In this document: in pieces, positions 1 through 64,000 of the stretch
Layout of the letters: every line of letters begins with the position of its first letter
How positions within the stretch are numbered: the stretch's first letter is position 1
Assembly: GCA_002389665.1 (NCBI GenBank)
Contig: DGNO01000005.1
Span: 209,292 to 273,291 of the forward strand
Length of the DNA: 64,000 nt
From: Rhodobiaceae bacterium UBA4490
GTDB lineage: Bacteria > Pseudomonadota > Alphaproteobacteria > Parvibaculales > Parvibaculaceae
Direction: 5' to 3'
The notes under the pieces: model-generated
The model's database searches: none
Told to the model about the DNA's origin: nothing
The model's input: only the letters and a program-made list of their open reading frames with translations
Made by a program: the position numbers and the translations under genes

Positions 1-1
1 C

Positions 2-229
2 GCAGAGCATGACAATGATCTGCAGGGCGCTGCGGTTTCTTTGTTGCCGGAACTGGAAGAGGTGCTGGGCGCGATCCGCGTGCAGCCCGGCTGTCACCTT
101 GCCCGCATGTCGGGATCGGGCGCGACATGCGTTGGCCTTTTCGATGATGCAGGCCGGCTTGAAAAAGCGGTAGCGCGCCTTGCCGATGCCCGGCCCAACT
201 GGTGGTGCCGGCCTGCCGCCATTCTTTAA
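2..229 (+). CDS. ispE: 4-diphosphocytidyl-2-C-methyl-D-erythritol kinase, C-terminal part (gene runs off the left edge)
   Basis: Only the last 75 codons are present; the reading frame is open from base 2 with no start in the window. The translated tail has the GHMP-kinase C-terminal signature ARMSGSGATCVGLF, preceded by an N-D-L segment (NDLQGAA) typical of IspE shortly before its third GHMP motif. IspE phosphorylates CDP-methylerythritol using ATP in the MEP route to isopentenyl diphosphate. It ends 17 bp from the convergent polyprenyl synthase gene, also an isoprenoid gene. The assignment rests on the tail only, but the glycine-rich motif and context agree. Confidence 0.85.
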   Translation, partial: AEHDNDLQGAAVSLLPELEEVLGAIRVQPGCHLARMSGSGATCVGLFDDAGRLEKAVARLADARPNWWCRPAAIL

Positions 230-246
230 ACGGAAAGATCGCGCGC

Positions 247-1263
247 TTAATGCGCCCGTTCGATGCAGAAGTCGATGAGGTCGGAAAGCGCCTGCTTGAT
301 GTTCCCGTCCGGGAAGATGCCGAGCGCGTCCTGCGCCATTTCGCCGTAATGGCGGGCCCGTTTGATCGTATCTTCGATCGCCCGGTGCTTGGCAAGAAGG
401 CCGAGCGCATGGGGCAGGTCTTCTTCACGCTGATCGCCTTCCTGCAGGCAGCGCTGCCAAAAGGCGCGCTCTTCTTCATCACCCCGCCGGTAGGCAAGCA
501 CGATGGGAAGGGTGATTTTGCCTTCGCGGAAATCGTCGCCGACATTCTTGCCGAGCTTGTCTTTCTCGCCCGAATAATCGAGCGCATCGTCGATGAGCTG
601 AAAGGCGATGCCGAGATTGCGCCCGTAAGACTCAAGCGCTGCGGCTTCCGCCCCGTCCTTGCCGGAAATCACTGCGCCGATTTCGGCGGCGGCGGCAAAA
701 AGCGCAGCCGTCTTGGCGGCGATGACTTTAAGGTAAGCATCTTCCGTCGTTGCCGTGTTCTTGGCGGCGGCAAGCTGCATCACCTCGCCTTCGGCAATCA
801 CGGCGGCGGCATTGGAGAGAATGTCCAGCGCCCGGAGCGAGCCTGTTTCCACCATCAGCTTGAAGGCGCGCCCGAGCAGGAAGTCGCCCACCAGCACCGA
901 GGCCTGGTTGCCCCAAAGAAGCCGGGCGGTCTGGCGCCCGCGGCGCAGGTCGCTTTCATCCACCACGTCGTCATGCAGCAGCGTGGCCGTATGCATAAAC
1001 TCGACCGTGGCGGCGAGCTTGATGTGATCGGCGCCCTCATAGCCGCAAAGCTGGGCGGAGGCGAGGGTGAGCATGGGCCGCAGCCGCTTGCCGCCCGAAT
1101 TGATCAAATGGCTGGCAAGCTCGGGGATCATCGGCACGTCGGATGCCATACGCGCGCGTATGAAATCGTTGACGTTTTCCATGTCTTCGGCCACGAGGGC
1201 CTGTAAAGTGGCGACAGCGTTTTGCTTGCCGCGCTCGCCCTCAAGTGGAACCACTATACCCAA
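247..1263 (-). CDS. ispB: Long-chain (octa-/decaprenyl) diphosphate synthase
   Basis: A 338-residue all-helical prenyltransferase that extends an allylic diphosphate with isopentenyl diphosphate to make the ubiquinone side chain. The first aspartate-rich motif is DDVVDESDLRRG (about residues 98-109) and the second is DDALDY (about 225-230); GGKRLRP near 58 is the substrate-binding stretch. The residue five places before the first motif is Ala93, a small side chain, which in this family permits long products. This contrasts with the farnesyl-type synthase at 57,767, which has Tyr there. Exact chain length cannot be read from sequence; decaprenyl is usual in many alphaproteobacteria. It is divergent from the DUF2007 gene. 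Confidence 0.93.
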   Translation of the reverse strand: MGIVVPLEGERGKQNAVATLQALVAEDMENVNDFIRARMASDVPMIPELASHLINSGGKRLRPMLTLASAQLCGYEGADHIKLAATVEFMHTATLLHDDVVDESDLRRGRQTARLLWGNQASVLVGDFLLGRAFKLMVETGSLRALDILSNAAAVIAEGEVMQLAAAKNTATTEDAYLKVIAAKTAALFAAAAEIGAVISGKDGAEAAALESYGRNLGIAFQLIDDALDYSGEKDKLGKNVGDDFREGKITLPIVLAYRRGDEEERAFWQRCLQEGDQREEDLPHALGLLAKHRAIEDTIKRARHYGEMAQDALGIFPDGNIKQALSDLIDFCIERAH

Positions 1264-1443
1264 GGTAATCCCCAGCTCTTATTTCCGGTTTCTAGGCGTG
1301 AAATGCCGATAAACACAGAATAGGCTGCGGGGGACGGTGCGGCAAGTGCGGCGGATGCGCGCTCAACTAGCTGTGAGGCTGAAAAGAAGCCGGATTTGCA
1401 GGATGCAGCCGCTTCGCTGAGGCATGAAAGGACCGGATGCCGG

Positions 1444-1662
1444 ATGAAAGAGATTATACGCACCACCGATCCCGTTCTCCTCTCAGCGCTGGATGATGCG
1501 CTGCGCCAGGCGGGGATCGAGCCTTTGCAGTTCGACACGCATATGAGCATCGTGGAAGGTTCGCTCGGCGTCCTGCCGCGGCGGATCATGGTGGCGGATG
1601 AGGATGAAGCGCAGGCTCTGCGCGTCCTCGAAGCGCTGCGCCGCGAGGCGGAGGGGCGCTGA
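1444..1662 (+). CDS. Small DUF2007 family protein
   Basis: A 72-residue protein beginning MKEIIRTTDPVLLS and matching the DUF2007 pattern: a short alpha/beta fold with a central hydrophobic strand and a conserved MVADEDEAQAL segment. No biochemical role is established for the family. A longer reading from base 1396 exists, but the family's usual N-terminus begins at 1444, so that start is chosen. Its TGA stop shares one base with the ATG of the next gene (TGATG), so the two are probably translationally coupled. Divergence from ispB with this downstream methyltransferase is a familiar alphaproteobacterial arrangement. Confidence 0.8.
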   Translation: MKEIIRTTDPVLLSALDDALRQAGIEPLQFDTHMSIVEGSLGVLPRRIMVADEDEAQALRVLEALRREAEGR

Positions 1663-2456
1663 TGGGCGGAGAGGCGCACACAAAGCCCGCTGCAGATAGA
1701 GATCTCACCGATGACGGTTTTCTCGGCGAGCGGCTGAAAATATTGCAGCCTGCGAAAGGCCATCGCTCCGGCCTCGATGCGGTGATGCTGGCCGCATCCG
1801 TTCCCGCGATCCATGGCGAGCGGGCGTTCGATGTGGGCTGCGGGGCAGGCGTTGCCGCGCTCTGCCTTGCCCGCCGGGTGCAGGGGCTTGAGGTGCGCGG
1901 TATCGACATTCAAGCGGGTCTTGTCGCCCTTGCCGGTGAAAACGCGGCGCGTAACGGGCTGGAAGCGCGCGCCCGGTTCATCGAGGCGGATGTCGCCGCG
2001 CCCCGCGGCGCGCTGTCGGAAAAAGACTGTCCGCCCCATTCCTTCGATCATGTCATGGCCAACCCGCCCTTCTATGCGCCGGGCACCACCTGGACGCCGC
2101 CCGATGCCGGCAAATCAACGGCCCATATCGCGGAGGGCGCGGATCTGGCCCTTTGGGTGGATTTTTGCTGCGCCATGGCGCGGCCCAAAGGCACGGTGAG
2201 TTTCATCCACCGGGCCGATGCGCTGGGCGAGCTTCTCAGCGCCATCGGCACGAAGCTTGGCGGGCTCGTCATCTATCCGCTCTGGCCGGCGCCGGGAAAA
2301 GCGGCGCGGCGGCTTCTCGTGCAAGGGATCAAAGGCTCGCGCAGCCCCCTTGCCATGTTGCCCGGCCTCGTGCTGCATGGGGAGGAGGGCGGTTTCGAGC
2401 CGGAGGCAGAAGCCGTGCTCCGCCACGGTGAGGCACTGGATTTTTCCGTCTCCTGA
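1662..2456 (+). CDS. tRNA1(Val) adenine-37 N6-methyltransferase-like protein (TrmN6 family)
   Basis: A 264-residue class I SAM-dependent methyltransferase. Motif I is AFDVGCGAGVAALCLA near residues 48-63, an acidic residue after the second strand is in RGIDIQ, and the catalytic motif IV is NPPFYAPG near residue 130. The NPPF signature is typical of N6-adenine or N5-glutamine methyltransferases. The N-terminal pattern ERLKILQPAKGHRSGLDAV is typical of the TrmN6/YfiC group, which methylates A37 of tRNA-Val. The exact target is inferred from family only. It overlaps the DUF2007 stop by one base and is followed by the S49 peptidase gene after about 50 bp. Confidence 0.8.
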   Translation: MGGEAHTKPAADRDLTDDGFLGERLKILQPAKGHRSGLDAVMLAASVPAIHGERAFDVGCGAGVAALCLARRVQGLEVRGIDIQAGLVALAGENAARNGLEARARFIEADVAAPRGALSEKDCPPHSFDHVMANPPFYAPGTTWTPPDAGKSTAHIAEGADLALWVDFCCAMARPKGTVSFIHRADALGELLSAIGTKLGGLVIYPLWPAPGKAARRLLVQGIKGSRSPLAMLPGLVLHGEEGGFEPEAEAVLRHGEALDFSVS

Positions 2457-2510
2457 TCGGCACTTGAGCCTGAGGCGAGCCGTCTTACTTATGAAAGAAC
2501 GCAGAAAAGA

Positions 2511-3458
2511 TTGAGAGCGCAATTGACCGAGAACACCGAGAAAAACGGCGAAGCCAATAACGAAGCCCCCAAGAAGAAGAAAAAGAGCCGCCGCAGAAAG
2601 CTGCTCTTCTGGAAAAAAGCCCCGCCGCTTGTCCCCGTTCTGCGTCTCACCGGCCCTATCGGCGCGGTCAGCCCGCTGCGTCAGGGGATGAGCCTTGCGA
2701 GCGTCGCGGACACGTTGGAAGCAGCCTTCACCGTCAAAGGCGCGCGCGCCGTCGCCATTCTCATCAACTCGCCCGGCGGCTCGCCCGTGCAATCGGCGCT
2801 CATCTATAAGCGCATCCGCGCGCTCGCCAAAGAAAACCACGTCAAAGTCTATGTCTTTGCCGAAGATGTGGCGGCCTCTGGCGGTTATATGATCGCCTGC
2901 GCGGGGGATGAGATTTACGCCGATGAAAGCTCGGTCATCGGCTCAATCGGGGTGATCTCCGCCGGCTTCGGCTTCACCGGCCTCATCGAAAAGCTGGGCA
3001 TCGAGCGGCGGGTGCATACGGCCGGCGAATCGAAAGCCATGCTCGATCCTTTCCAGCCGGAGCGCGCCGAGGAAGTTGCCCGCCTCGAGGCGCTGCAGCG
3101 TGAGGTGCACGCGCATTTCAAGGCGCTGGTGAAGGAAAGCCGTGGCAAGCGCCTTGCCGAGGAACCGGAGCTTTTCACCGGCGCCTTCTGGGCCGGGGAA
3201 AAGGCCAAGGAACTCGGCCTCATTGACGGGCTCGGCGATTTGCGCTCGGTAATGCGCCATAAATTCGGCAAAAACGTGCAGTTAAAGAAGGTAGGCGGGG
3301 CCCGGCCCTGGTGGCGCCGCGCACAGGGCATCGGCATTGCCCGGAGCCGGGGAGAAGCGGATTTGCCGCAGATTTCAGCGCAAATCTCCGCAACCTGGGC
3401 CGAGGATTTGATGGCCGCGTTGGAGGCCCGTTCCCTTTGGTCCCGTTTTGGCCTTTAA
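2511..3458 (+). CDS. S49 family serine peptidase (SohB/SppA-like)
   Basis: A 315-residue peptidase of the SppA/SohB clan, which uses a Ser-Lys dyad to degrade membrane-associated or signal peptides. The nucleophile is Ser123 in EDVAASGGY and the general base is Lys175 in AGESKAMLD. The oxyanion-loop motif INSPGGSPVQS lies at about 85-95. Residues 20-36 are strongly basic (a run of K/R before LLFW), which could bind membrane, but there is no clear signal peptide or transmembrane helix. No good ATG precedes the conserved region, so the start is put at a TTG (2511); this is uncertain. It is followed 42 bp later by a small membrane-like protein. Confidence 0.85.
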   Translation: MRAQLTENTEKNGEANNEAPKKKKKSRRRKLLFWKKAPPLVPVLRLTGPIGAVSPLRQGMSLASVADTLEAAFTVKGARAVAILINSPGGSPVQSALIYKRIRALAKENHVKVYVFAEDVAASGGYMIACAGDEIYADESSVIGSIGVISAGFGFTGLIEKLGIERRVHTAGESKAMLDPFQPERAEEVARLEALQREVHAHFKALVKESRGKRLAEEPELFTGAFWAGEKAKELGLIDGLGDLRSVMRHKFGKNVQLKKVGGARPWWRRAQGIGIARSRGEADLPQISAQISATWAEDLMAALEARSLWSRFGL

Positions 3459-3500
3459 TGGGGCATCCTTTTAAAGGGATGAAGAGACCCGGAGCGTCCA

Positions 3501-3710
3501 ATGAGCGATTTCGTGATGACCGGCATTGCCATGGCAGCGGCGGTCGCAGCCTATAAAATCTGGGACGGCGTCAAAGCCGCGCGCAAGGCCCGCCTCAAGG
3601 CACAGGCCGAGATGCGCCGCCATACCGGCAGCGGCGAGCCGCGCGATCTCGGCCGTCTGACCCGCGCCGAAGACGGCACCTATGTGCCTGAAAAGCGGCC
3701 CTCGAGCTAA
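3501..3710 (+). CDS. Small conserved protein with N-terminal hydrophobic segment
   Basis: A 69-residue protein. The first 20 residues (MSDFVMTGIAMAAAVAAYKI) are hydrophobic and could form one membrane helix, followed by a basic segment (KAARKARLKAQAEMRR). The remainder is polar and probably disordered. It lies 42 bp after the S49 peptidase on the same strand, probably in the same transcript. No family function is recognised. Coding status is supported by its own ATG, codon use like its neighbours, and the absence of a better frame. Confidence 0.6.
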   Translation: MSDFVMTGIAMAAAVAAYKIWDGVKAARKARLKAQAEMRRHTGSGEPRDLGRLTRAEDGTYVPEKRPSS

Positions 3711-3843
3711 GCGCCGCACCCCCCTCTCACTGCCTTGACCGCCCGCAGCCCCGCCGCTAACGTGCGCGGGCCTGAGGCGCGGGATTCTGCGCTTTTTTGG
3801 CTTTTGGGCGGTTCCGCCCCAGCACGAACGTCAAGAGAGCTTT

Positions 3844-4773
3844 ATGTCAGGTCAAGCCGGCCGCCCGCCCGCGAAGGATGTGTCCTTCCAAAACCTCATT
3901 CTCACCCTGCAGCGCTATTGGGCCGATTACGGCTGCGTGGTGCTGCAGCCTTATGACGTGGAAATGGGGGCGGGCACGTTTCACCCGGCAACCACGCTGC
4001 GCGCGCTTGGGCCGAAGCACTGGAAGGCGGCCTATGTGCAGCCCTCCCGCCGCCCGACCGACGGGCGCTACGGGGAAAACCCGAACCGCTTTCAGCATTA
4101 TTATCAGTTCCAGGTGATCTTGAAGCCGTCGCCTGAAAACATTCAGGAGCTTTACCTGAACTCGCTTTGCGAGCTCGGCATCGATCCCAAAAACCACGAC
4201 ATCCGCTTCGTGGAAGATGACTGGGAAAGCCCGACACTCGGCGCCTGGGGTCTTGGCTGGGAAGTGTGGTGCGATGGGATGGAAGTTTCCCAGTTCACTT
4301 ATTTTCAGCAGGTCGGCGGTTTCGACTGCAACCCGGTGGCGGGCGAGCTCACCTACGGGCTTGAGCGCCTCGCCATGTATATCCAGGGCGTCGACAACGG
4401 CTATGAGCTGAATTTCAACGGCAAGGACGGGGACGAGCGCGTGACTTATGGCGACGTCTTCAAGCAGGCCGAGTTCGAATATTCCCACCACAATTTCAAC
4501 GCGGCGAATACCGAAATGCTCTTCCGCCATTTCAGCGATGCGGAAGGCGAGTGCATGGCGCTCCTCGAAAACGATCCGCCCTTGCCGCTGCCCGCTTACG
4601 ACCAGTGCATCAAGGCAAGCCATGCCTTCAACCTGCTCGATGCGCGCGGCGTCATCTCCGTGACCGAGCGCCAAGCCTATATCGGCCGGGTGCGCGCGCT
4701 CGCAAAGGCCTGTTGCACGGCCTATCTCGCGACGCCGCAAGGCGGCGGTATCAAAGTGGAAGAGGAGGTCTGA
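3844..4773 (+). CDS. glyQ: Glycyl-tRNA synthetase alpha subunit
   Basis: A 309-residue catalytic alpha subunit of the bacterial alpha2-beta2 glycyl-tRNA synthetase, which activates glycine and charges tRNA-Gly in the cytosol. Hallmarks include [19 protein letters not shown] at the start, [19 protein letters not shown] (class II motif 2 region), and the [18 protein letters not shown] and [13 protein letters not shown] segments. Length is normal for the family. The stop lies three bases before the start of glyS, a typical co-translated pair. Confidence 0.98.
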
Positions 4774-4776
4774 GCC

Positions 4777-6831
4777 ATGCCCGATCTTCTGCTGGAACTT
4801 TTCTCCGAGGAAATCCCCGCCCGTATGCAGGAAAAGGCATCGGGCGATCTGAAAAAACTCGTTACCGATGCGCTTGCCGAAAACGATGTCTTCGGCGAAG
4901 CCGCTATCGCCTTTGCGACGCCGCGCCGGCTGACGCTCTCCATCACCGGCCTTCCTGCCGAGCAGCCGGACCGGCGCGAGGAGCGGAAAGGCCCGCGTGT
5001 TGGCGCGCCGGAAAAGGCGCTCGAAGGGTTTTTGAATTCCGTCGGCCTCAACCTCGATCAGTGCGAAACGCGCTCCGACAAAAAGGGCGAGTATTACGTT
5101 GCCGTGATCGAAAAGAAGGGCCAGCCGCTGCCCGGTCTCATTGGCGACATCGTGCCGCAGATCATCCGCGCCTTCCCCTGGCCGAAATCCATGCGCTGGG
5201 GCGAGGGGAGCCTGCGCTGGGTGCGCCCGCTTCATTCGATCCTCTGCACCTTCGACGGCGAGGTGGTGCCTTTCGAGGTGGACGGTATCAAGGCGGGCGA
5301 TACGACCTATGGCCACCGCTTCATGGGCCCCGCGCCCATCAAGGTAAAGTACTTTGAGGATTACGAGAAAAAGCTGCATGACGCCAAAGTCATGCTCGAT
5401 CCCGCGCTGCGCGCCCGCACGATCTGGGAAGACGCGAAGAATCTCGCCCATGCCCAGAACCTCGAACTTGTGGAAGATGAGGCGCTGCTGCGCGAGGTGG
5501 CGGGGCTTGTCGAATGGCCAGTCGTGCTGATGGGCAAGATCGACGAGCGTTTCATGGAGGTGCCGGGCGAGGTGCTCTCCCTTTCCATGCGCGAGAACCA
5601 GAAATATTTCACGCTGAAAAGCGCGGACGGCAAAATGGCGCCGCGCTTCATCCTCGCCTCCAACCTCATTGCCGAAGATGGGGGCGCTGCCATCGTCAAC
5701 GGCAATGAGCGCGTGCTGCGCGCCCGCTTCGCCGATGCCGAATTCCTCTGGCAGGAAGATAAGAAGAAGAGTCTTGAAAAAGATTTTCTGCCGAAACTGA
5801 AAGACGTGGTCTTTCACGCCAAGCTTGGCACGGTGGGCGAAAAGGCGGAGCGTATATCAAGATTGGCACGTGAATTCTCCGCTTTCATTCCGGGAAGTGA
5901 TAAGGCGAAGGCTGAAAAGGCTGGCCTGCTCGCCAAAGCCGATCTCGTCTCCGGTATGGTCTATGAGTTCCCGGAACTCCAGGGCCAGATGGGTCGCTAT
6001 TACGCGCTCGCCGAAGGCCTCGATGCCGGCATCGCCGATGCCATTGCCGAACATTACCGCCCGGCAGGCCCCGCCGACGATCTCCCGGAAGGCCCGGTCG
6101 CACAGGCTGTCGCGCTGGCGGATAAGTTTGATACGTTGGCCGGATTCTGGGCGATTGATGAAAAGCCGACTGGCTCGAAGGATCCTTATGCGCTGCGTCG
6201 CGCTGCGTTGGGCATAATTCGAATCGTTTTGGAAAACGATATGCGGTTGCCGCTTCGGCTGGCCGTCAATCTTCCGTCTTGGGGTGATCGGTCGGACGAC
6301 TTGCCGCCATTCTTCGCCGACCGCCTAAAGGTCCACCTGCGCGAGCAAGGCGCGCGCCATGATCTGGTGGATGCCGTCTTCGCGCTGGAAGGCCAGGACG
6401 ATCTCGTCCTCATCGTGAAGCGTGTCGAGGCTCTGGGCGAGTTCCTGAAAACCGATGACGGGGCGAACCTGCTGGCCGGGTTCAAGCGCGCGGTGAACAT
6501 TCTCAAGGCCGAGGAGAAGAAGGACGGGCGCAGCTTCGACGGCGCGGTGGATGCCGGGCTTTTGAAAGAGCCGGAAGAAAAGGCGCTGCACGCCGCCCTT
6601 GAAAGCGCCCGCAGCGAGGCGGCAAGGGCCATAGAGGCGGAAGATTTTGCAAATGCCATGTCCGCCCTTGCGAAATTGCGCGCCCCGGTCGATGCCTTCT
6701 TCGATAAGGTGACGGTGAACGTGGAAGGCGGTGAGAAGGACCGCGAGATTCGCGAGAATCGGCTTAACCTTCTCAGCGGTATCCGGGCGGCGACGGGCGC
6801 CGTGGCGGATTTCTCGCGGATCGAAGGGTAG
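4777..6831 (+). CDS. glyS: Glycyl-tRNA synthetase beta subunit
   Basis: A 684-residue beta subunit, responsible for tRNA-Gly recognition in the heterotetrameric enzyme. It begins [17 protein letters not shown], the standard GlyS N-terminus, and contains the conserved FPWPKSMRW and [13 protein letters not shown] segments; an HD-like domain and an anticodon-binding C-terminal domain make up the second half. Length is normal. It starts three bases after glyQ. Downstream, a long palindromic repeat separates it from ppdK and could act on transcription or mRNA ends. Confidence 0.98.
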
Positions 6832-6853
6832 GGCACCTGCCATATATAACGGG

Positions 6854-6940
6854 TGTCACCCCGGCTTTATGCCGGGGTCCATTCGGCCTCGCACCGCGGC
6901 GTGAAGTTTCATGGACCCCGGGACGGGGCCCGGGGTGACA
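6854..6940. repeat. 87-bp imperfect palindromic intergenic repeat
   Basis: The two outer arms, 6854-6882 and 6911-6940, are near-perfect inverted copies. Each carries TGTCACCCCGG at the outside and CCGGGGTCCAT at the inside, and each arm is itself a small hairpin (CCGG...CCGG). The centre is about 28 bp. Only one copy was found by eye in this window. The shape matches REP/BIME-like or small non-autonomous palindromic elements common between alphaproteobacterial genes. It may also act as a transcription attenuator or an mRNA 3'-end stabiliser for glyQS. Confidence 0.8.
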
Positions 6941-7027
6941 GTCTTCGGTTCGGGCGCGCGCCCGGCACGGCGGAGAGCCGCCGCGCCAAAGCGTCAAACG
7001 TAAAAGCGTCAAAGACGGACAGCGAAA

Positions 7028-9712
7028 ATGGCAGACACGCATAAATGGGTTTACGCATTCGGCGACGGCTCTGCCGAAGGGCATGCGGGCCTGCGCGATC
7101 TTCTGGGCGGCAAGGGCGCGAACCTTGCCGAGATGAGCAATCTCGGCCTGCCCGTTCCGCCCGGTTTCACCATCACGACGGAAGTCTGCACGGCCTTTTA
7201 CGACAATAATCGCCAGTACCCCGAAGGCCTTGAAGCCCAGGCCGAGGCGGCGCTTGCCAAAGTGGGCGAGACCGTCGGCGCGCGTTTCGGCGATGCGGCG
7301 AACCCGCTTCTTGTCTCCGTGCGCTCCGGTGGGCGCGCCTCCATGCCCGGCATGATGGATACCGTGCTCAATCTCGGCCTCAACGATGAGACGGTGAAGG
7401 GCCTGGCGGAAAAAGCGGGCGATGAGCGTTTCGCCTATGACAGTTACCGCCGCTTCATCCAGATGTATTCGGATGTGGTGATGGGGCTCGACCATCATTC
7501 CTTCGAAGAGATTCTCGATATCTTCAAGGAAGAGAACGAATATTATCTCGATACGGACCTTTCCGCCGAAGACTGGAAAGAAGTTATCACCCGCTACAAG
7601 CGCCTGGTGGAAGAAGAGCTCGAAGAGCCTTTCCCGCAAGATGTGACGGCGCAGCTTTGGGGCGCCATCGGAGCGGTGTTCGGCTCCTGGCAGAATGTGC
7701 GCGCGAAAACCTATCGCCGCCTCCACAATATTCCCGATAGCTGGGGCACTGCCGTCAATGTGCAGGCCATGGTCTTCGGCAATATGGGCGCGAAAAGCGC
7801 GACCGGCGTTGCCTTCACGCGCAACCCCTCCACCGGCGAAAAGCTGATCTATGGCGAATTCCTCATCAATGCCCAGGGCGAGGATGTGGTGGCCGGTATC
7901 CGCACGCCCCAAAGCCTGACGAAAGCGGCGCGCGAGGCGGGCAAGGAAACCAAGCCTTCCATGGAAGAGGCGATGCCGGAAGTTTACGGCGAGCTCAAAG
8001 CTGTTTTCGAGCGCTTAGAGGCCCATTACCGGGACATGCAGGACATCGAGTTTACCGTTCAGGAAGGCAAGCTCTGGATGCTGCAGACGCGGAACGGCAA
8101 GCGCACCGCGAAAGCTGCCATCAGGATCGCCGTCGATATGGTCAAGGAAGGGCTTATCAGCGAGGAAGAGGCGGTGACCCGCGTCGATGCCTCCTCGCTC
8201 GACCAGCTTCTGCACCCGACGCTCGATCCTGACGCCCCGCGCAATATCGTGGCGACGGGCCTGCCCGCCTCGCCGGGCGCGGCCAGCGGCAAGATCGTCT
8301 TTTCCTCCGATGAAGCCGCCGACATGAAGTCGCACGGCGAGGACGTCATTCTGGTGCGCATCGAGACAAGCCCGGAAGACATTCACGGCATGCATTCGGC
8401 CGCGGGCATTCTGACGACGCGGGGCGGCATGACGAGCCATGCTGCCGTCGTGGCGCGCGGCATGGGCAAGCCCTGCGTTTCCGGCGCCGGGTCTCTGCGT
8501 ATCGATTATGCCCGCGAGACCATGTCCGTGATGGGCGATACGTTCCATAAGGGCGATCTCATCACCATCGACGGCTCGGCCGGGCAGATCATCAAAGGCG
8601 CGGTGCCGACGCGCCAGCCCGAGCTTTCCGGCGATTTTGCGCAGCTCATGGAATGGGCGGACAAGATCCGCAAGCTCACCGTGCGCACCAACGCCGAAAC
8701 CCCTCACGATGCCAAGACCGCGCGCAAATTCGGCGCGGAAGGGATCGGTCTTTGCCGCACCGAGCACATGTTCTTCGAAGATGAGCGCATCCTGGCGGTG
8801 CGGGAAATGATCGTGGCGGATGATTCCGCCGGCCGTAAAAAAGCGCTCGATAAAATCCTGCCCATGCAACGGGACGATTTCCGCCAGCTTTTCGAGATCA
8901 TGAAGGGCCTGCCCGTCACGATCCGGCTGCTCGACCCGCCGCTGCATGAGTTCCTCCCCCATACGGAAGAAGAGGTGGAGGAAGTCGCTGCCCAGGCCGG
9001 GCTCGATCCGGAAAAACTGAAGCGGCGCCTCGGCCAGCTTTCCGAGTTCAACCCCATGCTCGGGCACCGGGGCTGCCGGCTTGGCGTTTCTCACCCTGAA
9101 ATTTACGAGATGCAGGCCCGGGCGATTTTCGAAGCCGCGCTCCTGGCCGGGGAGCAGACGGGCGCCCCCGTCGTGCCGGAGGTGATGGTGCCGCTGGTCG
9201 CCACGAAAAACGAGCTCGATTTCCTCAAGCCCCGCATCGATGCGGTGGCCGAAGCCGTGATGAAAGAAAAGGGCGCCCGGTTCGATTATTCGGTCGGCAC
9301 GATGATCGAGCTGCCCCGCGCCGCGCTTCAGGCTGGCAAGATCGCCGAAACCGCCGAGTTCTTCTCCTTCGGCACGAACGATCTTACCCAGACCGCCTTC
9401 GGCATCAGCCGGGACGATGCTGCTTCCTTCCTCAACGAATACCTTACCAACGGTATTCTGGATCAGGACCCCTTCGTCTCGCTGGACCGAGATGGGGTGG
9501 GCGAGCTCATCGCCATTGCCGCCGAGCGTGGGCGGGCCACCCGGCCCGGCATGAAGATGGGAATTTGCGGCGAACATGGCGGCGATCCCGCCTCCATCCG
9601 CTTTTGCGCCGATCACGGGCTCGACTATGTCTCCTGCTCGCCTTACCGGGTGCCGATCGCCCGGCTGGCGGCGGCTCAGGCCGCCGTTGCGCAGGTGGAG
9701 CGGGACGCCTGA
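7028..9712 (+). CDS. ppdK: Pyruvate, phosphate dikinase
   Basis: An 894-residue, full-length PPDK that interconverts pyruvate, ATP and phosphate with phosphoenolpyruvate, AMP and pyrophosphate. The N-terminal ATP-grasp domain shows GGKGANLAEM (about 28-37). The swivelling phosphohistidine domain has the catalytic His471 in GGMTSHAAVVARGMGKPC. The C-terminal TIM barrel carries FGTNDLTQTAFGISRDD and the active-site Cys in MGICGEHGGD. It probably links the lower glycolytic or C4 intermediates to PEP. It begins after the palindromic repeat, with its own upstream region. Confidence 0.98.
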   Translation: MADTHKWVYAFGDGSAEGHAGLRDLLGGKGANLAEMSNLGLPVPPGFTITTEVCTAFYDNNRQYPEGLEAQAEAALAKVGETVGARFGDAANPLLVSVRSGGRASMPGMMDTVLNLGLNDETVKGLAEKAGDERFAYDSYRRFIQMYSDVVMGLDHHSFEEILDIFKEENEYYLDTDLSAEDWKEVITRYKRLVEEELEEPFPQDVTAQLWGAIGAVFGSWQNVRAKTYRRLHNIPDSWGTAVNVQAMVFGNMGAKSATGVAFTRNPSTGEKLIYGEFLINAQGEDVVAGIRTPQSLTKAAREAGKETKPSMEEAMPEVYGELKAVFERLEAHYRDMQDIEFTVQEGKLWMLQTRNGKRTAKAAIRIAVDMVKEGLISEEEAVTRVDASSLDQLLHPTLDPDAPRNIVATGLPASPGAASGKIVFSSDEAADMKSHGEDVILVRIETSPEDIHGMHSAAGILTTRGGMTSHAAVVARGMGKPCVSGAGSLRIDYARETMSVMGDTFHKGDLITIDGSAGQIIKGAVPTRQPELSGDFAQLMEWADKIRKLTVRTNAETPHDAKTARKFGAEGIGLCRTEHMFFEDERILAVREMIVADDSAGRKKALDKILPMQRDDFRQLFEIMKGLPVTIRLLDPPLHEFLPHTEEEVEEVAAQAGLDPEKLKRRLGQLSEFNPMLGHRGCRLGVSHPEIYEMQARAIFEAALLAGEQTGAPVVPEVMVPLVATKNELDFLKPRIDAVAEAVMKEKGARFDYSVGTMIELPRAALQAGKIAETAEFFSFGTNDLTQTAFGISRDDAASFLNEYLTNGILDQDPFVSLDRDGVGELIAIAAERGRATRPGMKMGICGEHGGDPASIRFCADHGLDYVSCSPYRVPIARLAAAQAAVAQVERDA

Positions 9713-10124
9713 GGCCTCTCTAACCGGTCATTTTGTCTGCTTACGGACAATAAAACCTGAGCCCTTTGGGTTAGATTCCGGTTTCGCAAAACCTTAAAAT
9801 TTATGTGGTCATAGGGTCGCATTTTAGCGGATGCGTTAACCTATTGAGTCGCCCCGGCATTGCCCCAAATCAGCCAAAAATCGAACATAATCCTTTGAAA
9901 TCAATGGGTTATAGTGCGTCACATAGGCACATCTTTTGTCTGTTGCCGCCCCAGATTCTTTATGTTACTCGCCCTCATCGACAGTTAGGGGGTCCCCGCC
10001 GGGCATCGGCCTTGCAGGGGAAAAGGAAAACCCCGGACGGACGTCTCAGAATGAGATCGCCGCCGGTATGACGCCGAAAAGCGTACCAACGCAGAAGCGC
10101 CTATAGACGGAAAGCGGTGAGACG
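9713..10124. other. 412-bp intergenic region between ppdK and the SleB-like hydrolase
   Basis: No convincing gene. The first 60 bp contain a weak hairpin (TTGTC...GACAA followed by TAAAA, about 9734-9755) that may terminate ppdK. The middle is locally AT-rich and includes a TTAACC half-site near 9835, the kind of sequence bound by CtrA in alphaproteobacteria, but the second half-site is not evident. The end holds the leader of the hydrolase gene with the purine-rich stretch AAAGCGGTGAG before its ATG. An open frame at 9805-10071 has no recognisable product. Confidence 0.4.
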
Positions 10125-10844
10125 ATGCTGAGATTGCTCGACTTCGTGGATTTCAAAAGCTGGGCTGGAAATATTGCTCACACGGGCCTTGGATTGGCCG
10201 GTGTGGCGGCGCTCGCCCTTTCTTTTCATGCCGAAGCGCTGACGGGCGGGCCTGCAGGCGCCGCCGCGGCCACCGAAGAAGCCGAAATTCTGGCCTTTTC
10301 CGCCGAAGATGCGCCGCTGGCTTCCGCCGGCGCGGCCGTCGGCAGCCCTTTGACGCTGGCCAGCCTGTCTTCGGCCCTTAAAGCTGGACCCGTGACGGAT
10401 ACGAGTATCCGCCGCGCCGCGCTCGATTTTGCCAAGGAGCGCAAGTGCCTCGCCACCGGCCTTTATTATGAAGCCCGCGGCGAAAGCTATGCCGGGCGTC
10501 TGGCTGTGGCCGAAGTGGTGCTGAACCGCGTGGCGTCCGCCCGCTACCCCAATTCCATCTGCGAAGTGGTTTATCAGGGCTCCGAGCGGCTGACCGGATG
10601 CCAGTTCTCCTTCACCTGCGATGGCATGTCCAAGACGCCGAGCGACAAGCTTGCCTGGCGCAAGGCCCAGCGCACCGCCCAGCACGTGCTGATGGGCATG
10701 ATCCGCGAGCCGGTGATCGGCGAGGGCGTGACCCATTACCATGCCGATTACGTCAATCCGGTCTGGGCGGGCCAGCTTTACAAGGTCACGAAGATCGGCC
10801 GCCACATCTTCTACCGGAACAATGTGGCCGGGACCCGTTCGTAA
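10125..10844 (+). CDS. SleB-like cell wall hydrolase
   Basis: A 239-residue protein. An N-terminal hydrophobic segment (about residues 20-36) looks like a signal anchor or signal peptide. It is followed by an Ala-rich linker and then a hydrolase_2 (SleB) domain from about residue 100. The glutamate-bearing motif LYYEARGESYAGRLAVAEV (about 113-131) is the catalytic hallmark of this lytic transglycosylase-like fold; CQFSFTCDG and THYHADYVNPVW are conserved further on. It probably cleaves or remodels peptidoglycan in the periplasm; in non-sporulating bacteria its precise job is unknown. A strong terminator follows. Confidence 0.88.
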   Translation: MLRLLDFVDFKSWAGNIAHTGLGLAGVAALALSFHAEALTGGPAGAAAATEEAEILAFSAEDAPLASAGAAVGSPLTLASLSSALKAGPVTDTSIRRAALDFAKERKCLATGLYYEARGESYAGRLAVAEVVLNRVASARYPNSICEVVYQGSERLTGCQFSFTCDGMSKTPSDKLAWRKAQRTAQHVLMGMIREPVIGEGVTHYHADYVNPVWAGQLYKVTKIGRHIFYRNNVAGTRS

Positions 10845-10884
10845 GGGCGAGGCTTCACGGACAAAATTCCTGATCAGAAAATCA

Positions 10885-10924
10885 AAAAGCCGGGCATTGA
10901 TACACCTCAATGCGCCGGCTTTTC
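10885..10924 (+). terminator. Rho-independent terminator after the SleB-like hydrolase
   Basis: AAAAGCCGG-GCATTGA pairs with TCAATGCGCCGGCTTTT with one bulged base, around a six-base loop, and is followed by T-rich sequence. The A and T tracts on both sides would let it work in both directions, but the next minus-strand gene ends about 118 bp away. Confidence 0.85.
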
Positions 10925-11041
10925 TCTTTCGGCAGTCTCTTTCAGGATGACGGGCTGCATGCCTGGGATGCCTTCGGGCATTCCGGTCTCATTGGCCGAC
11001 CACCCCGAGACAGGGCGGCGGTTCGTCATCCACGCTTTTCC

Positions 11042-11851
11042 TTACATTTGTTCCAGCAATGCGGCGATGGGGCCGGTCTTGGCAAGCTCGTCGCGCGTGC
11101 CTTCCGGATCGAGCGCCGAGGCCTTGTCGAGATCGCCGATCTCCTTGGGCACGAACCAGTGCAGCCGCTCCGGCTCATCGTGATAGGAGGCCCAGACGGC
11201 TTTTGCGACCTCGATGGGCGGAATGGCGCGGAACATGCCCTCTTTGGGGGCGGCAGCCGCGGTCCCTTCCGGCAGAATGGGCGTGTCGATGAGGCCGGGC
11301 AGCGTGTCCGCCGCGCGCACCCCGTAAAGGCGCAGCTCGATGGAAAGCGCCTCGGTCAGCCCCTTCACCGCATGTTTCGTTGCCGAATAAACGGCAATGC
11401 CCGGCATGCCGTAGGTCGCGGAGGAAGAGGAGGTGGTGAAGCAAAGCGAGTTGGGCGTTGCCTTCAAAAGCGGCAGGGCGGCATGGATGCCGTTCAGCAC
11501 GCCGATGAAATTCACATTCACCACCGCCATGATATCTTCATAAGACATCTGATCGAAAAGCCCGCCGCGCCCGATCCCGGCATTGTTGAACATCAGATCG
11601 AGCGTGCCGCCCGTTACCTTTCCGAATTCGGCAAGGGCTGCATCGAAATCCGCCTTGTCCGTCACGTCGAGCGTGCGCGTGAGGCAATTATCCGCGCCAA
11701 GCTCTTCCTTCAGCGAGGCAAGGCCTTCCTCGTTCACGTCATAGGCGCCGATAAACCAGCCGCCTTCGGCAAAAAGCTTCGCGGTCTCCCGGCCCATGCC
11801 GCTTGCCGCCCCGGTAATGAAAATGGACTTGCGCCCTTTTGCGTCACTCAT
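11042..11851 (-). CDS. Short-chain dehydrogenase/reductase
   Basis: A 269-residue classical SDR. The Rossmann nucleotide site is TGAASGMGRE (about residues 14-23), the NNAG motif is at about 90, and the catalytic Tyr-Lys pair is in YSATKHA (about 155-161). An acidic residue at the end of beta-2 (AYDVNEE) suggests NAD rather than NADP. The substrate cannot be told from sequence. It lies downstream of nadC on the same strand but about 110 bp away, so membership in the nad operon is possible yet unproven. Confidence 0.85.
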   Translation of the reverse strand: MSDAKGRKSIFITGAASGMGRETAKLFAEGGWFIGAYDVNEEGLASLKEELGADNCLTRTLDVTDKADFDAALAEFGKVTGGTLDLMFNNAGIGRGGLFDQMSYEDIMAVVNVNFIGVLNGIHAALPLLKATPNSLCFTTSSSSATYGMPGIAVYSATKHAVKGLTEALSIELRLYGVRAADTLPGLIDTPILPEGTAAAAPKEGMFRAIPPIEVAKAVWASYHDEPERLHWFVPKEIGDLDKASALDPEGTRDELAKTGPIAALLEQM

Positions 11852-11960
11852 GACATCTCCCCTTTATATTTATGGGGAGCATCTTAAAGGCCCCCCGCGC
11901 CCTGTCGAGGGGCGGGGAGAGCCGGGATAAGTTGACGCAAGGGAATAAGCGGCGAGGGGC

Positions 11961-12827
11961 TTAAAGCGCCGTCTCGTAATCGAGGCCGATATCGAGGCAG
12001 GGCGCGGAATGGGTGATCCAGCCTGCCGAAATGATATCGACGCCGCTTTCAGCAATGGTGCGCACGCTGTCAAGCGTCACCCGGCCCGAGGCTTCGAGCA
12101 CCGCGCGCCCGCCCGTCAGCGCCACCGCCTCTTTCAGTTCGGCCGGGCCCATATTGTCGAGCATGATGACTTCCGCGCCCGCTTCCAGCGCTTCTGAAAG
12201 CTGCTGAAGCGTGTCCACCTCGATCTCGATTTTCACCATATGCCCGATATGGGCGCGCGCGCTTTTGATGGCGGCGGTAATGCCGCCGGCAGCGGCAATG
12301 TGGTTGTCCTTGATCAGCACCCCGTCATCGAGGCCGAACCGGTGATTGGCCCCGCCGCCGCAGCGCACCGCATATTTTTCAAAGGCGCGCAGATTGGGCG
12401 TCGTCTTGCGCGTGCAGCAAATGCGCGCGCCCGTGCCCTCCACCGCCCGCACCATGGCGCGCGTCGTCGTGGCAATGCCGGAAAGATGGCCGAGGAAATT
12501 CAGCGCCACGCGCTCGCCCGTCAGGATCGAGCGGGCCTTGCCCTCGATCGCCATGATCGTGTCGCCGGGCTGAACGTCCGAGCCGTCCGGCTTTTGCACC
12601 GCGCAGCGCAGCCCCGCATCGACGAGGCGGAAGGCGGTGCGCGCCGCATCGAGGCCGGCAATCGTGCCGGCCTGGCGCGCGCGCATGACGACCATGGCCT
12701 GCGCACTCGCGGGCACCGTCGCCTCCGTCGTGATGTCGCCGGCCCGGCCGAGGTCTTCCAGAAGCGCGGCTTTCACCGCTCCTTCGATCAGGAGCTGCGG
12801 CAAGGGGTCGATGGGGCGGGGACTCAT
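11961..12827 (-). CDS. nadC: Nicotinate-nucleotide pyrophosphorylase (carboxylating)
   Basis: A 288-residue quinolinate phosphoribosyltransferase that joins quinolinate to PRPP to give nicotinate mononucleotide with loss of CO2, the third step of de novo NAD synthesis. Family signatures include [16 protein letters not shown] near the start, [37 protein letters not shown] and [19 protein letters not shown]. Length is normal. Its ATG overlaps the end of nadB by four bases (12,824-12,827), so it is the third gene of a nadA-nadB-nadC operon. Confidence 0.97.
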
Positions 12828-14383
12828 GCCTTGGTTCCTTCTTGTGCGGGCATAGGATCGTGAGACGGGGTGAGATAAAGCAGACTGCGATGCGCCCAGC
12901 CGGGCCGTGTCTCGGGAAAATCGCTGCGGTAATGGCCGCCCCGGCTTTCCTCGCGGGCGAGCGCGGCGCGCGTCATGAGATGGGCGGCAATCGCCGGGTT
13001 CTCGAAGGCGCTGAGTGTGCGGGAGGGGCCCGCCGCCTCATCGCGCAAAACCTCGATCAGCTCCAGCGCTTGCCTAAGACCGCCCGCTTCGCGCACCACG
13101 CCAACCTTGGCGCTCATGTGCTGGCGCAGGCGCTGAAGGAGCGGCAGATGCGCGTTTTCGGGCGCTGCCATCTCCGCTTCGCGCGCGCGAAGGGCAGGGG
13201 AGGGAAGCTGCGCATTCATAATGTCTTCGGCAACGCGCGCGCCGAAGACCACCGCTTCCAAAAGCGAGTTGGAGGCAAGCCGGTTCGCCCCATGCGCGCC
13301 GGTGGAGGCCACTTCCCCGCAGGCCCAAAGCCCGGCAAGGGAGCTGCGCCCCTCTGCATCCGTGCGCACGCCGCCCATGTGATAATGCGCCGCCGGGGCA
13401 ACGGGAATGGGCTCACGCACCGGGTCGATGCCGAGCGCCTGGCAATGGGCATAGACGGTGGGAAAGGCCGAAGGAAATTTGTCGCCCACGGCCCCGCGCG
13501 CATCGAGAAAGATTTTTTCCCCGCGTGTGATGCGCGCGCCGATGGCCCTTGCCACCTGATCGCGCGGGGCAAGCTCGTCGGTAAAACGCTGCCCCGCCGC
13601 ATCGGTCAGCACCGCGCCTGCCCCGCGCAAGGCTTCGGTCACGAGCGGGGCGGGGTCTTTATCCGCGGCAATGGCGGTTGGGTGAAACTGCACGAATTCC
13701 GGATCGGCGATTTCCGCGCCGGCCCGTGCCGCCATGGCAAGGCCCTGGCCGCGCGCCTCTGCCGGGTTGGTGGTTACGGCATAAAGCGCGCCGGTGCCCC
13801 CGGTGGCAAGCACCGTGGCACGCGCAAAGAAAGAGACGCGTTTGCCGTTCACCAGCGCATGAACGCCGGAGATCCGCCCGCCCGCAGAGATGAGTTCATA
13901 GGCTTCGGCATGTTCGATGATGCGGATGGACGGGGCGGCGCGCACGGCGGCGATCAGCGCTTCCATAATCGCCTTGCCCGCCTTGTCGCCTTCCACATGG
14001 ACGATGCGCGCCTGGCTATGCGCGGCTTCAAGGCCGACGGCGAGCTTGCCTTCAAGGTCCCGGTCGAAGGGCACGCCGAGCTGCAAAAGATCGGCAATGC
14101 GCGCCGGGGCCTCGCGCGCCAGAAGCTGCGCGATGGCGGGATCGACGAGCCCGGCGCCCGCCGCCACCGTGTCGGCGGCATGGGCCTCTGCCGTGTCGCC
14201 TTCATGAATGGCAGCGGCAATCCCCCCTTGCGCCCAGGCGGAGGAGGCGCCATTGCCGATGGGCGCAGCCGCCAGCACCGTCACGCGCAGGGGCGCGAGC
14301 TTCAGCGCCGTGAAAAGCCCGGCAAGCCCGCCGCCCGCGATCAGCACATCGCCGGCATCGGAAATTTCAGGAAGTGCGGCCAC
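12824..14383 (-). CDS. nadB: L-aspartate oxidase
   Basis: A 519-residue flavoprotein that oxidises L-aspartate to iminoaspartate, which NadA then converts to quinolinate. The FAD-binding glycine motif is [13 protein letters not shown] at about residues 12-24. The succinate-dehydrogenase-like active-site regions are present as [17 protein letters not shown] and [17 protein letters not shown]. Length is normal for the family. It lies between nadA and nadC; a hairpin occupies the 63-bp gap to nadA. Confidence 0.97.
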
Positions 14384-14406
14384 GCGCGTGCCCCGCTTTT
14401 TCGCGT

Positions 14407-14439
14407 CTTTAAGAGCCTCCGCTTGAGAGGCCCTTAAAG
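14407..14439. promoter_or_regulatory. Intercistronic hairpin between nadA and nadB
   Basis: CTTTAAG (14,407-14,413) and CTTAAAG (14,433-14,439) are perfect complements; inside them GCCTC faces a GAG-A-GGC stretch with a single bulge. There is no long U-run after it on the minus strand, so it looks more like an mRNA processing or stability element than a strong terminator. Confidence 0.5.
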
Positions 14440-14446
14440 TGCGCCC

Positions 14447-15550
14447 TCAGACGGGCAGATTGATCATCCGCTCGACGGCGGCCCGCGCCCGCGCGGCCAA
14501 AGCCGGATCGACCGTCACTTCTTCATGCATATAAACCAGCGCATCGAGAATGTTCGGCAGCGTGATCCGCTTCATATGCGGGCACAGATTGCAGGGGCGC
14601 ACGAATTCCACCTCCGGCGTTTCCGCGGCCACATTGTCGCTCATCGAGCATTCGGTCACCATCACCACTTTCTTCGGCTTGTTGACCTTCACCCAATTGA
14701 TCATGGCGGAGGTGGAGCCGGAGAAATCGGCTTCTTTCACCACATCCGGCGGGCATTCCGGGTGCGCGATGATGACGATGGACGGATCGTCCTCGCGGTA
14801 GGCGCGCAGCTCTTCGGGCGTGAAGCGCTCATGCACTTCGCAGGAGCCGGCATATGTGTGGATCTTCACATTGGTCTGGGCGGCCACATTCATGGCGAGA
14901 TACTGGTCCGGGATCATGATGACCTCCGGCACGCCGAGGCTTTCGACCACCTGCACCGCGTTGGAGGAGGTGCAGCAAATGTCGCTTTCCGCTTTCACCT
15001 CCGCCGTCGTGTTGACGTAGGTGACGACGGGCACGCCCGGATATTTCGCTTTCAGCGCGCGCACATCCGCGCCCGTAATCCCTTCGGCAAGCGAGCAGCC
15101 CGCCCGGCTATCGGGAATGAGCACGGTCTTTTCCGGGCTCAGGATTTTCGAAGTCTCGGCCATAAAATGCACGCCGCACTGGACGATGACGTCCGCTTCC
15201 GCGCGCGCGGCTTCTTTGGCGAGATGCAGCGAGTCGCCCATAATGTCGCCGACACAGTGGAAGATTTCCGGCGTCATGTAGTTATGGGCGAGCAGCACGG
15301 CATTGCGCTCTTTTTTCAGCTCGTTGATCGCCTTCACATAAGGCGCATAGACCGGCCATTCGACGGCGGGGATGACGTGCTTCACCCGCTCGTAATAAGG
15401 CGCCATTTCCCTCGCCACTTCCGGCGTATATTCCAGATCGGGCATGGGAAGCGGCTTGAAACGGGGATTATGGGGCGGCGTCGCCTCTTTTCCTTTCAGC
15501 GCTCCCGCTGCCGGGGTTTCGCCGGACCGTTTATCCAGAACCAGGGCCAT
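14447..15550 (-). CDS. nadA: Quinolinate synthase
   Basis: A 367-residue [4Fe-4S] enzyme that condenses iminoaspartate with dihydroxyacetone phosphate to quinolinate. Cluster-ligand cysteines are visible in [22 protein letters not shown] and [11 protein letters not shown], and the substrate region [20 protein letters not shown] is typical. First gene of the nadABC operon. A strong AGGAGG ribosome site lies just before the ATG and abuts a perfect inverted repeat, so a bound repressor would sit directly over the leader. Confidence 0.97.
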
Positions 15551-15560
15551 CGCTGCCTCC

Positions 15561-15581
15561 TTATACTCACTTTGAGTATAA
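15561..15581. promoter_or_regulatory. Proximal nadABC operator candidate (NadQ/NrtR type)
   Basis: A perfect inverted repeat with arms TTATACTCA (15,561-15,569) and TGAGTATAA (15,573-15,581) around a three-base spacer. It lies directly upstream of the AGGAGG and start codon of nadA. A COG4111-like Nudix/winged-helix regulator is encoded at 21,919-22,989. Assignment of this site to that regulator is inference from the family's known control of nad genes. Confidence 0.7.
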
Positions 15582-15622
15582 ATAATCGCTCAAAAAATAC
15601 CGGTCGGGGCCGGCCGAGGGGC

Positions 15623-15643
15623 TTATGCTACGTTTGAGCATTA
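15623..15643. promoter_or_regulatory. Distal nadABC operator candidate, degenerate copy
   Basis: Arms TTATGCT and AGCATTA form an imperfect inverted repeat. Aligned with the proximal site it shares the outer TTAT, the CT, the central TTTGAG and the later AT. The two centres are 62 bp apart, close to six helical turns, so both would face the same side of the DNA. It covers the -10 box and part of the spacer of the candidate nadA promoter. Confidence 0.55.
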
Positions 15644-15653
15644 GCCGCGTCAA
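15625..15653 (-). promoter_or_regulatory. Candidate sigma70-type promoter of nadABC
   Basis: On the minus strand TTGACG (15,653-15,648) and TAGCAT (15,630-15,625) are separated by exactly 17 bp. Transcription would begin near 15,618, giving a leader of about 68 bases. The distal inverted repeat overlaps the -10 box and the proximal one lies within the leader. Confidence 0.55.
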
Positions 15654-15691
15654 GCGAGATATGATGTTTTAATGACGGGGATCAAGGGGGG

Positions 15692-18007
15692 CTAATGAAC
15701 TTCCTTCGCATTCGCTTCGGTCAAGAGAATCGTCTCTTTAAGTGCGTGCTTCAATAGATCGCTCGGTCCTCGCGATTTGTCACCCAGGATTTCGATTCTA
15801 TACCGGGCTCGAGTGATTGCGACATAAAGTCTGTTGTGAGCCGCGTATGACAAAAAGTTTCGCGTGGTTCCGTCTCCGGTTACGGCAGGAATACGTCCCT
15901 TATCTACGCCAATCATAACCACACCAAAAAACTCCAAACCGCCAACGAAGTCAGCGTGGCCGATAACGAAATGACCGGATGCTTCCGCAGATTCTACCGC
16001 CTCTACATCGCCGCGTTTCTTTAACAATGTTACGGGTTTGTTTTTCTCGTTACCGTATTTCTGAAGGGCGTCCATGAGCTTTCTGTCGAAAGCGACAATA
16101 AGTATGTTGCCTTTCTTGCACTCTAGTTCCCTTTGCATTCTTTCTGCGTGTTTGAATGCAGCTTCGATGATCGACTCATCATTTGGCAGTTCAAAATACG
16201 TTGGCGGCGCGGATTTTCTTTCTTCTGCTTCGGTAAAACCAGAAGATGACGAAATAAGTGGATTCTCGAAATTCACGAAGAGCATTGCTCCCGATGCTAC
16301 AATTGAGTGAGCTAAGTCCACAATATAAGGAGATGAGCGAAAAACGGTCTGTAATTTCTGGGGCTCAAGAGGCGGTAGATCCGAGATAACGGCTTCTGAT
16401 AACTCATTGGATGTCCAGCCACGGTCACCCACAGATTGGGATCTGTCCATTGAATAGGTAATGGGATAGGAGGTCTCGGAGCGGGTAAAAAAGTGAAATA
16501 TGTGGAGCTCATTAATATTAAACAAATGAGTCTCATCAATGAAAATTGCGTCATACCCATGCCTGACCCGGCGACGGCGCCAAATGGGTGTATCTAGTTG
16601 TGCGATTGCGGTAAGAACCACGTCATCCGTGTCGAATTGTGCAGCTTGCCCAAGCTTTTCCTGGTACCTCAAGAATATTGAGTAAATAAATCCTTTGTCA
16701 GCTTCCCATTTGGTTGGGATGCCATAAAGGAGAGGTGGGCATTTTTTGTATGCATCAAGATTATCTCCCGCCCTGCCTTTTATAAGGACGCTAAACTCAT
16801 GTTGCAGCATTTCAGAAACTGCCCAATCATCTGTATTTCTAAGGAAAGTTCGAAGGTCCTCAGAAACAAACCGTTCGTGCGATGAATAATCGTCTTTCAT
16901 AGCTTCTTGGAAGGCTTCATTGATATACAAGAGCTGCGTGTCCTTCGATTCCAATGCATCTCTATCTATAAACTCTGCTTCACTGATTTGGTGTGCCAAT
17001 TGTTCCGCGCAGAGTTCGCTTAGCGTGCACACTTTGAGGGAAACTCGTTCGAGCGTGCGATCTCTTTTGCAGTATTCATTGGGATCGATTACTGAGAGGT
17101 ACTCTAAAATGGAGCGCTTTGTCGCTTCGCTATGGGTAACAAAAACAGCGTGATGCGGGCGTCCCTCCGCTTCCGCTTTTTGAAGCTCGGTGACCGATTT
17201 AAGCATCAAGCACAGAGTTTTCCCCGTACCTGCTCCACCTTCTATTCGCCCTGGACCTTTCAACCCGGAAGTCACAAAAGATCGCTGCTTTTCTGTGAGT
17301 TGATGAAGCCATTGATCGTAGCTTAGAAAGAGCGTCTGGCTGCTATTTTCAGGGCTCTCCATCATTGACACCTGTATGACGGCGTCAGTTGATAGATTTT
17401 CTTTGGTTGTTTCTTTTGTGAGGCGCTTTGATGTTTCGACAACCTCACCTAACCTGTCAAAGAATTTTCGAAAATTTGTGTAGTTCGGAATCTCGCTATT
17501 CGCATCGCCAGATTCATATCCGGCTTTATATACTAAGCTATATTTTCCTGACAAACCGCGTTTCAAAAGGCGTTCTTCGAGTGGTGCGCGATCAATGACA
17601 ACTCGATAAGGTGTTGGTCTGTATGGGAATGGAAATAGGATTGCCTTGTTGCTTTGAGGAATGACTCGTTCAGAGAAATTGAGACTCATTCCCTGCCAGA
17701 GTTTTTTACAGAACCGTAGCAGTTTCTGTAATAAAAAAATTGTCTCTTGTTCGGGGCGGGAATCAAAAATACCAGACTGCTCTACATCGATGACGAGAAA
17801 CCGTGATGTTTTGGTTGTATTAGTGCTGGCAAAGACTAAACCATTGTTGGTGCGAACAAGTCGGATAGGGTCAGGGAGTTGTGCGGTTCTTACGACTCCA
17901 GTCACCACAGCATGAAGCGTTTGAGCCAGTTCGTATTCTATCGTTTGAAAGAATCTGTTTGATACGATTTCGTCAATTGCGGTTTCGTCAAAGGCGATAA
18001 ATTGCAT
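15692..18007 (-). CDS. Superfamily 1 (UvrD/Rep-like) helicase with an unassigned N-terminal region, possible defence protein
   Basis: A 771-residue protein. The first 230 residues have no motif I recognise. The Q-motif is LTEKQRSFV (about 237-245), Walker A is GGAGTGKT (257-264), Walker B is IFIDE (488-492), and motif III is around SMDRSQSVGDRG (519-530). Motif IV contains FRSSP (556-560), motif V is GHADFVGGLEF (683-693), and motif VI is NRLYVAITRAR (725-735). All elements for ATP-driven DNA or RNA translocation are intact. No nuclease motif is evident. Its ATG shares one base with the stop of the upstream gene (TAATG), so the two are coupled. Base composition is far more AT-rich than flanking genes, pointing to transfer. 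It is not Gabija: no OLD/TOPRIM partner is present. Confidence 0.85.
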   Translation of the reverse strand: MQFIAFDETAIDEIVSNRFFQTIEYELAQTLHAVVTGVVRTAQLPDPIRLVRTNNGLVFASTNTTKTSRFLVIDVEQSGIFDSRPEQETIFLLQKLLRFCKKLWQGMSLNFSERVIPQSNKAILFPFPYRPTPYRVVIDRAPLEERLLKRGLSGKYSLVYKAGYESGDANSEIPNYTNFRKFFDRLGEVVETSKRLTKETTKENLSTDAVIQVSMMESPENSSQTLFLSYDQWLHQLTEKQRSFVTSGLKGPGRIEGGAGTGKTLCLMLKSVTELQKAEAEGRPHHAVFVTHSEATKRSILEYLSVIDPNEYCKRDRTLERVSLKVCTLSELCAEQLAHQISEAEFIDRDALESKDTQLLYINEAFQEAMKDDYSSHERFVSEDLRTFLRNTDDWAVSEMLQHEFSVLIKGRAGDNLDAYKKCPPLLYGIPTKWEADKGFIYSIFLRYQEKLGQAAQFDTDDVVLTAIAQLDTPIWRRRRVRHGYDAIFIDETHLFNINELHIFHFFTRSETSYPITYSMDRSQSVGDRGWTSNELSEAVISDLPPLEPQKLQTVFRSSPYIVDLAHSIVASGAMLFVNFENPLISSSSGFTEAEERKSAPPTYFELPNDESIIEAAFKHAERMQRELECKKGNILIVAFDRKLMDALQKYGNEKNKPVTLLKKRGDVEAVESAEASGHFVIGHADFVGGLEFFGVVMIGVDKGRIPAVTGDGTTRNFLSYAAHNRLYVAITRARYRIEILGDKSRGPSDLLKHALKETILLTEANAKEVH

Positions 18008-18837
18008 TATTCGACCCTTAAAGAGGTAAATCTAGCGGTAGCGTCCGCGATGTAACTCTCGGCAATGTCGTCTATTCCTATTCTTCCGAACAGGAAGGAA
18101 AAGCATTGCATAAGATGTTCAAGCTGCGGCGAAGGGATTTGACCAACTGGCATTGCGAATTCGGAGTGAGAAAAAGACACTTCCTTTTTCTCTTTACAAG
18201 GCCATTCTAAGTTGCTGACGCCTTTCGCAATGAGGCTGCTAGCTTCTTTTGAGATGTGTGCCACTTCGCGCAAGAGTACTACGTACCCGTTGTTGTCGCC
18301 ATTGTGTTCAATTTGTGGGAGAAAATAGAAATTTTGATTTTTGTTTTGCACTAAGTTTTTGATTGTTTGTGCAATGATCTTTTTTTCCTCGCTATCAACG
18401 AGCTCGTTCTTCGGTGTAGCTGGATCTTCAGAAGATATCAGGTGAAGGCCATCTGCTATTTGGCGTGCTCTTTCAGCGTTTTTTTTAGCGGCCTTGGAGG
18501 CGTCTTCAATTTCGAAAAATTGGCGCACTATCTCATTGGGCTCTACGGATAAGAGAACCGATGTTGCGATGTCGCATTGTTTTAGGATGGAAACAAAGCT
18601 ACCGCGCAGTTGGGCATATAATGTTTCCTGGACTAAATCAGCGCCGTCGACTTTCATCCAAGAATCTAGTTCCACTACGGGTAGATAGTTTAGTACAGGA
18701 AACTTCTCATTCGCGATGTCACATCTAGCTGTGATCGTTAATCCAAACACCGGGTATAGAGGGTATCTTTCAGCCTGAGCGCAGGAGAAAATTGTTCCCT
18801 GCGTAAGCGCCCCCATACTTATCCGAGCGACTCTCAC
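18007..18837 (-). CDS. Unknown partner protein of the SF1 helicase
   Basis: A 276-residue protein (288 if an upstream GTG at 18,873 is used). The start at GTG 18,837 is chosen because a GAGGGG ribosome site lies a few bases before it; an internal ATG at 18,816 is also possible. The N-terminal part contains MGALTQGTIF and the segment LTITARCDIANEK (about residues 35-47), followed by LPVVELDSW. A Thr/Ser-x-x-Cys-Asp-Ile pattern of this kind occurs, as I remember it, in small proteins of unknown function encoded beside mobile or defence genes. The middle (about residues 115-145) is charged and probably helical. No catalytic motif is recognised. AT-rich like the helicase, and first of the two-gene unit. 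Confidence 0.75.
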   Translation of the reverse strand: MRVARISMGALTQGTIFSCAQAERYPLYPVFGLTITARCDIANEKFPVLNYLPVVELDSWMKVDGADLVQETLYAQLRGSFVSILKQCDIATSVLLSVEPNEIVRQFFEIEDASKAAKKNAERARQIADGLHLISSEDPATPKNELVDSEEKKIIAQTIKNLVQNKNQNFYFLPQIEHNGDNNGYVVLLREVAHISKEASSLIAKGVSNLEWPCKEKKEVSFSHSEFAMPVGQIPSPQLEHLMQCFSFLFGRIGIDDIAESYIADATARFTSLRVE

Positions 18838-19008
18838 TCTGCCCCCTCGTATTGAATGAAATAGACATATCACTATTCACGAATTTGGCAGAGGGTCAAG
18901 TGTGCAGTTGTAAGGGTTTTAGGTTCGCTGTTTAATCTTTATAAAGAGCATATTTTTGATTTGATTTCGAGATGGGGTATCCTTGTTTAGGTAATTGCAT
19001 GATCTGGC

Positions 19009-19061
19009 GGCACTTATTTTGGGTATAGGTACTTATTTCTTTGAGTGCCCGCTCCTATACC
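19009..19061. repeat. Nested inverted and direct repeats at the right edge of the AT-rich module
   Basis: GGTATAGG (19,022-19,029) is the complement of CCTATACC (19,054-19,061), and GGCACT (19,009-19,014) of AGTGCC (19,044-19,049). The direct repeats GGCACTTATTT and GGTACTTATTT lie between. The block spans the 3' end of the DUF2339 gene, exactly where base composition changes. It may be a terminator for that gene or a scar of integration. Confidence 0.4.
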
Positions 19062-21766
19062 TCCCCTTCATCCCCCGCACTCTCCGGCCCTGCCTTAAAC
19101 ACCACGCGCTGATAGAAGAGGCCGAGGCCGATCAGGGCGAGGCCGAGGCCGATGAAGGAGAGGGCGCGCAGCGCGCCGCCGAGATTGGACATATCGAAGA
19201 GGAAGACCTTCACCACCACAAGGCCGATAAGGCCGAGCGAGGCAAGGCGCAGCGCCTGTGTCCTGAGGCGCATCCCGGCGGCAAGGAGCCCCGCCCCGAA
19301 AAGGAGCCAGGCGAGCGAGTAGGTGTAATTCTCGGTCTCCCCCGCCGGCCCCCGCAGCACCGCGCCGTGGAACGCCTGGCGGATTTCGAGCGAGTAATAC
19401 GCAAAGAGCATGAGAAGCGCATAAGCCCCGAGGAACCGCAGTTCCAGCTGCCGCATCTGTCCTTCCGGCTGTTTCGCCGCTTCGTAAGCGCCATAAAGCG
19501 CAAGCAGCGCGGGCAGAAGGTAAGCGGCAAGCAGCGTGTCGAGCGGGAACTGCCCGGCAAGCGCCTCCCCCGTCAAAAGCGGGTTATGGCCGATAAGCGC
19601 CACCATCAGGCTTTGCGCCAGGGTGAGATAGCGCAGGCCCTTCAGCCCTTTGGAAAGAAGGCCGAGCCTGCCGCCGCTCTGCAGCTTTGCGAGTACGAGG
19701 CTCATGGCCAGCCAGCTTGTGGTCAGCAGCCCGTGCTGGAGAAGATCGAAGGGCCGGGAAAAGAGCACGCCGTCTGAGAGATAATGATTGATCTCCAGCG
19801 AGACGAGAACGACGGCGAGGAGCGCCGCGCCCGCCTCGAAAAATTCCTTCTCCCGCTCCGCGCCCGCTTTCGCGAATAGCCGCGCCGCGCCCCAGAAGGC
19901 GAGCACCGGCACGCCGTAAAGATAGGCGAGGAGATTGAGAACCGGCGCGGTGCCGATGTCATAGGAAAGCAGCTCCGGGTTGAGCGTGAGGCGCACCGTC
20001 ACCGCCGCCCCGAGCGTGAGCGCCAGCGGCCCTAAAAACGGAACGGGCAGTTTCAGGCGCACGAAGCTTGTGCCGAGCGCGAGCAGCGCCAGCGCAATGG
20101 TGAGCCAGCCTTCCTCGAAGATGATGGCAACGGCCAGGGTAAGCGCGGCGAGTGTGGCCGTCGCAAAGGCGGCGGCGGGAATTTGGTTGGCGGGGTTTTC
20201 GGGTGCGGAGGAAAGCTGGCCTGCCAGCCGCCGCGTGCCTTCCGCGTAAATCAGCCCGAGGCCGATGGCCAGCGCCCCCCAGGAAAGGTCCGGGGTGAGC
20301 CCCGTCATCCGCCAGAAGAGAAGGAAGAAGGCGGTGATGGGCACGGCGGCGGCAAGTCCCGCCCAAAGGCGCGCGCGCCGCCCCGCCAGAATTTGCAGAT
20401 AGCCGAACCCGCCATAAAGCGCCATGAGCGCGGTGCCCGCCACGATCAGGCCGACCGTTTCTTCCGGCAGGAGCGGGCGGGCCAGCGCCGCGCCGAAATC
20501 ATCCGCTGCGCCCGCAAGCCGCCAGCTTGCCAGCACCGCCAGCGCGGGCAGGGCGGCGGCCGCGGCAAGCAGCGCCGCGCTTTGCTTTCTGTAAATGAGC
20601 GCGAAAGTCATCGCCACATAAAGGCTGAACGCCGTGAGCGAGGCCGCCCCGTGCCCGTCCGCCCAGACCGTCAGGAGAAGGAGAAGCCCCGTCAGCGCGC
20701 CTGAGGGGAGAAGCAGGCTCAGCGCATTTTTCGTTTCCTCTTCCTGTGTCCCGCGCCCGGCCCAGTAAGCGGCAGTGCCATGGAGGAGAAGAAGATGCGC
20801 GCCGATGATGATGGCATCGCCCTTCCCGTAAGATGTGGCGAGCCAGATCAGCGGCCAGAGCGCGCTTGCCAGAAGTGTGAGGTGAGAAAGCCAGCGCCAG
20901 CCCCTCAGCTCCGCCGTGCTCAGCGCCGTGGCGAGCACGAAGGTGAGATAGAGGAAAAGGAGTTCGGGGGCGGGGTCCTCCGAGCCGATCAGCGCCGGGG
21001 TGAGCACCGCGCCCAGAAGGCCGATCAGCCCGAGATAACTCACATGCACCGCCGAGAGCAGAAGCGCGGCCACCGAGAGCGCGGCAAGTGCCAGGAAGGC
21101 GGCGGGCGGCGGCAGGAAGCCGTAAAGCGCATAGGCGGCATAGACCGTTCCATATCCCGCGATGAGCCCCGCCGCCGTCAGGATCGGGGGGATGGCGACG
21201 GCTTTTTCCGAGGGCAGGCGCGTGAGGGAGGGCACGCGGCGGCTGGCTTCCCCTGCGGCCAGAAGCGCGGCGGCGAAAAGCGCCCCGAAGAAGACCCGCG
21301 CGCCGGGGCCGAAATAGCCCTGCTCGACGGAGTAGCGCACGAGGAAGATGCCCCCCAGCGCGAGCGCCAGCCCGCCGACCCAGACCGCCCAGCGCGTGCC
21401 GAGCGCCTGTTCGATGCCGCCGCCGGATTTTCTTTTGCGCGGCGCTTCTGCGGCCTGCGCCCGTCGCCCGCCGCGCGGCACGCCCCAGCCGGGGGCGGCA
21501 GGCTGCTGCGGGATTTCTTTTTCGGGTTCCGGCTCAGGCTCGGGTTCGGGCTCCGGCTCCGGTACGGCTTCAGGCGCAGTTTCAGTTTCAGGGGTAGGGG
21601 CGGGCGCCGTTCCTTGCAGCGCGGCGCGCAGGGCGGTGATTTCCGCAAAGGCTTCTTCCGCCCGCCTATGGGCCGCTGCCGCCCGTTTATCGGCGCTGCG
21701 GGCCATAACGATGGCGACGATGACGGGGCCGAACAGCACCGTCAAAACCAAGAGCACGTATTCCAT
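19055..21766 (-). CDS. DUF2339 multi-pass membrane protein
   Basis: A 903-residue inner-membrane protein of the DUF2339 family. Residues 1-22 form a hydrophobic segment (MEYVLLVLTVLFGPVIVAIV), then a helical KRAAAAHRRAEEAFAE stretch. An acidic Pro-Glu repeat follows at about residues 70-84, with a basic linker before the conserved region GTRWAVWVGGLALALGG. The rest is well over twenty predicted membrane helices. Function is unknown. The start at 21,766 is chosen because AGAGGGG lies just upstream; a frame start at 21,850 lacks one. It stands alone between the AT-rich module and the NadQ-like regulator. Confidence 0.85.
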   Translation of the reverse strand: MEYVLLVLTVLFGPVIVAIVMARSADKRAAAAHRRAEEAFAEITALRAALQGTAPAPTPETETAPEAVPEPEPEPEPEPEPEKEIPQQPAAPGWGVPRGGRRAQAAEAPRKRKSGGGIEQALGTRWAVWVGGLALALGGIFLVRYSVEQGYFGPGARVFFGALFAAALLAAGEASRRVPSLTRLPSEKAVAIPPILTAAGLIAGYGTVYAAYALYGFLPPPAAFLALAALSVAALLLSAVHVSYLGLIGLLGAVLTPALIGSEDPAPELLFLYLTFVLATALSTAELRGWRWLSHLTLLASALWPLIWLATSYGKGDAIIIGAHLLLLHGTAAYWAGRGTQEEETKNALSLLLPSGALTGLLLLLTVWADGHGAASLTAFSLYVAMTFALIYRKQSAALLAAAAALPALAVLASWRLAGAADDFGAALARPLLPEETVGLIVAGTALMALYGGFGYLQILAGRRARLWAGLAAAVPITAFFLLFWRMTGLTPDLSWGALAIGLGLIYAEGTRRLAGQLSSAPENPANQIPAAAFATATLAALTLAVAIIFEEGWLTIALALLALGTSFVRLKLPVPFLGPLALTLGAAVTVRLTLNPELLSYDIGTAPVLNLLAYLYGVPVLAFWGAARLFAKAGAEREKEFFEAGAALLAVVLVSLEINHYLSDGVLFSRPFDLLQHGLLTTSWLAMSLVLAKLQSGGRLGLLSKGLKGLRYLTLAQSLMVALIGHNPLLTGEALAGQFPLDTLLAAYLLPALLALYGAYEAAKQPEGQMRQLELRFLGAYALLMLFAYYSLEIRQAFHGAVLRGPAGETENYTYSLAWLLFGAGLLAAGMRLRTQALRLASLGLIGLVVVKVFLFDMSNLGGALRALSFIGLGLALIGLGLFYQRVVFKAGPESAGDEGEV

Positions 21767-21918
21767 CAGATCCCCTCTGCGCTTCTCCCGCGCGCATCTG
21801 CTTTCCGCCCGTTCAGCCTGAAAGCTCCATGACACTAATGGCAGAAGCATAACCCGGCCAGCAAAAGCGGGGATAAACCGGACGGCCTAGAGGGGAGGCA
21901 CGAGAGGATTGGGCGCGA

Positions 21919-22989
21919 TTACACCCTATTGTTCACCCGGCTGCGGGAGGGGGCGAGTTTGAGGCCGGGCGCCGGGCGCTCGTTCAGGATTTCGCGGCGG
22001 AAGCGGAACTGTTCCGCCGGCCGCCCGCCGGTGCGCGTGGTGATGCGCCCGGTGCGCTCCACCAGGCCGGCTTTTTCCACCAGGCGGCGGAAGTTCTGTT
22101 TATGCACATGCAGGCCGAGCAGCGCTTCGGTCATTTGCTGCAGCTCGAACAGCGTGAAGGTTTCCGGCATCAGCTCGAAAATCACCGGGCGGTATTTCAG
22201 TTTCGCGCGCACCCGTCCCATGGCGGTGGCGAGAATGCGCCGGTGGTCGAACTGCATCGCCCGGCCAAGCTGCGGGGTCAGGCTGTCGGGTTTGCGCGCC
22301 TGGGGGCGCCCGTCTCTATAGGCTTCGATGACGAGGCCGGAGCTGTAAAGCAGTTCGTAGCGCTCCAGCACTTTTTCCTCGTCCCACGCCACCCCGTCGA
22401 TGCCGAAGCAGAGCCGCAGCCTATCAAGCCGCCGCCCGCGCTCGATTTCCTCTGCGCTCGATCCGCCCGTTTGCGCCGCCCATTCGCGCAGGAGCGGCAC
22501 CAGCACCTTGTCGATAATGGCCGGCTTGCCCTCGCGCCAATCCTCCCAGGGGAAATACTGATACCAGGGCGACCATTTCGCGCCCGACATATCCGCGTTC
22601 TGCCCGCGGGTGAGCGCCAGATAGCCGACCGAGACGACGTGATCGGCGCTCGGGTCTTCTTCGGCCGCATGCCGGCCCCGGTCGCCGAAAGTGTAAAGCT
22701 GTTCGACATAGCCGAGCCGGAGCCGCGTCTGTTCTTCCACCCAGGCGCGCAGGCCCTGTTCGAGCGTGCGGTGGGAGAGGGGATCGAACGGGCCAAAAGG
22801 CAGCGTGTCGCCGGGCGCGGCCTCGCTCCCGTCCTCGCCCGCTTCTTTGTCATGCGGCACGGTGAGGATTTGCGGCGCGTTCTCCACCACCGAGACAATG
22901 GCCGCGTTCAGCCCGATGGTGATGCGTTTCAGCGGCCCCGCGCTTTCGCCTATCGCGGCTTGTTGCTGCTGCGCCTTTTTGCGGTTCAT
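21919..22989 (-). CDS. nadQ: NadQ/NrtR-type transcriptional regulator (Nudix-like domain plus winged helix, COG4111-like)
   Basis: A 356-residue protein. Residues about 20-175 form a Nudix-like domain whose catalytic box is degenerate: the region around LEQGLRAWVEEQTRLRLGY lacks the canonical REx2EE arrangement, so it should bind rather than hydrolyse its ligand. Residues about 265-340 form a winged helix (ETFTLFELQQMTEALLG, HKQNFRRLVEKAGLVERTG). Regulators of this family sense NAD-related nucleotides and repress NAD synthesis genes. The nadABC operon with two inverted repeats lies about 6.3 kb away. Its ATG overlaps the stop of the phosphatase gene by four bases. The family name is from memory. 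Confidence 0.75.
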   Translation of the reverse strand: MNRKKAQQQQAAIGESAGPLKRITIGLNAAIVSVVENAPQILTVPHDKEAGEDGSEAAPGDTLPFGPFDPLSHRTLEQGLRAWVEEQTRLRLGYVEQLYTFGDRGRHAAEEDPSADHVVSVGYLALTRGQNADMSGAKWSPWYQYFPWEDWREGKPAIIDKVLVPLLREWAAQTGGSSAEEIERGRRLDRLRLCFGIDGVAWDEEKVLERYELLYSSGLVIEAYRDGRPQARKPDSLTPQLGRAMQFDHRRILATAMGRVRAKLKYRPVIFELMPETFTLFELQQMTEALLGLHVHKQNFRRLVEKAGLVERTGRITTRTGGRPAEQFRFRREILNERPAPGLKLAPSRSRVNNRV

Positions 22990-23519
22990 GTCTCCCCCTT
23001 CAGGAGGGGGCGGATGGGAAGCTCGACAAGGCAGCCTTCATAGGTGTCGAGCGCCGGGCCCATTGCGTCCACAGCCTCGACCATGCGCCCGCGCCGGCGC
23101 ATCAAATCATCGGCGATTTCCACCATCAGCTTATTGGGTTTGGCATGAGCAATCTTCTCGCGCACGAAGGCTGCCAGCGCCATTTCCTCAAGTTCTGGAT
23201 TGTGCAGGCAGAGCGTGATGAAGGCCGCCGCCGTCGAGCGGCTGATGCCCGCCCAGCAATGAACGAGCAAAGGCTCGCGCAAATCCCATTCGCCGAGAAA
23301 GTCGATCAGTTCCTGCACATGCGCTTCGTTGGGCGCGGTCAGAAAATCGATATGGGAATCGATGTCGTTGACCCCGACGCGCAAATGCCGCGCAGGTTCG
23401 AAGCCCGCCGGGGTCTCGATCATGGTTTCCGGATCGAGCAGGCTGACAATCCGCTGCGGTGAAACGTCACGAATGGCGTTTTCAAGGGCGCTGAGAGGAC
23501 TGACATAAAGCCTGGGCAT
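22986..23519 (-). CDS. Dual-specificity/tyrosine phosphatase-like protein
   Basis: A 177-residue protein with the Cys-x5-Arg phosphatase loop LVHCWAGISRSTAA: catalytic Cys88 and Arg94. A possible general acid lies in VNDIDSH (about 50-56). The compact length fits small bacterial phosphatases of the DSP/PTP fold. The substrate is unknown; phosphotyrosine protein, nucleotide or inositol phosphates are all possible. It ends in a four-base overlap with the NadQ-like regulator and follows the HD hydrolase after 67 bp, so the three genes may share a transcript. Confidence 0.8.
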   Translation of the reverse strand: MPRLYVSPLSALENAIRDVSPQRIVSLLDPETMIETPAGFEPARHLRVGVNDIDSHIDFLTAPNEAHVQELIDFLGEWDLREPLLVHCWAGISRSTAAAFITLCLHNPELEEMALAAFVREKIAHAKPNKLMVEIADDLMRRRGRMVEAVDAMGPALDTYEGCLVELPIRPLLKGET

Positions 23520-23586
23520 GGCTGGTTTCGGTTCCTGTTCCGCTTTGGTCTGCGTATCGGGAAGGTTCCCGTGATTCTACACGATA

Positions 23587-24276
23587 TTAACGCGCTTTTG
23601 TGGCGCCCGCTTCCCGTTCCATCCGGGCGAGCAATTTTTCGAACCGGCCGAGGAACACCTGCTGCGCCTCTTTCGGCGGCAGCGGGGTGATCGTGACCGG
23701 CAGGATGCCGCGCGGGCGGGTGAAAATCTGCGCTGCTTCCGGCTCTGCAAAACCGGCCAGCTGCACCGCCTCGAAATAGGCCGAGGCCCGGTCGGCGCGC
23801 TTGATCACCGCTTCGATGCTTTGCGGCACTTGCGCGGGCAGGCCGTAACGCAGATGGATCGCCGCCTCGAGCTTGTGTTCGAAGGCTTTATAATCCATGC
23901 CGAGCGCCGCCTTAAAGGGGCTGATCATATCGCCCACCACATATTCGGGCGCATCGTGCAGAAGCGCGGTGAGCCGCCATTTCGCCGGCCAGCCGGGGCG
24001 CAGGCTCCGGCAAATCTCTTCCACCAGCACGCAGTGCTCGGCCACGGAAAACGCATGGTCACCCAGCGTCTGCCCGTTCCAGCGGGCGACGCGGGCAAGC
24101 CCATGGGCAATATCTTCGATCTCGATATCGAAGGGGGAGGGGTCGAGCAGATCGAGCCGCCGCCCGGAAAGCATGCGCTGCCAGGCGCGCGGCGCGGTCT
24201 CCTTACCGCTTTTCTTGCCGGAACTCTTTCTCACCCGCGCGTCTCTCCCCGTTTCATGCGTCTTTACGGCCCGCAC
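23587..24276 (-). CDS. HD-domain hydrolase (YfbR-like, probable nucleotidase)
   Basis: A 229-residue protein with an HD metal-binding fold: His in GDHAFSVAEHCVLVEE, the His-Asp pair in LLHDAPEYVVGDMISPFK, and a distal Asp in VIKRADRASAYFEA. The pattern matches the YfbR/YGK1 group of 5'-deoxynucleotidases, although the true substrate is not shown. The first 30 residues are basic and low-complexity; translation could begin later, at Met35 (MLSGRRLDLL), but RAWQRMLSGRRLDLL is usually conserved in relatives, so the longer form is kept. Divergent from the Lon-like gene. Confidence 0.8.
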   Translation of the reverse strand: MRAVKTHETGRDARVRKSSGKKSGKETAPRAWQRMLSGRRLDLLDPSPFDIEIEDIAHGLARVARWNGQTLGDHAFSVAEHCVLVEEICRSLRPGWPAKWRLTALLHDAPEYVVGDMISPFKAALGMDYKAFEHKLEAAIHLRYGLPAQVPQSIEAVIKRADRASAYFEAVQLAGFAEPEAAQIFTRPRGILPVTITPLPPKEAQQVFLGRFEKLLARMEREAGATKAR

Positions 24277-24402
24277 CCTACTGAGCGCCGCCCGGCTTGT
24301 CGATCTCAGGCGGTGTCATGTGGGGAAGCATGTCTTGCATGGGCCCGCATGAGCCGGTCATGATACCGCTCGTTTACATGATGTGCGATGCGAGAGTGAT
24401 CG

Positions 24403-26850
24403 ATGCCCGTCCAGCCTTTGCCGAGCGACCTTCTCTACACTGTATGCGATCTGTCCGAACATGGTTTCGAGACGACGCAGGATCTGGAAGAAGTGCCGGG
24501 GCTGGTCGGCCAGGAGCGGGCATTGGATGCGATCCGCTTCGGCACGCGCATCAAACGGCAGGGGTATAATCTCTTCGTGCTTGGTCCTTCCGGCGCGGGC
24601 AAGCACACCGCCGTCATGAGCTATCTGACGGCGGAGGCGAAAAACCAGAAAGCTCCCTCCGATTGGGTCTATGTCAATAATTTCAACATTGCGCATAAGC
24701 CGCTCGCGCTCGAATTGCCGAGCGGGCGGGCGCAGAAACTGAAAGAGGCGCTGCGCTCCGCGCTCGATGATCTCAAACTTTCCATTCCCGCCATTCTGGA
24801 AAGCGAGGAATACAAAACCCGCCGCCAGGCCGTGGAAGGGGAATATGCGAACCGCCAGCAAAAAGCCTTCGAGACGCTGAACAAGCGCGCCGAAGATGCG
24901 GGCATCGCACTGGTGCGCACGCCCTCCGGCCTCATCCTCGCGCCCGCCGAAAACGGCGAGGTAATCAAGCCGGAAGACTTCAACGCCAAGCCCAAGGAAG
25001 AAAGGGCGCGCATCGAGCGCGTCATCGCCGAGCTGCAAAAAGAGCTCGGCAATATCATCGAGCACATTCCCTCCTGGGAAAAAGAAAAGCACGAGCGCAT
25101 TTCCGAGCTTAACCGGGCGATTGCCGTTTCCGCTGTCGGGCGGGCCATGCGGGCGATCAAGTCCGAATTCGCGCATATGAAAAAGATCGCCGCTTGGCTG
25201 GAGGAGGTGGAGGAAGACCTCATCGCGCATATCAATCTTTTCGCCGGTAACGATGGCCGGGAAGATGGGCGCGAGCCGCTTTTCGGCACGGGCGAGGAAG
25301 ATGACCGCGCGCCCATGCGCCGCTATGAGATCAACATCATCGTCGACGGCACGCATTCTGAAAATGGCGGCGGCGCGCCCGTCGTTTTTGCCGACCATCC
25401 GACGCTCGGCAATGTGCTGGGCCGGGTCGAGCATGTCTCGCAAATGGGCGCGCTTCTGACCGACTTCACCTTGATCAAACCGGGCGCGCTCCACCGGGCG
25501 AATGGCGGCTATCTCATCATCGATGCGATCAAGCTTCTGCGCGAGCCTTTCGTCTGGGATGCGCTGAAGCGGGCCTTGCGCTCACGCCAGATCGTCATGG
25601 AATCGGCCGGCGAATATCTGTCGCTCGTCAGCACCGTCTCGCTGGAGCCGGAACCCATTCCGCTCGATCTGAAAATCGTGCTGATGGGCGACCGGCAGCT
25701 TTATTACATGCTCTGCGCCTATGATTCCGACTTTGCCGAACTTTTCAAAGTGCCCGCCGATTTCGATGATGTGATCGACCGGGAACCGGAAAACGATCTT
25801 CTCTTCGCCCGCTTCGCTGCGACCATCGCCGCGCGGGAAAAGCTTCTGCCTTTCGACAAGTCCGCTATTGCAAGGCTCATCGAGCGTGCCTCGCGGCTTG
25901 CGGAAGATACGGAAAAAATATCGCTTCTCATTGCGCCCATTGCGGACCTGATGCGCGAGGCGGATTTTCTGGCAAGCGAGGCGGACGCCAAGCAAGTGAC
26001 CGCCGCGCATGTGGATGAAGCGGTGGAAGCGCAAATCTCCCGCACGGACCGGCTGCGCGAACGCTCCCATGAAGCCATCGCCCGCGACATTCTCATGGTC
26101 GATACGGAAGGCGAGGCGGTGGGCCAGGTCAATGGCCTATCCGTCCTTCAGCTCGGCCAGTCGAGCTTCGGGCGGCCGGGCCGGATCACGGCGCGCGTGC
26201 GCACCGGCGGGCAAAGCGCGCGCATCATCGATATCGAACGGGAAGTGGATCTTGGCGGCCCGCTTCATTCCAAGGGCATGCTCATTCTCTCAGGCTATCT
26301 GGCCGGCACCTTCCTGCCGCGCGAGCCGCTGTCGCTGAGCGCCAGTCTCGTGTTCGAGCAGTCTTATGGCGGCGTCGACGGGGACAGCGCCTCTTCGGCG
26401 GAGCTTTATGCGCTTCTCTCCGCCCTTGCCGACCTGCCGGTCAGACAGAGCCTTGCGGTGACGGGCTCCGTCAATCAGATGGGCGAGGTGCAGGCGATCG
26501 GCGGGGTGAATGAAAAGATTGAAGGCTTTTTCGACATTTGCGCGCGCCGCGGCCTGACCGGCGATCAAGGCGTGCTCATTCCCGCCTCCAATGTCAAACA
26601 TCTGATGCTGCGCCAGGACGTGGTGGATGCGGCGGAGCGGGGCATGTTTGCGATCTATCCCGTTGCCCGTATCGAGGAAGGGGTGGAGCTTTTGATGGAT
26701 CTGCCTGCCGGTAAGCGCGAACGGAACGGCGAATTCCCGCCCAATAGCGTTTTTGCCCGTGTCGAGGCGGCGCTTACGCGCTTTGCCGCCGCAGCCCGCC
26801 CGCCTATGCCGCGGGGGGCGGCGAAAGACGGCGGGTTCCGCGTGAGTTAA
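24403..26850 (+). CDS. Lon-like ATP-dependent protease (AAA plus S16 peptidase domain)
   Basis: An 815-residue protein of the LonB/AAA_32 type, distinct from classical LonA. Walker A is GPSGAGKHT at residues 61-69. The central portion includes a long helical insertion and the segment HRANGGYLIIDAIKLLREP, the Walker B-like region. The C-terminal domain is a Lon peptidase: Ser662 in DGDSASSA and Lys705 in GGVNEKIEGFF, spaced 43 residues apart as in E. coli Lon. It probably degrades damaged or regulatory proteins in the cytosol. The gene stands alone, divergent from the HD hydrolase; the downstream stress-protein gene has its own regulatory site. Confidence 0.88.
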   Translation: MPVQPLPSDLLYTVCDLSEHGFETTQDLEEVPGLVGQERALDAIRFGTRIKRQGYNLFVLGPSGAGKHTAVMSYLTAEAKNQKAPSDWVYVNNFNIAHKPLALELPSGRAQKLKEALRSALDDLKLSIPAILESEEYKTRRQAVEGEYANRQQKAFETLNKRAEDAGIALVRTPSGLILAPAENGEVIKPEDFNAKPKEERARIERVIAELQKELGNIIEHIPSWEKEKHERISELNRAIAVSAVGRAMRAIKSEFAHMKKIAAWLEEVEEDLIAHINLFAGNDGREDGREPLFGTGEEDDRAPMRRYEINIIVDGTHSENGGGAPVVFADHPTLGNVLGRVEHVSQMGALLTDFTLIKPGALHRANGGYLIIDAIKLLREPFVWDALKRALRSRQIVMESAGEYLSLVSTVSLEPEPIPLDLKIVLMGDRQLYYMLCAYDSDFAELFKVPADFDDVIDREPENDLLFARFAATIAAREKLLPFDKSAIARLIERASRLAEDTEKISLLIAPIADLMREADFLASEADAKQVTAAHVDEAVEAQISRTDRLRERSHEAIARDILMVDTEGEAVGQVNGLSVLQLGQSSFGRPGRITARVRTGGQSARIIDIEREVDLGGPLHSKGMLILSGYLAGTFLPREPLSLSASLVFEQSYGGVDGDSASSAELYALLSALADLPVRQSLAVTGSVNQMGEVQAIGGVNEKIEGFFDICARRGLTGDQGVLIPASNVKHLMLRQDVVDAAERGMFAIYPVARIEEGVELLMDLPAGKRERNGEFPPNSVFARVEAALTRFAAAARPPMPRGAAKDGGFRVS

Positions 26851-26889
26851 GCCGTGCGGGCAGCGGAACGCATCCGCTTAGTGAAACGT

Positions 26890-26903
26890 TTGATCTGTAT
26901 CAT
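26890..26903 (+). promoter_or_regulatory. FNR/FixK-like box upstream of the universal stress protein
   Basis: TTGATCTGTATCAT matches the TTGAT-N4-ATCAA consensus of FNR/FixK-type activators at nine of ten fixed positions. It lies 64 bp before the start codon. A -10-like TAAGAT at 26,920-26,925 is suitably placed for class II activation, though spacing is a few bases short of ideal. Confidence 0.6.
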
Positions 26904-26966
26904 TCGGCCGCCGCACGGTTAAGATTAGGCTGGAACCTGTGAAATGGAACCAAAGGAGGGTCGGCC

Positions 26967-27830
26967 ATGTCCATTCGCAAAATTCTCGTCCCCTTGAAAG
27001 GCGGCGCGCAAGACAAGGTCGTGCTCGGCGCGGCGGCGCGCGTTACCAAGCAGCTCGGCGGACAGCTCACCGGGCTCTTCGTGCGCCCCGATCCCACCGA
27101 GGCGCTGCCCTATATGGGCGACGGCGTGTCGGGTCAGGTGATCGAGCAATTGCTGGATGCGGCCAAGGAAGGCGCGGATGCCGCCTCCGCCCGGGCGAGC
27201 GCGCATTTGCATGAAGCGGCAAAAGAGGCCGGCCTTGAGGTGGTCAAGGCGGGCGGGCCGCTGCCCTCCGCCCGCTTCTACGATGTGACGGGCCGTCAGG
27301 ACGTCGTCATTTCCGAAGAAAGCCGGCTCGCCGATCTCGTCGTCTTTGCCGAAGGCGAGCCCGACGGCGATCAATTCGGCGGCGATGCGCTGGAAGCAGC
27401 GGTGATGAATGCGGGCCGTCCCGTGCTGATTGCACCGCAGGATGGCTTTGCCGGCAAACTTGGCGGCACTGTCGTCATCGGCTGGGACGGCAGCGTGCAA
27501 GCTTCGCACGCCGTCAGCGCCGCGCTTGCCTTTTTGCAGGCGGCGGAAAAAATCGTCATCCTGTGTATCGGGGAAGATGAAATCGAACCGGAACGCGGCG
27601 CACGGCTGAAAGACTATCTCGGCCTGCATGACGTGAAGGCGGAACTACGCCTTGTGGACCGGAAAGACCGCTCCACCGGCCAGGCGCTTCTGGAAGAAGC
27701 CGGGGCGCTCGATGCCGGGCTTCTCGTCATGGGCGCTTACAGTCATTCGCGCCTGCGCGAATTGCTCATCGGCGGCGTCACCCGCCATGTGCGCGGCCAT
27801 GCCAGCATCCCGGTGCTGATGGCGCATTGA
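26967..27830 (+). CDS. Tandem universal stress protein
   Basis: A 287-residue protein made of two UspA domains. The first starts at MSIRKILVPLKGGAQDK (degenerate nucleotide-binding end). The second begins about residue 165 with VVIGWDGSVQASHAV and ends with the ATP-binding-type loop GAYSHSRLRELLIGGVTRHV. Two-domain Usps of this kind are often induced by low oxygen through FNR-family regulators, which agrees with the box upstream. A strong AAAGGAGGG ribosome site precedes the ATG. The next small gene begins 28 bp downstream and probably shares the transcript. Confidence 0.92.
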   Translation: MSIRKILVPLKGGAQDKVVLGAAARVTKQLGGQLTGLFVRPDPTEALPYMGDGVSGQVIEQLLDAAKEGADAASARASAHLHEAAKEAGLEVVKAGGPLPSARFYDVTGRQDVVISEESRLADLVVFAEGEPDGDQFGGDALEAAVMNAGRPVLIAPQDGFAGKLGGTVVIGWDGSVQASHAVSAALAFLQAAEKIVILCIGEDEIEPERGARLKDYLGLHDVKAELRLVDRKDRSTGQALLEEAGALDAGLLVMGAYSHSRLRELLIGGVTRHVRGHASIPVLMAH

Positions 27831-27858
27831 TTAGAAAAACACAAAGAAGGAGAACGCG

Positions 27859-28230
27859 ATGACCCTTTACCGCGTCCGCATGCATGCCGCCCGCTCCGAA
27901 GAGTTTCCCGAAGGCAGCAAAGCCCATGGCTATGACTTCGTCGTCCCGCTCGATAAACAGATGCGGCTCGATCCCGATGCCTGGAAAAATCACAGCCGCG
28001 ATTGCCGCGTGCACCGCTTCTGGTCGGGTGAAGACGATCAGCGCGGCCTCCTGCGCCATATCGGCCGGGGCTGGGTGTTCGATTACGATGAAGAAGAAAC
28101 GGACGATAACGAGCCCTTCTTCAAACTCGACCGCCACGAAATCAAGGAAGGCGAATATCTTTCCGTGAAAGAACAGGATGGAGAAACCCGCACCTTCCAG
28201 ATCGTTTCCGTCCAGCCTTACGTTCAATAG
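27859..28230 (+). CDS. Conserved hypothetical protein, co-transcribed with the stress protein
   Basis: A 123-residue, acidic, soluble protein with no signal peptide or membrane segment. It begins MTLYRVRMHAARSEEFPEG and contains the tryptophan- and charge-rich stretch VHRFWSGEDDQRGLLRHIG and a DYDEEETDDNE acidic patch. I recognise no domain. AAGGAG lies nine bases before the ATG, and a strong terminator follows the stop, so it closes the FNR-box transcript. A role under oxygen limitation or stress is inferred from position only. Confidence 0.75.
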   Translation: MTLYRVRMHAARSEEFPEGSKAHGYDFVVPLDKQMRLDPDAWKNHSRDCRVHRFWSGEDDQRGLLRHIGRGWVFDYDEEETDDNEPFFKLDRHEIKEGEYLSVKEQDGETRTFQIVSVQPYVQ

Positions 28231-28250
28231 AAAAAGCTTTCCGGCAAAAG

Positions 28251-28283
28251 AAAACCCCGGCAGCCGCAAGGCGCCGGGGTTTT
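28251..28283. terminator. Bidirectional terminator between convergent genes
   Basis: AAAACCCCGGC (28,251-28,261) and GCCGGGGTTTT (28,273-28,283) form a perfect 11-bp stem around an 11-base loop, with A and T tracts on either side. It separates the stress-protein operon from the convergent KAS III-like gene. Confidence 0.92.
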
Positions 28284-28305
28284 GTTTTTCGCGGATGGCT
28301 GCCTT

Positions 28306-29433
28306 TTAAGCGGCGAGCCGCCGGACAATCACATTGCCCGCCGAATAGCCGGCGCCGAAGGAGCAGATCACGCCGAGCGCACCTTCGGGCAAATCATCGG
28401 AGAACTGGCTGAAGGCGATGATGGAGCCGGCCGAGCTCGTATTGGCATATTCATGCAGGATATTGGGCTGTTCTTCGGGCGAAGGATCGCGGCCCAGCAC
28501 TTTCCGGCCGATGAAATCGTTCATGTTGATATTGGCCTGGTGCAGCCACATGCGTTTCAGCTCGGCCGGATCGAGCTTCTTCTCGGCCAGATGGTCGGTG
28601 ATGAGCTGGGCGACCATGGGCACCACTTCCTTGAAGACTTTGCGCCCTTCCTGGACGAAAAGCTTGTCGTCGAGGTTCATTGCTTCGGGCGCCGCGCGGT
28701 TCAGGAAGCCGAAATTGTTACGGATATTGTTGGAGAATTTCGTCAGCAGCTTGGTGCCGAGAATTTCCCAGGCATGTTTCGATTTCGCCTGGTCCGCGCG
28801 TTCCACGATGATGGCGGTGCACACATCGCCGAAAATGAAATGGCTGTCGCGGTCACGGAAGTTGAGATGGCCCGAGCAGATTTCAGGATCGACCACGAGC
28901 ACGCAGTTCGCCCCGCCGGACTGCACCATGTCATGGGCTGCCTTGATGCCGAAGGTGGCCGAGGAACAGGCGACATTCATGTCGAAGCCGAAACCGTCGA
29001 TACCGAGCAGGTCCTGCACTTCAACGGCAATGGCCGGGTAGGGGCGCTGCAGGTTGGAACAGGCGACGATGACGGCATCGATGTCTTGCGGTTTCTTGCC
29101 GGCCTGGGCCATCGCCTTCTTGGCGGCGTCCACCGACATTTCCGCCAGGATCGAGGGTTCGTCATTCGAGCGTTCCGGGAGGCGCGGGCACATGATGTCG
29201 GGATCGAGAATACCTTCCTTGTCCATCACGTACCGGCTCTTGATGCCGGAGGCTTTGACGATGAATTCGGTGCTGGAAGGCGAAAGCGCCTCCACTTCCC
29301 CGGCTTCGATCTTGGCCTTATTGGCCTCGTTGAAGCGGCGCACATATTCATTGAAGGATTCCACCAGCTCTTCATTGCTGATGGAGTTGGGCGGCGTAAA
29401 AACACCGGTCCCGCTAATCACGACTTTTGTCAC
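28306..29433 (-). CDS. 3-oxoacyl-ACP synthase III family protein
   Basis: A thiolase-fold condensing enzyme of about 375 residues, longer than a housekeeping FabH (about 320). The catalytic Cys is in MNVACSSATFGI, His in MWLHQANINMNDF, and Asn in EYANTSSAGS, so the KAS III triad is complete. It probably condenses an acyl-CoA with malonyl-ACP, but the substrate is unknown. The start is placed at a GTG (29,433) just before TKVVISGTGVFTPPN, which aligns with the family N-terminus; an in-frame extension to 29,529 has no family similarity. The divergent promoter region holds paired inverted repeats. Confidence 0.87.
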   Translation of the reverse strand: MTKVVISGTGVFTPPNSISNEELVESFNEYVRRFNEANKAKIEAGEVEALSPSSTEFIVKASGIKSRYVMDKEGILDPDIMCPRLPERSNDEPSILAEMSVDAAKKAMAQAGKKPQDIDAVIVACSNLQRPYPAIAVEVQDLLGIDGFGFDMNVACSSATFGIKAAHDMVQSGGANCVLVVDPEICSGHLNFRDRDSHFIFGDVCTAIIVERADQAKSKHAWEILGTKLLTKFSNNIRNNFGFLNRAAPEAMNLDDKLFVQEGRKVFKEVVPMVAQLITDHLAEKKLDPAELKRMWLHQANINMNDFIGRKVLGRDPSPEEQPNILHEYANTSSAGSIIAFSQFSDDLPEGALGVICSFGAGYSAGNVIVRRLAA

Positions 29434-29493
29434 GCGTTCCCACCCGGTCGTTGCGCTTCGCATGAAATGGCCGGTTTGCGGCCCGGCCTTATT

Positions 29494-29534
29494 GACCCAT
29501 AGTTTGGGTCGCGCGAAGCGGTATCTCAAACTAT
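29494..29534. promoter_or_regulatory. Overlapping inverted repeats in the KAS III / oxidase divergent region
   Basis: GACCCA (29,494-29,499) and TGGGTC (29,505-29,510) flank a five-base spacer. Overlapping this, ATAGTTTG (29,499-29,506) is repeated inverted as CAAACTAT (29,527-29,534). The position between divergent starts makes a shared operator plausible; the regulator is unknown. Confidence 0.45.
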
Positions 29535-29612
29535 ATGACGATGCTCAGAAAATAGGCGACTAAGGCCTTTATGGCTATAGGCTTACTGAGATTGCAGTAA
29601 ACAGGGGGCAGA

Positions 29613-30251
29613 ATGGCGGATTTAGCGGGGCGCGCGGGCACCGAAGCGGCAGGTGAAACGCTGGAGACGGTCTGGCGCGCGGTGCGCGCGGCGCTGGAAG
29701 GGGCGGCAAAGCCCGGCGCGGCCTTCAACAAATCCGTGCTCGCAACGCGCGGGCTGGACGGCAGCCCCCAAGCGCGCACGATCATCCTGCGCGAGGTGGA
29801 TGTGAGCACCGGCCTCATCCGCCTTCACACCGATGCCCGCTCGGCCAAATGCGCGGAAATTCGAGCTTGCCCCGACGTTACCTTGCTCGGTTATGACGGT
29901 GAGGGCGACGTGCAGCTGCGCATCAAGGCGAAAGGCGCTGTGCATATAAGAGACGCAGTGGCGGATGCGGCCTGGGAAGGGGCGAGCGATTCCAGCCTGC
30001 GCGCTTATCTTGTGGAAGCGGCGCCCGGAACCGCCCGCGCCGCGCCCGGCACCGGCTTGCCGGGGGATGTGGAGGGACGCATCCCTAAGCGCGCCCGCCT
30101 TGACGACGGGCGCGATAATTTTGCCGTGATCCGGGTTCAGATCGCGGAAATCGACTGGCTGAGGCTGGCCCGGGAAGGGAATCGCCGCGCGCGTTTCACA
30201 TTTGCGGGGGGCAAGGGGGGCACGCGCGCGGGCGATTGGCTTCAGCCATAG
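29613..30251 (+). CDS. Pyridoxamine 5'-phosphate oxidase-like FMN-binding protein
   Basis: A 212-residue split-barrel protein. The segment FNKSVLATRGLDGSPQARTI followed by ILREVD and LRLHTDARSAKCAEI matches the FMN-binding half of the pyridoxamine phosphate oxidase superfamily. The C-terminal part ends DWLRLAREGNRRARF, similar to the substrate side of such oxidases. It may act on a flavin, haem or other cofactor; it is not a clear PdxH because the canonical C-terminal signature differs. Divergent from KAS III and convergent with the bactofilin gene, with only 11 bp between stops. Confidence 0.8.
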   Translation: MADLAGRAGTEAAGETLETVWRAVRAALEGAAKPGAAFNKSVLATRGLDGSPQARTIILREVDVSTGLIRLHTDARSAKCAEIRACPDVTLLGYDGEGDVQLRIKAKGAVHIRDAVADAAWEGASDSSLRAYLVEAAPGTARAAPGTGLPGDVEGRIPKRARLDDGRDNFAVIRVQIAEIDWLRLAREGNRRARFTFAGGKGGTRAGDWLQP

Positions 30252-30262
30252 AGCTTCAGATT

Positions 30263-30910
30263 TTACGAGTTAACGGCTTTCTTCTGCGTCTCGCCGGCTT
30301 TGTTTTCGGGTGAACCGGATTTGGCGCCCGCTTTCGGCGTGCCGACATCAAGCTCGCCCGTCAGCTGGCCGCCCTGTTCCACGCGCAACTCGCCGTAATG
30401 GATCGTGCCGCGCACTTTCCCGGTCGATTTGATCGCAAGGCAGCCTTTTACGTTGAGCGTGCCGTCGAAATTCCCCTCAATCTCCGCTTCATCGACATTG
30501 GCCTGGCCTTTGACGACGCCGCTTTCACCGACCGTGAGCGAGCCCGATTCGATTTCCGCTTCCACATTCCCCTCGATGACCAAAGCCTCGCAGGAGCGGA
30601 TCTCGCCTTTCAGGTCGAGGCCGCGGCCCACATGCAAATGCGCGTGGCGCTCGTTCTGGGCCTGAGCTTGCGGCTGGGATTGCGGCGCGCCGCCCAGCGT
30701 GCGCACCGGCGGGCGTTTCATTTCATAAGCAGGAATGGACCGGCCCGTAGTTTCCCCCGCCGTGTCGGATAAAGATGACGCCATCGTTTTATCGTCCTTC
30801 TTCTCTTCGCTGGATTTTTCGGAATTGGATTTTTCGGTGCTGAACGCGTCGGAAGATGTGCGCGACGACCCCGCACTCTGTTTTTGTGATGAGCGCGAAA
30901 ACATAATCAC
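30263..30910 (-). CDS. Bactofilin (polymer-forming cytoskeletal protein)
   Basis: A 215-residue protein. The core from about residue 90 to 190 is a right-handed beta-helix with repeats such as GRGLDLKGEI, ALVIEGNVEAEI, GSLTVGESGVVKGQ, AEIEGNFDGTLNV and ELRVEQGGQLTGEL. Flanks are disordered: a Ser/Lys-rich N-terminus and a Lys-rich C-terminus. Bactofilins polymerise on the inner membrane and organise local cell-wall synthesis or stalk formation. Two Met codons at positions 1 and 3 are both possible starts. No peptidase partner is adjacent. Confidence 0.92.
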   Translation of the reverse strand: MIMFSRSSQKQSAGSSRTSSDAFSTEKSNSEKSSEEKKDDKTMASSLSDTAGETTGRSIPAYEMKRPPVRTLGGAPQSQPQAQAQNERHAHLHVGRGLDLKGEIRSCEALVIEGNVEAEIESGSLTVGESGVVKGQANVDEAEIEGNFDGTLNVKGCLAIKSTGKVRGTIHYGELRVEQGGQLTGELDVGTPKAGAKSGSPENKAGETQKKAVNS

Positions 30911-30997
30911 TCCCCAATTGTCATTAAGAACCGGGAAGAGCGTAAGAAGGTAATGAGGCTGCGATGCGGAACGAATGTGGCGAAAGAGTGATAGGTC

Positions 30998-31582
30998 TTA
31001 TTTTCTTATTGCAAGTTGCGCACAATCGCCATGACGGAAGCACGTCGTCATGTGATCGTTCACAAGCCCGCTTGCTTGCGCGAAGGCATAGACGATCGTC
31101 GGTCCACAGAATTTAAAGCCGCGGCGTTTAAGCTCTTTGGAAAGCGCGCGGCTCATTTCCGTTTCCGCTGGTACTTCTTTCATCGATGCGAAGCGGTTTT
31201 GTTTCGGTGTGCCGTCTGCAAAGTCCCAGATGAAATCGGAAAAGCTTCCCTCATTCTCCATAATATCGAGATAGGCTTTGGCGCTGCCGATTACCGCTTC
31301 GATTTTGCCGCGATGGCGGATGATGCCTGCATCCTGCAACAGGCTTTCGACTTTCTTCGGCGTGTAGCGCGCTATTCTTTCAGGATTAAAGCCGTCGAAG
31401 GCGGCGCGGAAGTTTTCGCGCTTTCGCAAAATGGTTATCCATGAAAGCCCGGCTTGAAAGCCTTCGAGCAGAAGCTTTTCAAAAAGCGCGCGGTCGTCAT
31501 ATTCCGGCACGCCCCATTCTTCATCATGATAGGCGAGGTAAAGCGCGTCTTCCCCCGGCCAGCTGCAACGCGTCAGGTTCAT
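30998..31582 (-). CDS. tag: DNA-3-methyladenine glycosylase I
   Basis: A 194-residue helix-hairpin-helix glycosylase that excises 3-methyladenine from alkylated DNA. The conserved N-terminus RCSWPGEDALYLAYHDEEWG supplies zinc ligands (Cys, His), the motif LEGFQAGLSWITILRKR is characteristic, and the C-terminal zinc site is visible in HMTTCFRHGDC. Length is normal. Its ATG overlaps the stop of the upstream YgfZ gene by four bases, so the pair is co-translated. Confidence 0.95.
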   Translation of the reverse strand: MNLTRCSWPGEDALYLAYHDEEWGVPEYDDRALFEKLLLEGFQAGLSWITILRKRENFRAAFDGFNPERIARYTPKKVESLLQDAGIIRHRGKIEAVIGSAKAYLDIMENEGSFSDFIWDFADGTPKQNRFASMKEVPAETEMSRALSKELKRRGFKFCGPTIVYAFAQASGLVNDHMTTCFRHGDCAQLAIRK

Positions 31583-32472
31583 GCGTCGTTCTCGTCGCCG
31601 GATGCCTCAAGCGTGAAATCCGCCCAGTCCGGCAGATGAATGTGTAAAACGCTATCGCCGGCCTGTAGTTCGCCGGCCGCTTGCGCAGTTTTCACCTGAA
31701 TGAGCGCATGGGAGCCGAGCACGGAGAGGACTTCGCCGACAGTGCGCCCCTCCCGCGTCACGGCCTCGCCGGGGGCAAGCTCTTCGCCTTGAATTTCGGC
31801 GGGCAGAATCCGTTTGCGCACCTGGCCGCGCCGCTTCGTGCGCGAGGCGACTTCCTGGCCGACGAAACACCCCTTTTTGAAATCGAAGGCATGAAGCGAA
31901 TCGAGATTGGCTTCGAGGGGAAAGGTCTTTTCCGGTAAAAGCTCGAAGCCGGCTTCCGGTACGCCGAGCGCCATGCGCTTTTCATGGTAGGCATCGGCGC
32001 CGGTGAGTTCATAGCCTCCGTCGCGCAGACAAAGCTCGGCCGTCTCGCGCGGCAGAATGACCCGTTTGCCAAGCGCGGGCAGGCGCGGGTCCACATAAGT
32101 GACGCCGCAGAGCCCGTCTTCGGCTGCGCCCGGCGTGCTCTCGTGGCCTTCATCGAGCAGCACGGCCACGGCATCGTTCCCGCTTTGGTCCGCGAGTTCC
32201 ACTTTCGCGCGCAGCTTATAGAAGAAGAGGCGCTTCAGAATCTCCTTGGCGCGGGCCGCTTCGCAATCGGCCAGATAGCCGTCTCCGTCCTTGATCAGGA
32301 AAAGATCGAAGAGGAATTTGCCCTGCGGCGTCTGCATAAGCGTATAGACGGCGCGGTCCTCGCTTACGAGATCCATGTTCTGCGTCAAAAGCCCTTGCAG
32401 GAACGAACGGGCGTCGGGTCCCGATATCCGCAGAATACCGCGCTCCGGCAAGAGGCAGGCACGTGAGGCCAT
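31579..32472 (-). CDS. ygfZ: YgfZ/GcvT-like folate-binding protein
   Basis: A protein of 297 residues that, in known members, uses tetrahydrofolate to support Fe-S cluster assembly or repair. The hallmark loop KKGCFVGQEVASRTKRRG with the conserved Cys is present at about residue 190-208. LRISGPDARSFLQGLLTQNM near the start and YTLMQTPQGKFLFDLFLI are also typical. The start at 32,472 is preferred because GGAAAGG lies eight bases upstream; an overlapping GTG at 32,481 is an alternative. First gene of the ygfZ-tag pair. Confidence 0.92.
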   Translation of the reverse strand: MASRACLLPERGILRISGPDARSFLQGLLTQNMDLVSEDRAVYTLMQTPQGKFLFDLFLIKDGDGYLADCEAARAKEILKRLFFYKLRAKVELADQSGNDAVAVLLDEGHESTPGAAEDGLCGVTYVDPRLPALGKRVILPRETAELCLRDGGYELTGADAYHEKRMALGVPEAGFELLPEKTFPLEANLDSLHAFDFKKGCFVGQEVASRTKRRGQVRKRILPAEIQGEELAPGEAVTREGRTVGEVLSVLGSHALIQVKTAQAAGELQAGDSVLHIHLPDWADFTLEASGDENDA

Positions 32473-32561
32473 GAGTGTCACCTTTCCGTTGGCCTTCAGA
32501 TTTAGGCTCCCTTGCGCCCGGACGCAACGGGGTTACCGGATTGTGAGCGCTATCGCAGCGC

Positions 32562-32590
32562 TTGGCACATGTTCTGCGACTTCGTATAAC
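32562..32590 (+). promoter_or_regulatory. Sigma70-type promoter of the glycosyltransferase gene
   Basis: TTGGCA (32,562-32,567) and TATAAC (32,585-32,590) are separated by 17 bp, about 30 bp upstream of the ATG, which also has a GGGGATGAAAG ribosome site. A small hairpin (AGCGCT twice) lies just upstream of the -35 box. Confidence 0.6.
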
Positions 32591-32619
32591 CGGTGAGCTT
32601 CTGGGGATGAAAGAAGTCG

Positions 32620-33582
32620 ATGCGTATACTTTTTATCAGCTCGAGTTACTTGGGCGATGCTGTTCTCACCACCGGGGTGCTGGCTCATTTGATGGCGCAG
32701 TATCCCGGCGCGCGCTTCACCGTGGCTTGCGGGCCGGGGCCGGCGGATCTTTTCCGCGCCAATCCTCAGGTCGAGCATGTCCATGTGATGCGCAAGAAAC
32801 GCCGCTCGGGTCATTGGATCGACCTTCTGAAGGAGGTCTGGGCGCAGCGCTGGTCCATGGTTGTGGACCTGCGCGGCTCGGCGACGTCCTATGTGCTGCG
32901 CACCTGGCGGCGCCGGGTCCTGCGGCCCAATCATTCGCTCCACCGGGTGCCGCATATCGGCTCGGTGCTGGGGCTCGATCCGCCGCCATGCCCCACGGTC
33001 TGGCTGACGAAAGAGGCCGAGGCGCGCGCCGCCGAACTCATTCCGGACGGGCGCAAGGTGCTCGTCATCGGCCCGACGGCCAATTGGCCGAAGAAAATGT
33101 GGCCCTCGGAGCGCTATGCGGACTTCGCGCTGCGGATCACGGCACCGGGCGCCCCGCTCGAAGGCGCGGACATCATGCTCCAGGGCGGCCCCGGCGAGCA
33201 GGACCAGATCGGCCTGATTTATGAAGCGATCCCGAAAGAGCGGCTGATCGATCAGGTGGGCTCGGACCTTGTGACGGCGGCCGCTTGTTTTAGGCGCGCG
33301 GCGCTTTATGTCGGTAATGATTCCGGTCTGATGCATCTGGCAGCGGCGGCGGGGGCGCCCACCCTTGGTCTTTTCGGCCCCACCCAGGAAAATCTCTATG
33401 CGCCCTGGGGCGAGCATGCCGCCTTTGTGCGCGGCCCGCGCTGCCTGGAGGAAATCGAGGCCGATCCCGCCTTCGACCGCAACAGCCCCGATTGCGCGAT
33501 GGGCGATTTGACCGTCGAAGCGGTCTATGATGCAGCGGTTACATTGCTTGAGAAGACAAGAGGAAAGGCCGGCCCCCGATGA
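32620..33582 (+). CDS. Glycosyltransferase family 9 (heptosyltransferase-like)
   Basis: A 320-residue GT-B enzyme of the WaaF/WaaC kind. It starts MRILFISSSYLGDAVLTTGV, the usual acceptor-side Rossmann. The donor-side motifs are IGPTANWPKKMWPSERYADF (about 148-167) and YVGNDSGLMHLAAAAGAPTL. It probably adds a sugar to lipopolysaccharide core, though neither donor nor acceptor can be deduced. Its stop overlaps the start of the dihydroorotase-like gene by four bases, a pairing that is frequent in alphaproteobacteria but not functionally explained. Confidence 0.9.
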   Translation: MRILFISSSYLGDAVLTTGVLAHLMAQYPGARFTVACGPGPADLFRANPQVEHVHVMRKKRRSGHWIDLLKEVWAQRWSMVVDLRGSATSYVLRTWRRRVLRPNHSLHRVPHIGSVLGLDPPPCPTVWLTKEAEARAAELIPDGRKVLVIGPTANWPKKMWPSERYADFALRITAPGAPLEGADIMLQGGPGEQDQIGLIYEAIPKERLIDQVGSDLVTAAACFRRAALYVGNDSGLMHLAAAAGAPTLGLFGPTQENLYAPWGEHAAFVRGPRCLEEIEADPAFDRNSPDCAMGDLTVEAVYDAAVTLLEKTRGKAGPR

Positions 33583-34913
33583 GCAAAACCTACGACCTTC
33601 TGATCCGCGGCGGAATCATCGTCAATCATGACGGGCAAAGACCGGGGGATGTGGCGGTCAAGGATGGGAAGATCGCGGCGATCGGTCAGATCGGGGCAGC
33701 GGATGCCGCAGAAGTGATCGACGCGCAGGGCCTGCATGTGCTGCCCGGCGTTATCGACAGCCAGGTGCATCTGCGTGAGCCGGGGGCGGCGCATAAGGAA
33801 GATCTGGAATGCGGCGGGCGTGCCGCCGTCAAAGGCGGGGTGACGGGCGTCTTTGAAATGCCCAATACCAAGCCGCCGACGACGACGCCCGAAGCGCTGG
33901 CCGATAAAGTCTCCCGCGCGCGCCACCGCATGTATTGCGATTTCGCTTTCTATGCAGGAGCAACGACGGAAAACGCCAAGGAGCTGCCGGAGCTGGAGCG
34001 CCAGCCGGGCTGCTGCGGCATCAAGGTTTTCATGGGTTCGTCCACCGGCAATCTGCTCGTGCCGGACGATGATCATGTGCGCGAGGTGCTGCGCAATCTG
34101 ACCCGCCGCGCCGCCTTTCACTCCGAAGACGAGTTCCGCCTGCGCGAGCGCCGTCCGCTTGCCGAAACCGGCAATGTGCACACGCATCCGGTCTGGCGCG
34201 ATCATATCGCCGCCATCCAGTGCACCGAACGCCTCGTGCGGCTGGCGCGCGAGGAAGGCAAGCGCATCCACGTCCTGCATATTTCAACGGCCGAGGAAAT
34301 GGACATTCTCGCCGCTCACAAGGACATTGCGACGGTGGAAACGACGCCGCAGCATCTCACCCTTGTGGCGCCCGATTGTTACGATGAAATCGGCACGCTT
34401 GCGCAGATGAACCCGCCGATCCGCGATGCCCATCACCGTGAGGGCATCTGGCGGGGCGTGGCCGCAGGCATTGTCGATGTCATCGGCTCCGACCATGCGC
34501 CTCATACGCTGGAAGAAAAATCCCACACCTATCCCAATTCGCCCTCCGGCATGCCCGGTGTGCAAACGCTGGTGCCGATCATGCTCGATCATGTGAACGC
34601 GGGCCGGCTGACGCTGGAGCGCTTCGTCGATCTGACCTCGCATGGGCCGAACCGGATCTTCGGCATTGCCGGCAAAGGCCGCCTTGCGGTCGGCTATGAT
34701 GCCGACATCACCATTGTCGATATGAAGAAAAAGCACACGATCGAGAATAAGTGGATCGAAAGCCGCGCGGGCTGGACGCCGTTCGACGGCAAGACCGTCA
34801 CGGGCTGGCCCATCGGCACCATCGTGCGCGGCCACAAGGTCATGTGGGAAGATGAGATTCTGGGCACGGCGCCGGGCGAGCCCATGCGCTTCCTCGAAGC
34901 GCTGGGCGCGTGA
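33579..34913 (+). CDS. pyrC: Dihydroorotase, class I
   Basis: A 444-residue amidohydrolase that cyclises carbamoyl-aspartate to dihydroorotate in pyrimidine synthesis. Metal ligands are in VIDSQVHLREPG; the carbamylated Lys is in CGIKVFMGSSTG; the later histidines are in VHTHPVWRDH and HVLHIS. The catalytic Asp is in VIGSDHAPHTLEEK, a DOase signature. Because allantoinases and hydantoinases share the fold, dihydroorotase is the best but not exclusive reading. No other pyr gene is nearby. Confidence 0.85.
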   Translation: MSKTYDLLIRGGIIVNHDGQRPGDVAVKDGKIAAIGQIGAADAAEVIDAQGLHVLPGVIDSQVHLREPGAAHKEDLECGGRAAVKGGVTGVFEMPNTKPPTTTPEALADKVSRARHRMYCDFAFYAGATTENAKELPELERQPGCCGIKVFMGSSTGNLLVPDDDHVREVLRNLTRRAAFHSEDEFRLRERRPLAETGNVHTHPVWRDHIAAIQCTERLVRLAREEGKRIHVLHISTAEEMDILAAHKDIATVETTPQHLTLVAPDCYDEIGTLAQMNPPIRDAHHREGIWRGVAAGIVDVIGSDHAPHTLEEKSHTYPNSPSGMPGVQTLVPIMLDHVNAGRLTLERFVDLTSHGPNRIFGIAGKGRLAVGYDADITIVDMKKKHTIENKWIESRAGWTPFDGKTVTGWPIGTIVRGHKVMWEDEILGTAPGEPMRFLEALGA

Positions 34914-34932
34914 GCTAGGCGCTCAACCGGCC

Positions 34933-35373
34933 TCAGCCCTCATAGCCGGGGCCGAGCGGCTGGCCGTAGGAAAATTCGACCACACGTCCGTCAGGGTCTT
35001 TAAGCGCGCAGAAATAGCCCACCGGCGGAGGCAGGTCCCGCGGTTCCCAGAAAAGATGCGCCTTGCCTTTCTCGGCAATCTCATCGACCGCCTTCCGGCT
35101 TTCCAGCGCAAAGCCGAGATGACTCATGTCGTGCTCGGGCTGGGGATCGGGCCTGCCGCCTGCAATCAGCACGAACACGAATTCATGCTCCTTGCCGGGT
35201 TCGGCCAGCCAGATCACGCGGATACCGTCATTTTCCCGCTCATGCACATTCTCCATGCCGCAAAAGCGCATGTAGAAGGCCGCCGTTTTATCGATATCGG
35301 CGGTATGAAAGGCCATATGGGTGAAGGCCGGGCGGAAAAGGGCGCGTGTTCCTGCAGTTTCGGTTTCATTCAT
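34933..35373 (-). CDS. VOC (glyoxalase-like) family protein
   Basis: A 146-residue vicinal-oxygen-chelate protein with two beta-alpha-beta-beta-beta units. Metal-ligand candidates occur in FTHMAFHTADI, DMSHLGFALES and GRVVEFSYG. It resembles lactoylglutathione lyase-type proteins, but an exact substrate is not evident. Convergent with the dihydroorotase gene, 19 bp apart. Confidence 0.8.
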   Translation of the reverse strand: MNETETAGTRALFRPAFTHMAFHTADIDKTAAFYMRFCGMENVHERENDGIRVIWLAEPGKEHEFVFVLIAGGRPDPQPEHDMSHLGFALESRKAVDEIAEKGKAHLFWEPRDLPPPVGYFCALKDPDGRVVEFSYGQPLGPGYEG

Positions 35374-35559
35374 GAAGATGCCTCCGGGTTTGAGGAATCC
35401 CCTGCCGCCTATAGTCTAGCAGCCCTTGGCAGGCCCGGCCATTGCGTGACTTGACCGTGGCGGCGTTTTGGGGTCGTGTGAGGGCCAAATTCGCGGGGGA
35501 ATCCCCGTAAAACGGGGGCGTGAAGACCCCCAGCATAAAAGTCTAGAGGGATGGCATTG

Positions 35560-36552
35560 ATGAGCGAGACGTTCCGCGCGCTGCTGGTGACGAAAACCGA
35601 TGATGGGCAGAAGTCCGAGATCGTGGATTTCAACGAGGCCGATTTGATGGAAGGCGATGTCTCCGTCGATATCGCCGCCTCCACGATCAACTTCAAAGAC
35701 GGTCTGGCGCTGACCGGCGCCTCGCCCATCATCCGCAAGCCCGCGCTTATTCCGGGTATCGATTTTTCCGGCACCGTCACCGCCTCGGACAATCCGGGCT
35801 TCAAGCCGGGCGATAAAGTCGTGCTCAACGGCTGGGGTGTCGGTGAGGGTCATCATGGCGGTTATGCGGAAAAAGCCCGCGTCAAAGGCGACTGGCTGGT
35901 GAAGCTGCCGGAGGGCCTTTCCCTCGAGCAGGCCATGGCCATCGGCACCGCCGGGTATACGGCCATGCTCTCCGTGCTTGGCCTTGAAAAGCAGGGCGTT
36001 AAACCCGGTGACGGCGATGTCCTGGTGACGGGGGCTGCTGGCGGCGTCGGCTCCGTTGCGATCGCGCTTCTTTCCAAGCTCGGCTACCGCGTACTTGCCT
36101 CCACGGGCCGCGCCTCGGAAGCCGACTATCTGAAAAGCCTCGGCGCGGAGGAGATCATCGACCGTGCGGAACTTTCCGAAAAAGGTAAACCGCTCGGCAA
36201 GGAGCGCTGGGCCGCGGCGGTGGATGCCGTCGGCTCCCACACGCTTGCCAATGTGCTCGCGCAAACCGCTTATGGCGGCACGGTGACGGCGTGCGGTCTG
36301 GCGCAGGGGCCGGATCTGCCTGCCACGGTCATGCCCTTCATCCTGCGCGGGGTAAAGCTGATCGGCATCGATTCCGTTATGGCGCCGAAAGCGGCCCGCG
36401 AAGAGGCCTGGTCGCGGCTTGCCAAGGACCTCGACCTGAAAAAACTCGACGCGATGACGACGAAGGCCGGGCTTGCCGATCTGCCGAAACTTGCCGGGGA
36501 CATTCTGGCCGGCAAAGTGCGCGGGCGCATGGTGATCGACGTCAAGGCGTAA
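35560..36552 (+). CDS. acuI: Acrylyl-CoA reductase (AcuI/YhdH-like MDR oxidoreductase)
   Basis: A 330-residue zinc-free medium-chain reductase. It starts MSETFRALLVTKT with AGAGGG nine bases upstream; an earlier ATG three codons before is less likely. Signatures of the group are STINFKDGLALTG, IPGIDFSGTV, and the NADPH site VTGAAGGVGSVAIALLSKLG. AcuI reduces acrylyl-CoA to propionyl-CoA, in DMSP or 3-hydroxypropionate metabolism; it also serves as a detoxifying enzyme. First gene of a four-gene plus-strand run with a CoA ligase, an exporter and a TPP enzyme. Confidence 0.85.
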   Translation: MSETFRALLVTKTDDGQKSEIVDFNEADLMEGDVSVDIAASTINFKDGLALTGASPIIRKPALIPGIDFSGTVTASDNPGFKPGDKVVLNGWGVGEGHHGGYAEKARVKGDWLVKLPEGLSLEQAMAIGTAGYTAMLSVLGLEKQGVKPGDGDVLVTGAAGGVGSVAIALLSKLGYRVLASTGRASEADYLKSLGAEEIIDRAELSEKGKPLGKERWAAAVDAVGSHTLANVLAQTAYGGTVTACGLAQGPDLPATVMPFILRGVKLIGIDSVMAPKAAREEAWSRLAKDLDLKKLDAMTTKAGLADLPKLAGDILAGKVRGRMVIDVKA

Positions 36553-36594
36553 GGCATTCAACAACAAAGAAACGAACTCTGGGAGGAAGAGGCC

Positions 36595-38445
36595 ATGAAC
36601 AAACCGGCCTTTCGCGATCCGCGATATTTGGAGCGGCGGGTAGATGTGAAGCGCCGCGCAGACGGCTCGATCATTCTGGCCAATCCTCATGAATTGAAGC
36701 CGCGCGCGGCGAACCTGATCGAGCCTTTGCGCCGCTGGGCCGAAGAGCGCCCGGATCAAACCTGGCTCGGCAAGCGTAAAACGCCCGCGTCGGGGGAGAA
36801 ATATGGCCCCTGGGAGTTGCTGTCCTATAAGGACGCAAATGCCAAGGTAAACGCAATCGCCCAGGCATTGCTCGACCGCGGTCTTGATCAGACGAAGCCG
36901 GTGATGATCCTCTCGGCCAACTCGCTCGAACATGCGCTGCTGACTTACGGCGCCATTCTGGCGGGGGTGCCGGTGGCGCCCGTCTCGCCGTCCTATAGCC
37001 TTATCAGTAGCGATTTCGACAAGCTGAAATATGTGGTGAACCTCGTCGAGCCGAAGCTCATCTTCGTGCAGGAAACGGCGCCTTTTGCAAAAGCGCTGGC
37101 CGCGCTCGATTTGGATGGCGTGGAAGTCGTCAGCGTCGACGGGGAAGCCGGGACACCGTTTGCCTCGCTCCTTGAAACGCGTCCGGGAGACGCTGTCGAG
37201 GAAAGCTATGCGCGGCTCAGCGATGACATGGTCGCGAAATATCTTTTCACTTCCGGCTCCACCGGCATGCCGAAAGCCGTCATCACCACGCAGCTGATGA
37301 TGTGCACCAATGCGGTGATGCCCTCGAGCGTCGTCGATGAAGAGCCTGACCGCGTGCCCGTCATGCTCAACTGGCTGCCCTGGAACCATTGTTTCGGCGG
37401 CAATGCGATCCTGAACAATCTGCTCACCTCCGGCGGCACGATGTATATCGATGGCGGCCGCCCGGTACCGGGGCAGTTCGAGGAAACGCTGCAGAACCTG
37501 CGCGAGATTGCGCCGACCTCTTATTCCAACGTACCGGCCGCCTACGGCATGCTGGTGCCGGAGCTGGAAAAAGACGACGATCTGGCGCGCAACTTCTTTT
37601 CCAATATCCGCACGCTCGCCTATGGCGGGGCGGCCCTCAGCCAGGACCTTTACGACCGCATTCAGGAAGTCGCGGTGCGCATTACCGGCGAGCGGATCGT
37701 CTTTTCCTCCGGCTATGGGGCGACGGAAACCGCGCCCACCATCATGAACGTGCATTGGGAAACCGAGCGCATGGGTCTTCTCGGTCTGCCGCTGCCGGGC
37801 ATCGAGCTTAAGCTCGTGCCCACCGGCTCCAAGCTCGAAGTGCGCGTCAAAGGCGACTGCATCACCAAGGGCTATTACAAGAACCCGGAAAAGACGGCGG
37901 AAGCCTTCGACGAGGAAGGCTTCTACCGGCTGGGTGATGCGGCGAAGTTCGTCGATGAGGACCGGCCCGAAGAGGGGCTCGTCTTTGACGGGCGCGTGGC
38001 CGAAGACTTTAAACTCTCAACCGGCACCTGGGTGAGCGCGGGGCGCCTGCGCGTGCAGGCCATCGAGGCGGCCGGCGGCCTGTTGCAGGACGCGCTCGTG
38101 ACCGGGCTCGACAAGGAATATATCGGCATTCTGGGGTTCCCGAATATTCCCGCCTGCCGCAAATGCGCGGGCGATGAGAACCTCGCGCCGGAAGAATTGA
38201 TCACCCATCAGGGCGTGCTCGAAAAACTGGGCGCAGGCCTTGCCAAACACAACAGCACGAATCCCGGTTCTTCGACGCGGGTCAGCCGGGCGATGCTGAT
38301 GAGCGAGCCGCCCAGCATCGATGCGGGCGAGCTGACGGATAAAGGCTATATCAACCAGTCCACCGCCCTTGCGCGGCGCGCCGATCTGGTTGAAAAACTC
38401 TATGCGGACCCGCCCGGCAACGACGTGGTGGTTGTCGGCAAGTAA
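36595..38445 (+). CDS. Feruloyl-CoA synthase-like acyl-CoA ligase (ANL superfamily)
   Basis: A 616-residue AMP-forming ligase. The phosphate-binding loop is LFTSGSTGMPKAVITT (about residues 217-232), the adenine-binding region includes SSGYGATETAP, and the hinge/ribose motif is FYRLGDAAKFVDED. Unlike most of the family, the C-terminal lid carries LSTGTWVSAGRLRVQA, the pattern of feruloyl-CoA synthases. It probably activates a phenylpropenoic acid, or another carboxylate, for beta-oxidation-like shortening. No enoyl-CoA hydratase/lyase is adjacent. It starts 42 bp after acuI behind a GGGAGGA ribosome site. Confidence 0.87.
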   Translation: MNKPAFRDPRYLERRVDVKRRADGSIILANPHELKPRAANLIEPLRRWAEERPDQTWLGKRKTPASGEKYGPWELLSYKDANAKVNAIAQALLDRGLDQTKPVMILSANSLEHALLTYGAILAGVPVAPVSPSYSLISSDFDKLKYVVNLVEPKLIFVQETAPFAKALAALDLDGVEVVSVDGEAGTPFASLLETRPGDAVEESYARLSDDMVAKYLFTSGSTGMPKAVITTQLMMCTNAVMPSSVVDEEPDRVPVMLNWLPWNHCFGGNAILNNLLTSGGTMYIDGGRPVPGQFEETLQNLREIAPTSYSNVPAAYGMLVPELEKDDDLARNFFSNIRTLAYGGAALSQDLYDRIQEVAVRITGERIVFSSGYGATETAPTIMNVHWETERMGLLGLPLPGIELKLVPTGSKLEVRVKGDCITKGYYKNPEKTAEAFDEEGFYRLGDAAKFVDEDRPEEGLVFDGRVAEDFKLSTGTWVSAGRLRVQAIEAAGGLLQDALVTGLDKEYIGILGFPNIPACRKCAGDENLAPEELITHQGVLEKLGAGLAKHNSTNPGSSTRVSRAMLMSEPPSIDAGELTDKGYINQSTALARRADLVEKLYADPPGNDVVVVGK

Positions 38446-38503
38446 GCAGGGCTCAAGGCCCCCGCGCCGTAGAGGGCACGCCGGAAAGAGGAAGAGACCG
38501 GGC

Positions 38504-39145
38504 ATGGAATATCTGACGCTCCTGGTGAGCGGTATTCTGGTCGGGGTGGCGGTGGCCGCCCCCATCGGCCCGGTCAATCTCATCTGCATCCGCCGGACGC
38601 TGAAATATGGCGCGGTCAACGGCTTTGCCTCCGGTTCCGGCGCGGCCATTGGCGATGGGGTTTTTGCGATCATTGCCGCTTTCGGCGTAACGGCGGCGAT
38701 TACGTTCGTGAAGACCCATTCTTTCTGGCTGCAATTGCTGGGCGGGCTTTTCTTGATCGGGCTCGGTATCCGCACCTGGTTTGCCCAGCCGCATCTCGAT
38801 GACAGCCTGCCGGAAAACGCCTTGGGCGATCTTCTGCCCGTCATCGGGACGACATTTTTCCTGACCATCACGAACCCGGCCACCATGCTGGGTTTCATGG
38901 CGATATTCGGCGGCATTGCAGGTTTTACCGTGGGCAGCGAGGATTATGGCCGCGCGCTTTTGCTGGTTGCTTCCGTGGTGGCCGGATCGGCACTCTGGTG
39001 GGCGCTTTTGACTGGCTTTGTCGGGCGTTTCCGCAACCGGATGAGCGACAAGATGCTGGAAATCATCAATCACGTCTCAGCCGGGCTGATTATTCTGTTC
39101 GGCCTCGGCGTGAGTGGACGTGTACTATGGGAACGGTTCCTGTGA
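38504..39145 (+). CDS. LysE family translocator
   Basis: A 213-residue membrane protein with six predicted helices. The signature VAVAAPIGPVNLICIRRTL (about 15-33) and GSGAAIGDGVFAIIAAFGV match the LysE/RhtB amino-acid exporter superfamily. It probably exports an amino acid or small metabolite. The ATG at 38,504 begins the hydrophobic segment and follows a GGAAAGAGGAAGAG stretch. It lies 58 bp after the CoA ligase in the same run. Confidence 0.88.
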   Translation: MEYLTLLVSGILVGVAVAAPIGPVNLICIRRTLKYGAVNGFASGSGAAIGDGVFAIIAAFGVTAAITFVKTHSFWLQLLGGLFLIGLGIRTWFAQPHLDDSLPENALGDLLPVIGTTFFLTITNPATMLGFMAIFGGIAGFTVGSEDYGRALLLVASVVAGSALWWALLTGFVGRFRNRMSDKMLEIINHVSAGLIILFGLGVSGRVLWERFL

Positions 39146-39176
39146 AGAGCCGGACGAAAAAGAGGGAGCGGAACGA

Positions 39177-40721
39177 ATGAACGGTGCAGAAAGTCTGGTG
39201 CAGACGCTGGTGGATTCAGGCGTGGAGGTCTGCTTCACCAATCCCGGCACCTCGGAAATGCATTTCGTCGCGGCGCTGGACAAGGTGCCCGGCATGCGCG
39301 CCATGCTCGGCCTTTTCGAAGGCGCGGTGACGGGGGCTGCCGACGGTTATGGCCGCATGGCGGAAAAGCCGGCGGCAACGCTGCTTCACCTCGGCCCCGG
39401 CCTCGCCAACGGCCTTGCCAATCTTCACAATGCCCGTCGCGCCTCAACGCCGCTCGTCAATATTGTCGGCGATCATGCGACTTATCACGCGCAATATGAT
39501 GCGCCGCTCGCCTCGGACATCAAAGGCTTTGCTGCTCCGGTTTCCGGCTGGGTGCATTCATCGAGCCACCCCAAATATGTGGCGGCCGATGCCGCCCGCG
39601 CCGTCGCCGCTGCCCGTCAGGCGCCGGGGCAGGTGGCGACATTGATCCTGCCGGCCGATACCGCCTGGCTAGAAGCGGACGGCCCGGCACCGGCCTTGCC
39701 TGTGACCGGCCCTGCGCCGGTCAGCGAGAAAGCGGTGGAACGGGCCGCCGGCGCGCTCAAGAACGGCAAGAAAACGGTCATTCTCATTCGCGGTGAAGCG
39801 CTGAAGGAAGAGGGGCTTCATGAGGCGGGCCGCATCGCAGCGAAATCCGGCGCGCGGCTGATCTGCGACACTTTCACGCCGCGCCTGCAGCGCGGGGCGG
39901 GGCGCGTTGCCATCGAGCGGCTTCCTTATTTTGCCGAGCAGATCGAGGAAAACCTCGCCGGTACCGAACAGATGATCATTATCGGCTCGAAGCCGCCCGT
40001 CTCCTTCTTTGCCTATCCCGGCAAGGCGAGCTGGCTGACGCCGGAGGGCTGCGACATTCTCATGCTTGCCCATGCTCATGAAGACGGGGTGGGCGCGCTC
40101 ACGGCGCTTGCCGAGGCCATCGGCGCGCCGAAAGAACCGGCCCATGTCGCCCCGCTCGAAAAGCCGGAGCTGCCCTCAGGCAAACTCGACAGTTTCACGG
40201 CGGGCCAGATCATCGGCCATTATCTGCCGGAAGGCGCGATCGTTTCGGATGAAGCGGCGACCTCGGGTATCGGTCCGGCGATCTATACCGCCAATGCCGC
40301 CCCGCACGATCATCTCTCGTTGACCGGCGGCTCGATCGGCCAGGGCCTGCCTGTGGCGACGGGCGCAGCCGTTGCCTGCCCGGATCGCAAGGTCGTCTGC
40401 CTGCACGGCGACGGCGGGGCGATGTACACGCTGCAAACGCTGTGGAGCCAGGCGCGCGAAGGGCTCGACGTGACGACGGTGATCTTCGCCAACCGTTCCT
40501 ATGCGATCCTCAATGTGGAACTGATGCGGGTGGGCGCGGAAAATGCCGGGCCCAAGGCGCTTTCCATGCTCGATCTTCATAATCCCGAGCTTGATTGGGT
40601 GAAGCTTGCGCAGGGCATGGGCGTCGAGGCGATGCGCGCGGAAACGGCGGAAGAATTCGCCGATCAGTTTTCCCGCTGCATGCGCACAAAAGGTCCGCAT
40701 CTCATCGAAGCGGTGGTCTGA
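39177..40721 (+). CDS. Thiamine pyrophosphate enzyme (acetolactate synthase large-subunit-like)
   Basis: A 514-residue TPP enzyme with Pyr, central and PP domains. The catalytic Glu is in LFEGAVTGAADGYGRMA (about residue 48). The TPP-magnesium motif is LHGDGGAMYTLQTLWSQA with the following Asn in VIFANRSYAI. No regulatory small subunit is adjacent, so it is probably not the biosynthetic acetolactate synthase but a decarboxylase or ligase of related chemistry. RBS AGGGAGC precedes the ATG at 39,177, 31 bp after the exporter stop. A terminator ends the run. Confidence 0.85.
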   Translation: MNGAESLVQTLVDSGVEVCFTNPGTSEMHFVAALDKVPGMRAMLGLFEGAVTGAADGYGRMAEKPAATLLHLGPGLANGLANLHNARRASTPLVNIVGDHATYHAQYDAPLASDIKGFAAPVSGWVHSSSHPKYVAADAARAVAAARQAPGQVATLILPADTAWLEADGPAPALPVTGPAPVSEKAVERAAGALKNGKKTVILIRGEALKEEGLHEAGRIAAKSGARLICDTFTPRLQRGAGRVAIERLPYFAEQIEENLAGTEQMIIIGSKPPVSFFAYPGKASWLTPEGCDILMLAHAHEDGVGALTALAEAIGAPKEPAHVAPLEKPELPSGKLDSFTAGQIIGHYLPEGAIVSDEAATSGIGPAIYTANAAPHDHLSLTGGSIGQGLPVATGAAVACPDRKVVCLHGDGGAMYTLQTLWSQAREGLDVTTVIFANRSYAILNVELMRVGAENAGPKALSMLDLHNPELDWVKLAQGMGVEAMRAETAEEFADQFSRCMRTKGPHLIEAVV

Positions 40722-40744
40722 GGCAGGCACTGCCGCAAAAGAAA

Positions 40745-40774
40745 AGAGCGCCCTGGCTATGCCGGGGCGCTTTT
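40745..40774 (+). terminator. Rho-independent terminator after the TPP enzyme
   Basis: AGCGCCC and GGGCGCT form a stem around a loop of about ten bases, followed by TTTT. A matching A tract on the left would let it also serve the convergent gene ending at 40,794. Confidence 0.8.
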
Positions 40775-40793
40775 CGTTTGGGCGCTTTAAGAC

Positions 40794-41108
40794 TTAGTGA
40801 TGGGTGCGCTGAAGCGTGAATTCGCCGTGGCGGATCCGGTCGGCCAGATTTTCGGCCATGTCGGCGACATTATCTTCGCCCAGCACATCGACCATGTCGC
40901 TGAAGGCCGCGTAAAGCGCGGCGCTTGCCACGATGTCGGCGGACGCGCCGGCCTGCAGCGCTTCTTCCCAGGCATCGAGTAAGAGATCGAGCGCCAGCTG
41001 GCGCTGCTCATCTTCGCTCGGAAAGAGCGCATCGGTGGCCTCGGTTTCAAAATCCGCATCGTCCAGATCGGACAGAAGGCTCACGCGCGTGGGTCGGGTT
41101 TTAGACAT
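40794..41108 (-). CDS. Conserved hypothetical protein, acidic
   Basis: A 104-residue acidic, helical protein. It starts MSKTRPTRVSLLSDLDDADF and is rich in Asp/Glu/Ala/Leu throughout, for example LALDLLLDAWEEALQAG and DMVDVLGEDNVADMAENL. No domain is recognised and no membrane segment is present. Upstream (41,109-41,335) lies an AT-rich stretch with an inverted repeat that may regulate it. Codon use resembles neighbouring genes. Confidence 0.7.
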   Translation of the reverse strand: MSKTRPTRVSLLSDLDDADFETEATDALFPSEDEQRQLALDLLLDAWEEALQAGASADIVASAALYAAFSDMVDVLGEDNVADMAENLADRIRHGEFTLQRTHH

Positions 41109-41210
41109 TAAAACGGGTGCTCACTTTTCCAGTTTGCAAGTCGGACGGGCCGCACCCTCCGTATGACACAAACGCCGCCGGGATCGAAAAGGGACCGGCA
41201 AAGTCTGCAG

Positions 41211-41233
41211 ATTTGTGTTGTTGTAACACAAAT
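41211..41233. promoter_or_regulatory. Inverted repeat upstream of the acidic hypothetical gene
   Basis: ATTTGTGTT (41,211-41,219) and AACACAAAT (41,225-41,233) are perfect 9-bp arms around GTTGT, and a related GACACAAAC lies at 41,165-41,173. A T-run follows on the plus strand, so it could be a plus-strand terminator, but no plus-strand gene ends here. An operator for the gene starting at 41,108 is more plausible. Confidence 0.45.
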
Positions 41234-41335
41234 TTTTCTGGCTTGCGCGATGAAAGATAGGAGACGGTTAACCTCTCGCCCGGCGTTAAGCAAGGGAGGG
41301 TAAATAAAAATCCGCTCAGGGTCGCCCGATTATGG

Positions 41336-41791
41336 TTAAGGCCGGGCGATGGCGGAGAGGCGGGCGGAGAGCTTCGCGCCTTCATCCAGAAGCCGGTTGA
41401 TTTCCGTCACCGTCTTGCCCGAGCAGCGCCCATGAGCGATCCGGGCCTTGTGATAGGCGCTGTTGAAATGGCCGACCAGGAGCTCGCGCGTCTGTTCGTC
41501 CGGCTCGGTCGCTTTCAGGAGTTCGCGCATTTTTTCGCGCCAAACCTGGCCTTCGCTGCCATCGCACAGATCGCGCATATAGTGAACGGAGCCCAGAATC
41601 TCCGCGACGCGCAGCACATCTGCCCAATAAGCCGCCGCCCGTCCGGACTTGCCTCCCGTTTGGGCATAGGCCGCGGGCCCCGCGCCAAGAAGGGCGCCAG
41701 CAACGAGCACCTGTATCAAAAAGACACAGAACGCGCGGGCCGGGGCGCGGCCATGGGAGCCGCTATGGGACAGGTTTCGGGCGCAGGGCAT
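41336..41791 (-). CDS. TIGR02301-like secreted protein
   Basis: A 151-residue protein. The N-terminal part contains a hydrophobic stretch (CVFLIQVLVAGALLGAG) ending in AYAQ, a plausible signal-peptidase site near residue 43. The mature part has the pattern AAYWADVLRVAEILGSVHYM...LCDGSEGQVWREKM, which resembles the TIGR02301 family of alphaproteobacterial proteins of unknown function. It is probably periplasmic and helical, with two conserved cysteines in DLCDG and HGRCSG. Confidence 0.75.
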   Translation of the reverse strand: MPCARNLSHSGSHGRAPARAFCVFLIQVLVAGALLGAGPAAYAQTGGKSGRAAAYWADVLRVAEILGSVHYMRDLCDGSEGQVWREKMRELLKATEPDEQTRELLVGHFNSAYHKARIAHGRCSGKTVTEINRLLDEGAKLSARLSAIARP

Positions 41792-41890
41792 GGCTGGAAA
41801 CGGGCATCCTTTCCGTTTTTTCGAATTCTCAAAGCTTCGTGAAGCAGGCGATGCAGAAACGGGGCCAGTGGCAGGCGGCGGCGAGGGGGC

Positions 41891-42361
41891 TCAATTGTCC
41901 TGGGGCGCGGCCATTTCATCGGCCAGATGCGGCGAGGCCTCATAGCGGCGGGTGTCGAGGAGATAGGCGAGCTCGGAGAGCGCATCGAGTATTTTTTCCA
42001 TATCTCCCTCGTAAAGAAGGGTGGGTAGGAAACGGGCAAGTTCCAGCTCGAAGGCGCGGTGCTTGGCAAGGCCGCTTTCCGTCAGGCGCAGTTTGACGCT
42101 GCGCGCATCATCGGCGTCTTTCTCGCGCATGATGAGACCGCGCCGCTCCATATCGGCGATAAGCGCGGAGGCGGTCGGTTTGCGGATCGAGGCTTCGACG
42201 GCAAGCTCGCCCGCCCGCTTCGGCCCCCGCTTCAAAAACATCAAGAATCGGTATTGCGGCACGGTGATGTCGTGCCGGCGCGCCAGCTGCTCGAATTCGC
42301 GGAAGAGAAAAACCACGGCCCGGGCCGCGAGGATGAGGCGTCTGTCGATCTGGTCTTCCAT
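41891..42361 (-). CDS. MarR family transcriptional regulator
   Basis: A 156-residue winged-helix repressor-type protein. The DNA-binding region runs from about residue 35 to 100: ITVPQYRFLMFLKRGPKRAG, IRKPTASALIADMERRGLI, and the wing REKDADDARSVKLRLT with the DxR signature. Ligand and targets are unknown; the adjacent SDR gene on the same strand is 69 bp upstream of it. Confidence 0.9.
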   Translation of the reverse strand: MEDQIDRRLILAARAVVFLFREFEQLARRHDITVPQYRFLMFLKRGPKRAGELAVEASIRKPTASALIADMERRGLIMREKDADDARSVKLRLTESGLAKHRAFELELARFLPTLLYEGDMEKILDALSELAYLLDTRRYEASPHLADEMAAPQDN

Positions 42362-42430
42362 CGGCCCCGCCTTGAAGAAAGCCTGCGCTGAGGAGCGCGG
42401 GGACCGGTAGAGCCGGTCCCCGCGTGTTTG

Positions 42431-43213
42431 TTAGAAAATCGAATAGCCGCCGTCGATGATCAGCGTCGTGCCGGTGTGATAGGCCGAGGCATCGGAGGCG
42501 AGATAAACGGCCATGCCGCCGAAATCTTCCGGCTCGCCCCAGCGGCGGATCGGCACGCGCGGGATGACCTTTTCGGCAAAGGCGGGCGCGGCCTGCGCCT
42601 GCGAGGTCATGTCCGTTGCGATCCAGCCCGGCAGAATGGCGTTGGCGCGGATGCCGTGACGGGCAAATTCCACCGCCGTGGAGCGGATCATGGAAATGAC
42701 AGCGCCTTTCGTTGCCGCATAAGCCTGATTACGGGCTGCCCCTTCGATGGCGGCAAGGCTGGCAATGCCGACGATGGAGCCGCCGGGGTCGCCGTTCTTG
42801 GCGCGTTCGACCATGTGGCGCGTGCCCTCGCGCAGCGTCCAGAAAACGCCGTCGAGATTGACCGAGAGCACTTTGCGGTAAACTTCCGTGGACATTTCGG
42901 TGAAGGAGGGGGCGCCGTAGCCGATGCCGGCATTGGCGAAGATGGAATCGATACGGCCCATGGCGGCGACGGTTTCCAGCATGCCGTCCACGACTTCCTG
43001 CTCGTTCGCCACATTCACCTTGCGGCCATAGGCGCGCACGCCGTGCGCTTCGAGCTTTTTCACCGCGTCCGCGTTGCGCTCTTCATTGGTGCCCCAGATG
43101 GCGACATCGGCGCCGGATTGGGCCAGCGCTTCGGCCATGCCGAGCCCGATGCCTCGGTTGCCGCCGGTGACGAGCGCGACCTTGCCGGTCAGATCGAAAG
43201 GTTTATAGGTCAT
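42431..43213 (-). CDS. SDR family oxidoreductase
   Basis: A 260-residue classical SDR, similar to 3-oxoacyl-ACP reductases and glucose 1-dehydrogenases. The nucleotide site is VTGGNRGIGLGMAEAL (about residues 15-30), NAG is in FANAGIGYG, and the catalytic pair is in YAATKGAVISMI. The C-terminus ends TTLIIDGGYSIF, as is usual. The specific substrate is unknown. It lies upstream of the marR gene on the same strand, possibly its target. Confidence 0.88.
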   Translation of the reverse strand: MTYKPFDLTGKVALVTGGNRGIGLGMAEALAQSGADVAIWGTNEERNADAVKKLEAHGVRAYGRKVNVANEQEVVDGMLETVAAMGRIDSIFANAGIGYGAPSFTEMSTEVYRKVLSVNLDGVFWTLREGTRHMVERAKNGDPGGSIVGIASLAAIEGAARNQAYAATKGAVISMIRSTAVEFARHGIRANAILPGWIATDMTSQAQAAPAFAEKVIPRVPIRRWGEPEDFGGMAVYLASDASAYHTGTTLIIDGGYSIF

Positions 43214-43368
43214 GAGAGCCTCCCTGATTGGCTTCTTGTTTTCATGGCAGTTCTGAAGGCAGGACTATAACACTGCCGGGGCGCTTGCCAGCAAGGAAGG
43301 CGGGATTTATCGGCGCAAAAGCCCCTTCCGCAGGGGCAGCGGGGCCTTGCGCCGTGAGGATATGAAGC

Positions 43369-43986
43369 TCAGGAGGATTTCAGCAGGGCGGCCAGATCGT
43401 CCACATCTTCGCTGGCAAGCAGCGCGTCGATCTCGTCCTGCTCGGACGTCATGTTGTGGCCGTTGATGATGGCGCTGGTCAGATCGATATATTGGCGAAG
43501 CTGCCCCGTCACAGCGGAGACCGTGCTTTTCGTGCGCACCTCATCGCCCGCCGCGATCGCCGCTTCGATGGCTTTCAAACCGGCAAGCGCCGTCGCATCC
43601 ATCTGCGCGACCAGATGGTCGAAAGGCAGGCGGTAGCGTATGGGCGCGTTTTCGTAGGCCAGGATCGCCAGTTCCTTGTCCTGAAAACAGGAATCGCGGA
43701 AATGGTCCGCATAGCTTTTGGGCTGCCACTCGCGCGCATCTTCCATGCATTCGGGAATATCCGCGACCATGTCGAGCAGCATGACGATTTCGTTGAAATG
43801 ATTGAGGTAGTCCGTGGCCAGAAGAGTATCTTCATGGATGTTCTTGCCGCGCGCGACTTTGCCGAGCGTGCGCGGATAGCCGATCCCGCCAATGGGGCGG
43901 GCGGAGTCTGGCTGCGCGGTGCTGGCGGTCTGTTTGTCTGCGCCGGTCAAGGCGTGCGGGCCCCCGTTTTGAGCATACCTCCTCAT
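43369..43986 (-). CDS. Conserved hypothetical protein
   Basis: A 205-residue soluble protein. The first 45 residues look disordered. The core contains NIHEDTLLATDYLNHFNEIVM and PECMEDAREWQPKSYADHF, followed by a helical region and an acidic C-terminus with DEIDALLASEDVDDLAALL, which looks like a short interaction helix. No domain is recognised. Start codon choice is uncertain because the N-terminal segment is poorly conserved-looking. Confidence 0.7.
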   Translation of the reverse strand: MRRYAQNGGPHALTGADKQTASTAQPDSARPIGGIGYPRTLGKVARGKNIHEDTLLATDYLNHFNEIVMLLDMVADIPECMEDAREWQPKSYADHFRDSCFQDKELAILAYENAPIRYRLPFDHLVAQMDATALAGLKAIEAAIAAGDEVRTKSTVSAVTGQLRQYIDLTSAIINGHNMTSEQDEIDALLASEDVDDLAALLKSS

Positions 43987-44084
43987 AGCCCGCTGCCGGC
44001 GGGGCCGGAGCGTGCTTCCTCGGGCCGAGACTAGCGGTCAGTGGTTAACAATCATTTCGTCTGGAAATACAGGAAATAGCCGTT

Positions 44085-44492
44085 TTAGTGGCTATGGCGG
44101 GGAGCCAGCCCGGAAGCGGGTGCGGCGTCCCGGCGGTCGGTCGGTGAGGCAGCACCCGATGGGATATTTTGGCTGATTTCCGCGCCCAGCCTGCCTTCCT
44201 CGTGCAGCTCGGCGCATTGGAAATAGGGCTTGAAGGAGAGTTTTTCGGCGTCCGTTGCGAAGGAGCAGGAGAAAACCGATGTGCCTTTTTGAACGATCAG
44301 ACTGTTGCCGAGGGCGGTCCGGATCTCATAGCCGTTAACAATAAGATCGCTGAGGTTTTTATCCGTCAGTACGAAAGGTCCGTTGCGGGCGCCGATCTCG
44401 GCAGCTTCCGTTTCAGGTGTCAGGAGGAAAAGGGCGAGGGCGGGAAGCATCGCCCGCCGGAAGGCCGAGCGGCCATAATCGTTTTTACGCAT
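44085..44492 (-). CDS. Small exported hypothetical protein
   Basis: A 135-residue protein beginning MRKNDYGRSAFRRAMLPALALFLL, a basic region plus hydrophobic core like a signal peptide, with probable cleavage after TEAA. The mature part has GPFVLTDKNLSDLIVNGYEI and two cysteines (FSCSF and FQCAEL) that could form a disulfide. The open frame extends upstream to 44,639, but that overlaps the fur-family gene, so the internal ATG is chosen. Function is unknown. Confidence 0.65.
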   Translation of the reverse strand: MRKNDYGRSAFRRAMLPALALFLLTPETEAAEIGARNGPFVLTDKNLSDLIVNGYEIRTALGNSLIVQKGTSVFSCSFATDAEKLSFKPYFQCAELHEEGRLGAEISQNIPSGAASPTDRRDAAPASGLAPRHSH

Positions 44493-44511
44493 GCCGTGAA
44501 ATCCGTTTCCG

Positions 44512-45027
44512 CTAACTTGCCGCGCAGTCCCGGCAGAGGCCGGTAATCTCGATGACGCGCTTTTCCTGTTTGAAGCCTTCCGCCGCCGCCACTTTCTGCA
44601 GGGCCTCGCCGATGGCCGGGTCCGCGATTTCTTTGGCATTACCGCAGGACCGGCAGATCAGGAACTGGCTGTTATGAGCGCCCATGCTGCCCAGATCCTG
44701 ATGGCTGCAGCCGATATAGGCATTCAGCGATTCGATGCGGTGGACAAGCCCCTGTTCCAGAAGAAAGTCGAGCGCGCGGTAAACCGTGGGCGGTTTGGGA
44801 TTGTCGTGCTTCTTGCCGAGCTTGGCGAGCACGTCATAGGCGCCGATGGGCCGGTGCGAACTCCAGACGATTTGCAATACTTCCTCGCGAATGGGCGTGA
44901 GGCGCACCCCGGCGGCATCGCAAAGCGCCCTTGCGCGGGCAAGGGCATCGTCCACGCAAAGCGAATGATCGTGCGGGGTAAAAGCGGCTGCCGCCGGTTT
45001 TTTCGCAGTCGAGGATTTGGGCGCCAA
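44512..45027 (-). CDS. zur: Fur family transcriptional regulator, Zur-like
   Basis: A 171-residue metal-responsive repressor. The winged helix includes RLTPIREEVLQIVWSSHRP and PTVYRALDFLLEQGLVHRIE. The structural zinc site is the two Cys pairs CRSCGN and CRDC. The regulatory side has HDHSLC near the N-terminus and GCSHQDLGSMGAHNSQF, resembling Zur rather than Fur. Zinc transporter genes are not in the window, so Zur identity is inferred from the cysteine pattern. A 12-bp tandem repeat sits in its promoter region. Confidence 0.75.
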   Translation of the reverse strand: MAPKSSTAKKPAAAAFTPHDHSLCVDDALARARALCDAAGVRLTPIREEVLQIVWSSHRPIGAYDVLAKLGKKHDNPKPPTVYRALDFLLEQGLVHRIESLNAYIGCSHQDLGSMGAHNSQFLICRSCGNAKEIADPAIGEALQKVAAAEGFKQEKRVIEITGLCRDCAAS

Positions 45028-45062
45028 AACGTCTTCCTTGCTGTTTCACCCGTCGCGGGGCG

Positions 45063-45086
45063 CCAGAATAGCATCCAGTATAGCAT
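45063..45086 (-). promoter_or_regulatory. Tandem 12-bp repeat in the promoter region of the zur-like gene
   Basis: On the minus strand ATGCTATACTGG is followed directly by ATGCTATTCTGG, an 11 of 12 match. Each copy contains an extended -10-like TGCTATACT or TGCTATTCT, about 40-60 bases before the start codon at 45,027. They may be two overlapping promoters, or a repeated operator. Confidence 0.45.
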
Positions 45087-45182
45087 AACGCGCGCTTGGC
45101 GCCTTTTCGAAACACCATCACGGATGCGTGGCCCGGCGGGCGCTTTGATGCGCGCTTGCGGCGAATCTCCTAATCTTCGCCC

Positions 45183-45887
45183 ATGTGCGGCCGCTTCGTC
45201 ATCACCACCCCGCCTCAGGCGATGAAAGAGCTGTTCGGCTATGCCGAGCAGCCGAATTTTCCTGCGCGCCGGAACATCGCCCCCACCCAGCCCGTGCCGG
45301 TCATCCATACGGGCGAGGGGCACACGCGGGACGGGGCGCGGCATTTCTCGCTCATGCGCTGGGGGCTCGTGCCGAGCTGGATGAAGAAATTTCCGGGCAG
45401 CGTACTCATCAATGCGCGGGCCGAAACGATCCTCGAAAAACCCTCCTTCAGAGGGGGCATCCGCCACAGAAGGGCGCTCATTCCCGCAGACGGGTTTTAC
45501 GAATGGGACATCCGCACCAAGCAGCCTTATTTCATTCACCTGAAAAGCGGCGGCCTCTTCGCCATGGCGGCGATCTGGGAGGACTGGATGGGCGCGGACG
45601 GCTCGCAGATCGAAAGCGCGGCGATCGTTACCGTGGCTGCGAAGGGCGGGCTGGCCCCCATTCACCCGCGCAGCCCGGCCATTCTGGATGAAAGCGCCTG
45701 GGATGCCTGGCTCGATACGGAGAATGTGCGCCCTGCCGATGCGGTGAAACTGCTTTATGAGCCGGGCGCGCCGGCGCTTGCTTTCCATCCTGTCAGTACC
45801 CGCGTCAACAAAGTGGCGAATGACGACGAAAGCCTGATGGCGCCGGTCGCGGCGGAGAGCGGGCCGGGTCAGCTCAGCCTTTTGTGA
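45183..45887 (+). CDS. SRAP domain protein (YedK/HMCES-like)
   Basis: A 234-residue protein that in known members covalently shields abasic sites in single-stranded DNA. The catalytic Cys2 follows the initiator Met (MCGRFVI), exposed after Met removal. Other active-site residues are in RRNIAPTQPVPVI, SVLINARAET and IPADGFYEW, plus the His of AFHPVSTRVNKV. All are present. It is not next to SOS genes in the window and stands alone upstream of the CNNM-like gene. Confidence 0.95.
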   Translation: MCGRFVITTPPQAMKELFGYAEQPNFPARRNIAPTQPVPVIHTGEGHTRDGARHFSLMRWGLVPSWMKKFPGSVLINARAETILEKPSFRGGIRHRRALIPADGFYEWDIRTKQPYFIHLKSGGLFAMAAIWEDWMGADGSQIESAAIVTVAAKGGLAPIHPRSPAILDESAWDAWLDTENVRPADAVKLLYEPGAPALAFHPVSTRVNKVANDDESLMAPVAAESGPGQLSLL

Positions 45888-46110
45888 CGGCTTTATGTGA
45901 GGGGGCGTTCATTTTTTAAGCGCCTGCGTGATTCTCTTTGAGAGAGTGCGGGGCGCCGGGCCAAAGCGCGCGAAAATGCCCCAATTGGCGCGGGAAGGGC
46001 GGCGCGCGCTGCTTCATACTCCACAGGCCCGTATTTTTTGGGATATAGTGGATGCGTTCCGGCCCGCCTCAACACGCCGTTTCAACAGGCGGCCGGCCCA
46101 TGGAGCCTTG

Positions 46111-47604
46111 ATGGCCGCTGATATCGTTGTCTTGCTGGTGCTGATCGTTCTGAACGGTTTCTTCTCCTTATCGGAGATGGCCGTCGTTTCCTCGCGCCGT
46201 CAGCGTCTGCAGGCGCTCCTTTCGCGCAAGCGCGAGCAGGGCAGCGCCAATACGCAAGGCGTGGAAACGGCCCTGCAGCTTCATGCAGAGCCCGGGCGCT
46301 TTTTATCGGCGGTGCAGGTCGGCATTACCCTGATCGGCGTGTTCGCCGGTGCCTTCGGCGGCGCGACCTTGGCCGAGCCCTTGGCAGCCACTATGTCGGA
46401 CGTTCCTATGATCGGGGAGTATGCGGGGCCCGCTGCCTTTGCGCTCGTTGTGATCGTCATTACCTATCTCTCGCTTATCGTCGGCGAGCTGGTGCCGAAA
46501 CAGATTGCGCTCTCGAACCCGGAAGCCTTTGCCTCGGCCATTGCCCGGCCCATGACGGTCTTCGCCCGTGCGCTCTCGCCTATCGTGACGCTGCTGTCCA
46601 AATCAAGCGATGCACTGCTCGGCCTTTACGGGGTGAACGGGCGCGATACATCCGGCGTGACGGAAGAAGAGATCAAACATCTGGTCGAGGAAGGCGTTGC
46701 CACCGGCGCCATCGAGACGGTGGAGCGGGACATCATGAACCGTGTCTTCGGCCTCGGCGATTTGCGCGTCGGAGACATGATGACGCCGCGCGTCTCCATG
46801 ATCTGGCTCGACACGGAGCTGCCTTACGAGAAGAACCTGGAACTGGTGCGTGAGCATCAGGAACTGCGCTACGGCGTGCGCAAGGGTGAGAACGGCCCGC
46901 CCGTCGGCATGGCGCGCATGGAAGATCTTTTCATCGATTTCAATGCGGGAACGAACGAGGCGCTTTTCGCCAATATGTCGCCGCCGCTTTACATTCCCCG
47001 CCGCGCTTCCGTACTCAAGGCGCTCAGCATTCTGCAGGCGGAAAGCAAGTTCATGGCCTTCATCATCGACGAATATGGCGAGGTGGTGGGCACGATTTCC
47101 ATGCGCGATATCTTTACCGCCATTGTCGGGGATATTTCCGGCCATGCGGTGCATGACAATAACGCGGTCGTCAAACGCGTGGACGGCTCCTATCTCATCG
47201 ACGGTGTCGTGTCCGCCGAAGAGGCAAAACGCGTCCTGAAGCTGAAGAAGCTGCCGGGGGACGAATCGAGCGATGTGAACACGCTTGCAGGCGTGATGTT
47301 CGACTGGTTCGGACGGCTGCCGCGCGAGGGCGATTATTTTGCCTGGAACGGCTACCGTTTCGAGGTGGCGGATATGGACGGCCCGCGCGTCGATAAAATC
47401 CTTGTCGTGCCGGCGCAGAACCTGCCCATCGGTGCCTTCCGCGACAACCGGCAGGCCGAAGCAGTGGCAACGGCGGCGGAGAAAGCCGCAGAAAAAGCAA
47501 CTGGCACGGCGGGCAAAGAGGTTGCTGAAAAGCCGGAAACGGGCGAAGGCGATCAGACGGAAGCCGAGATTGTGCCCTTCCGCAAGAACCCGGGTGGCAA
47601 TTAA
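46111..47604 (+). CDS. Hemolysin-type CNNM/CorC transport-associated protein
   Basis: A 497-residue membrane protein with, in order, a DUF21 membrane domain (about residues 1-190, containing LNGFFSLSEMAVVSSRRQRL), two CBS domains (about 210-340, with GDMMTPRVSMIWLDT and FMAFIIDEYGEVVGTISMRD), and a CorC_HlyC domain. The tail is an Ala/Glu-rich disordered stretch. Members move or sense magnesium or other divalent cations. The ATG at 46,111 with upstream GGAGCC fits the DUF21 start; a frame extending back to 45,928 has no family match. Confidence 0.9.
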   Translation: MAADIVVLLVLIVLNGFFSLSEMAVVSSRRQRLQALLSRKREQGSANTQGVETALQLHAEPGRFLSAVQVGITLIGVFAGAFGGATLAEPLAATMSDVPMIGEYAGPAAFALVVIVITYLSLIVGELVPKQIALSNPEAFASAIARPMTVFARALSPIVTLLSKSSDALLGLYGVNGRDTSGVTEEEIKHLVEEGVATGAIETVERDIMNRVFGLGDLRVGDMMTPRVSMIWLDTELPYEKNLELVREHQELRYGVRKGENGPPVGMARMEDLFIDFNAGTNEALFANMSPPLYIPRRASVLKALSILQAESKFMAFIIDEYGEVVGTISMRDIFTAIVGDISGHAVHDNNAVVKRVDGSYLIDGVVSAEEAKRVLKLKKLPGDESSDVNTLAGVMFDWFGRLPREGDYFAWNGYRFEVADMDGPRVDKILVVPAQNLPIGAFRDNRQAEAVATAAEKAAEKATGTAGKEVAEKPETGEGDQTEAEIVPFRKNPGGN

Positions 47605-47608
47605 GCCT

Positions 47609-49054
47609 CTAAGCGCCGCCTTCTTGCCGCGCGGCGAGTATTTTACCTGGATTGAGAATGTTCTCAGGGTCGAGCGCCTGTTTGAGCGCCCGCATCATGT
47701 CCATTTCCACCGGCGATTTGATCTCCGCCAGCTCATCGCGCTTCAATTGCCCGATGCCGTGCTCGGCGCTGATCGAGCCGCCAAGATCGAGCGCAATGGC
47801 ATGGACGATGCGGTTGAAGCGGTCCCATTCTTTCAAGAATGCATTTTTGTCCATGCCGGGCGGCTGGCTCAAATTGAAATGCACATTGCCGTCGCCGATA
47901 TGGCCGAATGGCACAGGGCGGATGCCCGGCATTTCTTTTGTGACCGCTTCAAGCGCGCGCTCGATGAAGAGCGGCATTTTGGAGACGGGCACGGAAATAT
48001 CGTGCTTGATGCTGCCGCCTTCCTCCCGCTGCACATCGGAAAGATTTTCGCGCAGCGCCCAAAGAGCATCGGCCTGCGCATCCGACTGGGCAATCGTGCC
48101 GTCCCGGGCAAGGCCTTCTTCCATCGCCGCGCCCAGCGTCTCGGTCAATAGTGTCTGCAGCGTGTCCGCCGTTCCCCCGGAGGAAAGCTCGATCAGCACA
48201 TACCAGGGCGAGGGCGTGCTTAAGGGATCGCGCGTTCCTTCCATATGTTTCGTCACGAACTCGATGCCGATGCGCGGCACAAGCTCGAAGGAACTGACAA
48301 GCCCGCCGGTGCGCGCCTCGATGAAATGCAAAAGCGAAACGGTTTTGGCGAGCTCCGGCACGGCGGCAAAGCCGACGGCCTTTGCGCTGGGGCGCGGGAA
48401 AAGTTTCAAAACGGCGGCGGTGATGATACCGAGCGTGCCTTCCGCGCCGAGGAAAAGCTGTTTGAGATCATAGCCCGTATTGTCCTTGCGCAGGCCCCGC
48501 AGGCCTTCCCAAATGCGCCCGTCCGCCAGCACAACTTCGAGCCCAAGCACGAGATCGCGCGCATTGCCGTAGCGCAGCACCGCCGTGCCGCCTGCATTGG
48601 TGGAAAGATTGCCGCCGATCTGACAGCTGCCTTCCGAGGCAAGAGAAAGGGGAAAGAGGCGGTCTTCTTTTTCCGCCGCTTCCTGAATGGCGGCGAGTGT
48701 GACCCCTGCCTCCACCGTCAGCGTGTTGTTTTCCGCATCGATAGCGCGGATTTTTTTCATGCGCTCAAGGGCAAGAATAATGCTGCGCGCATCGTCCGTG
48801 ATCTGCCCGCCGACAAGGCCGGTATTGCCGCCCATGGGAATGACCGGCGTTTTCGTGTCATGGGCAAGGGCAAGCAGGCACGAAACCTCTTCCGTACTGG
48901 CCGGTTTGACGATGGCGGCCGCTTTCCCCTCATAAAGCCCGCGCCGCTCGCAAAGATAAGGCGCCATCTCGAACGGGTCGGTGACGACATGGGGCGCGCC
49001 CACAATCTCTTTTAGCCGGTCTATCAAGGTGTCATCGCTCATGGCGCTTTTCAT
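47609..49054 (-). CDS. FAD-linked oxidase (D-2-hydroxyglutarate/D-lactate dehydrogenase-like)
   Basis: A 481-residue flavoprotein of the VAO/GlcD fold. The FAD-binding segments are IPMGGNTGLVGGQ (about 73-85) and ASEGSCQIGGNLSTNAGG (about 138-155). The C-terminal metal and substrate region has FGHIGDGNVHFN and EHGIGQLKRDELAEI. The pattern fits D-2-hydroxyglutarate dehydrogenases better than glycolate oxidase, which needs extra subunits absent here. Its start overlaps the stop of the serine hydrolase gene by four bases. Confidence 0.87.
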   Translation of the reverse strand: MKSAMSDDTLIDRLKEIVGAPHVVTDPFEMAPYLCERRGLYEGKAAAIVKPASTEEVSCLLALAHDTKTPVIPMGGNTGLVGGQITDDARSIILALERMKKIRAIDAENNTLTVEAGVTLAAIQEAAEKEDRLFPLSLASEGSCQIGGNLSTNAGGTAVLRYGNARDLVLGLEVVLADGRIWEGLRGLRKDNTGYDLKQLFLGAEGTLGIITAAVLKLFPRPSAKAVGFAAVPELAKTVSLLHFIEARTGGLVSSFELVPRIGIEFVTKHMEGTRDPLSTPSPWYVLIELSSGGTADTLQTLLTETLGAAMEEGLARDGTIAQSDAQADALWALRENLSDVQREEGGSIKHDISVPVSKMPLFIERALEAVTKEMPGIRPVPFGHIGDGNVHFNLSQPPGMDKNAFLKEWDRFNRIVHAIALDLGGSISAEHGIGQLKRDELAEIKSPVEMDMMRALKQALDPENILNPGKILAARQEGGA

Positions 49055-50475
49055 GGCTTGAGGGTGCGGCGATAGGCGCGCACGCCGGTGTGAAGATATT
49101 GCGCGCGCCCGCTCCCGTCTTCTCCCAGAAAATGATAGCCCGCGGCAAGGGTGCGGCCAGGATCGCGCCCGAAAAAGAAATCGGGCCCCGCCGCTTCAAG
49201 GGGAATGTCGAGCGGCGGCTGCACCAGTGCATAATCGGCGGAAGGTACGCGTTTGCAGATAAGCCCGCCCTTCTCGGCGCGCACCTTCATCTCGCCGAGC
49301 CCGCAGGCATAGGTGCCCTCGAAGCGGGCCGCATCGATTTTTTCCGGCACCGGCCCCAAGTCTTTCTCCGGCAGTTTGACGCCCGCAAGCTCCTGAAAAA
49401 GCGCGGGGAAAAGCTCGTGATAAAGGCCTTTGCCGTCTCCGCCATTCGTCAAAAGCACGATCGCGGTGCCGGAGGCAGGGTGAAACCTGAGCCAGGCCGC
49501 TTGGCCGATGGTCGAGCCGTCATGACCGAAAATCTCGTAAGTGCCGTTTGCTCCCCGCCACATCATGAAGCCGAGGCCGATTGCATCGATCTCCATACCG
49601 AGAGGCAAGCGGATATTTTCCGCGCGCATGGCAAGGGCGCTTTCCTCGCTCAAAACCCGCGTGCCGTTCGCTGCCGTGCCGGGCGCCGTTTCCCCCGATT
49701 TGTGAGCGGGCATATGAAGGCGGGCAAACTCAATGACATCGCGCGCCCGCGCCATGGGCGTTGCCCCGGCAGGGCCATTCGACTGCGCAAGAAAAGCGAC
49801 AGGTGTGACGGCAAGGCCCTTTTCCGGCGAACTGATATGGCCGATGGCGGTCAGATAGCGCATCGCCTGTTCGGGCAGCGTGGAAAAAGCAGGTGTGCCG
49901 AGCGGCTTGATGAGGCGGGTGCGCATGGCTTTGTCCCAATAAAGCCCGCTTGCCGCTTCGATCATGCGGCCCGCAATGACGAAGCCGACATTGGAATAGG
50001 AGAACATCTCTCCCAGGGGATGTACATTTTCCTGGGTTGCCAGAAGCGCCACGAATTTTTCGATCCGGTCCTCGCCGCGCCCGGCATTTTTGAAAAGATC
50101 GCCCTCGATACCGCTCGTATGAGAAAGAAGATGGCGGAGCGTGACATGGGCGCTCGTCTCCTCATCCTTCACCTTGAAGTCCGGCAGGTATGTGCGCACC
50201 GGCAGGTCGAGGGAAAGGCGGCCTTCTTCCACAAGCTGCATGGCAAGGGTTGCCGTATAAAGTTTGGTGATGGAACCCACTTGAAAGAGCGCCTCGGGCG
50301 TGACCGGCACCTGCGTTTCCAGATTGAGGACGCCGGCCGCCGCTTCTTCAAGCCTGCCATCCGAAAAGACAGCGAGCGAGGCGCCGGGCACGCCGTAGCG
50401 CCGGATCAGCTCTTTCAGCCGCTCGGTGAGCGCCGGATTTGCGGATGCTTTTGCCGGGGAGCGGGACTGGGACAC
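49051..50475 (-). CDS. Serine hydrolase, class C beta-lactamase-related
   Basis: A protein of about 474 residues with a beta-lactamase/transpeptidase-like domain: the nucleophile motif is SITK (Ser67, Lys70) and the second motif is YSNVGF. A C-terminal lipocalin-like part (after about residue 370) resembles the tail of related D-aminopeptidases and esterases. Role is unknown; most such proteins act on peptides or esters rather than antibiotics. The GTG at 50,475 with AGAGAGA upstream is preferred over a longer frame to 50,541. No signal peptide is seen, so it may be cytoplasmic. Confidence 0.82.
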   Translation of the reverse strand: MSQSRSPAKASANPALTERLKELIRRYGVPGASLAVFSDGRLEEAAAGVLNLETQVPVTPEALFQVGSITKLYTATLAMQLVEEGRLSLDLPVRTYLPDFKVKDEETSAHVTLRHLLSHTSGIEGDLFKNAGRGEDRIEKFVALLATQENVHPLGEMFSYSNVGFVIAGRMIEAASGLYWDKAMRTRLIKPLGTPAFSTLPEQAMRYLTAIGHISSPEKGLAVTPVAFLAQSNGPAGATPMARARDVIEFARLHMPAHKSGETAPGTAANGTRVLSEESALAMRAENIRLPLGMEIDAIGLGFMMWRGANGTYEIFGHDGSTIGQAAWLRFHPASGTAIVLLTNGGDGKGLYHELFPALFQELAGVKLPEKDLGPVPEKIDAARFEGTYACGLGEMKVRAEKGGLICKRVPSADYALVQPPLDIPLEAAGPDFFFGRDPGRTLAAGYHFLGEDGSGRAQYLHTGVRAYRRTLKP

Positions 50476-50563
50476 GCCGATCTCTCTTTTTCGCCAAGCT
50501 CTTTGCCTGAATCGCAGGCAGATGATCCTAGCAGGCCGCACGGGCCTTGCCTAAACTCATGCC

Positions 50564-51436
50564 ATGATCGACATCATAGACCATATCCTCATCGCCGTGC
50601 CCGAGCTTGACGGGCCCGTCGCCGATTACACGAAACTCACGGGCCGTTTGCCCTCCTGGCGGGGCAGCCATCCGGGCCTCGGCTCGGTGAATGCGCTTTT
50701 CCGTTTTTCCAACACCTATATCGAGCTGGTGGCGCCGAAAGGCGAGGGCCGCTTCGGCGATATTCTGCGCGCCCATTTGGAGAAAAACGGTGCCGGCATT
50801 ATCGGCCTTGCTTTCGGGGTGGAAGATGCGGCGGGCGCGGCCGCCTTTTTGCGGGAAAAGGGGCTGAGCGCCAGCGATCCTTTGCCCGGCGAAGGGGCGG
50901 ATGAAGGCGGCGCGCTTGCCCCCCGGCGCTGGAAAAACGTCATGCTGCCGCCGGAAGAAACGAACGGCCTTTTCATGTTCCTCATCGAACAGGAGGACCG
51001 GCTTGCCTTGCCTTTCGCGCCTTTGGTGAAAGAGGGCGAGGGCCGGGCGGCGGCGGAAGCGATCGATCATGTGGTGATCAACACGCCGGATGCGGATAGC
51101 GTCATCGCGCTCCTGCAAGGCAAACTCGGCCTGCGCCTCGCGCTCGACAATACGGTGAAGGAATGGGGCGTGCGGCAGATCTTCTTCCGCACCGGGCGCA
51201 TGACCATCGAGGTGATTTCCTCGCTCGATGAGAAAAAGCGCGCCGAAGAAGACCATTATTGGGGCATCACCTTCCGCTATCCCGATCTGACAAAAGCCCG
51301 CGCGCGGCTTTTAGAGGCGGGCGTGCCCGTTTCCGATATCCGCAAAGGCCGCAAGAAGGGAACCGTGGTGGCAACACCCAAGGGCGCGACCTTCGGCATC
51401 CCGACGCTCTTGCTTGCGCCGGAACGCAAAGACTGA
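50564..51436 (+). CDS. Two-domain VOC/glyoxalase-like protein
   Basis: A 290-residue protein with two halves of related fold. The first begins IDIIDHILIAVPELDGPVAD and carries NTYIELVAPKG. The second begins AIDHVVINTPDADSVIALL and has TGRMTIEVISS and a DHYWGITFRYPDL segment. The His and Glu positions suit metal binding. This resembles the glyoxalase-like domain (Glyoxalase_3) family of unknown substrate. Divergent from the serine hydrolase gene. Confidence 0.78.
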   Translation: MIDIIDHILIAVPELDGPVADYTKLTGRLPSWRGSHPGLGSVNALFRFSNTYIELVAPKGEGRFGDILRAHLEKNGAGIIGLAFGVEDAAGAAAFLREKGLSASDPLPGEGADEGGALAPRRWKNVMLPPEETNGLFMFLIEQEDRLALPFAPLVKEGEGRAAAEAIDHVVINTPDADSVIALLQGKLGLRLALDNTVKEWGVRQIFFRTGRMTIEVISSLDEKKRAEEDHYWGITFRYPDLTKARARLLEAGVPVSDIRKGRKKGTVVATPKGATFGIPTLLLAPERKD

Positions 51437-51446
51437 ATATCCGGGA

Positions 51447-52430
51447 TCAAGAGCGCGGCGCAGCGGCGCGGCGTAGCCGGTCGTTGATCGCCTCGCCGAG
51501 CCCGGTGTCAGGCACCGGCATGACGGCGATGGATTTTCCTTCCGCCTGCGCATCGAGCTCCTGCAAATAGCGGAAGAGATTGGCCGCCGCTTCGCGCAAA
51601 TCCCCTTGGCGCGACAGGTTGAGTGTCAGCGCCGCGCCTGGCAATCCGTCCGGCCCGAAGGCGAGGAGCACTTCATCGCCGCTTACCTCTTTAGCATTCA
51701 GCCGGATCGGCGCGTCGGGCGCATAATGGCTGGCAAGCTGGCCGGGGGAGGAGCGCCCGGCTTCGCCTTCTTCTTCGGCTGCTTCCGCAAGCTTCATGGC
51801 GAGCACTGCTTCGATCTCCGTGCGGGCGATGGCGCCGGGGCGCAGCAAAGTGGGCGGGCCGTCTTCCGGCAACCCGATAACGGTGGATTCCAGCCCGAGC
51901 GTGCAGGGCCCGCCATCAAGGACACCGGCGACAAGCGCGCCAGCCTCTTCAAGCGAGCGGGCGACATGTGTTGCCAGCGTCGGGCTGAGGCGGCCGGAGC
52001 GGTTGGCGGAGGGGGCGGCAAGGGCAAGCCCGCTTTCTCGCAAAAGTTCCAGCGCCAAGGGATGCTGCGGCACGCGCAAAGCGACGGTGGGAAGGCCGGC
52101 GCTCACCAGAAGCGACAAAGGCGTCTCTGCCCGGCGCGGCAGAACGAGGGTAAGCGCCCCCGGCCAGAACGCTTTTGCCAGCGCCCCCGCTTTTTCATCG
52201 AAACGGGCATGTGTTTCCGCGGCTTGCAAAGAGGGCACATGCACGATGAGCGGGTTGAACCGCGGGCGGCCCTTGGCCTCGAAAATCCGTGCGACGGCAC
52301 GGTCTTGTGTAGCGTCCGCGCCCAGCCCGTAAACGGTCTCGGTCGGAAAAGCGACGAGCTGTCCGGCGCGCAAAGCGTCCGCGGCTTTTTTGATGTGGGA
52401 GGCATCCGGCGGCCAGATGGGAAGCGGCAT
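51447..52430 (-). CDS. L-threonylcarbamoyladenylate synthase (Sua5 type)
   Basis: A 327-residue protein that makes the activated intermediate for t6A37 of tRNAs reading ANN codons. The YrdC domain shows LVAFPTETVYGLGADATQ, KGRPRFNPLIVH and APSANRSGRLSPT. A C-terminal Sua5 domain from about residue 220 distinguishes it from short TsaC. It lies seven bases downstream of an SDR gene on the same strand. Confidence 0.95.
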   Translation of the reverse strand: MPLPIWPPDASHIKKAADALRAGQLVAFPTETVYGLGADATQDRAVARIFEAKGRPRFNPLIVHVPSLQAAETHARFDEKAGALAKAFWPGALTLVLPRRAETPLSLLVSAGLPTVALRVPQHPLALELLRESGLALAAPSANRSGRLSPTLATHVARSLEEAGALVAGVLDGGPCTLGLESTVIGLPEDGPPTLLRPGAIARTEIEAVLAMKLAEAAEEEGEAGRSSPGQLASHYAPDAPIRLNAKEVSGDEVLLAFGPDGLPGAALTLNLSRQGDLREAAANLFRYLQELDAQAEGKSIAVMPVPDTGLGEAINDRLRRAAAPRS

Positions 52431-52437
52431 GGGCGTA

Positions 52438-53277
52438 TCAGGGCTTTTTGGCGTAAAGGGCTTGGCGGCGCAGAATGGCGTTCACCGCGGGAGAGGGCAA
52501 GGCCCAGGCCAGCCAGGCGATGAAACGGTTGAGGCGGCCCGGAATGTGAACGGGCTTGCCCGCCATCACCGCTTTATAGCCTTCCTCGGCGACGCGCATA
52601 CTTTTCATCCACATGAAACGCGGCATGGCGGACATCGCCTCGCGCGTACCCATGACATCGTGAAACTCGGTATAGGTGAAGCCGGGGGAGAGCGCTGTGA
52701 CATGCACGTTCTCCCCCGTATATTCGAGCGCCAGCGCTTGCGACAGTTTGATCTCGAAAGCTTTGGCCGGAATGTAAAGCGTGCCGCCCGGCGCTGGCGG
52801 CAGAAAGCCGGCAAGCGAGGCGACGTTGAGAATACGTCCATAGCCGCGCGCACCCATGTCCGGGGCAAAGCGATGACAGAGCTCGGCCACACCCGTCATC
52901 ATCACCTGGCAGAGCGCGTGCTGATCGGCCCAGCTTGTGTCCCGGTAAAAGCCTGCGACGCCGAAGCCCGCATTGCAGACCAGCGCGTCGATGTTAAGCC
53001 CGCGCATGCGCATTTCATTGTGCAGCCATTCGGCGGCGCCCGGTTCTGCCAGATCCAGCGTCACGGCATGAACGGTGACGGCAAAGCGATGCTCGAGATC
53101 GCGGGCGATCTCATGCAGGCGCTTTTCCCGGCGCGCGACGAGCACCAGATCGAAGCCGTTGCGGGCGAAGATTTCGGCGAGATCCTTGCCGATTCCCGCC
53201 GACGCGCCGGTGATCAGCGCATGGCGGCCCGTGCCTTCTTTCCGGGCGCTCTTATTGTCTTTTTGTCCGCTCGCCAT
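52438..53277 (-). CDS. SDR family oxidoreductase
   Basis: A 279-residue SDR of the subgroup near YqjQ/DltE-like enzymes. The nucleotide motif is ITGASAGIGKDLAE (about 22-35), basic residues after beta-2 (VARREKR) imply NADP, NAG is in VCNAGFGVAG, and the catalytic pair is in YIPAKAFEI. The C-terminal region has an amphipathic, hydrophobic segment (RFIAWLAWALPSP), suggesting membrane association and perhaps a lipid substrate. It is followed by sua5 after seven bases. Confidence 0.85.
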   Translation of the reverse strand: MASGQKDNKSARKEGTGRHALITGASAGIGKDLAEIFARNGFDLVLVARREKRLHEIARDLEHRFAVTVHAVTLDLAEPGAAEWLHNEMRMRGLNIDALVCNAGFGVAGFYRDTSWADQHALCQVMMTGVAELCHRFAPDMGARGYGRILNVASLAGFLPPAPGGTLYIPAKAFEIKLSQALALEYTGENVHVTALSPGFTYTEFHDVMGTREAMSAMPRFMWMKSMRVAEEGYKAVMAGKPVHIPGRLNRFIAWLAWALPSPAVNAILRRQALYAKKP

Positions 53278-53464
53278 ATCTTCTCCGGTGCATTGCTGCA
53301 GGATTTTGGGGTGAATATGCGTTCATCCTAAACCCGCTTATAACGTGTGCCAGCATATACGAATTTTGTCTTGAACCGATGCATCATCGGGCGCAAGAAA
53401 CGGGCATTCGGCCCGCGCTTTTGGGGATTAGCCCGGGTTTGAGAGCGAAACAGAGGAGACAGGG

Positions 53465-55237
53465 ATGAGCTACCGCGCGCCGGTCAAGGATATGGCCTTC
53501 ATGTTGAATGATGTGGCAGGGCTTCAGTCTCTCGTCAGCGGCGGCCTTTACGAGGAAGCGACGCCGGACCTCATCGAAGCGGTGCTGGAAGAAGCGGGCA
53601 AGCTCGCCGAAAATGTCATCGCGCCCCTGAATGACGGGGTGGATGCAAATCCGGCCAAGCTGAAAGACAAAGAAGTGACGACCTCGCCCGGTTTTGCCGA
53701 TGCCTACCGCCAATGGGTGGAAGGCGGCTGGGGCGCGATTGCAGGCTCGGACGCGTATGGCGGCCAGGGCCTGCCCATGGCGCTTGCCGCCGCGCTGCAG
53801 GAAATCTGGAACGGCGCCAGCCTTTCCTTCGGGCTCTGCCCTATTCTCAGCCAGGGCGCGGTGGAAGCTTTGAGCGCCCATGGCACGGACGAGCAGCGGG
53901 AAAAATACCTCGCCAAACTCATCTCCGGCGAGTGGACCGGCACGATGAACCTGACAGAGCCGCAGGCAGGCTCGGACCTTAACGCGCTGAAGACCAAAGC
54001 CGTGCCGCAGGAAGACGGCAGCTATCTCATCACCGGCACGAAAATCTTCATCACTTACGGCGAGCACGATATGGCGGAGAATATCATCCACCTCGTGCTG
54101 GCCCGTCTGCCCGATGCCCCGGCAGGCACGAAAGGCATTTCGCTTTTCCTCGTGCCGAAATATCTCGTCAACGAAGATGGCTCGCTTGGCGAGCGCAACG
54201 ATGTGGAATGCATCGGCCTTGAAGAAAAGCTCGGCATTCACGGCAGCCCGACCTGCATTATGGCTTACGGCGAAAAAGGCGGCGCGAAAGGCTATCTGAT
54301 CGGTCAGGAAAACCGCGGCCTCAATTGCATGTTCACGATGATGAACAATGCCCGCCTTCTGGTCGGCATTCAGGGTGTGGCGGTCGCAGAGCGTGCCTAT
54401 CAGCATGCGCTTGCCTATGCCAAAGACCGCAAGCAGGGCCGCAAAGTGGGCTCGCAGCTCGCGCCGGGCGAGATGGACCCGATCATCGATCATGCCGATG
54501 TGCGCCGCATGCTGATGAGCATGAAGGGGCTGGCGGCTGCCGCGCGCGGCATTTGCTATGCCAATGCCGTTGCCATCGACCTTTCGCATAAAGGCAAAAG
54601 CGAAGAAGAAAAAGCCGCCGGGAAGGCGCGCGCCGATCTTCTCACCCCCATCGCCAAAGCCTGGAGCACGGATGCAGGCGTGGAGGCTGCCTCCATCGGC
54701 GTGCAGGTGCATGGCGGCATGGGCTTTATCGAGGAAACGGGCGCGGCGCGCTTTTACCGGGATGCCCGCATTCTGCCCATCTATGAAGGCACGAATGGCA
54801 TTCAGGCCATCGACCTTGTGACCCGCAAATTGTCGCTCGGCAATGGCGAGGTGGTGAAAGCCTATCTGGGCGAGATCGCCGAAAGCGTCGAAAAAGCTCG
54901 CGCCTCCAACGATCCGGATCTGGGCGTGGTCGCGGACAGGCTGGAAGAGGGCCTTTCGGGGCTGGAAGAGGCGACGGACTGGATGCTCGCCCGTCTGAAA
55001 GACGCGCCGAACGAATGCCTGGCGGGCGCGAGCCCCTATCTGAAGCTCTTCGGCACCGTCGCAGGCGGCCATTACCTCACCCGCGCCGCGCTTTCGGCCA
55101 GCGGCGAGGAGGGCCCCAAGGTGCTTGCCCGCTTCTTTGCGGAAAATTTCGCAGGCCCCGCCAAAGGGCTCGTTTCCGCCGCGATTGCCGGGGAAAGCGC
55201 GCTGATGGAGCGGGCGGATTCACTTCTTGAAGCCTAA
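53465..55237 (+). CDS. Acyl-CoA dehydrogenase, DmdC-like
   Basis: A 590-residue flavoprotein, longer than ordinary acyl-CoA dehydrogenases (about 380) and matching the DmdC (3-methylmercaptopropionyl-CoA dehydrogenase) and FadE-like subfamily. The FAD and substrate motifs include MNLTEPQAGSDLNALKT, KIFITYGEHDM and QVHGGMGFIEETGAARFYRD, and the catalytic Glu is in ILPIYEGTNGIQAIDL. A C-terminal extension of about 110 residues is typical of this group. Substrate may be a short or methylthio acyl-CoA, or a longer one; sequence alone cannot decide. A hairpin follows the stop. Confidence 0.87.
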   Translation: MSYRAPVKDMAFMLNDVAGLQSLVSGGLYEEATPDLIEAVLEEAGKLAENVIAPLNDGVDANPAKLKDKEVTTSPGFADAYRQWVEGGWGAIAGSDAYGGQGLPMALAAALQEIWNGASLSFGLCPILSQGAVEALSAHGTDEQREKYLAKLISGEWTGTMNLTEPQAGSDLNALKTKAVPQEDGSYLITGTKIFITYGEHDMAENIIHLVLARLPDAPAGTKGISLFLVPKYLVNEDGSLGERNDVECIGLEEKLGIHGSPTCIMAYGEKGGAKGYLIGQENRGLNCMFTMMNNARLLVGIQGVAVAERAYQHALAYAKDRKQGRKVGSQLAPGEMDPIIDHADVRRMLMSMKGLAAAARGICYANAVAIDLSHKGKSEEEKAAGKARADLLTPIAKAWSTDAGVEAASIGVQVHGGMGFIEETGAARFYRDARILPIYEGTNGIQAIDLVTRKLSLGNGEVVKAYLGEIAESVEKARASNDPDLGVVADRLEEGLSGLEEATDWMLARLKDAPNECLAGASPYLKLFGTVAGGHYLTRAALSASGEEGPKVLARFFAENFAGPAKGLVSAAIAGESALMERADSLLEA

Positions 55238-55289
55238 AGGCCGGGTCCGGCGCGTTTGACGCTGGGCGCAAGCTTTTCTATTCAGTACG

Positions 55290-55316
55290 GGCCGCGTCCT
55301 TCCGGGCGCGGCCTTT
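55290..55316 (+). terminator. Terminator-like hairpin after the acyl-CoA dehydrogenase
   Basis: GGCCGCG and CGCGGCC pair around a ten-base loop, followed by TTT. The T-run is short, so termination may be partial, and the next gene begins 22 bp later. Confidence 0.6.
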
Positions 55317-55337
55317 GACTTTGGAAGGGATGAGAAA

Positions 55338-56375
55338 ATGAAACAGGGCGCTGGCGGCTTGCAATATCCATTCGAGACGGTTCCGGCGCGCGGTGAACTC
55401 ATCGAGGCGGCTCCCGGCATCATGTGGGTGCGCATGCCGCTGCCTTTCTCGCTCGACCATATAAATCTCTGGCTTCTGGAAGACGGCGAAGGCTGGGCGC
55501 TTGTCGATACCGGCGTTGCCAATGATGAGACGATCGATCTGTGGAACTCGATCTTCGAGGAAAAGCTCGGCGGCAAACCCATCACCCGCGTCATTGTTAC
55601 CCATCTTCATCCCGATCATGTGGGCCTTGCCGGCTGGATCACGCGCAAATTCGGCGTGACGGTCGAAATGTCGCGTACGGATTATCTGATGTGCCGCACG
55701 CTTGTCGCCGATACCGGCAATGAAGCGCCGCAGGAAGCGATCGACTTTTACCGCGGCGCGGGTTTTTCCGAACGCGGGCTCGATGCCTACCGCGCCCGCT
55801 TCGGCGGCTTTGGCGAACGGGTCTACCGGCTGCCGGATATCTTCAAGCGCCTGAAGGAAGGCGATAAGCTGACCATCGGCGAGCGGGAATGGGAAATCAT
55901 CGTCGGTTCCGGCCATGCGCCCGAGCATGTCTGCCTTTATTCGGCAAAGGACAAGATCCTGATTTCTGGGGATCAGGTGCTGCCGCGCATTTCCTCCAAT
56001 GTCAGCCTTCACCCGACGGAGGCCTATGGCAACCCGCTGCAGGACTGGATCGACAGCTGCGCCAAGCTGCGCGCCGCGCTCCCCGAAGAAACGCTCGTGC
56101 TGCCCGCCCATAACGAGCCTTTCTATGGGCTCCATGCGCGCCTCACCCGGCTTATCGACGGGCATGAGAAAAGCCTGAAGCGGCTTCTGGGCGAGCTTGC
56201 CGAACCCAAACGCGCCATCGATGTCTTCAGCGCGCTTTTCAAACGCAAGATCGGGCCGGACGTCTTCTTCATGGCGACGGGCGAAAGCCTCGCGCATCTC
56301 GCCTGCCTTGTGCACCGGGGGCTGGCCCGTGCCGAAACGGACGAAAAGGGCGTCGTCTGGTACAAGGCGGCGTAA
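55338..56375 (+). CDS. Metallo-beta-lactamase-fold hydrolase
   Basis: A 345-residue protein with the binuclear metal motif VTHLHPDHVGLAGW (about residues 90-103), a His in VGSGHAPEHVCLY, and an Asp in ISGDQVLPR; a late His is in LPAHNEPFYG. The C-terminal winged-helix-like segment (about 270-345) resembles LACTB2-type hydrolases. The substrate is probably a thioester or lactone but cannot be fixed. It follows the acyl-CoA dehydrogenase by 100 bp, behind a GGAAGGG ribosome site, so a CoA-linked role is possible. Confidence 0.87.
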   Translation: MKQGAGGLQYPFETVPARGELIEAAPGIMWVRMPLPFSLDHINLWLLEDGEGWALVDTGVANDETIDLWNSIFEEKLGGKPITRVIVTHLHPDHVGLAGWITRKFGVTVEMSRTDYLMCRTLVADTGNEAPQEAIDFYRGAGFSERGLDAYRARFGGFGERVYRLPDIFKRLKEGDKLTIGEREWEIIVGSGHAPEHVCLYSAKDKILISGDQVLPRISSNVSLHPTEAYGNPLQDWIDSCAKLRAALPEETLVLPAHNEPFYGLHARLTRLIDGHEKSLKRLLGELAEPKRAIDVFSALFKRKIGPDVFFMATGESLAHLACLVHRGLARAETDEKGVVWYKAA

Positions 56376-56499
56376 GGGAGCGTCCCTGTTCCGCAGGCGT
56401 CACACGGGGACAAGACGGGGGTGACGGCCTATAAAGAGTGGCGGGTCTCTTCCGGGCCTCTCCGTTGCATCGGTGCCTGCTCCGCGTCAGAGTAAAGCC

Positions 56500-57429
56500 A
56501 TGACCACACTGCTTGAAACCCACGAGGCCTGCCTCGCCCATGAAACGCCGGAAGGCCATCCGGAATGTGCCGCGCGGCTGAAAGCCGTTCTGGGCGCGCT
56601 GGAGGGACCGGAATTTGCGGACTTAACGCGCATTTCCGCGCCTCGGGCCGAAACGAAGGCGCTGGTGCGCGTGCATTCCCAGGCCCATATCGATGCGATC
56701 CTCTCCATGGTGCCCGAGGAAGGCTTTGCGCGGGTCGATGCCGATACCGCCATGTCGCCGGGCTCGGGCGAGGCGGCTTTGCGCGCGGCGGGCGCAGCCA
56801 TCGATGCGGTGGACCGGGTGATGGCCGGGGAAGCGGAAAACGCCTTTTGCGCCATCCGCCCGCCCGGCCACCATGCCGAGCCCAACCGGGCCATGGGCTT
56901 TTGCCTCTTCAACAATGTCGCTGTCGCCGCCCAGCATTTGCGCGCCGAATACGGCCTCTCGCGCATCGCGGTGGTGGATTTCGATGTCCATCACGGCAAT
57001 GGCACCCAGGCCGCCTTCTGGGATGCGGACGGCATGTATTACATCTCCGCCCACCAGTCCCCGCTTTATCCGGGCACGGGCGCGGTGAGCGAGCGGGGCA
57101 CGCACCGCAATATCCTCAATCTGCCGCTGAAACCGGCGGCAGGCTCGGATGATTTCCGGCTCATCGTCTCGGAGGCGATTCTGCCGGCGCTGGAGATGAT
57201 GGAGCCCGAATTCTTGCTGATTTCCGCCGGTTTTGACGCCCATGAGGCCGATCCTCTGGGCGGAATGGGGCTGAAAACCGCCGATTATTACTGGGTCACG
57301 CAGCAGCTTGCCGCTTTTGCCCGCGCCAGGGTGAAGGGGCGCATTGTCTCCACCCTTGAGGGCGGGTATGACTTGGAGGCATTGGCCGAGGCCAGCGCGG
57401 CCCATATACGCGCCTTGATGGGCCGCTGA
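56500..57429 (+). CDS. Histone deacetylase-like amidohydrolase
   Basis: A 309-residue zinc-dependent deacetylase of the HDAC/AcuC/acetylpolyamine amidohydrolase superfamily. Signatures are ETPEGHPECAARL, AIRPPGHHAEPNRAMGF, VDFDVHHGNGTQAAF (zinc Asp and His), and SAGFDAHEADPLGGMGL. The bacterial substrate is probably an acetylated small amine or protein lysine. The ATG at 56,500 is chosen because family alignment begins just after it; the upstream codons of the same frame are unconserved. It is followed 46 bp later by xseB. Confidence 0.92.
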   Translation: MTTLLETHEACLAHETPEGHPECAARLKAVLGALEGPEFADLTRISAPRAETKALVRVHSQAHIDAILSMVPEEGFARVDADTAMSPGSGEAALRAAGAAIDAVDRVMAGEAENAFCAIRPPGHHAEPNRAMGFCLFNNVAVAAQHLRAEYGLSRIAVVDFDVHHGNGTQAAFWDADGMYYISAHQSPLYPGTGAVSERGTHRNILNLPLKPAAGSDDFRLIVSEAILPALEMMEPEFLLISAGFDAHEADPLGGMGLKTADYYWVTQQLAAFARARVKGRIVSTLEGGYDLEALAEASAAHIRALMGR

Positions 57430-57475
57430 GACTGGACCAAGCTGAGACCAGCCTGCCGGAACGAAGGAGTTTGCC

Positions 57476-57733
57476 GTGGCGGAGAAGAAGACCGCGATCC
57501 CGGATGATATTGCGAAAATGAATTTCGAGACGGCTCTCAAAGAGCTGGAAGGCATTGTCGGCAAGCTGGAATCGGGCAATGCGCCGCTGGAAGAATCCAT
57601 CGAGCTTTATGAGCGCGGCAATCTGCTCAAAGCCCATTGCGAAAGCCGGCTGAAAGCGGCTCAGGCCAAGGTGGAAAAAATCACGCTCGGCGCCGATGGC
57701 GCCGCCGGCACCGAGCCTGCCAATATCGATTGA
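57476..57733 (+). CDS. xseB: Exodeoxyribonuclease VII small subunit
   Basis: An 85-residue helical protein, normal length for XseB, which joins XseA to degrade single-stranded DNA from both ends. The core MNFETALKELEGIVGKLESG and LEESIELYERGNLLKAHCES is diagnostic. A GTG start at 57,476 with AAGGAG upstream gives the family N-terminus. The usual order deacetylase-xseB-ispA-dxs is seen here; xseA is not in the window. Confidence 0.95.
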   Translation: MAEKKTAIPDDIAKMNFETALKELEGIVGKLESGNAPLEESIELYERGNLLKAHCESRLKAAQAKVEKITLGADGAAGTEPANID

Positions 57734-57766
57734 TCGGCCCCTTTTGCCCCCGAAGGAGCGCCCCCG

Positions 57767-58660
57767 ATGGCCAGTCTTGTCTTCGAAAAAGCATTGACCG
57801 AGACCGCTGCCGGGGTTGAGCGCACCCTCGATCATCTTCTGCCGCGCCCGCAAGGGCCCGAAGCCCGCGTCATCGAGGCGATGCGCTACGGCGCGCTGAA
57901 CGGCGGCAAGCGCTTTCGCGCTTTTCTCGCCCATCAGGGGGCGAAACTCTTTGCCATGGATGACGAACGCTCGCTGCGTCTGGCCGCCGCCATCGAGTGT
58001 GTCCACGCCTATTCCCTCATTCATGACGATCTGCCTTGCATGGATGATGATGACATGCGGCGGGGCAAGCCTTCCGCGCACCGCGCCTTTGACGAGGCGA
58101 CCGCCGTGCTGGCGGGCGATGCGCTTTTGACGCTGGCCTTTGAAATTCTCGCCGATCCCGCCACCCATGAAGATGCGCGGGTGCGCGCCGATCTGGTGCT
58201 CGGCCTTTCCCGGGCAGCAGGCGCGCTTGGCATGGTGGGCGGGCAGATGATCGATATGGCAAGCGCGGGCGAGGATCTCGCCATCGGACCGCTCACCCGC
58301 ATGCATCAGCTTAAAACCGGCGCGCTCATCGCTTTTTCCTGCGAGGGTGGGGCCATTCTGGGCCATGCGTCTCCCTCCGCCCGCCAGGCGCTCCATGCCT
58401 ATGCCCATGATCTCGGCCTGGCCTATCAGATTGCCGACGACCTTCTGGATGAAGAAGGCGACAGCGCCGCCCTTGGCAAGACCGCCGGGAAAGATAAATC
58501 TCAAGGAAAAGCCACATTTCTGACTATTCTGGGGGAAGAGCGCGCCCGGGCGCAGGACAGCCTCCTGGCCGACCAGGCGGTGGCGCATTTGGAAATGTTC
58601 GACGACCGGGCAGATATTTTGCGTGAGGCGGCATCATTCGTTATAAACCGCCGCGCGTGA
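57767..58660 (+). CDS. ispA: Farnesyl diphosphate synthase
   Basis: A 297-residue short-chain prenyltransferase. The first Asp-rich motif is DDLPCMDDDDMRRG (about 87-100) and the second is DDLLDEEG; GGKRFRAF is the diphosphate site. The residue five positions before the first motif is Tyr82, a bulky side chain that limits product to about C15, unlike Ala in the ispB product at the left end of this window. It starts 33 bp after xseB and precedes dxs. Confidence 0.95.
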   Translation: MASLVFEKALTETAAGVERTLDHLLPRPQGPEARVIEAMRYGALNGGKRFRAFLAHQGAKLFAMDDERSLRLAAAIECVHAYSLIHDDLPCMDDDDMRRGKPSAHRAFDEATAVLAGDALLTLAFEILADPATHEDARVRADLVLGLSRAAGALGMVGGQMIDMASAGEDLAIGPLTRMHQLKTGALIAFSCEGGAILGHASPSARQALHAYAHDLGLAYQIADDLLDEEGDSAALGKTAGKDKSQGKATFLTILGEERARAQDSLLADQAVAHLEMFDDRADILREAASFVINRRA

Positions 58661-58729
58661 ACCTTTTCCGGACGGAAAAGGCAGGTAGGACAGTGACGGG
58701 CAGGCATTTGCCCGCTAGTGAGGTTGAGC

Positions 58730-60667
58730 GTGACAGCGCAGAGCAAGACGCCCCTTCTCGATAAGGTTAAAAGCCCTGCGGACCTTCGGGCCCTGCCGGA
58801 GAGCGAGCTGCGCCAATTGGCGGACGAGCTGCGCACCGAGACGATCGATGCCGTCTCCGTCACGGGCGGGCATCTGGGCGCAGGCCTCGGCGTCGTCGAG
58901 CTGACTACGGCTATTCATTACGTCTTCGACACGCCGGATGACCGGCTGATCTGGGATGTCGGCCATCAATGCTACCCGCATAAGATTCTGACGGAGCGGC
59001 GGGACCGCATCCGCACCATTCGCCAGGGCGGCGGGCTTTCCGGTTTCACCAAACGCGCGGAAAGCGAATACGACCCCTTCGGCGCGGCGCATTCCTCCAC
59101 CTCCATTTCCGCCGGCCTCGGTATGGCCGTGGCGCGCGATCTGGCGGGCAAGAAGAACAATGTCGTCTGCGTGATCGGCGACGGTGCCATGAGCGCAGGC
59201 ATGGCCTATGAGGCCATGAACAATGCCGGTTCCATGGATAGCCGCCTCATCGTCATTCTGAACGACAATGACATGTCCATCGCCCCGCCCGTGGGCGCGA
59301 TGAGCGCTTATCTTGCCCGGCTGATTTCCGGGGAGACCTATCGCGGCTTCCGCAGCTTCGCCAAGCATCTGGCCGAAAAACTGCCCAAGAGCCTGGAAAA
59401 AATCGCCAAGCGCGCGGAAGAATATGCGCGCGGCATGGCGACCGGCGGCACCATGTTCGAGGAGCTCGGCTTTTATTATGTCGGGCCCATCGACGGGCAC
59501 AATCTCGACCATCTTTTGCCGATCCTGAAAAACGTGCGCGACAGTGAAGAGGGCCCGATCCTCATTCACGTCGTCACGCAAAAGGGCAAGGGCTATGCAC
59601 CGGCGGAAGCTGCCGCCGACAAATATCACGGCGTCTCGAAATTCGACGTGATCACCGGCACGCAGGCAAAAGCCAAAGCCAATGCGCCCGCCTACACGAA
59701 AGTTTTCGCGCAAGGGCTCATCAAGGAAGCCGAAGCCGACGAGAAGATTGTTGCGGTGACAGCGGCGATGCCCTCCGGCACCGGGCTTGATCTTTTCGGC
59801 AAGACCTTTCCTGAGCGCACCTTCGATGTCGGCATTGCCGAGCAGCACGGCGTGACCTTTGCCGCGGGCCTTGCCTCGGAGGGCTATAAGCCCTTCGCCG
59901 CGATCTATTCCACCTTCCTGCAGCGCGCCTATGACCAGGTCGTGCATGACGTGGCAATCCAGAAATTGCCGGTGCGTTTTGCCATCGACCGGGCCGGGCT
60001 TGTCGGCGCGGATGGGCCGACCCATGCGGGTGCCTTCGACATTACTTACCTTTCCTGCCTGCCCGATTTCGTGGTGATGGCGGCGGGTGATGAAGCCGAG
60101 CTCATGCATATGGTGGCCACGGCAGCGCAGATCGATGACCGGCCCTCCGCCTTCCGTTATCCGCGCGGGGAGGGGATCGGCGTCGACATGCCAGAACGCG
60201 GTGTACCGCTTGAAATCGGCAAGGGCCGCATCCTGAAAGAAGGCTCGAAGATCGCGCTGCTTTCCCTTGGCGGGCGTCTTGCCGAGGCGATGAAGGCGGC
60301 CGAGGAACTGGGCCGGCTCGGCTTTCCGGCAACGGTGGCCGATGCCCGCTTTGCCAAGCCGCTCGATGAAGCGCTGATCCGTCAGCTGGCAAGCCACCAC
60401 GAAGTGCTGATCACGCTGGAAGAGGGCAGTGTCGGCGGCTTCGGCTCGCATGTGCTGCACTATCTTGCCAATGCCGGTCTTCTCGATAGTGGTTTGAAAG
60501 TGCGCCCGCTTTGCCTGCCCGACCGTTTTATCGATCAGGATAAGCCGGAAAAAATGTATGACGAGGCCGGGCTCAATGCGCCGCAGATCGTGCGCGCAGC
60601 GCTCGGCGCTCTCGGGGCGGAAAACGTCATTGTCGATCTGACGGCAGCCCATCCCCGCAAACCCTGA
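58730..60667 (+). CDS. dxs: 1-deoxy-D-xylulose-5-phosphate synthase
   Basis: A TPP enzyme of about 645 residues that condenses pyruvate and glyceraldehyde 3-phosphate, the entry step of the MEP pathway. Motifs are [32 protein letters not shown], the TPP motif [20 protein letters not shown], and the transketolase Pyr-domain part [18 protein letters not shown]. Start: a GTG at 58,730, preceded by GAGG seven bases upstream, yields [12 protein letters not shown], the usual N-terminus; a GTG four codons earlier is an alternative. Fits upstream of tlyA, as commonly found. Confidence 0.97.
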
Positions 60668-60675
60668 CTGGCGCC

Positions 60676-61422
60676 ATGACGGAAACTGGCGAACGGCTCG
60701 ATATGGCTCTGGTCTCCCGGGGCCTTGCTCCCAGCCGCGCGCGGGCGCAGGCGCTCCTGCGTGAAGGAAAAGTGTCGGTGAACGGGGAGCAGGCCGTCAA
60801 AGCCTCCCGCATGGTGGCGTCTGCCGATGACGTAAGCCTAAGCGCGCCCGACCACCCCTGGGTCTCGCGTGCCGCTTTGAAGCTGGTGCATGGGCTTGCC
60901 CATTTCGGCATTAAGCCGGAAGGTTTGAAGGCGCTTGATCTCGGCGCCTCGACCGGCGGGTTCACGCAGGTACTGCGCGCGCACGGCGCTGCGCATGTGA
61001 CGGCGGTGGATGTCGGCCACGGGCAATTTGCCGAGAGCCTGCGGAAGGATGACGGCATCAGCGTGCTGGAAGGCACGAATGTGCGCGATCTGAGCGCGGA
61101 AATGACCGGCGGCGCGGTGGATCTCATCGTCTGCGACGTCAGCTTCATCAGTCTGGAAAAGGCTTTGCCGGCAGCGCTTGCGCTTGCAAAGCCCGGCGCG
61201 TTTCTTCTCACGCTGATCAAGCCGCAATTCGAGGTGGGTAAGGGCCGCCTCGGCAAAGGCGGCATCGTGAAAGACGCGGGCCTCCACGAAGAAGTTTGCA
61301 CGCGGCTTGAAACTTGGCTTGCCGCGCAGCCGGGTTGGCGTGTGCTAGGACTTTGCCCGAGCCCTATTACGGGCAGTGACGGCAACAAGGAATTTTTGAT
61401 GGCGGGACGCTTTGATGGCTGA
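60676..61422 (+). CDS. tlyA: TlyA family rRNA 2'-O-methyltransferase
   Basis: A 248-residue protein with an N-terminal S4 RNA-binding domain (RLDMALVSRGLAPSRARAQA, about 7-26) and a C-terminal FtsJ-type methyltransferase domain. SAM motif I is ALDLGASTGGFTQVLR (about 95-110), and Asp/Lys residues of the 2'-O-methyltransferase site lie in VDLIVCDVSFISL and LTLIKPQFEVGKG. Members methylate ribose in 16S and 23S rRNA, and variants affect capreomycin susceptibility. It starts eight bases after dxs and overlaps the next gene by eight bases. Confidence 0.95.
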   Translation: MTETGERLDMALVSRGLAPSRARAQALLREGKVSVNGEQAVKASRMVASADDVSLSAPDHPWVSRAALKLVHGLAHFGIKPEGLKALDLGASTGGFTQVLRAHGAAHVTAVDVGHGQFAESLRKDDGISVLEGTNVRDLSAEMTGGAVDLIVCDVSFISLEKALPAALALAKPGAFLLTLIKPQFEVGKGRLGKGGIVKDAGLHEEVCTRLETWLAAQPGWRVLGLCPSPITGSDGNKEFLMAGRFDG

Positions 61423-62656
61423 AGAAGAAGTCGAAATCCTGCGCATGGGGCACCAGGGCGAAGGTGTGGCAGAGCGCACGCCGCCGCTTTTCGTGCCCTA
61501 TACGCTGCCGGGTGAGCGGGTGCGCGTGGCAACGGACGAAAGCGATCACGGGAGCCTCAAAGGCATTCTCACGCCCTCGCCCGAGCGCATCAAACCGGCC
61601 TGCACGCATTTTACGCGCTGCGGCGGCTGCGCCCTTCAGCATTGGCAGGAAGAGGCTTATGCAAGCTGGAAGGAGGGCCTTGTTGCGCAGGCTTTTTCTC
61701 AGCAGGGCATTAGCACGGAAATTTCCCCGATCATCCGGGCAAAGCCGCACACGCGGCGGCGGGCGAGCTTTGCCGTTACGCGGACAAAATCCGGCGCCGT
61801 GGCGGGTTATTATGCCCGCGGCACCCATCAGATCGTGCCGGTTTCCATGTGTCCGCTGGTGCGCCCGGAAATCGAGAGCGCGATGCAGCCGCTGGCCGAT
61901 CTCGTGGCCGGCGGCCTCTCGCGCAAGGGCCGCGCCTCGGTGCTCGTTACGGTCACAGCCTCCGGGCTCGATGTGATGGTGAACGGCGGGAAGCCGCTCG
62001 ATATCGATCTGCGCATGCATTTGAGCGAAGGCGCGGACCGGCTGGATCTTGCCCGGCTTTCCTGGGAAGGGGAGATCGTGGCCGAGCGGCGCTTGCCGCT
62101 GCTTGCCCTTTCCGGCATTCCCGTCACGCTCGCCCCCGGCGCCTTTCTGCAGGCAACGGCGGATGGCGAGGCCGCGCTCGTCCAATCCGTGCTTGAGGGG
62201 ATTGAAGGGGCCGGCGATGTCGCCGATCTTTTCGCCGGCTGCGGCACCTTCACCTTTGCGCTTGCCCGAAACGCCAATGTCCTTGCGCTCGAGGGTGAGG
62301 CGGGGCAAGTGGAAGCCCTGGAGCGGGCCTTTCACCGGGAAGGCCCGGCGCATCATCTAAAGCGCATTACGGCGGAGCGGCGCGATCTTTTCCGCCGCCC
62401 GCTTCTGGCCCCGGAAATGAAAAAGCTGGACGGCATCGTTTTCGATCCGCCGCGTGCCGGGGCGGCGGCACAGGCCGCTGAAATCGCCAAAAGCGCGGTG
62501 CCGCGCCTTGTTGCCGTTTCCTGCAATCCGGCAACCCTTGCCCGCGATTTGCGCGCGCTTCTGGACGGGGGCTATGAAATTTCCCGCGTGCAGCCGGTGG
62601 ACCAATTCCTCTGGTCGCCCCATATTGAAGTGGCGGTGCATCTGACGCGCCGCTAG
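61415..62656 (+). CDS. RlmD/TrmA-like 23S rRNA or tRNA uracil-5 methyltransferase
   Basis: A 413-residue SAM-dependent RNA methyltransferase with an iron-sulfur cluster. Ligands are Cys63, Cys69, Cys72 and Cys146 (in CTHFTRCGGC and MCPL), as in RlmD. SAM motif I is VADLFAGCGTFTFALA, and the nucleophile Cys is in VAVSCNPATLARD followed by RVQPVDQFLWSPHIE. It shares eight bases with tlyA. A 23S rRNA U1939-type target is likely but not certain. Confidence 0.9.
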   Translation: MAEEEVEILRMGHQGEGVAERTPPLFVPYTLPGERVRVATDESDHGSLKGILTPSPERIKPACTHFTRCGGCALQHWQEEAYASWKEGLVAQAFSQQGISTEISPIIRAKPHTRRRASFAVTRTKSGAVAGYYARGTHQIVPVSMCPLVRPEIESAMQPLADLVAGGLSRKGRASVLVTVTASGLDVMVNGGKPLDIDLRMHLSEGADRLDLARLSWEGEIVAERRLPLLALSGIPVTLAPGAFLQATADGEAALVQSVLEGIEGAGDVADLFAGCGTFTFALARNANVLALEGEAGQVEALERAFHREGPAHHLKRITAERRDLFRRPLLAPEMKKLDGIVFDPPRAGAAAQAAEIAKSAVPRLVAVSCNPATLARDLRALLDGGYEISRVQPVDQFLWSPHIEVAVHLTRR

Positions 62657-62676
62657 GAGTTGCGAGCGAGGCGTAT

Positions 62677-63732
62677 ATGGCACGGATGCTGGAAAGCTGG
62701 CGGCATGGCCTGTCCCAGACGGCGCGGATCGGCTGGTACGCTGCACATTATTTGGCGGTGAACCGGATGCGCGGGCCGCTGACACCGCCCGGCGAAGCGC
62801 CTTTCAAGCCGCAAGGCGCCTTCCCGAAATGGCAGGGGATGCTCGGCGAAATCCGCAAGCTGATCGAGAAGGATGCCGCCCATGTGGCGCGCGGGACTTA
62901 CCGCGCTGCCGATCCGCTTTTGCCGCTGGGAGAAGCGCTCGAAAAATCCCGCCGTTTCTTCGCCGATATGCCGGGACTCGATGAGCGCCGCCTGTCGCGC
63001 GGCCATAGCGAGGTGCGCGAGAAATTGCGGGGGCAGCCCGGCGCGCGCGCCTATCCGCGCTATTATCTGCAAAACTTTCACTATCAGACCGATGGCTGGC
63101 TTTCCGAAGACAGTGCCCGGATTTACGACACGCAGGTCGAGATTCTTTTCTCCGGCACCGCCGATATGATGCGCCGCCAGGCACTCGTGCCCATCGCCCG
63201 GTGGATGGAAGGAAAGGACCAGCGCGAGGTTTCCTTCCTCGATTTGGCCGCGGGCACGGGCCGCTTTCTGCGCGATCTGAAAGCAAGCTGGCCGCGCCTT
63301 TCCGTCCTCGCGCTCGATCTCTCGCATGCTTATCTGGGGGAAGCCCGGCGCAATGTGAAGCGCTGGCGCGGCGTTCAGCCGGTGCAGGGATTGGCAGAGA
63401 GACTGCCGCTGGCCGATGCAAGCCTCGATGTCGTCAGTTCCATCTACCTCTTTCATGAACTGCCGCCCAAAATCAGACGCGCGGTGATCGGCGAGGCGGC
63501 GCGGGTTTTGAAACCCGGCGGGCTTTTCGTGCTGACGGATTCGCTGCAGCAAGGGGACAGGGAGGACTATGACGGACTGTTGGAATTTTTCCCCGTTGGC
63601 TTTCACGAGCCTTATTTCACGTCTTTCCTCAAGGAAGATTTTAGCGCGCTCTGCGCGGCGCACGGGCTCAAGCTTGTGAGCGCCGAGACAGCGTTCTTAA
63701 GCAAGGTCATAGCTTTTGAAAAAGAGGCTTAG
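62677..63732 (+). CDS. Class I SAM-dependent methyltransferase
   Basis: A 351-residue protein. The first 170 residues are unlike known domains and contain basic and aromatic residues (YYLQNFHYQTDGWLSEDSA); the methyltransferase fold starts at about 185 with FLDLAAGTGRFLRDLKASW. The post-I acidic residue is in LALDLSHAYLGEARRN, and a UbiE-like segment SIYLFHELPPKIRRAVIGEA follows. The substrate is unknown; small-molecule or lipid methylation is likely. Its end overlaps the convergent last gene by four bases. Confidence 0.85.
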   Translation: MARMLESWRHGLSQTARIGWYAAHYLAVNRMRGPLTPPGEAPFKPQGAFPKWQGMLGEIRKLIEKDAAHVARGTYRAADPLLPLGEALEKSRRFFADMPGLDERRLSRGHSEVREKLRGQPGARAYPRYYLQNFHYQTDGWLSEDSARIYDTQVEILFSGTADMMRRQALVPIARWMEGKDQREVSFLDLAAGTGRFLRDLKASWPRLSVLALDLSHAYLGEARRNVKRWRGVQPVQGLAERLPLADASLDVVSSIYLFHELPPKIRRAVIGEAARVLKPGGLFVLTDSLQQGDREDYDGLLEFFPVGFHEPYFTSFLKEDFSALCAAHGLKLVSAETAFLSKVIAFEKEA

Positions 63733-64000
63733 GCGCGGCCGGTCTTGCGTGCCTCGGCAATCCGGGCGCGGATAACATCGCCGAGCTGTTCGGGTGAGAC
63801 GGCAAGGGGTTCGAGCTTCACCGTCAGCTCGCCTTCCGATACCGGCTTCCATACCGAATACATATAACGCCGCCAGCTTTCAGGCTCACGCTCGCGCACC
63901 ACCGCCTTTTCGATGGGCGCGTGCAGGATGAGATAAAGCTCGGCATTGCGGATATTGCGCACCGCCTTGTTATAGATGCGGATACCCGCAATCTTGCTCC
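63729..64000 (-). CDS. Hypothetical protein, C-terminal part (runs off the right edge)
   Basis: The frame is open to the edge; the last 90 codons are visible and no true start is seen (a GTG at 63,962 is probably internal). The segment includes IAGIRIYNKAVRNIRNAELY, WRRYMYSVWKPVSEGEL and ends PEQLGDVIRARIAEARKTGRA. I recognise no domain. It ends in a four-base overlap with the convergent methyltransferase gene. Confidence 0.65.
   Translation of the reverse strand, partial: SKIAGIRIYNKAVRNIRNAELYLILHAPIEKAVVREREPESWRRYMYSVWKPVSEGELTVKLEPLAVSPEQLGDVIRARIAEARKTGRA

What the first reader, a model, noticed from the sequence alone, without database searches (positions are those of the whole stretch)
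15692..18837. AT-rich two-gene module: SF1 helicase plus unknown partner, candidate defence system
Two minus-strand genes are fused by a one-base stop/start overlap and differ sharply in base composition from everything around them. The helicase keeps all SF1 motifs (GGAGTGKT, IFIDE, and NRLYVAITRAR in motif VI). Its partner is an unrecognised protein of about 276 residues. The module is inserted between nadA and a DUF2339 gene, splitting housekeeping genes. Coupled helicase and unknown-protein pairs of foreign composition are a frequent form of anti-phage or anti-plasmid system, but no known system matches from memory.
Basis: partly seen in the sequence, partly recalled or inferred. Interest (0 to 1): 0.72.

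Follow-up and report, generated by a model that had tools for sequence, protein, structure and literature searches.

The report
Mobile helicase and MazF-fold gene pair
Two tightly linked genes, a DNA helicase and a protein folded like small bacterial toxins, form a mobile pair shared by very different bacteria, plasmids and phages; it is probably an undescribed defence system against phages or plasmids, but that has not been tested.

Summary
Window 15692-18837 carries an AT-rich (45% G+C against 62%) two-gene unit, stop and start sharing one base, between nadA and a DUF2339 gene. In 7 of 8 family relatives with both neighbours on one contig these lie only 212-279 bp apart. In the only other same-genus genome held, homology ends at base 15689 and an Apea-type HEPN gene, a known defence family, follows.

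Of 41 genome loci found with the helicase, 38 have the partner directly upstream; three are contig edges. The pair spans several phyla, sits on conjugative plasmids, and in a Klebsiella P2-like phage lies beside the portal gene, a published defence hotspot. The two proteins co-diverge (r 0.92, 45 loci).

The partner matches no Pfam, NCBIfam or PADLOC family; its model resembles MazF/CcdB/Kid with a ~105-residue helical insertion. A sequence-profile test for MazF kinship failed, and MazF's catalytic Arg/Thr appear absent. Tests against Helicase+DUF2290 and Gabija fail on the partner.

Best reading: an undescribed two-gene anti-phage/anti-plasmid system in which the helicase senses foreign DNA and switches on the MazF/CcdB-fold effector. 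Defence is inferred from context; the mechanism is inference.

The parts
15692..18007 (-). SF1 UvrD/Rep/PcrA-like helicase, 771 aa, with a ~200-aa N-terminal domain of unknown fold
17408..18007 (-). N-terminal domain of the helicase (aa 1-200), conserved in the family, no solved relative by sequence
   Evidence: alignment A9 of 20 members, invariant D74, Q94, P126; no PDB sequence match at E<=10; fold not tested on its own
17216..17239 (-). Walker A, GGAGTGKT (aa 257-264)
16517..16537 (-). Walker B region, DETHLFN (aa 491-497), invariant in the 21 aligned helicases
15803..15835 (-). motif VI, NRLYVAITRAR (aa 725-735)
18007..18816 (-). partner gene, 269 aa from ATG 18816 (alternative starts GTG 18837 or GTG 18873); MazF/CcdB/Kid-like predicted fold
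   Evidence: model pLDDT 86, pTM 0.85; fold matches
18718..18723 (-). Cys-Asp (C33, D34 in the 270-aa numbering of A1) of the conserved motif QG..F..G..IT..CD....K
   Evidence: C33 and D34 in 49 of 50 partners, the other having a gap; in 23 of 23 of a broader set that includes the second branch
18346..18666 (-). helical insertion between the third and fourth strands of the MazF-like barrel (about residues 52-158)
   Evidence: secondary structure of the model; first match spans model residues 4-246 with 105 aligned
18076..18132 (-). C-terminal motif SPxxExxxQ...RIG; S230, P231, Q238 and G248 are universal, E234 and R246 only in the main branch
   Evidence: 50 partners; 23 partners: E234 in 22, R246 in 21
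18005..18009 (-). TAATG stop/start overlap joining the two genes
15689..15690 (.). breakpoint: congener G001 is 95% identical from 14000 to 15689, then carries an Apea-HEPN ORF
14447..15550 (-). nadA, resident flank
   Evidence: found in 38 of 40 family genomes, the window's own included
19055..21850 (-). DUF2339 membrane protein, resident flank on the other side
   Evidence: PF10101 E 1.9e-106; found in 10 of 40 family genomes, the window's own included

Best explanation
A horizontally moving two-gene anti-phage or anti-plasmid system. Shown here: a tightly linked, closely spaced pair (partner first, SF1 helicase second) carried as AT-rich cargo by chromosomes, plasmids and a phage, at a chromosomal site that in a congener holds another defence gene. 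Inferred: the two proteins form a complex; the helicase, with its own N-terminal domain, senses invader DNA or replication intermediates; ATP-driven translocation then switches on the partner, whose MazF/CcdB-like domain with its helical insertion is the effector, acting on RNA, gyrase or DNA, and stops phage or plasmid replication or the host. I put about 0.75 on 'defence or conflict system' and about 0.35 on the specific 'helicase sensor, MazF/CcdB-fold effector' mechanism; the figure below is for the whole in outline, and overlaps with two of the rivals, which are also defence systems.
Confidence: 0.6

Rival explanations
1. A toxin-antitoxin style addiction pair: the MazF/CcdB-fold partner is a free toxin and the helicase (or its N-terminal domain) is the antitoxin, kept for plasmid stability.
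For: Fold match to TA toxins; residence on plasmids; close spacing.
Against: Plasmids with an intact partner but a broken helicase exist: on Rhizobium pRSpC104a only helicase profile positions 1-305 were found, in two frames, beside an IS21 element, and an E. coli plasmid has the helicase split in two annotated genes (a sequencing error is possible). A 771-aa helicase with invariant ATPase motifs is an unusual antitoxin. The piece left in the Rhizobium copy could still neutralise.
Confidence: 0.15
2. The helicase itself is the effector (it unwinds or strips invader DNA or transcription complexes, like HelD on RNA polymerase) and the partner is an adaptor or specificity subunit, not a toxin. 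This too would be a defence system.
Confidence: 0.2
3. A DNA-repair or mobile-element maintenance pair of plasmids and prophages, with no defence role.
For: UvrD-like helicases are repair enzymes; three plasmid copies lie near umuC- or imuA-like translesion genes.
Against: Chromosomal copy at a site that holds Apea-HEPN in the congener; nearest neighbours richer in defence models than outer genes; position beside the portal gene in a P2-like phage.
Confidence: 0.07
4. A distant subtype of a described helicase system (Gabija, Helicase+DUF2290, AbiO, Nhi) or a system already described outside the libraries held here.
For: Weak PADLOC hits of the helicase to GajB, AbiO and Nhi; my libraries stop at PADLOC 2023 and open-access text, and supplements were not seen.
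Against: The partner does not match DUF2290 (hhalign probability 0.2) nor any GajA model; gene order is reversed relative to the DUF2290 loci fetched. The listings of paper searches and the empty search 107 showed no such system.
Confidence: 0.15

Closest known systems
Gabija (GajA + GajB)
   Same: Two-gene system with a UvrD-like SF1A helicase; GajB models are the helicase's best PADLOC hits (2.7e-11).
   Different: [quoted passage not shown] here the first gene is a ~270-aa protein with a predicted MazF-like fold, and Walker B reads DETH instead of the DEXQD box described for GajB.
Helicase + DUF2290 (Rousset et al. 2022, PMC9122126, passages)
   Same: Two genes, a UvrD-type helicase plus a smaller partner; found in P4-like satellites and prophage hotspots, inhibits T7.
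   Different: DUF2290 lies downstream of a helicase-like ORF in 6 of the 7 DUF2290 loci fetched (helicase recognised by reading) and is unrelated to our partner by profile; the helicases align only around Walker B (probability 25), though the DUF2290 helicases were cut at their start by the fetched stretch, so this was a partial comparison.
MazF / PemK / Kid / CcdB toxin fold
   Different: A helical insertion of about 105 residues, no significant sequence kinship to PemK, no matching catalytic Arg/Thr by reading, and a 771-aa helicase in place of a small antitoxin.
AbiO and Nhi (PADLOC helicase models)
   Same: Weak helicase-core hits (6.4e-9, 3.9e-8), with a similar ~160-residue offset before the helicase core in the AbiO model.
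   Different: As I recall, both are single-gene systems; here the pair is linked wherever it could be checked.

Membership tests
SF1 UvrD/Rep/PcrA-like helicase | UvrD N-terminal domain and helicase motifs | tested here: met
   PF00580 E 3.2e-12, above cut-off; invariant Walker B and near-invariant Walker A and motif VI in 21 relatives
Gabija | UvrD-like GajB helicase | tested here: inconclusive
   GajB model hit at 2.7e-11, 40.8 bits, over part of the model only
Gabija | OLD-family TOPRIM nuclease GajA as partner | tested here: not met
   no GajA, OLD or TOPRIM match for the partner or among the matches listed for 34 family members
Helicase+DUF2290 | DUF2290 (PF10053) partner | tested here: not met
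   no Pfam match; hhalign against 5 DUF2290 proteins probability 0.2
Helicase+DUF2290 | helicase gene followed by DUF2290 | tested here: not met
   6 of 7 DUF2290 loci have a helicase-like ORF upstream; here the partner precedes the helicase in all 49 fetched loci that hold both and were measured
MazF/PemK/CcdB superfamily | MazF-like SH3-type barrel | tested here: met
   [not shown]
MazF/PemK/CcdB superfamily | sequence-profile kinship to PemK | tested here: not met
   hhalign score 6.3, within the shuffle range
MazF/PemK/CcdB superfamily | catalytic Arg/Thr of MazF ribonucleases (recalled) | tested here: inconclusive
   no conserved Arg or Thr at matching places by reading; no superposed coordinates available
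MazEF-type toxin-antitoxin | small antitoxin gene beside the toxin | tested here: not met
   the constant neighbour is the 771-aa helicase; ORFs under 90 aa were not examined as neighbours in other loci
anti-phage defence system | protection against phage when introduced into a sensitive host | not testable with these tools
   no experiment
anti-phage defence system | variable, mobile location beside other defence genes | tested here: met

The most novel reading that the evidence does not exclude
A widespread, undescribed class of bacterial immunity in which an SF1 translocase with its own N-terminal domain licenses a MazF/CcdB-fold effector that has gained a helical insertion and a new conserved site (QG, T..CD....K and SP......Q). 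The toxin-antitoxin fold would have been rewired from antitoxin control to helicase control, with at least two old branches (QGTIF..TARCD and QGDIF..TADCD), each seen paired with a helicase.
Probability: 0.35. Interest if true: 0.75.

Novelty: new variant of a known kind. Interest (0 to 1): 0.56.

Why it matters
It gives a compact, testable two-gene system found on E. coli plasmids (113 of 5426 complete genomes), in a P2-like phage and in contigs of several bacterial phyla, yet without a match in the curated family libraries I searched for the partner and in the paper searches I ran. If it works as proposed, it shows a toxin-antitoxin fold placed under the control of a DNA translocase, linking toxin-antitoxin biology with helicase-sensor immunity. 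It also marks the region upstream of nadA in this bacterial family as a cargo site for defence genes.

Tried and rejected
Gabija: rejected on the partner. Helicase+DUF2290: my first lead from memory; rejected by profile comparison and gene order (5 of the 6 loci with a helicase-like ORF upstream were aligned, one near-duplicate left out). MazF kinship by sequence profile: tested and not significant, so I claim predicted fold only. Pfam and PADLOC scans of 34 partner family members gave 6 and 5 families, each for one member only (best UPF0492, E 4.2e-4), which I take as chance. Sequence search of PDB with the partner gave only weak hits (E 0.79 and 0.13), and with the helicase N-terminal domain none. 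P0251 looked like a partner-helicase fusion but seems a remnant joining the partner's start to a helicase's end. Flanking repeats that would mark a transposon or integrase: none convincing; one weak promoter-like match at 18899-18872, where 0.5 are expected by chance. Literature: the listings of searches showed no description of this pair, and search 107 for five of its protein accessions found no paper; only open-access text is held. Five papers were seen as passages only (PMC9519451, PMC13092281, PMC9122126, PMC10781630, PMC10952713); the rest as listings. Supplementary tables were not seen, so a system listed only there would be missed.
Full report
What is there. Window 15692-18837 contains two minus-strand genes sharing one base (TAATG). 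The downstream gene (15692-18007) encodes a 771-aa SF1 helicase; the upstream gene (18007 to 18816, 18837 or 18873 depending on the start) encodes a 269-288 aa protein. The helicase carries PF00580 (E 3.2e-12) and weak GajB, AbiO and Nhi matches. The partner matches nothing in Pfam, NCBIfam or PADLOC at E<=1; when 34 family members were each scanned against Pfam and PADLOC, 6 and 5 families appeared, each for a single member (best E 4.2e-4). G+C of 15692-18816 is 45.2% against 62.1% for the rest of the window, and no 3125-bp stretch outside it falls below 58.4% (2183 overlapping stretches).

It is inserted cargo. nadA is present in 38 of 40 genomes searched in the bacterial family (the window's own included) and the DUF2339 gene in 10 of 40. 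Of the 9 relatives with DUF2339, 8 have nadA on the same contig. In 7 of these the two matches lie 212-279 bp apart (5 of the 7 stretches were also fetched and aligned; G015 and G031 rest on coordinates). In G004 the gap is 1426 bp and holds a 332-aa ORF, 46.7% G+C, with a sub-threshold match to an SDH-type serine protease. In the window the gap is 3507 bp. The only other held genome of the genus, G001, has no partner match. It is 95% identical to the window from 14000 (where I began the comparison) to 15689, that is, to just before the end of the helicase ORF. It then carries an ORF matching HEPN_Apea (PF18739, E 6.1e-36) and the PADLOC models Cas13-ApeA (2.3e-49) and PDC-S58 (2.9e-36), in DNA of 44.6% G+C against 62.3% for the rest of the stretch. 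Its contig ends there, so its DUF2339 side is unknown. The region upstream of nadA is therefore a cargo site that in two congeners holds two different genes or gene pairs, one of a known defence family. No flanking repeats explain the exchange.

The pair is linked and old. A scan of one genome per species with the helicase alignment gave 41 loci. A profile of the partner finds it directly upstream on the same strand in 38; in the remaining three the helicase match starts within 135 bases of the end of the stretch held. Of six viral-contig loci, four have the partner and two begin at the helicase. Seven annotated records chosen for the partner (of 88 plasmid and 2 phage records, the 2 being one phage) all have the helicase next, truncated in one. 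Organism names belong, by my knowledge of their classification, to Alpha-, Beta- and Gammaproteobacteria, Myxococcota, Bacteroidota, Clostridiales, Verrucomicrobiota and Deferribacterota; several are metagenome bins, whose contigs can be misassigned. The gap between the genes is -14 to +13 bp, median -1, in 49 loci; 46 of 48 loci have a module G+C below their flanks (median difference -13.5 points). Protein distances correlate strongly (r 0.92, none of 2000 permutations above 0.20; 45 loci after dropping one duplicate, one truncated copy, one contig-edge copy and the most distant pair). The most distant pair, L062, belongs to a second branch (QGDIF..TADCDL) also seen in a Sinorhizobium meliloti protein, so the association with a helicase probably predates both branches.

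It rides on mobile elements and keeps defence company. 113 of 5426 complete E. coli genomes carry DNA of the pair, all on plasmids, 109 with at least 80% of it; 82 of the 88 plasmid records with the partner are typed conjugative. In Klebsiella phage ST16-OXA48phi5.4 it lies beside the portal gene. Rousset et al. (PMC9122126; passages) describe the region between gpA and portal gpQ of P2-like phages as a hotspot of anti-phage systems; that the far flank here corresponds to the gpA side is my reading of the annotation. Of 136 ORFs nearest the pair in 37 loci, 91 PADLOC models are hit at E<=1e-10; the 25 shown include GajA, DarT/DarG, LmuA/LmuC, DruE, DrmA/DrmD, BrxH and mad3. Of 132 ORFs at the outer ends of 36 of these loci, 13 models are hit. 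These are model counts, not protein counts, and related models hit the same protein; genes were called by a simple longest-ORF rule, and the control genes may lie in the same islands. The contrast is suggestive, not a formal test. The pair is uncommon: partner in 2 of 398 and helicase in 3 of 398 genomes drawn from the phylum, the window's own included and one helicase match weak and partial.

Natural breaks. In two E. coli plasmids the partner is annotated as two pieces or interrupted by IS1 while the helicase stays whole, and in another the helicase is in two pieces while the partner stays whole. I looked at four E. coli copies of 113 this way (in the fourth only part of the helicase remains beside IS1), chosen because their annotation or coverage looked odd, and some single-base breaks could be sequencing errors. 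The pattern argues against a partner that kills whenever the helicase is lost, and suits a system that needs both parts.

How it most likely works. Shown: linkage, close spacing, co-divergence, mobility, defence neighbourhood and predicted fold class. Inferred: complex formation; the helicase as sensor and ATP-driven switch, by analogy with GajB, which is reported to bind DNA termini and hydrolyse nucleotides to promote GajA (PMC10952713, passage); the MazF/CcdB-fold partner as effector. The target (RNA, gyrase or DNA) is open, and the missing MazF residues make a standard MazF ribonuclease unlikely. The chief rivals are a helicase effector with an adaptor partner, and a toxin-antitoxin pair.

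Relation to known systems. It looks like Gabija and Helicase+DUF2290 in plan (UvrD-type helicase plus partner, mobile) but is a member of neither: the defining partners were tested and not met, and gene order is opposite to the DUF2290 loci fetched. The DUF2290 helicases I compared were cut at their start, so that helicase comparison is partial. I saw no description of the pair in the listings of nine paper searches (the one was empty) or the passages of five papers, which does not exclude subscription papers, supplements or newer databases. I rate it a new variant of a known kind.

Noticed in passing
window 15562-15580: Perfect palindrome TATACTCActtTGAGTATA upstream of nadA, the only match with up to 3 mismatches in the window (chance mean 0.02); a candidate operator for the regulator encoded nearby.
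   Followed up: partly
window 21919-22989: Minus-strand gene with an NrtR-type winged-helix domain (PF21906, E 1.4e-19) close to the NAD synthesis genes; may regulate them through the palindrome.
   Followed up: partly
L079 1816-2310 (minus strand): Congener G001 carries a cut-off Apea-HEPN ORF at the same breakpoint; the rest of it lies beyond the contig end.
   Followed up: partly
L082 2853-3851 (minus strand): G004 carries a 332-aa AT-richer ORF between nadA and DUF2339 with a sub-threshold match to an SDH-type ClpP-like serine protease (E 1.1e-4); another cargo type at this site.
   Followed up: no
L062 9030-12145: Second, distant branch of the same pair (QGDIF..TADCDL partner, helicase 22% identical over its best segment), also seen as P0246, P0248, P0250-P0252, one of them from Sinorhizobium meliloti.
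   Followed up: partly
protein P0251: Metagenome protein joining roughly the partner's first 245 residues to the last 125 or so of a helicase; looks like an internal-deletion remnant, not a working fusion.
   Followed up: partly
L003, L008 (E. coli ColV plasmids): The pair lies 2-3 kb downstream of three efflux genes (etsABC by my recall); a search for the two proteins' accessions found no paper.
   Followed up: no
L041 18886-21021: A second, distant SF1 helicase (profile E 2e-11) lies about 6.5 kb downstream of the pair in Methylomicrobium; possibly the helicase of a neighbouring defence system.
   Followed up: no
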